In this document: piece after piece, positions 1 to 34,954 of the stretch
Numbering within the stretch: position 1 is the stretch's first letter
Layout: every line of letters starts with the position of its first letter
Source: Actinomycetes bacterium
GTDB lineage: Bacteria > Actinomycetota > Thermoleophilia > BMS3ABIN01
NCBI GenBank assembly: GCA_024276735.1
Contig: JAJRWQ010000072.1
Span: 1-34,954 of the forward strand
Length of the DNA stretch: 34,954 nucleotides
Reading direction: 5' to 3'
The notes under the pieces: model-generated
Databases searched by the model: none
Seen by the model: only the letters and a program-made list of their open reading frames with translations
What the model was told of the DNA's origin: nothing
Translations under genes and position numbers: made by a program

Positions 1-1335
1 GTCGAGGAAGCCGCCCGCCAGCGGCAGGGGAGATTCGAGGTAGTAGTCGGCGGCGATGCTGCAGCCGTGAAGGTTGAAACACAGCAGCTCGTCCCCGGGA
101 CGGCTCTCGGCATCGACGGTGCGCATCAGCGCCCGCCAGTCGCTGTCCACCAGCCGCTGCAGGGAAAGCAGTGACAGGCCCAGCAGTCCCGCCAGCACCA
201 GCAGGCCGGCGACAGCAGCGACCCGGCGCGGCGCGGCGGCGATCACCGCCGCCAGCATCACCAGCACTACCGGCGCCGCCCAGAAGTAGTACCGGCCCAG
301 CATGCTGCCGCCGCTGTAGTACTGAAGCACCAGGGGCCCGGCGGTGAGCCCGGCGGCGTAGAGGCCCAGCGCCGCCATGCGGCAGGTGAAGAACAGCCGC
401 CGCAGCCGCGGCAGCAGCAGCACCATCAGCACCATCAGCGCCATCGCCGCCGTCACCACCAGCAGCGCCTGCGCCGGCAGCCGCCCTCCCGCCGTGCGGT
501 CCACCTGCTCGCCGCCGACGAGCACCGCCGGGGCGGCGCCGATGCCCAGGGCCAGCTCCCGGAGCTTCGCCAGTGACGGCAGGTGCGCGTGGGCCACGTC
601 CTCGGACACGGCCAGGCGGCTGAACCAGTAGGAGACCGCTACCGCCGGCAACAGCAGCGCCTGGACCGCCAGCCAGGAGGCGACCCTGCCCCGGCCCCGT
701 TCGCGCAACAGCCAGTAGGCGGGCCACTGGGCGGCGAGCATCACCGCGGCATAGAAATAAGTGGCAAAAACCAGTAGCGTTGTCAAGGCGTACCCGGCCC
801 AGCGGGCAGCGCCGTCGCGCCGGGCGGCCAGCACCAGCAGGTAGAAAGAGAGGAGCGCCAGCGGCGCCACCCACGCGTAGTAGATCACCGCCCGCGAGTA
901 CCACAGGAGGAAGGGGGAGACCGCCGCCATGGCCGCGGCCCACAGGGCGGCGCGGCGGCCAAAGAGCTCCCGGGCCAGGGCCCAGGTGAGAAGGACGGTG
1001 ACCATGCCCGCGAGCACCGAGAGCGAACGGGCCCAGAAGGCGCTGGTGCCCGGCAGGTACCATGCCCGGGCCAGCAGGTAATAGAAGGGGGGATGACCCG
1101 CCGCCAGCGCCTCGCGGAGCAGGTCCGCCAGCGGCAGCCGGTTGACCATGATGTTGTAGAGCTCGTCGAAGTAAAGGCTGCTGCCGGTGAGCCGGAACAG
1201 GCGCAGTGCCAGCGCCGCCAGCATCACCGCCGACAACAGCACCATTTCCTTGCCACCGGCGCCACCCCGCTCCCGGGCACCGGTTTCCGCCGCAGGCTGC
1301 AAGCGGCCACCGCCTTTCCCTTTTTCTGCCAACAT
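1..1335 (-). CDS. PMT/ArnT-like GT-C membrane glycosyltransferase, 3' end outside window
   Basis: The minus strand is open from the ATG at 1335 to the window edge (445 codons, no stop), so the C-terminus is missing. The product is a polytopic membrane protein that probably transfers a sugar from a polyprenyl-phosphate donor on the outer face of the membrane. After about 30 charged residues comes a first membrane helix. It is followed by a short loop with SLYFDELYN, where the acidic pair matches the catalytic Asp-Glu position of GT-C enzymes, and then GHPPFYYLLARAWY, typical of the PMT/ArnT/RgtA (DPM-mannosyltransferase-like) family. At least eight further hydrophobic segments follow, then the start of a soluble domain near the edge (GDELLCFNLHG). 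The acceptor cannot be read from the sequence. It is divergent from the GlcF-like gene at 1432. Family is confident; substrate is unknown. Confidence 0.85.
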   Translation of the reverse strand, partial: MLAEKGKGGGRLQPAAETGARERGGAGGKEMVLLSAVMLAALALRLFRLTGSSLYFDELYNIMVNRLPLADLLREALAAGHPPFYYLLARAWYLPGTSAFWARSLSVLAGMVTVLLTWALARELFGRRAALWAAAMAAVSPFLLWYSRAVIYYAWVAPLALLSFYLLVLAARRDGAARWAGYALTTLLVFATYFYAAVMLAAQWPAYWLLRERGRGRVASWLAVQALLLPAVAVSYWFSRLAVSEDVAHAHLPSLAKLRELALGIGAAPAVLVGGEQVDRTAGGRLPAQALLVVTAAMALMVLMVLLLPRLRRLFFTCRMAALGLYAAGLTAGPLVLQYYSGGSMLGRYYFWAAPVVLVMLAAVIAAAPRRVAAVAGLLVLAGLLGLSLLSLQRLVDSDWRALMRTVDAESRPGDELLCFNLHGCSIAADYYLESPLPLAGGFLD

Positions 1336-1421
1336 GCTATTCCCGCCGAATGCAGCGATGATAATCGATACCACGGCTGCCTACAATCGCGGCGGGGCCC
1401 GCTGCCGCGGCCGGCAGCGTG

Positions 1422-1427
1422 TAGAAT
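1422..1427 (+). promoter_or_regulatory. Candidate -10 element abutting the GlcF-like gene (possible leaderless mRNA)
   Basis: TAGAAT matches the sigma-70 -10 consensus at five of six positions and ends only four bases before the ATG at 1432. A transcript from here would start about at the ATG, or about 7 nt before the second in-frame ATG at 1441. No Shine-Dalgarno sequence is visible upstream of either ATG. I did not find a clear -35. This is a suggestion only. Confidence 0.3.
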
Positions 1428-1431
1428 GTAA

Positions 1432-2739
1432 ATGAGAGCCATGGATGCCGCCGGCAGAAGATATCGCGACCTCGCCCACCGCTGCATGCGCTGCGGCGCC
1501 TGCATGGAGGTCTGTCCCACCTACCGGGTCACCGGCAGGGAGTCCCACGTGGCCCGCGGGCGCCTGGTGACGGCGGAAGCCTTCTTTGCCGGCGAGCTCG
1601 CCCCCGACGCCGCCCTCGAGGAACTGATGTCGCGCTGCCTGGGATGCACCGCCTGCGAGGCCGTCTGTCCCAGCGGCGTGTCCGTGAGCGAGATCGTGGC
1701 CGCTGCCCGGGGCGAGCTGGCAGGCGCCGCCCTCAAGGGCCGGCTGGGCCGGGCCGCCGCCCGCCGCTTCTTCGGCCGGGACGAGGGCAGGCCACCGCTG
1801 GCCTGGCGCCTGCTCGCCACCGCGGAAAGCAGCGTCTCCCGGCGACTTCCCGGGACGCGGCGCACCCTTCCCGCCCCGGCACCGCGCCCGCTGTCACGGC
1901 TGCTGCCCGAGGTCTCGCGGCCCCGCGGCGCGGTCCATGGCCGCGTCGTCTTCTACCCGGGTTGCGCCATCAACGTCTTCTACCCGGCCACGGGCACGGC
2001 ACTGGTGAAGATTCTCAACCGCCTGGGGGTGGAGGTGGTAATTCCCCGCGGCTGGCAATGCTGTGGCCTGCCGCACCGCTCGCAGGGCGACATGCAGGCG
2101 GCGCGGCAGCTGGCGCTGGCAAACCAGGAGCTGCTGCTGGGCCTGGACGCCGACGCCGTGGTCACCGCCTGTTCTTCGTGTGCCCTGTCGCTCAAGCGGG
2201 GGGTGCCCGGCATCTCCGGCGCCGCCGCCGAGCGTTCCCGGCGGTTGGCGGAGCTGGTCGTGGACGTGCACTCCTACCTGGCGGGGCTCGACGTGGCTGC
2301 CGCGGCCGCCGATGGCGGCGCGCTCAAGGTCACCTTCCACGATCCCTGCCACCTGCGCCGGGGGCTGGGAGTATTCCGGGAGCCGCGGGACATCCTGCAG
2401 CACCTGCCCGGCGTGGAGTACCTGGAAACGGCGGGCGACAACGATTGCTGCGGCGGCGGCGGTCTCTTCGGCGTCCGCCATTACCGGCTGGCGCTGGAGA
2501 TAGGCGCCGGGCGTGCCGAGGCCCTCGCCGCCAGCGGCGCCCAGGTGGTGGCCACCGCCTGCCCCTCGTGCCGCGCCCACCTCACCGACCTCTTCAACCG
2601 GGGCGGTTACGCGCTGCGGGTGGTGCACACCCTGGAGCTCATGGCAGGAGAGGGACTGCCGAAAGTAGAAGACGGGTTCGGCAGGGAGGCCGATCATGGA
2701 CGAGAAAGCCATCCTGGAGCAGTTTCGCCGCAGCGGTGA
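1432..2739 (+). CDS. GlcF/LutA-type (Fe-S)-binding oxidoreductase subunit with two CCG domains
   Basis: This 435-residue protein is probably the electron-transfer subunit of a glycolate/lactate-type 2-hydroxyacid dehydrogenase or a related heterodisulfide-reductase-like enzyme. The N-terminus carries two [4Fe-4S] ferredoxin motifs, CMRCGACMEVCP (about residues 18-29) and CLGCTACEAVCP (about 66-77). Two cysteine-rich CCG domains follow: YPGC...CCGLP...CSSC in the middle and HDPCHL...CCGGGG...CPSC near the C-terminus. This order and length are those of GlcF. No FAD-linked GlcD/GlcE subunit is present in the window, so the partner enzyme is unknown. The start could be ATG 1432 or ATG 1441. The 3' end overlaps the next gene by 44 bp, implying a shared operon. 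The exact substrate is unassigned. Confidence 0.88.
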   Translation: MRAMDAAGRRYRDLAHRCMRCGACMEVCPTYRVTGRESHVARGRLVTAEAFFAGELAPDAALEELMSRCLGCTACEAVCPSGVSVSEIVAAARGELAGAALKGRLGRAAARRFFGRDEGRPPLAWRLLATAESSVSRRLPGTRRTLPAPAPRPLSRLLPEVSRPRGAVHGRVVFYPGCAINVFYPATGTALVKILNRLGVEVVIPRGWQCCGLPHRSQGDMQAARQLALANQELLLGLDADAVVTACSSCALSLKRGVPGISGAAAERSRRLAELVVDVHSYLAGLDVAAAAADGGALKVTFHDPCHLRRGLGVFREPRDILQHLPGVEYLETAGDNDCCGGGGLFGVRHYRLALEIGAGRAEALAASGAQVVATACPSCRAHLTDLFNRGGYALRVVHTLELMAGEGLPKVEDGFGREADHGRESHPGAVSPQR

Positions 2740-3253
2740 AGACCTGGCAGCGCTGGGGCTGGTCTCCACCCACGGCGGCAACATGAGCATCCGCCACCAC
2801 GGCACGATGATCATCACCGCCCATTTCTGCATGCTGGGCAGGCTGGGGCCCGGGGACCTGGTGTCGGTGCCGCTGAGGCAGGATCCCGACCACATCGACG
2901 GCGGCGCCTCCATGGACGCCGCCCTGCACCAGCGCCTGTACCGTTTCACGGACGCCGGTGCCGTCATCCACGCCCACCCCGCCCACGCCGTCGCCCTTTC
3001 CTTCGACAGCGGGAAAATCGTGCCGCGCGACCTCGAGGGGGCGGCGATGCTGGGCGAAATCCCGGTGGTCGACCCCGGCGCGGTCTTCGAGGAGGCGCCG
3101 CAGCTCCTGCAGGTACGGCCGGCGGTGCTGGTACGCGGCCACGGCAGCTACGTCGTCGGCCGCACCCTCGCCGAGGCGCTCGCCCGCACTTCCGCCCTGG
3201 GGCTGTCGTGCAGGATCCAGTGGCTGGCCGGTAGCGCCGGTGGCGGCGAGTGA
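2696..3253 (+). CDS. Class II aldolase/adducin family protein
   Basis: The 185-residue product has the fold of L-fuculose-phosphate aldolase and ribulose-phosphate 4-epimerase, zinc enzymes that cleave or isomerise sugar phosphates. Visible motifs are GGNMSIR (substrate phosphate and backbone loop, about residues 27-33), HAHPAHA with the paired metal-binding histidines (about 94-100) and VRGHGSYVVG with the third histidine (about 144-153). The usual catalytic Glu of the SSEWxxH motif aligns with Asp in ASMDAALH, a conservative but notable change. At 185 residues it is a little shorter than the 215-residue fuculose aldolase. It overlaps the GlcF-like gene. Together they might convert a sugar phosphate to an aldehyde or 2-hydroxyacid and oxidise it, but this is inference and the substrate is unknown. 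Confidence 0.82.
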   Translation: MDEKAILEQFRRSGEDLAALGLVSTHGGNMSIRHHGTMIITAHFCMLGRLGPGDLVSVPLRQDPDHIDGGASMDAALHQRLYRFTDAGAVIHAHPAHAVALSFDSGKIVPRDLEGAAMLGEIPVVDPGAVFEEAPQLLQVRPAVLVRGHGSYVVGRTLAEALARTSALGLSCRIQWLAGSAGGGE

Positions 3254-3314
3254 GTCGAGGCTCGCCCGCAAGCACGGGGGCGACCCGCGTCCGGGCTTCG
3301 CGGAGGCGTGACCA

Positions 3315-4100
3315 GTGACTCCCTCGCTCGCGATCACCCTCTTCCTCATCGGTGCCGCCGGCGGCTTCCTTTCCGGCTGGCTCGGCATCGGCGGCGGCAT
3401 CGTGGTGGCGCCGCTGCTGCTCTACGTGCCCCCGTGGCTGGGGCTGCCACCCCTGGACATGAAGGTGGTGGCCGGCCTCACCATGGTGCAGAGCCTCTTT
3501 GCCACCGGGTCCGGGGTGCTGGTTCACCGCCGCTTTCACCACGTGAGCCGCCAGCTGGTGCTCTGGGCGGGCCTGAGTACCGCCGGGGCCTCCCTGGCGG
3601 GAGCGCTTGCTTCCGCCTACGTATCGGCGGAGCTGCTGCTGGGAATCTTCGCGGTGATGGCCTTGCTGGCCGCGGGCCTGATGTTCGTTCCCCGGCGCTA
3701 GCCGGAGCACGAGCCCCCCGCGTCTTCCGTCCGCCTCAACCGCCCCCTCGCCGTCGCCGTCTTCCTGATCATCGGCTTCAGCGGCGGCCTGGTGGGCCAG
3801 ACGGGTGCCTTCATCATCATCCCGGTGATGCTCTACGTCCTCGGCATCCCCACGCGCACGACCATAGGCAGCTCGCTGGGCGTGGTCTTCCTCGCCGGCA
3901 TCGCTGGCACGCTGGGCAAGGCGGCCGCGGGCAAGATCGCTTACGGGCCGGCGCTGTTCCTGGTCGCCGGGGCCCTGCTGGGGGCCCAGGGCGGGGGGCT
4001 GCTGTCCCAGGCCACCGGGCGCGCCTTCCTCCGGCACGTTCTGGCGGTGCTGATCGCGGCGGCGGCGGCCAGGATCGCCTGGGGGCTGGTGACGGGGTGA
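3315..4100 (+). pseudogene. TauE/SafE family membrane permease interrupted by in-frame TAG
   Basis: Two open segments in the same reading frame (3315-3698 and 3702-4097) are separated by one TAG at 3699-3701. Read together they give about 261 residues, the normal size of TauE/SafE (DUF81) anion or sulfite exporters. The first half begins with GTG at 3315 behind a CGGAGG site and contains GFLSGWLGIGGGIVVAPLL, the family's first repeat. The second half carries GFSGGLVGQTGAFIIIPVMLYVLG and TTIGSSLG, the second inverted repeat. The stop falls in the hydrophilic linker (VPRR-stop-PEHEPP) between the repeats, and no good start or ribosome site precedes the second half. A recent nonsense mutation, a base-call error or readthrough are all possible. 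If the stop is real, the protein made is a half-transporter of 128 residues. Substrate unknown. Confidence 0.72.
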
Positions 4101-4207
4101 AAGCCGTGAACGGGCCGGCCGGCGTGGAGGTACCGGCGCCCGCTTCTGGAAAAAACCCGTTGCTGCTGCTAATGTTTCCCTGTTTACCGAACGGAGGGGT
4201 GGAGCCA

Positions 4208-5266
4208 TTGGGCAATGAAGAGGTGCGGCTGACGCAGCTCGCGCACGGCGCCGGCTGAGCGTGCAAGCTGAGTCCGTCGGACTTGCAGTCAGTTCTGGAA
4301 CAGCTGCCTGCCATCCGCGATCCCCGCGTGATGGTGGGCTTCAACACCGGCGACGACTGTGCCGTCTACCGTCTCCGTGACGATCTCGCCATCATCCAGA
4401 CGGTGGACTTTTTCACTCCCATCGTCGACGATCCCTATGACTACGGCGCCATCGCCGCCGCCAACGCCCTGAGCGACGTCTACGCCATGGGGGCGAAGCC
4501 GCTGTTCGCCCTGAATATCGTCGGCTTTCCGGCCAAGGGGATCTCCATGGACGTACTGGCACAGATCCTCGAGGGCGGCGCCGCCAAGGTGGGGGAGGCC
4601 GGCATCGAGATCGTCGGCGGTCACACGGTGGACGACAGGGAGCCCAAGTACGGGCTGGCAGTGACCGGTGTCATCGACCCCGCGGAGATCGTCTACAACT
4701 CCACCGCCCAGGTGGACGACGTGCTCTTCCTCACCAAGCCGCTGGGCATCGGCATCATCACCACCGCCATCAAGCGGGGGCTGGTCGACGACGACGCCGC
4801 CAGGGAGGCGGTGGCGGTGATGGGGACCCTGAACCTCGCCGCCTCGCAGGCGATGGTGGCGGTGGGCGTGAGCGCCTGCACGGACGTCACCGGCTACGGC
4901 ATGCTTGGTCACCTGGGGGAGATGACCCGCGGCAGCGGCGTGGGCGCCCGCATCCGGGCCGGCTCGGTGCCGGTGCTGGGAGCCGCCCGCAACCTCGTCG
5001 AGGCCGACACCGGCATCGCTCCCGGCGGCACGGTGAAGAACCTGGACTTCGCCGACTCGTTCGTGGAGTTCGATCCCGCCCTCTCCCGGGCGGAGAGGCT
5101 GCTCCTGGCCGACGCCCAGACCTCGGGCGGCCTGTTGATATCCTGCCCGCCGGCCAGGGCCGACGACCTCGAGCAGGCGCTGCGGGAGGCAGGAGGATCA
5201 ACCGTGGCCAGGATCGGCGAGATCCATACCGAGGACGACCGGGGCCGGATCACGGTAGTGCCGTGA
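4208..5266 (+). CDS. selD: Selenide, water dikinase SelD containing selenocysteine (UGA at 4256-4258)
   Basis: SelD makes selenophosphate from selenide and ATP, the selenium donor for Sec-tRNA and for selenouridine in tRNA. Starting from TTG 4208, the N-terminus reads MGNEEVRLTQLAHGAG, then UGA, then ACKLSPSDL. This aligns residue by residue with the E. coli SelD N-terminus, putting the UGA at residue 17 (the catalytic Cys/Sec) and lysine at residue 20. The start is supported by GGAGG at 4193-4197. The rest is typical: GDDCAVY, the Asp-rich TVDFFTPIVDDPYDYG segment, ANALSDVYAMG, GGHTVDDREPKYG and TDVTGYGMLGHL. A SECIS-like hairpin follows the UGA. A caller that stops at UGA would truncate the gene to TTG 4283 and lose the active site. 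The product is 352 residues. Its 3' end overlaps the convergent gene by 17 bp. Confidence 0.93.
4262..4287 (+). promoter_or_regulatory. Candidate bacterial SECIS hairpin in selD mRNA
   Basis: Starting three bases after the UGA, TGCAA (4262-4266) pairs with TTGCA (4283-4287), and GTCC (4272-4275) pairs with GGAC (4279-4282). The apical loop is GTC (4276-4278), and a 5-nt bulge lies on the 5' side at 4267-4271. A stem-loop directly 3' of the UGA, with a small G/U-containing apical loop, is what the elongation factor SelB recognises in bacteria. Pairing was done by eye; no folding energy was calculated. Confidence 0.65.
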
Positions 5267-6356
5267 CCCCCGCCGCGATACGCTGCAGGCCCTCGTCGTA
5301 GAGGGGCGCCCTCGCCGACCAGTCGAAGCGCGCGGCCCTCCGGCGGGCCGTCTCCCCGTCCAGCAGCGACGGCTCCCGGAGCAGCGCCACCATTTTCTCC
5401 ACCAGCTCGTCCTCGTCACCGTAGAGGTACTTCTGCGGCACCAGCGCCGGGTAGTTCAGCCGGTTGGGCAACAGGGGATGGCAGCGGCAATACATCGCCT
5501 CCACCACCGCCATGCCGAAGAATTCGTGGCGGGCGGTGGAGACCACCAGGTGGCTGCCCCACAGCAGCTCCGCGTAGGCCGCGAAGTCGTCCAGGAAGCC
5601 GTAATGGACCAGCTCGTCGGCGAAGCGGGCGCGCGCCCGCGTGAACTCCCGGGGGTCGCGGCGGGCATTGTGCCCCGCCAGGGCCAGCTCGAATCTCACC
5701 CCGGCCTGCTTGACCCGCGCCAGCACCCGGAAAAAGGCCTCGGGGTCCTTGTCGTACTCCCAGCGGTGGTTCCAGAGGATGCGCGGCACGCGGCCCCGGG
5801 GACGCCGGTGGCGGTCGAAGCGCGCCAGGTCCAGCCCCGGCTCCATCACCTCGCTCTTCCCGCGCGCCGCCGCCACGCTCTCCAGGTTCTGGTAGTCGGG
5901 AAAATGCTTGAGGATCCGCGGCAGCTCCCGGAAGAACTCCCGCAGGTGGTAGCGGGAATTGACCCAGGCACGGTCGGCTGCCGCCAGGCTTGCCCAGTTG
6001 ATGTAGGCGTAGGTGAGATCGCGCTTCTCCAGGGGCGGCATGGGGTAGGTGGCCTGGTTCTCGTGGAAGTAGAGCACCACCGGCGTTTGCCAGAAGCGGC
6101 GGCGGGTAAGGGCGAGGAAGGTGGGGAGGTTCAGCATGTCGGAGGCGAGAACCAGGTCGCAGGGAGCCTCCGCCGCCAGCGCCCTCTCCGCCAGCGTCAC
6201 CGCCCCGCCGTGGAGGCGCCACTTCCAGTAGCGGGCCGGCAGCGTCAGCAGTTGCAGCCGGTGCCGGCTGTGGCGCGCCAGCCCCTCGAGGAAGTAGCGG
6301 TGGGACCCCCCGTGATAAGGCTCCACGGCCAATATGCTCAAGCTGTCACCGTTCAT
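5250..6356 (-). CDS. tRNA-queuosine alpha-mannosyltransferase-like glycosyltransferase (DUF3524/GTDC1 family)
   Basis: The 368-residue product is a GT-B glycosyltransferase. Its N-terminus matches the DUF3524 domain of QTMAN, the enzyme that adds mannose to queuosine at position 34 of tRNA-Asp. Diagnostic segments are ILAVEPYHGGSHRYFLEGL, LTLPARYWKWRLHG, ASDMLNLPTFLAL, VLYFHENQATYPMP, INWASLAAADRAWVNSRYH and the later KSEVMEPGLDL. The C-terminal half has the nucleotide-sugar fold: LWNHRWEYDKDPEAFF and STARHEFFGMAVVEAMYCRCHPLLPN, with the acidic EFFGMAVVEA motif of GT4 enzymes. The start is ATG 6356, with only a weak G-rich ribosome site. It is convergent with selD and overlaps it by 17 bp. 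Function as mannosyl-queuosine synthase is inferred from family membership; activity on another acceptor is possible. Confidence 0.85.
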   Translation of the reverse strand: MNGDSLSILAVEPYHGGSHRYFLEGLARHSRHRLQLLTLPARYWKWRLHGGAVTLAERALAAEAPCDLVLASDMLNLPTFLALTRRRFWQTPVVLYFHENQATYPMPPLEKRDLTYAYINWASLAAADRAWVNSRYHLREFFRELPRILKHFPDYQNLESVAAARGKSEVMEPGLDLARFDRHRRPRGRVPRILWNHRWEYDKDPEAFFRVLARVKQAGVRFELALAGHNARRDPREFTRARARFADELVHYGFLDDFAAYAELLWGSHLVVSTARHEFFGMAVVEAMYCRCHPLLPNRLNYPALVPQKYLYGDEDELVEKMVALLREPSLLDGETARRRAARFDWSARAPLYDEGLQRIAAGVTALP

Positions 6357-6409
6357 CCCCCCGCCTGCTTTCCCCGGTGCTGCGTCCCGGTAGCCGGTTT
6401 GACGATCGC

Positions 6410-7963
6410 CTAAAAATGATAATTCCCCGTTGCCGGGGGGACAAGCGAAGGGGGGCGAGGCGGGAATGGCCTGCGATCATCACGCCGGGGCCTGGTTCCG
6501 CCCACGGCGCCGCCGTCAGTTGTTGCCGCCGAGAACCTTTCCAGCTCCCACACGAGCTCGGCGGTGTCGAAGGGCTTGGCGAGCCGGGGATTGTCCACCT
6601 GCTCCAGGTACCTGCTGGTCTCGGGGCTCACCGTGTCGCCGGTGATGAAGATGAACCTCTCCGCCAGCCTCGCATCGCGCTCGCTCACCAGGCGGTGCAG
6701 CGTCGCCCCGTTCATCTCCGGCATCTTGATGTCGCTGACCACGCAGTCGTAGTAGTTCCGGTCCAGCATGCGCAGGGCCACCTTGCCGTTCCGCGCCGTG
6801 TCCACCGTGTGGCCGGATTGCTTCAGCGCCTTGGCCAGCACCTCCCGCACCACGGCCTCGTCGTCCACCAGCAGGATCCGCCCCGGGCGCGGGCGGTACG
6901 CGGCACCGGCAGGCTCGTCCTCTTCCTCGCCACCGGCACTGGTCACCGGCAGCTCCACCACGAAGACGGCACCGCGCCGCTCCGGCGATTCCAGCCTGAT
7001 GCTGCCGCCGTGCTCCTCGATGATTCCGTAGCAGATGCTCAGGCCCAGCCCCGTGCCCGAGCCCACGTCCTTGGTAGTGAAGAAGGGATCGAAGATGCGG
7101 TCGCGGATCTCCTCCGGCACGCCGGGGCCGTCGTCGGCGAAGGCGATGCGGATGAACCCGTCGCGCTCGCTGGTGCTGACCTTGAGGCAGCCGCAGCCCC
7201 GGTCCTCCAGCATCGCCTGCTGGGCGTTGGTGATCAGGTTCAGGAAAACCTGTTGCAGCTGGTGCGGGTCGGCAAAGGTCTCCGGGATGTCCTCGTCGAG
7301 GTCCGTCTGCACGCTGATATCGTTCACCCGGAGGTCGTAGGCCTTGAGCTCCAGCGCCTCCCTGACGGCGTCGTTGATGTCGACCGGCTTCTTCTCCAGC
7401 TTGTGTTCGCGGGCGAAGGAGAGCAGGTTCTTGACGATGCGGGCGGCCCGCTGCGCCTCGCGGCTGATGCCTTCCACGTCCTCCCTGACGTCGTCGTCCA
7501 GGTCCTTCATCGCCAGCAGCTGGGCGTAGCCGGTGATGCCCGTGAGCGGGTTGTTGATCTCGTGGGCCACGCCGGCCACCAGCTGCCCCAGGGAAACCAT
7601 CTTCTCGGCCTGCAGCAGCTGCTGCCGCAGGCGCTTGGCCTCGGTGACGTCACGCAGGAAGTGGATGGCGCGGTAGGGCCTGTCCCCGGCGCCGCGGACG
7701 ACGTCCACGATTATCTCCAGCGTACGGCCGTCCCCCGTCTCCTCCTCGCCCCGGGCGTCGCCCCCGCTGCGCAGCGCCGCCGCCATCAGGCACGACGGCG
7801 GGGGCGCGTCCGTCCCGTGCACCAGCTCGTAGCACTTGCGGCCGGCGATCTCCCTGACGTCACCGCCGAGCATGCTCGCGGCGGCGCTGTTGATCCTGGT
7901 GATCACGTGGTTCTCGTCCACCACCATGATGCCTTCACCGGCGCTGTCGAGGTCTCCTCCCAT
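6410..7963 (-). CDS. Histidine kinase half: PAS-HisKA-HATPase-receiver (3' part of frameshifted hybrid kinase)
   Basis: This is the C-terminal part of a hybrid sensor kinase, 517 residues if translated from ATG 7963. It begins inside a PAS domain (AGEGIMVVDENHVITRINSAAASMLG). It continues with the HisKA helix carrying the phosphorylated His (GVAHEINNPLTGITGY, about residue 134), the ATPase N-box (NLITNAQQ), the DDGPGVP and GTGLGLSI nucleotide loops, and a receiver domain (about 360-475) with acceptor Asp in VVSDIKMP and lysine in RLAKPFD. No output domain follows. The open frame extends upstream without a start of its own that fits a whole protein. It joins the upstream sensor frame if one base is restored near 7951-7953. 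AAGGTGG just before ATG 7963 leaves open that it is expressed as a separate overlapping gene. Confidence 0.8.
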   Translation of the reverse strand: MGGDLDSAGEGIMVVDENHVITRINSAAASMLGGDVREIAGRKCYELVHGTDAPPPSCLMAAALRSGGDARGEEETGDGRTLEIIVDVVRGAGDRPYRAIHFLRDVTEAKRLRQQLLQAEKMVSLGQLVAGVAHEINNPLTGITGYAQLLAMKDLDDDVREDVEGISREAQRAARIVKNLLSFAREHKLEKKPVDINDAVREALELKAYDLRVNDISVQTDLDEDIPETFADPHQLQQVFLNLITNAQQAMLEDRGCGCLKVSTSERDGFIRIAFADDGPGVPEEIRDRIFDPFFTTKDVGSGTGLGLSICYGIIEEHGGSIRLESPERRGAVFVVELPVTSAGGEEEDEPAGAAYRPRPGRILLVDDEAVVREVLAKALKQSGHTVDTARNGKVALRMLDRNYYDCVVSDIKMPEMNGATLHRLVSERDARLAERFIFITGDTVSPETSRYLEQVDNPRLAKPFDTAELVWELERFSAATTDGGAVGGTRPRRDDRRPFPPRPPSLVPPATGNYHF

Positions 7964-10341
7964 TCCACCTTGGCGTCCCTGATGCTCTCGAAGAGCGCCT
8001 GTTTCTCCAGGGTCATCGCCACCAGGCTCGCCACCGGGGCCAGGGTGATGACGTCCTTCTCGGAAAACGCCCCCGCTCTCCTGCTGGCCAGGTTGAGCGT
8101 CCCCACCACCCGGTCCTCTACCAGCAACGGCAGGTGCAGGTGCGAGCGGAGCCCCATCGACGCCAGCTGCTCCTGCAGGTCGAATCCCTCGTCGCCGGCG
8201 ATGTCCTCCACCAGCTTCGGCTCGCGGTGCTTCATCACCCACTCCACCGCGGTGCCCTTTGCCGGTATCCTCCGGCCGGCACTCATCTCCGGCACGGTAC
8301 GGCCGTATACCTCGAGCACCCTCAGGTAACCGTCACCGCCGGGCACGGCGATGCTGGCACGGTCGAAGTCCACCAACCTGGCCAGCTCCACTCCCAGCTC
8401 ATCGAAAACCTCTTCCAGCGAAGTGCCCGAGGCCAGTACCTCGGCTATGCGCTGCTTGGCGCGCTCCCGCTCCATCTCCCGCTGGGCATGCTGGTAGAGC
8501 TCGGCGTTCTCGATCGCCGACGCCATGCCCGCCGCGGCGGCCTTGAGCATTTCCATGTCGTCGTGATCGAAGGCCGCCGCCCGGCGGGAGCCAACCATGA
8601 ATACGCCCAGCGGCTCACCGCTGCGCGCGGCCAGGGGCAGCAGCGCCAGCGTGCGGGCCCCGAAGCGTGCCAGTGCCTGGTACTTCTCTCCCGCAGTGCC
8701 CAGGTCGGTGACGATCTCCGTCTCCCCGGACTCCACCAGGCCGGTGATCTCGTCGCTGCAGGCCAGCGCGCTCATCTCCTTTTCCGCGTCCTGCGGCAGC
8801 CCCAACGAGCAGGTGGCCCCTTTTACCTCTGCCCCCTCACCGAAGAGGCAGACACAGGCCATGTCCACCACGTCGACGCCGGCGAGCTCCGCCAGCGCCC
8901 CTGCCGGCGCCTCCTTCGGGTCCAGCCTGCAGGCAGCCATGGTGGCCTGGTAGAGAGCCTCCAGGCGGGCATGCTCCGCCAGCAGCTTATCGTTGGCGCG
9001 CCGGAGCCCGGTGACGTCCACCAGCACCACGTTCTTGCCTGCACGGCGGCCCTCGTTGTCCAGGATGGGCCGCACCACGGCCTGGAGTATCCGCCTGCCG
9101 ACCTCCAGCTCCAGCCGCCGCTCGGCGTTCTTGCGAAACACTTCGCAGCTCTCGCAGGCGTCGCGCTTCTGCCGGAAAGTTCCCTGTAGCTGGTTGTGAC
9201 AATAGGTGCCGCACTGCAACCAGCAGCGCCGGTCGTCGCTGCCGTAGGCTGGGCACTCGGGATGCGTGCACTGCTTCTCTTCCCAGCACTTCACCATCTC
9301 TTCCTGCGGGCGCGTCGGCCGGGCCAGCGCCTCCTGGAGTTCGGGCACGCCGGTATCGTCCGTGCCCTCCAGCTCGCCGGCGGTCCGCCCCAGGAAGACC
9401 GCCGCCGCCGGGTTCACCGACTGGATCACGCCTTCCTCGTCGAGGACGATGATGCCGTCGCTGAGGCTCTGGTGGATGGAGCGTACCCGCGCCTCTTCCT
9501 CCTCCAGCGCCCGCGTGCTTCTCTCCAGCTCCGCGGCCATCCGGTTGAAGGAGGAGCCCAGGCGTGACAGCTCGTCACTGCCACCCACGTCGACGCGGGT
9601 GGAAAGCTCGCCGGCGGCCATGGCTGCCGTCGCCCGCTGCAGCCGTAACACGCGCGCGGTGAGCCGCCGGGAGAAGTACCAGGCCAGCACCAGGCCCAGG
9701 GCCAGGGCGAGCACCATCGAGGCCCAGCTGGCAGCCCTCGCCGTGGCCACGGCGGCCTCCTGCGCGGAGCGCTCGTCGGCCATCTCCTTCTCGAAGAAGT
9801 TCTTGATTTCGGCGAGGTCGGCGTGCAGGGAGTCGGCCCTGGCGCTCAGCGCCGCTGCCTGCGCCTGCAGCTCCGGGGACGAGGGGTCCTGCCGGGACAG
9901 CGGCACCATGGCGCCGTAGAATATCTGCCCTATTTCCTCGTGGCCTGCCTTGCAGGCCTGGAGCAGGTCCCTGGCATCCGGCGCCTGCTCGTCGCCGTGC
10001 CTCACGTCGTCCTCCACCTGGAGGGCGACCGCCTGGTGCCGGCTGTCCAGCTCCCGGCGCGCCTCCCCGAAGCTCTGCAAGGCGGCGTCGCCGCCACCGT
10101 GGATCAGCGCGTCCGCCGCCGCGCGCTCGCGCAACAGGGCCTGTTCCATCTCCAGGGAATCCACCAGCGCCCGGTTATGTTTCTCCACTTCGCCGTCGGC
10201 GTGCTCGTCGATGACGCCGGAATATACGCCGACGGCGGCGGGTATCACCACGGCGATCGCCGCCACGGCCAGCACCAGCAGCATCAGCTTGTGCTGCAGC
10301 CGGGCGCCGACCTGGTGCAGGAAGTTCGTCTTCGTCTGCAT
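7903..10341 (-). CDS. Membrane sensor half: HAMP, PAS, two-CW Cys cluster, two GAF domains (5' part of frameshifted hybrid kinase)
   Basis: 812 residues from ATG 10341 (AGGA 6 nt upstream; GTG 10386 is an alternative). A membrane helix (about 19-41), an extracytoplasmic helical sensor (about 42-203) and a second helix (about 205-223) lead into HAMP (about 224-276). A PAS domain (about 285 onward) follows. It is succeeded at about 352-403 by a cluster of eight cysteines with CW at each of its first two blocks (CWEEKQC, CPAY, RCWLQCGTYC, CESC), the arrangement of the two-CW domain. Two GAF domains occupy about 450-790. The frame then runs out: after KVEWEET the sequence turns into a short non-homologous tail ending at TGA 7903. 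The expected continuation LDSAGEGIMVVD is present in the neighbouring frame, so a single-base deletion is likely. Confidence 0.8.
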   Translation of the reverse strand: MQTKTNFLHQVGARLQHKLMLLVLAVAAIAVVIPAAVGVYSGVIDEHADGEVEKHNRALVDSLEMEQALLRERAAADALIHGGGDAALQSFGEARRELDSRHQAVALQVEDDVRHGDEQAPDARDLLQACKAGHEEIGQIFYGAMVPLSRQDPSSPELQAQAAALSARADSLHADLAEIKNFFEKEMADERSAQEAAVATARAASWASMVLALALGLVLAWYFSRRLTARVLRLQRATAAMAAGELSTRVDVGGSDELSRLGSSFNRMAAELERSTRALEEEEARVRSIHQSLSDGIIVLDEEGVIQSVNPAAAVFLGRTAGELEGTDDTGVPELQEALARPTRPQEEMVKCWEEKQCTHPECPAYGSDDRRCWLQCGTYCHNQLQGTFRQKRDACESCEVFRKNAERRLELEVGRRILQAVVRPILDNEGRRAGKNVVLVDVTGLRRANDKLLAEHARLEALYQATMAACRLDPKEAPAGALAELAGVDVVDMACVCLFGEGAEVKGATCSLGLPQDAEKEMSALACSDEITGLVESGETEIVTDLGTAGEKYQALARFGARTLALLPLAARSGEPLGVFMVGSRRAAAFDHDDMEMLKAAAAGMASAIENAELYQHAQREMERERAKQRIAEVLASGTSLEEVFDELGVELARLVDFDRASIAVPGGDGYLRVLEVYGRTVPEMSAGRRIPAKGTAVEWVMKHREPKLVEDIAGDEGFDLQEQLASMGLRSHLHLPLLVEDRVVGTLNLASRRAGAFSEKDVITLAPVASLVAMTLEKQALFESIRDAKVEWEETSTAPVKASWWWTRTT

Positions 10342-10389
10342 GGTTCCTGGGATGGCCGGTAGTTCGGGGGCGCCTCCGTCCCCCACCCG

Positions 10390-10405
10390 TAGGGGAGTTC
10401 CCCTA
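10390..10405. promoter_or_regulatory. Perfect 7-2-7 inverted repeat, candidate operator
   Basis: TAGGGGA-GT-TCCCCTA is a perfect 16-bp dyad in the 122-bp gap between the end of proA and the start of the sensor kinase. Its short centre and absence of a T-run make it more like a dimeric repressor or activator site than a terminator. No regulator is assigned. Confidence 0.35.
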
Positions 10406-10463
10406 AACAGATCTATCGGTCATGTTCGTGGAGGAGATTACCGGAAGCAGTCGTGCCGCGGCG

Positions 10464-11711
10464 CTATTCCCGCACCTGGCCGGAGCCGCGGATGACGTAG
10501 CGGGTGCCGGTCATCTCAGTGAGCCCCATGGGCCCCCGGGGGTAGACGCGGTCGGTATTGATGCCACTGGCGGGGCCGGTGCCGAAGGGAACGCCGTCGG
10601 TGAGGCGGGTGGAGGCGTTCCAGTAGGTGGCGGCACTGTCGATGAGCGCCAGGAAACGCTCGCCGGCGTCGCGGTCCTCGGTGACGATGGCGTCGGCGAG
10701 GCCCGAGTGGTGCCGGCGAATGTGCTCGATGGCCTCGTCGAAGCCGCGCACCAGCTTCAGGGCGAGCACCAGGTCCAGGTACTCCTCGTCCCAGTCGGCG
10801 TCCGTGGCCTCCTTCCAGGCGGGCACGATCTGGCGGGCGTCGGCGTCGGCGCGCACCTCCACGCCCTTCTGTTCCAGGCGCGCCGCCAGCAGCGGCAGGA
10901 AGTCGCCGGCGATGGCCGCGTCCACCAGCACTGTCTCCACCGAGTTGCAGGTGCTGGGGCGGTTGGTCTTGGCGTTGTCGACGATTGCCACTGCTTTCTC
11001 CAGGTCCGCGCCCTTTTCCACGTACACGTGGCAGAGGCCCCGGTAATGCTTCATCACCGGTATCTTCGAGCTCTCGGTCACCGCCTGTATCAGCCGGTGG
11101 CTGCCGCGGGCGATAATGAGGTCGATCAGCCCCGCCAGGCCCAGGAGCTCGTTCACGGCCTCCCTGTCGGTGGTGTCGACGAACTGGATCGCCGCTGCCG
11201 GCAGCCCGGCCTCGCCGCCGGCGCGGGTCATCAGCCCGGCAAGCACGGAGTTGGAATGAAACGCCTCGGAGCCGCCGCGGAGGATGACGCAGTTGCCTGC
11301 CTTGACGCAGAGGCCGGCGGTATCGGTGGTAACGTTGGGACGTGACTCGTAGACGATGCCGATGACGCCGATGGGGGCCCGCACCCGCGAGACCTCCATG
11401 CCGTTGGGGGCCGTCCAGGAATCGACCACCGTTCCCACCGGGTCCGGCAGGTCCACCAGCCGCTCCAGGTTGTCCGCCATCAGCTCCACCCGCTCCCGGT
11501 TGAGCATCAGGCGGTCGAGCATCGCCACCGAGAGCCCTTTCTCCTTCCCTGCCTCCAGGTCACGGGCATTGGCAGCCTCGATCTCGCCGGCGCCCTGCCT
11601 CAGCGCCGCCGCCATCGCCGCCAGGGCGGCGCTCTTGACCTCCGGGGCCGTCGTGGCCAGGTCGTACGCCGCCCGGCGGGCGGCCAGGGCCATTTCCTTC
11701 ATCGGCTGCAC
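10464..11711 (-). CDS. proA: Glutamate-5-semialdehyde dehydrogenase (gamma-glutamyl phosphate reductase)
   Basis: ProA reduces gamma-glutamyl phosphate to glutamate 5-semialdehyde with NADPH, the second step of proline synthesis in the cytoplasm. The 415-residue product has the family length. Signature segments are APIGVIGIVYESRPNVT, the nucleotide-binding ILRGGSEAFHSN, the catalytic cysteine region AKTNRPSTCNSVETVLV, and the C-terminal WNASTRLTDG...GINTDRVYPRGPMGLTEMT. The start is probably GTG 11711 (GGGAG about 11 nt upstream), although ATG 11702 is possible. No proB is adjacent, so glutamate 5-kinase must be elsewhere. It is divergent from the aldolase gene at 11897 and shares its AT-rich promoter region. 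Confidence 0.95.
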   Translation of the reverse strand: MQPMKEMALAARRAAYDLATTAPEVKSAALAAMAAALRQGAGEIEAANARDLEAGKEKGLSVAMLDRLMLNRERVELMADNLERLVDLPDPVGTVVDSWTAPNGMEVSRVRAPIGVIGIVYESRPNVTTDTAGLCVKAGNCVILRGGSEAFHSNSVLAGLMTRAGGEAGLPAAAIQFVDTTDREAVNELLGLAGLIDLIIARGSHRLIQAVTESSKIPVMKHYRGLCHVYVEKGADLEKAVAIVDNAKTNRPSTCNSVETVLVDAAIAGDFLPLLAARLEQKGVEVRADADARQIVPAWKEATDADWDEEYLDLVLALKLVRGFDEAIEHIRRHHSGLADAIVTEDRDAGERFLALIDSAATYWNASTRLTDGVPFGTGPASGINTDRVYPRGPMGLTEMTGTRYVIRGSGQVRE

Positions 11712-11764
11712 GTGGCGATCAAACTCCCGGGTGATTCGGGTTCACGGAACCTGCGTGGTTTCAA

Positions 11765-11792
11765 CATTGGGAAACCTAGCATATTATATAGG
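11765..11792. promoter_or_regulatory. AT-rich candidate promoter between divergent proA and aldolase genes
   Basis: The stretch around 11780-11790 is the only AT-rich part of the 185-bp divergent gap. On the minus strand, TATAAT (11788-11783) is a perfect -10 about 70 bp upstream of proA, but no good -35 is visible. On the plus strand, TATTAT (11782-11787) could serve the aldolase operon, with a weak TTTCAA 17 bp upstream. The assignment is tentative. Confidence 0.4.
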
Positions 11793-11896
11793 ATGGGTGG
11801 CATCCCTGCGCCGGCGGCCGCCGGCCGGTCGCCCGTCGGATACGGCTGCACACCAGCCGGCGTGCCTGCAACGACGGGCGTGAAAGGAGAACGGCC

Positions 11897-12862
11897 ATGA
11901 GCAACGGCAACGACCTCGAGATCCCCCTCGACGTCCCGGCGGCTGCGCGCGAGCGCTACCGGGAGAACTTCCGCCTGATGACCCGCGGCACCGGCAGGCT
12001 GATGCTCTTCGCGGGCGACCAGAAGGTGGAGCACCTAAACAGCGACTTCGTGGGCGAGAACGAGCTGGGGCCGATCCCCGCCGACGACGCCGACCCAGAG
12101 CACATGTTCCGCATCGCCTCCCGCGGGACCATCGGCGTCTTCGCCACCCAGCTGGGGATGATCGCCCGCTACGGCGCCGATTATCCCGACGTCAACTACC
12201 TGGTGAAGCTGAACTCCAAGACCAACCTGGTGAAGACGGACACCATGGATCCCCTGAGCGAGCTCTGGCTGGACGTGGACGCGGTGGTGGAGCTGGCCCG
12301 CGAGTCGGGGCTGAAGATACCCGCCGTGGGCTACACCATCTACCTGGGCAGCACCCACGAGCCGCGGATGCTGTCACAGGCGGCGCGCCTGGTGAACGCC
12401 GCCCATCGCCACGGCCTGCTGGTGGTGCTGTGGATCTACCCCCGCGGCCGCTCGGTGGCCGACGAGAAGGATCCGCACCTGATCGCCGGCGCCACCGGCG
12501 TCGCCCTCACCCTGGGGTCCGACTTCGTCAAGGTGAACTACCCGCGGGCGGAAGGCCGGGAGTCGAGCGAGATCTTCAAGGAAGCGGTGGCCGCCGCCGG
12601 CCGCACGCGGGTGGTCTGCGCCGGCGGCTCCTCCACCGACAGTCGCGCCTTCCTTCAGCGCCTCCATGACCAGATCCACGTAAGCGGCGCCCAGGGACAC
12701 GCCACCGGCCGCAACATCCACCAGAAGCCGCTGGCGGAGGCGGTGCGCATGTGCGACGCCATCTCGGCGATCACCCTCGCCGGCATGGGAGTGGACGACG
12801 CCCACGCCATCTACCTGGGGGAAAAGGAATTCGAGTTCCGGCCGGAGGAGGCCACCGCCTAG
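11897..12862 (+). CDS. Class I aldolase of the DhnA/archaeal-type fructose-bisphosphate aldolase family
   Basis: This 321-residue TIM-barrel enzyme belongs to the DeoC/FbaB (archaeal-type class I) aldolases, which form a Schiff base with substrate through a lysine. Visible motifs are FAGDQKVEHLN (about residues 38-48), LVKLNSKTN, GYTIYLGS, VVLWIYPRG and the Schiff-base strand SDFVKVNYPR, with Lys about 212. A phosphate-binding GGSS loop (about 245) and GRNIHQKPLAEA follow. The start ATG 11897 sits 8 nt behind AAAGGAG. It probably cleaves or makes fructose 1,6-bisphosphate, but paralogues in this family make other ketose phosphates, so the exact substrate is not fixed. It is the first gene of a run with the amidohydrolase (29-bp gap) and larB. 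Confidence 0.85.
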   Translation: MSNGNDLEIPLDVPAAARERYRENFRLMTRGTGRLMLFAGDQKVEHLNSDFVGENELGPIPADDADPEHMFRIASRGTIGVFATQLGMIARYGADYPDVNYLVKLNSKTNLVKTDTMDPLSELWLDVDAVVELARESGLKIPAVGYTIYLGSTHEPRMLSQAARLVNAAHRHGLLVVLWIYPRGRSVADEKDPHLIAGATGVALTLGSDFVKVNYPRAEGRESSEIFKEAVAAAGRTRVVCAGGSSTDSRAFLQRLHDQIHVSGAQGHATGRNIHQKPLAEAVRMCDAISAITLAGMGVDDAHAIYLGEKEFEFRPEEATA

Positions 12863-12891
12863 GGCCCGCCGCCCGGCTCCGCGCCCGTGCC

Positions 12892-13743
12892 GTGATCATC
12901 GACTTCCACACGCACATCTTCCCGCCGGAGATCATCGAGCAGCGCAGCCGTTACGTGCGCGAGCAAAAGTGGTTCTCCCGCCTATACGGTGACCGCAACG
13001 CGCGCATGAGCAGCGCCCGCGGCCTGGTGGAGGAGATGGACCGCTGCGGCGTCGAGCGCGCCGTGGCCTGCGGCTTTGCCTGGGACAGCTTCGAGCTCTA
13101 CGTGCGTACCAACGACTACATCGCCGAGGCAGTGTCGCGCTTTCCCGACCGCCTCATCGGCTTCGCCAACGTGCCGCCGCTGCACCCGGAGGCGCCGGCG
13201 GAGATCGACCGCTGCGTGGAGATGGGGCTCAAGGGCATCGGTGAGCTCAAGCCCACGGGACAGGGTTTCAGCCTGGACGAGCCGGAAAAGCTGGCGCCGC
13301 TGGCGGAGGCGGCGGCGCGCCACGGCCTGCCGCTGCTGATACACATCAGCGAGCCGGTGGGCCGGTACTACCCGGGCAAGGGCTTCACCTCGCCCCGCAA
13401 GGCCTACCGCTTTGCGCTCGCCTTTCCCGAGCTCAAGCTCGTCTACGCCCACTGGGGCGGGGGGCTGCTGTTCTACGAGCTGCTCCCCGACGTGCGCCGG
13501 GAGCTGGCCAACGTCTACTACGACTGCGCCGCCAACCCGTACCTCTACGACGACGAGATCTTCGCGCTGGCGATGCAGCTTCCCATCCGCCACAAGCTCT
13601 TCTTTGCCAGCGACTACCCGCTGCTGCCGCTGGATTCCTGCCTGGAAGAGGTCACCGGCGCCGGGCTGGACGCGGAGCAGTCCGCGGCGCTGCTGGGAGG
13701 CAACGCCGAGGCCTTCCTCAGGGAGGCGGGGGCATGGAGCTGA
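12892..13743 (+). CDS. Amidohydrolase-family TIM-barrel metalloenzyme (Amidohydro_2)
   Basis: The 283-residue product starts at GTG 12892 with MIIDFHTHIFPPEII, the HxH metal-binding pair that opens amidohydrolase-2 barrels. Other ligands appear in order: ELKPTG (about 121), LLIHISEP (His, about 151), VYAHWGGGL (His, about 186) and FFASDYPLLP (Asp, about 244). The C-terminus (EEVTGAGL...ALLGGNAEAFL) is typical of the family, which includes decarboxylases and lactone or amide hydrolases. A longer upstream reading exists in this frame but lies inside the aldolase gene, so GTG 12892 is preferred. It overlaps larB by 10 bp, so the two are probably translationally coupled. Substrate unknown. Confidence 0.85.
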   Translation: MIIDFHTHIFPPEIIEQRSRYVREQKWFSRLYGDRNARMSSARGLVEEMDRCGVERAVACGFAWDSFELYVRTNDYIAEAVSRFPDRLIGFANVPPLHPEAPAEIDRCVEMGLKGIGELKPTGQGFSLDEPEKLAPLAEAAARHGLPLLIHISEPVGRYYPGKGFTSPRKAYRFALAFPELKLVYAHWGGGLLFYELLPDVRRELANVYYDCAANPYLYDDEIFALAMQLPIRHKLFFASDYPLLPLDSCLEEVTGAGLDAEQSAALLGGNAEAFLREAGAWS

Positions 13744-14546
13744 GGCGCATCCTGGAGCAGCTGGCGGCGGGAGAGCTGGATGTGGAGACCGCCCGGCGCC
13801 GCCTGGCGGCCCACGGCTTCGCGGACGTGGAGGACTTCGCCCGCCTCGATGCCGGCCGCCACAGCCGCAAGGGGGTGCCCGAGGTGGTCTACGCCCCGGG
13901 CAAGACACCGGAGCAGCTGCTGAAGATCTGCCACCGCCTGCTGGAAGACACCGGGAGCGCCATCGTCAGCGGCCTCCGCCGGGAGCACTGGCAGGCCCTC
14001 GAGGAACGGTTCGGCGATGCCCTGGCCATCGCCTCGCGCGAGTCGGCGACCGCCGTGCTCAGGGAGCAGGGACAACCCCGGCCGGGCGGAGGGGGCACCG
14101 TGGGCGTGCTGGCGGCCGGCACCGCCGACGTGGGCGCCGCCGAGCAGGCGGCGATCATGGCCGCCGAAATGGGCTGCCGGGTCATCCGGGCCTACGACGT
14201 GGGGGTGGCGGGCATACACCGCCTCGCGGGCCCGCTGGAGGAGATGATGGAAGCCGGCGCTGCCGCCCTGGTGGTGGCCGCGGGCATGGAGGGAGCCCTG
14301 CCCTCGGTGGTTTCCGGGCTGGTGGCGGTACCGGTGATCGGCCTGCCCACCTCCACCGGCTACGGCATGGGGGGAGAGGGGGTGGCGGCGCTGCTCTCGA
14401 TGCTGCAGAGCTGCTCGCCCGGGCTGGTTGCTGTCAACATCGACAACGGCATCGGCGCCGGCGCCACCGCCGCCCTGATCGCCAACAATGCCGCCGCCCG
14501 CCGCGCCGATGGCTCCGGGGGGGCTGCGGGCCAGGACGACCGCTGA
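13734..14546 (+). CDS. larB: Nickel-pincer cofactor biosynthesis protein LarB
   Basis: LarB carboxylates and hydrolyses nicotinic acid adenine dinucleotide, the first step to the nickel-pincer nucleotide used by lactate racemase and related epimerases. The 270-residue product has the LarB N-terminal helical segment (about 1-125) and a C-terminal PurE-like domain. The latter contains TVGVLAAGTADVGAAEQA, VIRAYDVGVAGIHRL, VVAAGMEGALPSVVSGL, VPVIGLPTSTGYG and AVNIDNGIGAGATAAL. The start ATG 13734 lies within the end of the preceding gene. LarC, LarE and LarA are not in the window, so the partner genes must be elsewhere if the pathway is complete. It is tail-to-tail with accA with only 9 bp between stops. 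Confidence 0.92.
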   Translation: MELRRILEQLAAGELDVETARRRLAAHGFADVEDFARLDAGRHSRKGVPEVVYAPGKTPEQLLKICHRLLEDTGSAIVSGLRREHWQALEERFGDALAIASRESATAVLREQGQPRPGGGGTVGVLAAGTADVGAAEQAAIMAAEMGCRVIRAYDVGVAGIHRLAGPLEEMMEAGAAALVVAAGMEGALPSVVSGLVAVPVIGLPTSTGYGMGGEGVAALLSMLQSCSPGLVAVNIDNGIGAGATAALIANNAAARRADGSGGAAGQDDR

Positions 14547-14555
14547 CGCCGGGGA

Positions 14556-15557
14556 TCAAAAGAGGGTCAGGCCGTTCTCCCGCCAGACACCCATGCGGCG
14601 GAACTTGCCACAGCGCTCCCGCCGGCGGCGATCGGGCTTCATCAGCTCCAGCTGCCGCAGGTTCTCTTCCAGCGCCTCCTTGACGATCCGCGCCGCCGCC
14701 GCGTGGTCGCGGTGGGCGCCGCCGCGCGGCTCCGGCAGCACCTCGTCCACCACGCCCAGGTCCTCCAGGTCGGAAGAGGTGAGCCGCAACGCTTCCGCCG
14801 CCAGCTTGGCCTCCGCGGCGTCCTTCCAGAGTATCGAGGCGCAGGCCTCGGGCGACGACACGGAATAGATCGAGTTCTCCAGCATCAGCACCCGGTCGGC
14901 GAGCGCCAGCGCCAGGGCGCCGCCGCTGCCTCCCTCGCCGATGATCACCGCCACCGTGGGCACGTCCAGCCGCGCCATGCAGGCAAGGGTGGTGGCGATG
15001 GCCCCGCCCTGCCCCCGTTCCTCTGCCGCCACCCCCGGGTAGGCGCCCGGGGTGTCAACCAGGGTCAGCACGGGGATGCCGAACTTCTCCGCCAGGCGCA
15101 TCAGCCGCTGCGCCTTGCGGTACCCCTCCGGCCTGGGCATGCCGAAATTGCGGTGGGTGCGGCTGGCGAGATCACGCCCCTTCTGGTGGCCGATCACCAT
15201 CAGCGTGCGCCCCTGGTAAGCAGCCAGGCCGCCGACGATGGCGGGATCGTCGGCAAAGCAGCGGTCACCCCGGAGCTCGATGAAGCCGGGGAACATCAGG
15301 CCGATGTAGTCCAGCGCGTAGGGTCGCTCGGGGTGCCGGGCCAGCTTCACCTTCTCCCAGGAAGCTCCCTCACCGCGCCCGCGCACCCGGCCCAGCTCCC
15401 GCAGGCGCTGGCTTATCTTGGCTACCTCATCCTTGAGGTGAACGCCGGGCAACGTTGGCAAGCGACTTAATTCTGCCAACCGCCTTCGCAAGCGCCCCTC
15501 TTCTTCCTGCAGGGCGCGCTTCTTCTTCCCAAAGAGGCCGGAGGGCACAGGCGACAC
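14556..15557 (-). CDS. accA: Acetyl-CoA carboxylase carboxyltransferase subunit alpha
   Basis: AccA with AccD transfers CO2 from biotin carboxyl carrier protein to acetyl-CoA, giving malonyl-CoA for fatty-acid synthesis. The 333-residue product has the helical N-terminus ([19 protein letters not shown]), [59 protein letters not shown], the oxyanion-hole region [18 protein letters not shown] and [16 protein letters not shown]. The start GTG 15557 leaves 1 bp after the accD stop. GTG 15548 is an alternative with better-spaced GAGG. It is the last gene of the fab operon. AccB and AccC are not encoded nearby. Confidence 0.95.
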
Positions 15558-15558
15558 C

Positions 15559-16380
15559 TCATTCCAGCATCCCCAGTACCTGTACCAGGCGATCCTTGAG
15601 CTCCCGCCTGGGAACGATCATGTCGATCTGGCCGTGCTCCAGGTTGGATTCGGCGCGGCCGAACCCCTCGGGCAGCTTCTCCTTCACCGTCTGCTCGATG
15701 ACCCGCGGGCCAGAGAAACAAAGCAGCGCCCCCGGCTCGGCGACGATGACGTCGGCGAGCGTGGCAAAGCTGGCCATGACCCCACCGGTGGTGGGGTGAG
15801 TGAGCGTGGCCACGAAGGGAACCGGCACCGAGGCCATCATCTCCACGGCACAGGTGGTCTTGGCCATCTGCAGCAGCGAGAGCATGCCCTCCTGCATGCG
15901 CGCCCCCCCGGAAGCACAGACGGCCACCATCGGGTAGCGGGCCTCCGCTGCCAGCTCGGCCGCCCGCCAGAAGCGCTCGCCTACCACGCTGCCCATGCTG
16001 CCCCCCATGAAGCGAAAATCCATCACCGCCAGCACCACGTCCATATTGTGCATGCGGGCGGTGCCCACCAGCATTGCCTCCGAGAGCCCGGTCTCGTATT
16101 CCGCTTCCTCCACCCGCTCGTGGTAGGGCCGGAGGTCATAGAACCCCAGCGGGTCGTCGGAGCGCAGCTCGGTGGCGATCTCCTCCCAGCTGCCCTGGTC
16201 GGCCAGCAGCTCTATCCGCTCCCCGGCCGACAACGGGAAATGATGCCCGCAGGCGGGGCAGACCCTGAGGTTGGCTGCCAGCTCTTCGGCGTCCATGGGG
16301 GCGCCGCAGGCGGGGCAGCTGTCGGCTCTCTTCTCCCCGCCGCCGCGGGGGCTGATCTCTACGGAACCCCGCTGTGCCAT
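15559..16380 (-). CDS. accD: Acetyl-CoA carboxylase carboxyltransferase subunit beta
   Basis: The 273-residue AccD is the zinc-ribbon partner of AccA in the malonyl-CoA-forming carboxyltransferase. An N-terminal four-cysteine zinc finger is intact (C22, C25, C41, C44, in CPACGAPM and CPACGHHFP). The crotonase-like core follows: [57 protein letters not shown] and [19 protein letters not shown]. The start ATG 16380 follows the fabF stop by 12 bp, keeping it within the fatty-acid operon. It lacks the plant-type extensions, so it is an ordinary bacterial subunit. Confidence 0.96.
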
Positions 16381-16392
16381 CTACGCCCTCCT

Positions 16393-17628
16393 TCAGAGAA
16401 CCCTGAATACCAGAGTGGCGTTGTGTCCGCCGAAGCCAAAGGCGTTGGAAGCCGCCACCCGCACCCGCTGCTCGCGGGAGCGGTGGGGCACGTAGTCCAG
16501 GTCGCAGCCGGGGCCGGGATTGTCGAGATTGATGGTGGGGGGGCCGACGCCGTGCTCCATCGCCAGCAGGCTGGCGGCGGCCTCGATGGCGCCGGCGGCG
16601 CCCAGGCAGTGCCCCGTCATGGACTTGGTGGAGCTCACTGCCACTGCCTCCGCGTGCTCTCCCAGGGCGTTCCTGATCACCCGCGTCTCGATCTCGTCTC
16701 CCAGCGGCGTGGAGGTGCCGTGAGCGTTGATATAGTCCACTTCGCCGGCCTCGACGCCGGCGTCGGCGAAGGCGAGGGTCATCGCCCGGGCGGCGGCGCG
16801 GCCGCTGGGCTCGGGAGCGCTGATGTGGTGGGCATCCGAGGTGGCGCCGTAGCCGGCCAGCTCCGCGTAAACGTGGGCGCCGCGGGCCTCCGCCTGCTCC
16901 AGCGTCTCCAGCACCAGCACCGCCGAGCCCTCGCCCATGACGAAGCCGTCGCGGTCACGGTCGAAGGGGCGGCTGGCGCGCTCGGGCTCGTCGTTCCGCT
17001 CCGACAGCGCGCGCATGGCGGCGAAGGCGGCGATCCCCACCGGGGTGATCGAGGCCTCGCTGCCGCCGGCGAACATGGTGTCGGCGGCGCCGCGGCGGAT
17101 CACTTCCAGCGCCTCGCCGATGGCGTGGTTTCCCGCCGTGCAGGCGGTGCAAATGGTGGTGGTGGGGCCCTGGAGGCCCAGCTGGATCGATACCTGCGCC
17201 GAGGCCATGTTGGCGATCTCCATGGGGATGAACAGGGGGCTCACCCGGCCCGGCCCCCGCTCCAGCAGCACCCTGGTCTCCTTGGCGAAGGTGTCCACGC
17301 CGCCGATGCCGCTGGCGATAATGGCGCCGGTGCGCTCGGGGTCGGCGCCGGGATCGATGCCGGCGTCCTCGGCGGCCATGCGGGCGGCGGCCACCGAGAA
17401 CTGGGCGAAGCGGTCCATGCGCCGGGCGTTCTTGCGGTCAATGAAGTCCGTGGGCTCGAAGCCGCTCACCTCGGCGGCGATGCGCACCCGGTACTCCTCG
17501 GTGTCGAAGTGGGTGATGGGGGCCACGCCGGAGCGGCCGGCGGACAGGCTTTCCCAGAAGTCCTGCTTGCCGATGCCCACGGGCGATATCACGCCGATGC
17601 CGGTGATGACCACGCGCCGACGGTTCAT
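16393..17628 (-). CDS. fabF: 3-oxoacyl-ACP synthase II
   Basis: FabF condenses malonyl-ACP with acyl-ACP to extend the fatty-acid chain. The 411-residue sequence opens with RRVVITGIGVISPVG. It has the catalytic Cys at about 163 in ICTACTAGNHAIG (the second residue after TAC is Thr rather than the frequent Ala), the His in INAHGTSTPLGD and the His in STKSMTGHCLGAAGA. The C-terminal SNAFGFGGHN loop is also present. It overlaps fabG by four bases (ATGA), which indicates translational coupling. An acpP gene, which often separates fabG and fabF, is absent here. Confidence 0.96.
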   Translation of the reverse strand: MNRRRVVITGIGVISPVGIGKQDFWESLSAGRSGVAPITHFDTEEYRVRIAAEVSGFEPTDFIDRKNARRMDRFAQFSVAAARMAAEDAGIDPGADPERTGAIIASGIGGVDTFAKETRVLLERGPGRVSPLFIPMEIANMASAQVSIQLGLQGPTTTICTACTAGNHAIGEALEVIRRGAADTMFAGGSEASITPVGIAAFAAMRALSERNDEPERASRPFDRDRDGFVMGEGSAVLVLETLEQAEARGAHVYAELAGYGATSDAHHISAPEPSGRAAARAMTLAFADAGVEAGEVDYINAHGTSTPLGDEIETRVIRNALGEHAEAVAVSSTKSMTGHCLGAAGAIEAAASLLAMEHGVGPPTINLDNPGPGCDLDYVPHRSREQRVRVAASNAFGFGGHNATLVFRVL

Positions 17629-18386
17629 ATTCCCAGGCCTCCATCCACGGGGATCACGGCGCCGGTGATGTAGGCGGCGCCGGGCGAAGCCAGGAAGGCT
17701 ACCACCGAGGCCACTTCCTCGGGCTGCGCCAGCCTTCCCAGCGGCGTGTTTTCACGAATCCTTTCCTTTGCCTCTTCCGGGAGCCCGGCGGTCATGTCGG
17801 TCTCCACGTAACCGGGGGCCACGGCGTTCACCCGCACCCCCCGCGGGCCCAGCTCCCGCGCCAGCGACCTGGTGAGGCCGATGAGGCCCGCCTTCGCCGC
17901 CGCGTAGTTGGCCTGCCCGGCGTTGCCGCGGCGGCCGATGACGCTGGACATGTTGATGATGACACCGCTGCGGACCTTCATCATGCCGCGCGCCACCGCC
18001 CGGCTGCAGAGAAAGGCGCCCCTGAGGCTGGTGGCAACCACGGCGTCGAAGTCCTCCTCGCCCATGCGCACCAGCAGGCCGTCGCGGTTGATGCCGGCGT
18101 TGTTCACCAGGATGTCGATCTCGCCCAGCTCGCTGCGGGCCCGCTCCACCATCTCCCGGACCTGGCCGGCGTCTGCCACGTCGCCCGCCAGCGCCACGGC
18201 GGTGGCGCCGCTGCCGGTGAGCTCGTCCACCAGGGCCTCCGCCTGCTCGTGCCCGCGGTGATAGTTGACCGCCACCGCCGCGCCCGCACCTGCCAGCGCC
18301 GTGGCCACGGCGCGGCCGATGCCGCGCGAGGCGCCGGTCACCAGCGCCACCCGTCCTGCCAGCTTTCCCTGGTCCCCTCCCTGCAA
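17625..18386 (-). CDS. fabG: 3-oxoacyl-ACP reductase
   Basis: FabG reduces 3-oxoacyl-ACP with NADPH. The 253-residue short-chain dehydrogenase shows the cofactor loop TGASRGIGRAV (about 17-27), NNAGINRDGLL, the catalytic Ser in NMSSVIGRRGN (about 147-148), Tyr 161 and Lys 165 in NYAAAKAG, the PGYVETDM loop and the C-terminal ITGAVIPVDGGLGI. The start is TTG 18386, placed 6 nt after GGAG. No better start lies closer to the Rossmann strand. A TATAAT element upstream (18509-18504) may give it its own promoter after the 167-bp gap behind fabD. Confidence 0.95.
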   Translation of the reverse strand: MQGGDQGKLAGRVALVTGASRGIGRAVATALAGAGAAVAVNYHRGHEQAEALVDELTGSGATAVALAGDVADAGQVREMVERARSELGEIDILVNNAGINRDGLLVRMGEEDFDAVVATSLRGAFLCSRAVARGMMKVRSGVIINMSSVIGRRGNAGQANYAAAKAGLIGLTRSLARELGPRGVRVNAVAPGYVETDMTAGLPEEAKERIRENTPLGRLAQPEEVASVVAFLASPGAAYITGAVIPVDGGLGI

Positions 18387-18503
18387 CTGCTGCTCCTCTC
18401 CGGTGAAACGTTCACTGTTCCCGCGCTACCGCCGCGGCAGCCGGGGAAACGCCGCCCCCGCCGCCACGGCGAAACCGGCGTCGCCGGTGACGAGACCATA
18501 AAG

Positions 18504-18545
18504 ATTATATGGATTCGTGCCCCCGTAAGGAACCGCGGGGGCCGC
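18504..18545 (-). promoter_or_regulatory. Hairpin and -10 element in the fabD-fabG gap
   Basis: Just after the fabD stop, the minus strand has an inverted repeat with arms GCCCCCG and CGGGGGC around a 10-nt loop (about 18519-18542). It has no T-run, so it may be an attenuator or a processing site. TATAAT (18509-18504) follows, a perfect -10, though the -35 is poor. It may provide internal transcription of fabG-fabF-accDA. Weak evidence. Confidence 0.35.
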
Positions 18546-18553
18546 CAGTGACC

Positions 18554-19483
18554 TCAATCGAGCGAGAGCGCCTTGTCGATGCCCCGGGGATCGCCGGCCG
18601 CCGCCACCCTCGCATCCCTGCTGGTCCTGCGGATAAGCCCGGAAAGCACGCGGCCGCTTCCCACCTCGACAAAGCGGCGGTACCCCTCTCCTAGGAGCTG
18701 CTCCACCGCCTGCTGCCAGCGCACCGGCGAGACCATCTGGCGCTCCAGCAGCTCCGCTAGCCCCGCGGCCCCCTCGTAGCGGCAGCTGATGGAGGAGAGG
18801 AAGGGCGGGTCACGCTCGGAGTACTCCACCCGGTCGAGCTCCCGGCGCATCTGCGCCGCCGCCTCCTGCATCAGGAGGGTATGGAAGGCTCCGCCCACCG
18901 CCAGTTTCACCACCTTGCGCGCCCCGGCGGACTCGGCCTGCTCCATCACCGCCGCCACCGCCTCGCGGGTGCCGCTCACCACCAGCTGGCCGGGACAGTT
19001 GTAGTTCACCGGCCATACCCCATCCTGCTCCCGGCAAAGCTCCTCGATCACCCCCGCGTCCAACCCCAGGATCGCCGCCATCGCTCCCGGGGACCCCTCG
19101 GCGGCCCGGCGCATGATCTCGCCCCGCCTGGCGACCAGCTCCAGGCCGGTCTCGAAGTCGAAGGCGCCGGCGCAGGCCAGGGCGGCGTACTCGCCCAGGC
19201 TGTGACCGCAGGTGACCGCGGCGGCGAGCCCCTCCCCTGCCAGCGCCGCCGCTGCCGCCATGCTGCAGGTGTAGAGCGCCGCCTGCACCCGGTCGGTGCG
19301 CGACAGCTCCTCGGCCGGTCCCTCGAAACAGAGGCCGGCCACGTCCCACCCCACGACCTCGCCGGCGCGTTGAAAAACCGCGGCAGCGGCGGGATATGCC
19401 GCCGCCAGCTCCCGGCCCATGCCCACCGCCTGCGAGCCCTGGCCGGGCAAGACGAATACCATCCCCGGGTCCGGCACCGTCAC
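18554..19483 (-). CDS. fabD: Malonyl-CoA:ACP transacylase
   Basis: FabD loads malonyl groups from CoA onto acyl carrier protein. The 309-residue product begins at GTG 19483, which overlaps the fabK stop as GTGA. An internal ATG at 19462 is the alternative. Motifs are VLPGQGSQAVGMG (oxyanion loop), GHSLGEYAALA with the nucleophile Ser 95, the arginine helix at MRRAAEGSPGAMAAILG, and GGAFHTLLM with the catalytic His. The reading frame stays open upstream through fabK in another frame, giving a 637-codon open frame, but only the C-terminal half has FabD sequence. Confidence 0.95.
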   Translation of the reverse strand: MTVPDPGMVFVLPGQGSQAVGMGRELAAAYPAAAAVFQRAGEVVGWDVAGLCFEGPAEELSRTDRVQAALYTCSMAAAAALAGEGLAAAVTCGHSLGEYAALACAGAFDFETGLELVARRGEIMRRAAEGSPGAMAAILGLDAGVIEELCREQDGVWPVNYNCPGQLVVSGTREAVAAVMEQAESAGARKVVKLAVGGAFHTLLMQEAAAQMRRELDRVEYSERDPPFLSSISCRYEGAAGLAELLERQMVSPVRWQQAVEQLLGEGYRRFVEVGSGRVLSGLIRRTSRDARVAAAGDPRGIDKALSLD

Positions 19484-20442
19484 CTTCCCAGCTCCAGGCG
19501 GGCGGGCAGCTCCGCGGCCACCTGTTCCGCCTCGGCAACCACGTCGGCAATGATCTCCGCCGCCGGCTGCACCCGGTCCACCAGGGCCACGCACTGCCCT
19601 GCCATCAGCGACCCGTCGCGGGTGTTGCCCTCGCGCATCGCCTCCCGCAGCTTGCCCAGGCCCAGCTCCTCGATCTCCATCGCCGTGCACTCGCCGGCGA
19701 TGAACTCCTTCTCCTTTTCCTCGTAAAGCTTGGCCAGCTTGTTCTTCAGCGCCCGCACCGGGTAGCCGACGGCGCGGGCGGTCACCACCGTGGCCCGGTC
19801 GCCGGCCCTGACGAACTTCTCCTTCACCGCCTGGTGCACCGTGCATTCCTCGGCGCAGACGAAGCGGGTGCCCATCTGCACCCCCTCGGCGCCGAGCGCG
19901 AACGCCGCCACCAGCGCCCGGCCGTCGGCGATGCCGCCGGCGGCGATCACCGGTATCTCCACCGCCCGCGAAACCAGCGGCACCAGCACCATGGTGGTGG
20001 TGCCGCCGATGTGCCCGCCGGCCTCTTCCCCCTCGGCGACCACGGCGTCGGCTCCCTGCCGCTCCGCCCGGCGGGCCAGGGCCACCGCGGCCACCACCGG
20101 CACCACCTTGATGCCCGCCTCCTTGAGCACGGGGATCACGTCCGTCTTCTGCACCGCCCCCAGGGTCACCACCGGCGGCTTCTCTTCCAGCACCACCGCC
20201 AGCTGCGCGTCGAACTCGGGGCTGATCATGATCAGGTTCACGCCGAAGGGACGGTCGGTGGCCTCCCGGGTGCGGGCGATCTCCTCCCTGAGCATCGCCG
20301 CCGGCATGGCGCCGGCGCCGATGATTCCCAGGCCGCCGCCGTTGGAGACGGCCGCGGCCAGGGCGGCGTCGCTCACCCAGGTCATGCCGCCCTGGAGTAT
20401 GGGGCGGTCGCTGTCCAGTATCTTGCAACCCCTGTTGGCCAT
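19480..20442 (-). CDS. fabK: Enoyl-ACP reductase II (FMN, FabK type)
   Basis: FabK is the flavin-dependent, NAD(P)H-using enoyl-ACP reductase that replaces FabI in some bacteria. The 320-residue product shows PILQGGMTWVSDAALAAAVS, GGLGIIGAG, PFGVNLIMISPEF, VVPVVAAVALARR, the central ADAVVAEGEEAGGHIG with the catalytic His, TTTMVLVP, IPVIAAGGIADGRALVAAFALGAEGVQMGTRF and the C-terminal GSLMAGQ. These match FabK better than general nitronate monooxygenases of the same fold, and the fab-operon position supports it. It overlaps fabD by four bases. Triclosan insensitivity is expected from the family but not shown here. Confidence 0.9.
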   Translation of the reverse strand: MANRGCKILDSDRPILQGGMTWVSDAALAAAVSNGGGLGIIGAGAMPAAMLREEIARTREATDRPFGVNLIMISPEFDAQLAVVLEEKPPVVTLGAVQKTDVIPVLKEAGIKVVPVVAAVALARRAERQGADAVVAEGEEAGGHIGGTTTMVLVPLVSRAVEIPVIAAGGIADGRALVAAFALGAEGVQMGTRFVCAEECTVHQAVKEKFVRAGDRATVVTARAVGYPVRALKNKLAKLYEEKEKEFIAGECTAMEIEELGLGKLREAMREGNTRDGSLMAGQCVALVDRVQPAAEIIADVVAEAEQVAAELPARLELGR

Positions 20443-20489
20443 GGTCGCTGCCTCCTGTTCTCGTCAAGGCGCCCTCCGCGGGGCGCGGG

Positions 20490-21479
20490 CTACCAGCGGG
20501 CCAGGCAGGAGCCCCAGGAGAGCCCGGCCCCGAACCCCGTCATCAGCACCAGGCTCCCGCGCTCCAGCCGCCCCGCCGCGGCTGCCTCGTCGAGACAGAT
20601 GGGGATGGAGGCGCAGGAGGTGTTGCCGTAGCGGTCGAGGTTTGTGAATATCCTCTCCGGCGGCAGCCCCAGCTTGCGGGCGGCGGCGTCGATGATGCGG
20701 ATATTCGCCTGGTGCGGCACGAACAGGTCCACGTCGGAAACGTCGTAGTCGTACTTCGCCAGCACCCTCTGCGCCGAGGCCGCCACCACGCGGGTGGCGA
20801 AGCGGAACACTTCCCGCCCGTTCATCTTCAGGTAGTGCTGGCGCCCGGCCACGGTCTCGGGGCGCGCCGGCAGCCGCGATCCCCCCGCCGGCAACTTCAG
20901 CAGCTCGGTGCCGGAGGGCTCGTTGCCCAGGTCGAAACCGATGATGCCCTCCTCGCCCGCTGCCGCCGGCCCCAGCACCAGCGCCCCGGCGCCGTCACCG
21001 AAGAGTACCGCCGTGCTGCGGTCGGACCAGTCTATCATCCGCGACACCACCTCCGCACCTACCACCAGCACCCGCGTCGCCTGGCCGGCGGCCACGAAGG
21101 CCCGGCCGGCGGCCAGGGCGTAGATGAAACCGGTGCAGGCCGCGGAAACGTCGAAGGCGGGGACGCCGTCGGCGCCGATGCGCCCCGCCAGGTAGGAGGC
21201 GGTGGCGGGAAAGGGGGCGTCGTGGGAAAGGCTGGCCACGATGATCAGGTCCAGCTGCGCGGGCCCCAGGCCTGCCGCGTCCAGCGCCTTCTTCGCCGCC
21301 GCCGCCCCCAGGTCGGAGGCGGCCTCGCCGTCGTCGGCGATGCGGCGCTCGCGGATGCCGCTGCGGGAGGAGATCCACTCGTCCGAGGTGTCCAGCGACA
21401 GGGAAAGCTCGTCGTTGGTCACCACCCGCTCGGGCACGTGGGTGCCCCAGGACAGGATTTTCACCGCCGGCGCCGCCAT
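20490..21479 (-). CDS. fabH: 3-oxoacyl-ACP synthase III
   Basis: FabH starts fatty-acid synthesis by condensing an acyl-CoA primer with malonyl-ACP. The 329-residue protein has TSDEWISSRSGIRERRIA, the catalytic Cys 115 in DVSAACTGFIYAL, GDGAGALVLG, the His in LFVPHQANIRIID, the Asn in LDRYGNTSCASIP, and the C-terminal GFGAGLSWGSCLARW. The start ATG 21479 lacks an obvious ribosome site in the 44-bp spacer after fabZ. Whether the primer is straight or branched cannot be told from the sequence. Confidence 0.95.
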   Translation of the reverse strand: MAAPAVKILSWGTHVPERVVTNDELSLSLDTSDEWISSRSGIRERRIADDGEAASDLGAAAAKKALDAAGLGPAQLDLIIVASLSHDAPFPATASYLAGRIGADGVPAFDVSAACTGFIYALAAGRAFVAAGQATRVLVVGAEVVSRMIDWSDRSTAVLFGDGAGALVLGPAAAGEEGIIGFDLGNEPSGTELLKLPAGGSRLPARPETVAGRQHYLKMNGREVFRFATRVVAASAQRVLAKYDYDVSDVDLFVPHQANIRIIDAAARKLGLPPERIFTNLDRYGNTSCASIPICLDEAAAAGRLERGSLVLMTGFGAGLSWGSCLARW

Positions 21480-21523
21480 GGTTCAGTCGCGGGCGCCGGC
21501 GCCCGGCCCCTTGCCCCGAGCGC

Positions 21524-21967
21524 TCATACTTCCTCCCTCTCGGTGAGGGCAAAGGTGATCTCGGCCTTCACCACCAGCTCGCCCTCGGCGGTGGCGCGGG
21601 CCGAGGCCTTGCCGATGGCGCCGCGCATGCGCGTCATCTCCACCTCCAGGCGCAGCGTCTCGCCGGGACGAACCACGCGCTTGAAACGCACGCCGTCGAT
21701 GCCGGCGAAGAGCACCAGCTTGCCGCGGTGGTCCGGGTGGGAGAGGGCGGCCACCGCCCCCGCCTGCGCCAGTGCCTCCACCTGCAGCACCCCGGGCATG
21801 ATGGGGTTGCCGGGAAAGTGCCCCCGGAAGTAGTACTCGTCCCCGCTCACGTGCCTCAGGGCCACTACCCGCTCGCCCGGCACCAGCTCCACCACCTCGT
21901 CCAGCAGCAGGAACGGCTCCCGGTGGGGAATGATCTCTTCTATCTGCCTGCGATCGAGTCTTTGCAT
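21524..21967 (-). CDS. fabZ: 3-hydroxyacyl-ACP dehydratase
   Basis: FabZ dehydrates 3-hydroxyacyl-ACP to the enoyl-ACP. From ATG 21967, 9 bp behind a strong GGGAGGAG ribosome site, it is 147 residues, the normal size. The longer upstream reading to 22045 is rejected. Motifs are [17 protein letters not shown], the catalytic His in [19 protein letters not shown] with its Glu on the following helix, and KFKR-like [13 protein letters not shown]. It is the first gene of the fatty-acid operon, directly downstream of the gyrA terminator. Confidence 0.94.
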
Positions 21968-22045
21968 GGCTCCTCCCGGCAGGCCACCGGCCTCCCCGGG
22001 ACTGGATTGAACGGCTGGATGTCCTCCGGGCGGAAAGGTTATCAC

Positions 22046-22067
22046 AAAAAGGGCGGCGGCTGCGCCC
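22046..22067 (-). terminator. Rho-independent terminator after gyrA
   Basis: On the minus strand, GGGCG and CGCCC form a five-pair stem with a 7-nt loop followed directly by five Ts, 9 bp after the gyrA stop. It separates the gyrase and fatty-acid operons. Confidence 0.65.
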
Positions 22068-22075
22068 GCGGGGGC

Positions 22076-24544
<2,469 letters not shown>

Positions 24545-24585
24545 CTTTTCAGCTCACCGTCTTTCGTCCTCGTGTCTTCACGTTC

Positions 24586-27033
<2,448 letters not shown>

Positions 27034-27164
27034 TCATCGCGGAGCGGGGTCGCCGTTCGCGACGGGGCGTGGCCGTGGTCGGGATTCGACGCTCACCGAG
27101 GCGCGTTCCGGCTTCGTTCGCTGCCTGTGGGCACGGCTGGCGGGGTCCCCTGAAAGCATACTGG

Positions 27165-27194
27165 ATTATACCATACGGGGTGTCTCCCACCCAA
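27165..27194 (-). promoter_or_regulatory. Promoter of the gyrB-gyrA operon
   Basis: On the minus strand, TTGGGT (27194-27189) lies 18 bp upstream of a perfect TATAAT (27170-27165), in the 217-bp gap between dciA and gyrB. A long leader of about 155 nt would precede the gyrB ATG. The short open frame in the leader (27005-27208) has no recognisable product. Confidence 0.6.
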
Positions 27195-27217
27195 GAAGCC
27201 GCACCCAAACTTTCCCG

Positions 27218-27535
27218 CTATTTGCGGTATTTCAACCGTTCCTGCGCCTGGTGCACGAAGCGTATCTCCCGCACTTCCTCCGGCGGCCCCGCCTGGTTGA
27301 GCCGCTCCGTCAACTCAGGTGCCATCAGGCTCAGCTCGCAGGCCCAGCCGCTGCTCGCGCAGCTGACGGTCATCACGCCCTGGCGCAGCGTCCGCACGCG
27401 CGTCACCGCGGCCACCTCGTCACCCACTGCTTCCTGCCAGAGCTGCTGCAGCCCCAGGCCCGGGCTCCGGCGCCAGATCTTTTGCCGCTCGCTCTCCACG
27501 ATATCGCCGATGCGTGCCGGTCCGGCCATCGTCAT
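27218..27535 (-). CDS. dciA: DciA-like (DUF721) helicase-operator protein
   Basis: The 105-residue product matches the DUF721/DciA family, an ancestral loader of the replicative helicase DnaB that is found near recF and dnaA in many bacteria. The core is LGLQQLWQEAVGDEVAAVTRVRTLRQGVMTVSCASSGWACELS, with the Trp-x5-Val pattern and the central L-x-V-x-C strand, followed by RFVHQ. It overlaps recF by four bases. ATG 27535 is very close to the GGGAG site; ATG 27529 gives better spacing. Its place in the replication cluster supports a loader role. Confidence 0.85.
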   Translation of the reverse strand: MTMAGPARIGDIVESERQKIWRRSPGLGLQQLWQEAVGDEVAAVTRVRTLRQGVMTVSCASSGWACELSLMAPELTERLNQAGPPEEVREIRFVHQAQERLKYRK

Positions 27536-28629
27536 CTCTCCCTGTCTATGCCGCCGCCCGCCACCGAGAAGACGGCCGCGCCACCGAGCTCCATCCCGGC
27601 GAAGAGGCCGGCGTCGGCGGCGGTGACCATCACCTGTCCCTCCCCGCCCAGCAGCACCTCCATCAGCCGCTGCCGCCTGCCGGGGTCCAGCTCGCTCATG
27701 ACGTCGTCGAGCAGCAGTATCGGCGCGCCGCCGCCCTCCCTTTCCAGCTCCCGCTCGGCCAGCAACAGGGAGAGCACGGCTGCCCGCTGCTCGCCCTGCG
27801 AGCCCAGGCGACGGATGCTGCCGCCACCAAGGCTTATTTCGACGTCGTCACGGTGGCTTCCTGTTCCGCTCGACTGGCGCTCGAGGTCGCGCCGCCAGTC
27901 CTGCTGCAGCCGTTCCAACAGCAGCGCCCGGGGATCGTCCGCCGCCGTCATCCCGGAGATTTCGCTCTCCAGGCGCAGCCTCACCGGCCTTTCGTCGCCG
28001 GTGATGCGCCGGTACTCGCGCTCCAGCAGCGGCGACAGCAGCCGGCAATACTCTGCGCGGGCGGAGGTCACCTCGAGCGCCAGCGCCGCCAGCTGGCGGT
28101 CCCATGGCGCGATCTCCGCCATCTCCACCAGCCCAGCCGCCGCCCGCCTGAGAAAGGCGTTCCGCTGAGACAGCACCTGCCGGTAGTCGCGCACGGCCCT
28201 GGCATGCGCCGGCCGCCGCCGCGAGATGGCCTCGTCCAGGAAGCGGCGCCTGAAGGCCGGTGCCCCCTTGACCAGCTGCAGGTCGTCCGGGTTGAAGCAG
28301 AGCACCGAGCCGCCTCCGAGCCAGCGGGGGCCGCCGCCGTCGTTCACCCGGGGGCCGGCACCACCGCGGTAGGATACGCTGCGCCTCAGGATGCCGCCGT
28401 CCACTGCCAGCTCCGCCCTGAGCAGGAACTCGTCGCTGCCGGTGCGGATCATCGCCGCCTCCCTGGCGGCCCGGAACGACCGGCCACAGCAGGCATACTG
28501 CACCGCCTCCAGGATGCTGCTCTTGCCGGTACCGTTGGCGCCGATAATCACGTTCAGCGCCGGAGAAGGCTCGAGGACGGCCCCCTGGTAATTGCGAAAA
28601 TTACTGAGCTCGAGCCGCCGGAGGATCAC
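27532..28629 (-). CDS. recF: DNA replication/repair protein RecF
   Basis: RecF is an SMC-like ATPase that helps load RecA at gaps during recombinational repair. The 365-residue product shows LELSNFRNYQ, Walker A GANGTGKSSILEAV (about 32-45), the VLCFNPDDLQLVKG segment, the signature region RRLGSQGEQRAAVLSLLLAE and Walker B ILLLDDVMSELD. The start is GTG 28629, 15 bp after the dnaN stop. Its length agrees with the family. It overlaps dciA, so dnaN-recF-dciA form one unit. Confidence 0.96.
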   Translation of the reverse strand: MILRRLELSNFRNYQGAVLEPSPALNVIIGANGTGKSSILEAVQYACCGRSFRAAREAAMIRTGSDEFLLRAELAVDGGILRRSVSYRGGAGPRVNDGGGPRWLGGGSVLCFNPDDLQLVKGAPAFRRRFLDEAISRRRPAHARAVRDYRQVLSQRNAFLRRAAAGLVEMAEIAPWDRQLAALALEVTSARAEYCRLLSPLLEREYRRITGDERPVRLRLESEISGMTAADDPRALLLERLQQDWRRDLERQSSGTGSHRDDVEISLGGGSIRRLGSQGEQRAAVLSLLLAERELEREGGGAPILLLDDVMSELDPGRRQRLMEVLLGGEGQVMVTAADAGLFAGMELGGAAVFSVAGGGIDRER

Positions 28630-28644
28630 TTCCCGCGACCGGCA

Positions 28645-29751
28645 CTAGTCGGTGAGCCGCACGGGCATGATCAGGTAGAGGAAATCGTCTTCCTCTCCCT
28701 TGACCAGCCCCGGCCTCAGGGGGCTTATCAAGCGCAGCACCACCTTGTCCCCGGCCACGCTCTCGATGCCGTCACGCAGGTACTCCGGGTTGAAGCCGAT
28801 CTCCACCTGCTCGCCTTCGTAGCTCACCGCCATGCTCTCGCTGGCCTCGCCCACCTGCGGCGTCTGCGCGGACACGGTCATCTCGCCGGCCGAGAGCTTC
28901 AGGCGCAGGGGCGCGTTCTTCTGCGCCATCAGGCCCACGCGCGACACCACCTCGAGCAGCTCCTCCTTGTCCATCGATGCCTCGTGCTTGAATTCCTCCG
29001 GCAGCAGCTGCTGGTAGTTGGGAAACTGTCCCTCGATCAGGCGCGAGGAGAGCAGCGTACCTCCCAGGCCGAAGAGTATCTGGCCGTCGCCGGACGATAC
29101 CTCTACCTCCTCCACGTCCCCGGCAGTACAGAGCCGCGCCAGCTCCTCGGCCGCCGCCCGGGGGACGATCATCTCCTTCTTGTCCGCCAGGGTGCTCTCC
29201 GCTTCCACCTCGATCACGCTCAGGCGGTAGCTGTCGGTGGCCACCATCTTCACGCTGGAGCTGGAGAATCTCACCAGCACCCCCGTTAACACCGGCCGCG
29301 TGTCCTCCCTGGACGCCGCCCGGGTGACGGTGCCGATGGCCCTCACCAGCGGCTTCGCCCCCACCCGGAAAGAATCCCCCTCCGCCTCCGGCAGGCTGGG
29401 AAAGTCGTCCACGGGAAGGCAGCTCACCTGGAACTGCGCCGGTCCCGATTCGATGGCGGCCACGCTCTCGCTCTCGTTGAAGTCCAGCTCCAGCTCACCC
29501 GCCGGCAGGCTCCTGACGATGTCCACCAGCAACCTGCCGGGAAGCACCGCCGCCCCTTCCCGCTCCACCGTCGCCTTCACCTTCATCCGCAGCGACATCT
29601 CCATGTCGGTGCTGGCCAGCTCCACTTCCTCGGTACCGCTGGTTGCCACCCTGATTCCAGAAAGCACCGGCATGGCGCTTTTGCTGGCGGCGGTCTTTAG
29701 TACCGCTGTCAGTCCCTCCAGCAACAGCTCTCTGGCACACTTGATCTTCAT
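28645..29751 (-). CDS. dnaN: DNA polymerase III beta subunit (sliding clamp)
   Basis: DnaN is the ring clamp that tethers polymerase III and other proteins to DNA. The 368-residue product begins MKIKCARELLLEGLTAVLKTAASKSAMPVLSGI and ends FLYLIMPVRLTD, the hydrophobic protein-binding cleft typical of the family. The middle holds TDSYRLSVIE and LIEGQFPNYQQLLP. ATG 29751 has the ribosome site GGAGGGG. The gap upstream to dnaA is unusually AT-rich and may carry its promoter. Confidence 0.97.
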   Translation of the reverse strand: MKIKCARELLLEGLTAVLKTAASKSAMPVLSGIRVATSGTEEVELASTDMEMSLRMKVKATVEREGAAVLPGRLLVDIVRSLPAGELELDFNESESVAAIESGPAQFQVSCLPVDDFPSLPEAEGDSFRVGAKPLVRAIGTVTRAASREDTRPVLTGVLVRFSSSSVKMVATDSYRLSVIEVEAESTLADKKEMIVPRAAAEELARLCTAGDVEEVEVSSGDGQILFGLGGTLLSSRLIEGQFPNYQQLLPEEFKHEASMDKEELLEVVSRVGLMAQKNAPLRLKLSAGEMTVSAQTPQVGEASESMAVSYEGEQVEIGFNPEYLRDGIESVAGDKVVLRLISPLRPGLVKGEEDDFLYLIMPVRLTD

Positions 29752-29761
29752 CTACACCCCT

Positions 29762-29812
29762 CCGTCGATGATAATTAAACAAATATACATCATAGCCTTA
29801 TTAATATGTCAG
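29762..29812 (-). promoter_or_regulatory. AT-rich dnaA-dnaN gap: candidate dnaN promoter and possible unwinding element
   Basis: This is the most AT-rich stretch I see in the window. CTGACA (29812-29807) could be a -35 for dnaN, with weak -10 candidates TGTATA (17-bp spacing) and TATATT (19-bp). The spacing of the best -10 match is poor. An origin-unwinding role is also possible because dnaA-dnaN gaps host oriC in many bacteria. Confidence 0.4.
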
Positions 29813-30003
29813 CGCCCCACCGGTGGAAAGTCGAAAAAAGCCCAGCAAAGTAACGAGAAAACATCTCGGAAACCCCTGTGGAAGGGCCAGGGACGGCGGG
29901 TGAAAACCCCGTAGATGAAAAATGGATGGAGGGAAGGGCGCGCAGGCGCCGGTGGAACGGCAGGCGGCTTTTGTACCGCCGGGGCGGCATTGCCCACAGT
30001 TTT

Positions 30004-31368
30004 TCAACGGCGCCTCTTCAGCTTGCTGGTGATCTGTTGCACGAGGTTGAAGACCTCACGGTCCTCCTTGATCAGGTTGGAGATCTTGCCGATGGCGTGG
30101 ATCACGGTGGTGTGATCGCGGCCACCGAACTTCTCGCCGATGTATTTCTGGGACGAGTCCGTCAGCTCGCGGCAGAGGTACATCGCCACCTGGCGCGGGA
30201 AGACGATGTTCTGGCTGCGCTTGCTGCCCTTGAGATCTGACATGGAGATACCAAAGGTGCGGCACACCTCGTTCTGGATCTCGTCGATGTCGATCCGGGT
30301 ATCGACGCGGTTGGGCAACAGGTCTTTCAGGGCCTCGCGGGCGAGCGGCATGGTGATCTCCGAGCCGGTGAGCGACGCCAGGGCCACCACGCGGATCAGC
30401 GCCCCCTCCAGCTCGCGGATGTTGGCGGGGAAGCCGTCGGCGATGAAGGTGAGCACCTCCGGGTCCTCGATGCGGATGCCGTCGGAGGCGACCTTCTTGC
30501 GCAGGATGGCTACCCGGGTCTCCAGGTCGGGCGGCTGGATGTCGGTGATCAGCCCCGACTCGAAGCGGCTGCGCAGCCGCTCCTCCAGGGTGGCGATCTC
30601 CCGCGGCGGCCGGTCGCTGGTGATGGCGATCTGCTTGCCGGCCTCGTAGAGGGTATTGAAGGTGTGGAAGAACTCCTCCTGCGTCTGCTCCTTGTTCTCC
30701 AGGAACTGGATGTCGTCGATCAGCAGCACGTCGTTCTCGCGGTACTTGCGCTTGAAGCCCTCGATCCGCTTCTGGTCCATCAGCGAGTTGATGAAGTCGT
30801 TGGTGAACATCTCGATGGTGAGGTACTTCACCGTCAGCTCGGGGTTGTTGGTGGTCACCAGGTGGCCGATGGCCTGCAGGAGGTGGGTCTTGCCCAGGCC
30901 CACGCCGCCGTAGATGAAGAGGGGGTTGTAGGCGGCCGCCGGCGCCTCCGCCACCGCCAGGGCGGCGGCGTGCGCGAAACGGTTGCTGTTGCCGATGACG
31001 AAACGGTCGAAGGTGTAGAAGGGATTCAGCATCTTCTGCTGCCGCCCGCCGGCAGGCTCGGGGGCAGCCGCCAGGCAGCTGCCGTCGCTGTCGGTGACGG
31101 AGACGCTCTCGGCAGCGGCAGGGGAAGTCACCACCCTCACCTCCAGCGAGCGGCCCGCCACCTCGCCGATGGAATCCTCGATCAACGGCAGGAAGCGGCT
31201 CTCGATGGTGCGCTTGGTGAACTCGTTGGGGGCGGCGAGCAGGAAGGAACTCTCCTCGATGCCGATGGTGTCGGTCTTGTCGAACCAGATGTCGTAGGTG
31301 GAGCTGCTCAGGGACTGCCGGATGGTCTCCTTGGCTTGGCGCCAGATGGTCTCTGCCTGTTTGTCCAT
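30004..31368 (-). CDS. dnaA: Chromosomal replication initiator DnaA
   Basis: DnaA binds DnaA boxes and melts the origin. The 454-residue product starts at ATG 31368 behind a strong GGAGGAGG site; the open frame extends further upstream but without DnaA sequence. Domain I is about 1-85, followed by a short Ala-rich linker (about 86-115). The AAA+ core has FDRFVIGNSNRFAHAAALAVA, Walker A GGVGLGKTHLL (154-164) and Walker B VLLIDDIQFL. The C-terminal DNA-binding helix-turn-helix includes GGRDHTTVIHAI. Four DnaA boxes lie upstream, so autoregulation is likely. Confidence 0.98.
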   Translation of the reverse strand: MDKQAETIWRQAKETIRQSLSSSTYDIWFDKTDTIGIEESSFLLAAPNEFTKRTIESRFLPLIEDSIGEVAGRSLEVRVVTSPAAAESVSVTDSDGSCLAAAPEPAGGRQQKMLNPFYTFDRFVIGNSNRFAHAAALAVAEAPAAAYNPLFIYGGVGLGKTHLLQAIGHLVTTNNPELTVKYLTIEMFTNDFINSLMDQKRIEGFKRKYRENDVLLIDDIQFLENKEQTQEEFFHTFNTLYEAGKQIAITSDRPPREIATLEERLRSRFESGLITDIQPPDLETRVAILRKKVASDGIRIEDPEVLTFIADGFPANIRELEGALIRVVALASLTGSEITMPLAREALKDLLPNRVDTRIDIDEIQNEVCRTFGISMSDLKGSKRSQNIVFPRQVAMYLCRELTDSSQKYIGEKFGGRDHTTVIHAIGKISNLIKEDREVFNLVQQITSKLKRRR

Positions 31369-31497
31369 GAAACCTCCTCCGTGACTGGTTTTGCCCGGCC
31401 CCCCGCCACGAGGTGACAGAACAGCTTGGTTTTCCGCAGATGACCATCGAATCGCCGCCGAAACACCGCGGCGGCGCGGGGGAGCCGCGGCGACGAT

Positions 31498-31524
31498 TTT
31501 ATAGCCGCCGGGTCGATAAAACAA
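31498..31524 (-). promoter_or_regulatory. Candidate dnaA promoter
   Basis: On the minus strand, TATAAA (31503-31498) is a good -10, with TTGTTT (31524-31519) 15 bp upstream as a weak -35. The leader to the dnaA ATG would be about 120 nt. DnaA boxes at 31553-31575 lie just upstream. Confidence 0.45.
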
Positions 31525-31552
31525 GGCAGCGCGCGCGCAGGGCGGAGGCGAG

Positions 31553-31575
31553 TTTTCCACAGCAGTTGTGGATAA
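31553..31575. promoter_or_regulatory. DnaA-box pair 1
   Basis: TTTTCCACA on the plus strand (31553-31561) faces TGTGGATAA (31567-31575). The latter is a perfect TTATCCACA box on the minus strand. The two are separated by 5 bp. Confidence 0.85.
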
Positions 31576-31662
31576 ATCAAGCCCCGGGTCCGGCTGGCGG
31601 TGCAGATCACGGGAGGCCGTGGCCGCGGACCCGCATGGCCAGCAAGAATGCGCAGGCGACGG

Positions 31663-31693
31663 CTATCCACAACTGTTGAAAGCGTGTGGAAAA
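31663..31693. promoter_or_regulatory. DnaA-box pair 2
   Basis: CTATCCACA on the plus strand (31663-31671; one mismatch to TTATCCACA) faces TGTGGAAAA (31685-31693; TTTTCCACA on the minus strand). The two are separated by 13 bp. This mirrors the arrangement of pair 1. Confidence 0.8.
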
Positions 31694-31831
31694 CCTTGGG
31701 CGCCGTGCGCCGGGCGGTAGTCTAACGAGACGACGGTTTCTGCAACCAGGGGGAGGGGATAAGGAATCGGGTGACGGAGGGAGAAGAAAACGATACGGAA
31801 ACCGGTAGACCGAGAAAGGCGAGAACAGGCC

Positions 31832-32644
31832 GTGGCCACCATACTTGCATTCGCCAACCAGAAGGGCGGGGTCGCCAAGACGACTTCGACCCTCAACGTG
31901 GGCGTCGCTCTCCGGGAGATGCACCGGCGCGTGCTGGCGATCGATCTCGATCCCCAGGCAAATCTCACCATGTGCCAGGGCATCGACCCGGACGGGCTCA
32001 CCCGCAGCACTTACGACGTGCTGGTGCACCGCACCGACATAGCCGATGTAGTGGTCCGCTGCGAGATCGACATCGCCCCGGCGAGCATCGATCTCGCCGG
32101 CGCCGAGCTGGCGCTCTCGTCGGCGATCGGCAGGGAGCGCTCGCTGGAGAAGGCGCTGATGCCCATCCAGCATCGGTACGACTACATCCTCATCGACACC
32201 CCGCCGTCGCTGGGGCTGCTCACCATCAATGCCTTCACTGCCGCCAGGGGTGTAGTGGTGCCGGTGCAGTGCGAATACCTGTCGCTGCGGGGCCTGGCGC
32301 AGCTGGAGCGGACGCTGGAGATGGTACGAGAGAACCTGAATCCCGAGGCCAAGATCGTGGGCATCCTGCCGACGATGCTGGACGTGCGCACCATCCACGG
32401 ACGCGAAGCGGTGGATGTCCTCAAGGAATCGTTCGGTGACCTCGTCTTCGACACGGTGGTGAAGAAGACGATCAAGTTCGCCGAGGCGCCCGTCAAGGGC
32501 CGGTCGATACTGGCGTACGACCCGGGGGGCGAGGCGGCGGAAACCTATCGCAAGCTGGCAAAGGAGTTGCTCAATGAGAAGCCGGGCGAGCATGAAGGAA
32601 GGGGCGCTGGCGAACCTCTTCCGGCATACGGAGCACATATCTGA
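31832..32644 (+). CDS. parA: ParA/Soj family chromosome-partitioning ATPase
   Basis: This 270-residue deviant-Walker ATPase probably helps segregate the origin or regulates DnaA, as Soj does. It begins at GTG 31832 with MATILAFANQKGGVAKTTSTLNVG; the Walker A reads KGGVAKTT instead of the usual KGGVGKTT, with both lysines kept. Other motifs are IDLDPQANLT (A' motif) and ILIDTPPSLGLLTINAF (Walker B). The last 24 residues overlap ftsZ and look non-homologous. No parB follows it. It sits right at the origin as the first gene of the rightward arm. Confidence 0.9.
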   Translation: MATILAFANQKGGVAKTTSTLNVGVALREMHRRVLAIDLDPQANLTMCQGIDPDGLTRSTYDVLVHRTDIADVVVRCEIDIAPASIDLAGAELALSSAIGRERSLEKALMPIQHRYDYILIDTPPSLGLLTINAFTAARGVVVPVQCEYLSLRGLAQLERTLEMVRENLNPEAKIVGILPTMLDVRTIHGREAVDVLKESFGDLVFDTVVKKTIKFAEAPVKGRSILAYDPGGEAAETYRKLAKELLNEKPGEHEGRGAGEPLPAYGAHI

Positions 32645-33734
32645 GGATACGACCATCGAGGAAAGGCGGCCGGCGCCGCGGCAGGAAGAGCCGCGGCCGG
32701 AGACCCCCTACATCGCCTCGATAAAGGTGGTTGGAGTCGGCGGCGGCGGCACCAACGCCGTGCAGCGGATGATCGACGCCGGGGTGATGGGCGTCGAGTT
32801 CATCGCCGTCAACACCGACGCCCAGGGGCTGCAGAACTGCGAGGCCGACGTGAAGATACACGTGGGCGGCGAGCTCACGCAGGGGCTCGGCGGCGGCGCC
32901 GACCCCGCGGTGGGCGTGGAGGCGATGGAGCGCAGCCGCGACGAGGTTAAGAAGGTGCTCAGGGGGGCGGACCTGGTATTCATCACCGCCGGCGAGGGCG
33001 GCGGCACCGGCACCGGCGCGGCGCCGGTGATCGCCGAGATCGCCCGCGACCTGGGGGCGCTGACCATCGGCATCGTCACCAGGCCCTTCAGTTTCGAGGG
33101 CACGCGGCGCAACATCCAGGCCGAGGAAGGCATCCGCCGCCTGAGGCGGGCGGCCGACACGGTGATAGTCGTGCCCAACGACCGCCTGCTGCAGGTGGTC
33201 AACCGCGAGACCAGCCTCCTGGAGGCCTTTGCCGTGGCCGACGACGTGCTCCGCCAGGGAGTGCAAAGCATCTGCGACCTCATCAACCTCACCGGCCTGA
33301 TCAACCTCGACTTCGCCGACGTACGCACCATCATGAGCAACGCCGGCAGCGCCCTGATGGGCGTGGGCGAGGCCAACGGCGAGAACCGGGCCAAGGTGGC
33401 CGCGGAGGCGGCCATCGGCTCACCGCTGCTGGAGACGTCGATCGAGGGCGCGAGGGGAATCCTGCTCAACATCCGCGGCGGCGCCGACGTCGCCCTCTAC
33501 GAGGCCAACGAGGCAGCGCAGGTGGTCTCGGCGGCGGCCGCCGAGGACGCCAACATCATCTTTGGCACCACCGTCGACGAAGGGCTCGGCGACGCCATCC
33601 GCGTCACCGTGATCGCCACCGGCTTCGACGAGAAGGCCGCGAAGCCGGCAAGCATCCGCACCGCCGCTGCCGATGGCGCCGACAGCCCCCGCGAGGCGGA
33701 GCCGGAGCCGGAGGCGGAAACAGAAGCGCAGTGA
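32574..33734 (+). CDS. ftsZ: Cell division GTPase FtsZ
   Basis: FtsZ polymerises with GTP to form the division ring. The 386-residue product starts at ATG 32574, 7 nt after AAGGAG, inside the end of parA (71-bp overlap). A 49-residue charged N-terminal extension precedes the fold. Motifs are VVGVGGGGTNAVQRM, NTDAQGL, the tubulin signature GGGTGTGAAP (about 142-151) and the T7 synergy loop NLDFADVRTIM. The C-terminal tail is short and acidic (EAEPEPEAETEAQ) and lacks the usual conserved peptide (DxPxFLR-like) that binds FtsA, SepF or ZipA. It is outside a dcw cluster. It could be a second FtsZ. Confidence 0.94.
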   Translation: MRSRASMKEGALANLFRHTEHISEDTTIEERRPAPRQEEPRPETPYIASIKVVGVGGGGTNAVQRMIDAGVMGVEFIAVNTDAQGLQNCEADVKIHVGGELTQGLGGGADPAVGVEAMERSRDEVKKVLRGADLVFITAGEGGGTGTGAAPVIAEIARDLGALTIGIVTRPFSFEGTRRNIQAEEGIRRLRRAADTVIVVPNDRLLQVVNRETSLLEAFAVADDVLRQGVQSICDLINLTGLINLDFADVRTIMSNAGSALMGVGEANGENRAKVAAEAAIGSPLLETSIEGARGILLNIRGGADVALYEANEAAQVVSAAAAEDANIIFGTTVDEGLGDAIRVTVIATGFDEKAAKPASIRTAAADGADSPREAEPEPEAETEAQ

Positions 33735-33744
33735 CGGGCGCCGT

Positions 33745-33765
33745 CCCGGCCCCGCGGCGGCCGGG
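33745..33765. terminator. Hairpin between convergent ftsZ and Lrp-domain genes
   Basis: CCCGGCC (33745-33751) pairs with GGCCGGG (33759-33765) around a 7-nt loop, 11 bp after the ftsZ stop. No T-run follows on either strand, so termination without a U-tract is only a suggestion. Confidence 0.4.
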
Positions 33766-33806
33766 AACATGACTGCCCGCCCGGCGCCGGCCCGGCAGTG
33801 GCTGTC

Positions 33807-34043
33807 TCAGGGAAGCTCCACCACCACGCAGGTCATGGTCTGCGCCACCCCGTCCACCGACTGGATCTGCGACACCACCTTTTCTCCCAGCTCGCTGACG
33901 TCTGCGCCCTCGATGTAGGCGATGACGTCGTAGGCGCCGGTAACGGCGTGGGCGCTGCTCACGCCGGGCACGGCGGCGATCTGCTTGCGCGCCTCGCCCG
34001 CGCGCCCCGGCGAGGCGTTCACCAGCACGTATGCTGCCGCCAT
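33807..34043 (-). CDS. Stand-alone Lrp/AsnC ligand-binding (RAM) domain protein
   Basis: A 78-residue protein consisting only of the effector-binding domain of Lrp/AsnC regulators (alpha-beta RAM fold): AYVLVNASPGRAGEARKQI, VPGVSSAHAVTGAYDVIAYIEG and QIQSVDGVAQTMTCVVVE. There is no DNA-binding helix-turn-helix. The start ATG 34043 follows GAGGAGG by 8 nt. Such small proteins may bind amino acids or form mixed oligomers with full-length regulators; the ligand is unknown. It is convergent with ftsZ and divergent from the deacetylase gene. Confidence 0.88.
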   Translation of the reverse strand: MAAAYVLVNASPGRAGEARKQIAAVPGVSSAHAVTGAYDVIAYIEGADVSELGEKVVSQIQSVDGVAQTMTCVVVELP

Positions 34044-34083
34044 CGATACCACCTCCTCGAAAAGGATAGAATGGTCAGGCATT

Positions 34084-34112
34084 AACTTATTCCCCGGGGG
34101 ACCCGCCGTCAA
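34084..34112 (-). promoter_or_regulatory. Candidate promoter of the Lrp-domain gene
   Basis: TTGACG (34112-34107, minus strand) is a near-perfect -35. Seventeen bases downstream is TAAGTT (34089-34084), a weak -10. The predicted leader is about 35 nt, consistent with the strong ribosome site. Confidence 0.5.
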
Positions 34113-34146
34113 CACTTGCCGCGGACCCCGGGCGGAGGATCGCCAC

Positions 34147-34938
34147 GTGAAGAGGCTCATCGTCAACGCCGACGACTTCGGCATCACCCGGGGGGTCAAC
34201 CGGGGCATCGTGGACTGCCATCGCCGTGGCATCGTCACCAGCACCACCTTGATGGTGAACGGCGAGGCCGCGGCGGCGGCGGCGCGGCTGGCGGCGGAAA
34301 ACCCCTCGCTGGGGGTGGGCCTGCACCTGAACCTGAGCTCCGGTCGGCCGGTGTTGCCGCCGGAACGCGTGCCCACGCTGGTGCGGCGCGACGGCGGCTT
34401 TCCCGGCGCCGCCACCATGCTGGCGCGCCTGAGCGCCGGCGTCGTCGAGCGGCGCGAGCTCGAAGGCGAGATCGCGGCCCAGCTGCAGGCCTGCCGCTCG
34501 CTGGGGATCGAGCCCACGCACGTGGACAGCCACCACCACCTGCACGCGCACCCGGTGCTGGCGACGGCGCTGGTGCGGGTCTGCCGGCGGGAGGGGATCG
34601 ACAGGGCGCGGGGGTTCAAGTTCCGCCCCGGCAGCGTCAAGGCGGCGGCGATCCGCCTGGCGGCATTCCTGCCGCGGCGGCTGAAGACACCGGACCGCCT
34701 GGCCGGCATCGAGGTGATGGGCGAGCGGGACGTGGCCGCCTACCTTGAGGAAAAGCTTGCGCTGCCCGGGGACGTGCTGGAATACATGTGTCACCCGGGC
34801 TACGTGGACGAGAGGCTGATGGCGGTAACCAGCTACAACCGCTTGCGCCTGGTGGAGCTGGAGGCCCTGCTCTCGCCGGAGGTGCGGCAGGTGATCGCAG
34901 CGGCGGGCGTCGAGCTGGTGAGCTTCCGGGAGCTTTGA
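34147..34938 (+). CDS. YdjC/ChbG-family carbohydrate deacetylase (HpnK-like)
   Basis: The 263-residue product belongs to the YdjC family of metal-dependent deacetylases, which includes chitooligosaccharide deacetylase ChbG and hopanoid-associated HpnK. It begins at GTG 34147, 8 nt after GGAGG, with MKRLIVNADDFGITRGVNRGI. The DD pair and the later histidines in GVGLHLNLSSGRPVLP and HVDSHHHLHAHP are the metal and catalytic residues. The C-terminal EYMCHPGYVD and LTSYNR-like VTSYNRLRLVEL segments are conserved too. No hopanoid or chitin genes are nearby, so the substrate is open. The stop at 34936-34938 is 16 bp from the window edge. Confidence 0.9.
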   Translation: MKRLIVNADDFGITRGVNRGIVDCHRRGIVTSTTLMVNGEAAAAAARLAAENPSLGVGLHLNLSSGRPVLPPERVPTLVRRDGGFPGAATMLARLSAGVVERRELEGEIAAQLQACRSLGIEPTHVDSHHHLHAHPVLATALVRVCRREGIDRARGFKFRPGSVKAAAIRLAAFLPRRLKTPDRLAGIEVMGERDVAAYLEEKLALPGDVLEYMCHPGYVDERLMAVTSYNRLRLVELEALLSPEVRQVIAAAGVELVSFREL

Positions 34939-34954
34939 GGTGCCGCGGGAAACA

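Follow-up and report, generated by a model that had tools for sequence, protein, structure and literature searches.

An in-frame UGA at the catalytic position of SelD, predicted to be read as selenocysteine in an uncultivated actinobacterial lineage

Selenocysteine (Sec)-containing SelD is a prokaryotic selenoprotein family, the second most widespread. In the Sec-containing SelDs of bacteria (PMC1794560, PMC13188914), Sec lies within the N-terminal selenium-binding loop, its UGA codon occupies the catalytic position and is directly followed by a bacterial SECIS, and FdhA accompanies SelD in the selenoproteome. The selD gene found in the window, the whole 34,954-nucleotide stretch of DNA analysed here, was alike in all these respects (Table 1). 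Nothing essential differed, the particulars of the present case being its host, an uncultivated actinobacterial family, and the very short GUC loop of its hairpin. We put at about 97% the probability that this gene encodes a SelD containing Sec in an uncultivated actinobacterial lineage, and the protein so encoded belongs to a kind already well known in bacteria.

Table 1. Features of the selD locus and of the second predicted selenoprotein gene
Feature	Position	Strand	Remarks
TauE/SafE-type transporter gene	3315..4100	+	Directly 5' of selD; PF01925, 135 bits; in-frame TAG at 3699-3701
Shine-Dalgarno-like GGAGGGG	4193..4199	+	Purine-rich; 8 nt 5' of TTG 4208; judged by position only
selD, selenide, water dikinase	4208..5266	+	352 aa; TTG start; terminal TGA at 5264-5266
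UGA predicted to be read as selenocysteine	4256..4258	+	Residue 17, catalytic position, followed by Lys20
Outer SECIS hairpin UGCAAG...CUUGCA	4262..4287	+	Alternative upper stem; lowest computed energy in the window
Conserved SECIS helix GAGUCC-GUC-GGACUU	4270..4284	+	6 bp, 4270-4275 with 4279-4284; synonymous null and covariation
Formate dehydrogenase alpha subunit FdhA	L126, G000:C117:27931-29931		848.6 bits; one in-frame TGA

The complete protein matched the SelD profiles TIGR00476 (386.8 bits; cut-off, 125) and NF002098 (380 bits; cut-off, 299), and both the N and C domains of AIR synthase (AIRS, PF00586; AIRS_C, PF02769) scored above their cut-offs. The solved Cys-type SelD chain 3u0o, homologous over the full length, was matched at an E value of 3.8e-84, with the active-site loop aligned gaplessly and query residue 17 lying on Cys17. 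While 3u0o has Cys at this residue, the present SelD has a Sec codon there, and the Lys expected three residues after the Cys/Sec was present in the alignment as U17-A-C-K20. The sequence-only reading had proposed that this SelD is itself a selenoprotein, with UGA at residue 17 in the region corresponding to the catalytic Cys/Sec17-Lys20; the profile and structural matches, together with the conservation described below, bore out both proposals.

When the TGA was translated as U, the frame at 4208-5266 read LGNEEVRLTQLAHGAG-U-ACKLSPSDL..., with U as residue 17, and the first further stop after this codon was the terminal TGA. The peptide quoted in the earlier reading, RLTQLAHGAG-UGA-ACKLSP, proved exact when the frame was read again, as did its numbering from TTG 4208. 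In most of the relatives, a start codon lay no more than about one codon from the TTG 4208 site. At its 3' end, selD overlaps by 17 nt a convergent gene (5250-6356, minus strand) for a PF12038 tRNA-queuosine mannosyltransferase-like protein (185 bits); a gene of this kind was also observed near selD in two relatives (L017 and L028).

Mechanical ORF calling started selD at TTG 4283 and rendered a protein of 327 aa, so that the N-terminal active-site loop was lost, just as had been anticipated for standard gene callers. This call agrees with a reading in which UGA 4256 really terminates translation, the functional protein being made from TTG 4283. However, such a protein would have neither residue 17 nor Lys20, the segment upstream of 4283 (RLTxxAHGxGUACK) was conserved at the protein level, its UGA invariably included, in every same-family relative, and the genome encodes the Sec machinery (see below). 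Termination at this codon is thus very improbable, and a Sec-containing SelD translated from TTG 4208 is the preferred reading.

The conservation of the codon was studied in 60 relative genomes. All 16 full-length SelDs of the same family (genomes G001-G003, G005-G010, and G012-G018) contained exactly one TGA within the SelD match, as in the window. A scan of species genomes yielded 80 further SelD loci, the nearest of them in MAGs titled Thermoleophilia, Actinomycetes, or Actinobacteria. Across 110 SelD genes from several phyla, drawn from two sets that partly overlap and are not all independent, the position of residue 17 was occupied by U in 95 and by Cys in 15; the in-frame UGA is therefore found where homologues have Cys or Sec, as required of a bacterial selenoprotein. 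Duplicates were removed for the hairpin tests. Alternatively, the TGA might have arisen through a sequencing error, or through nonsense mutation of a Cys-type selD in decay, and two private in-frame TAG codons elsewhere in this genome (see below) indicate that such changes do occur in it. Yet the TGA was kept in 16/16 same-family relatives, which rules out a private sequencing error. The TGA was also present in most of the distant SelDs recovered, and the hairpin downstream of it is under selection. An error or a decaying gene is thus refuted by the conservation, and we give it scarcely any weight compared with a genuine Sec codon.

The conserved helix of this hairpin comprises nucleotides 15 to 20 paired with 24 to 29, counted from the UGA. 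It has 6 bp, a 3-nt loop, GUC, in which G and then U come first, and a spacing of 17 nt past the UGA, values that lie within the constraints given for bacterial SECIS elements (PMC13188914, Fig. 2A), the loop and the spacing both being short for the consensus. For the null model, each sequence was re-drawn with synonymous codons at the usage of its own gene, and positions were counted from the U of UGA. In 80 distinct Sec-type SelDs, the helix formed by nucleotides 16 to 20 with 24 to 28 had a mean of 3.84 of 5 pairs, compared to 2.60 under the null (standard deviation, 0.077; reached by 0/1000 draws), and sliding the pairing partners rendered 0.66 to 2.70 pairs. The corresponding values in 15 Cys-type SelDs were 2.47 and 2.18 pairs, a much smaller excess, with 40/1000 draws reaching the observed one. 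Covariation exceeded all shuffles (0/500 reached it) in a subset of 30 sequences picked for diversity, the compensatory exchanges being G-C/A-U at 16-28 and U-A/G-C at 18-26; since this subset was chosen by hand, the 80-sequence test deserves the greater trust.

Codon usage was in agreement with these results. The codon of Lys20 and codons 22 to 25 (AGT CCG TCG GAC) were synonymously invariant across 17 genes of the family, and synonymous-codon identity reached 0.85 for codons 18 to 28, compared to 0.52 elsewhere, the top windows of the gene lying here. In the window itself, all six pairs of helix 15-20/24-29 were formed, which only 0.06% of synonymous versions equalled. The comparative and synonymous-codon tests are decisive, and they indicate that the hairpin following the UGA is under selection in Sec-type SelD. 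Thus, the SECIS-like hairpin that the sequence-only reading had placed beside the UGA was confirmed. That reading was correct in all its main points, and only the detail of the two-part stem has to be revised, the conserved part being the 6-bp helix.

Folding energy by itself was weak evidence for the hairpin. The fold of 4250-4300 had an energy of -20.1 kcal/mol, with a z value of only about -1.5 against dinucleotide shuffles, and longer pieces rendered no support. Folding did show a hairpin, but its lowest-energy form was not the covarying helix: unlike the bacterial SECIS consensus (PMC13188914), it carried a competing upper stem, and the minimum free energy of the SECIS region (-13.0) belonged to this competing fold rather than to the conserved helix. 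The form that pairs UGCAAG with CUUGCA and has the different upper stem reached -11.8 kcal/mol, whereas the conserved helix on its own reached -6.2 kcal/mol. In the family, the lower helix UGCAAG/CUUGCA formed 5.71 of 6 pairs, compared to 4.40 expected. Outside the family, the alternative upper stem had no support, 427/500 null draws reaching it, whereas the conserved helix had such support (0/500). The two may represent alternative states, or states that succeed one another while the ribosome comes near. A scan of the window at the Rfam gathering thresholds found no RNA family, so that the SECIS is without support from a family model. A second helix, formed by nucleotides 30 to 34 with 42 to 46 from the UGA (of the GCGCAGGUNCUGCGC type, encoding LAQVLR), lies further downstream and was the most strongly selected pairing in Sec-type SelDs outside the family, where it may represent a different SECIS position or a part of the element.

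The earlier reading had further implied that the genome encodes SelA, SelB, and tRNA-Sec, and had named the absence of selB and tRNA-Sec from a complete genome as grounds for rejecting it. This check did not refute it, since all three were found in the draft genome (1,611,728 bases in 120 contigs; 89.6% complete, 0.5% contamination). tRNA-Sec, with anticodon TCA (UCA), scored 69.9 bits (gathering score, 47) and selA scored 598.5 bits, while selB was present as two contig-end pieces, one on C13 (316.8 bits) covering the N-terminal part and one on C96 covering the C-terminal part, joined only by an identical overlap of 46 residues at the break. Because of this shared overlap, the genes selA, selB, and selC most likely lie together in a single cluster. 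At a strict threshold, 14 of 18 same-family genomes rendered a strong tRNA-Sec match. Two tRNA-Sec matches above the cut-off were observed in each of four same-family genomes (G004, G008, G012, and G016).

FdhA (Table 1) is predicted from its sequence to be the second selenoprotein of the genome, its in-frame TGA lying in the motif HCARLUHAPS, at a known Sec position of the family. Members of the FlpD/MvhD family contained no in-frame TGA, and the draft, which is 90% complete, rendered no selenouridine synthase (TIGR03167) at an E value of ≤0.001. In-frame TGA in two genes, selD and fdhA, would also be expected if the codon were read throughout as another amino acid (Trp, Gly, or Cys). However, both codons lie at known Sec positions, and a tRNA-Sec with anticodon UCA is present. 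Moreover, most of the evident genes in the window end in TGA (21 of 28 listed frames), and selD itself does so at 5264; a general recoding is thus refuted, and we hold it even less probable than true termination or an error, leaving Sec as the preferred meaning of the UGA.

The two private TAG codons lie in genes that are intact in relatives. At TAG 3699-3701 of the TauE/SafE-type gene, a change private to this genome, the closest relative has Glu, and the copies of the relatives are uninterrupted. The second is in a pyridine-nucleotide-disulphide oxidoreductase gene (L142:1586-1588; G000:C117, about 18385), of which 11 same-family homologues are uninterrupted. Pyrrolysine was considered as their meaning and rejected: no PylS match was found, TAG is an ordinary stop in the window, and neither codon occurs in relatives. 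Given the ordinary use of TAG and the lack of a PylS match, each is most plausibly a nonsense mutation or a consensus error of the draft genome.

Several same-family genomes, and one Planctomycetota draft in three of its contigs, also have a TauE/SafE gene next to selD. It is conceivable, if doubtful, that the product of this gene is devoted to transporting a selenium species and forms a supply-and-activation pair with Sec-SelD, whose own synthesis would sense selenium through UGA read-through. The transporter gene bears a private stop here, and in the present genome the pair may therefore be falling apart. A literature search for TauE together with selD found nothing relevant. According to a recent review (PMC13188914), a specific high-affinity system for selenium transport has yet to be identified in prokaryotes, which makes this neighbour a lead worth testing.

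Judging from established knowledge of the pathway, translation of the selD mRNA would begin at TTG 4208. At the UGA, SelB, recruited by the hairpin just 3', would bring Sec-tRNA-Sec, so that Sec would be inserted at residue 17. Sec17 and Lys20 would then serve the ATP-driven conversion of selenide to selenophosphate, which SelA would use to form Sec-tRNA-Sec for SelD itself and for at least one formate dehydrogenase.

The locus cleanly illustrates an annotation trap: standard gene callers would lose the catalytic residue of SelD, even though the genome encodes the machinery that reads it. It also documents Sec decoding, together with Sec-SelD, as a trait present across an actinobacterial family that is uncultivated.
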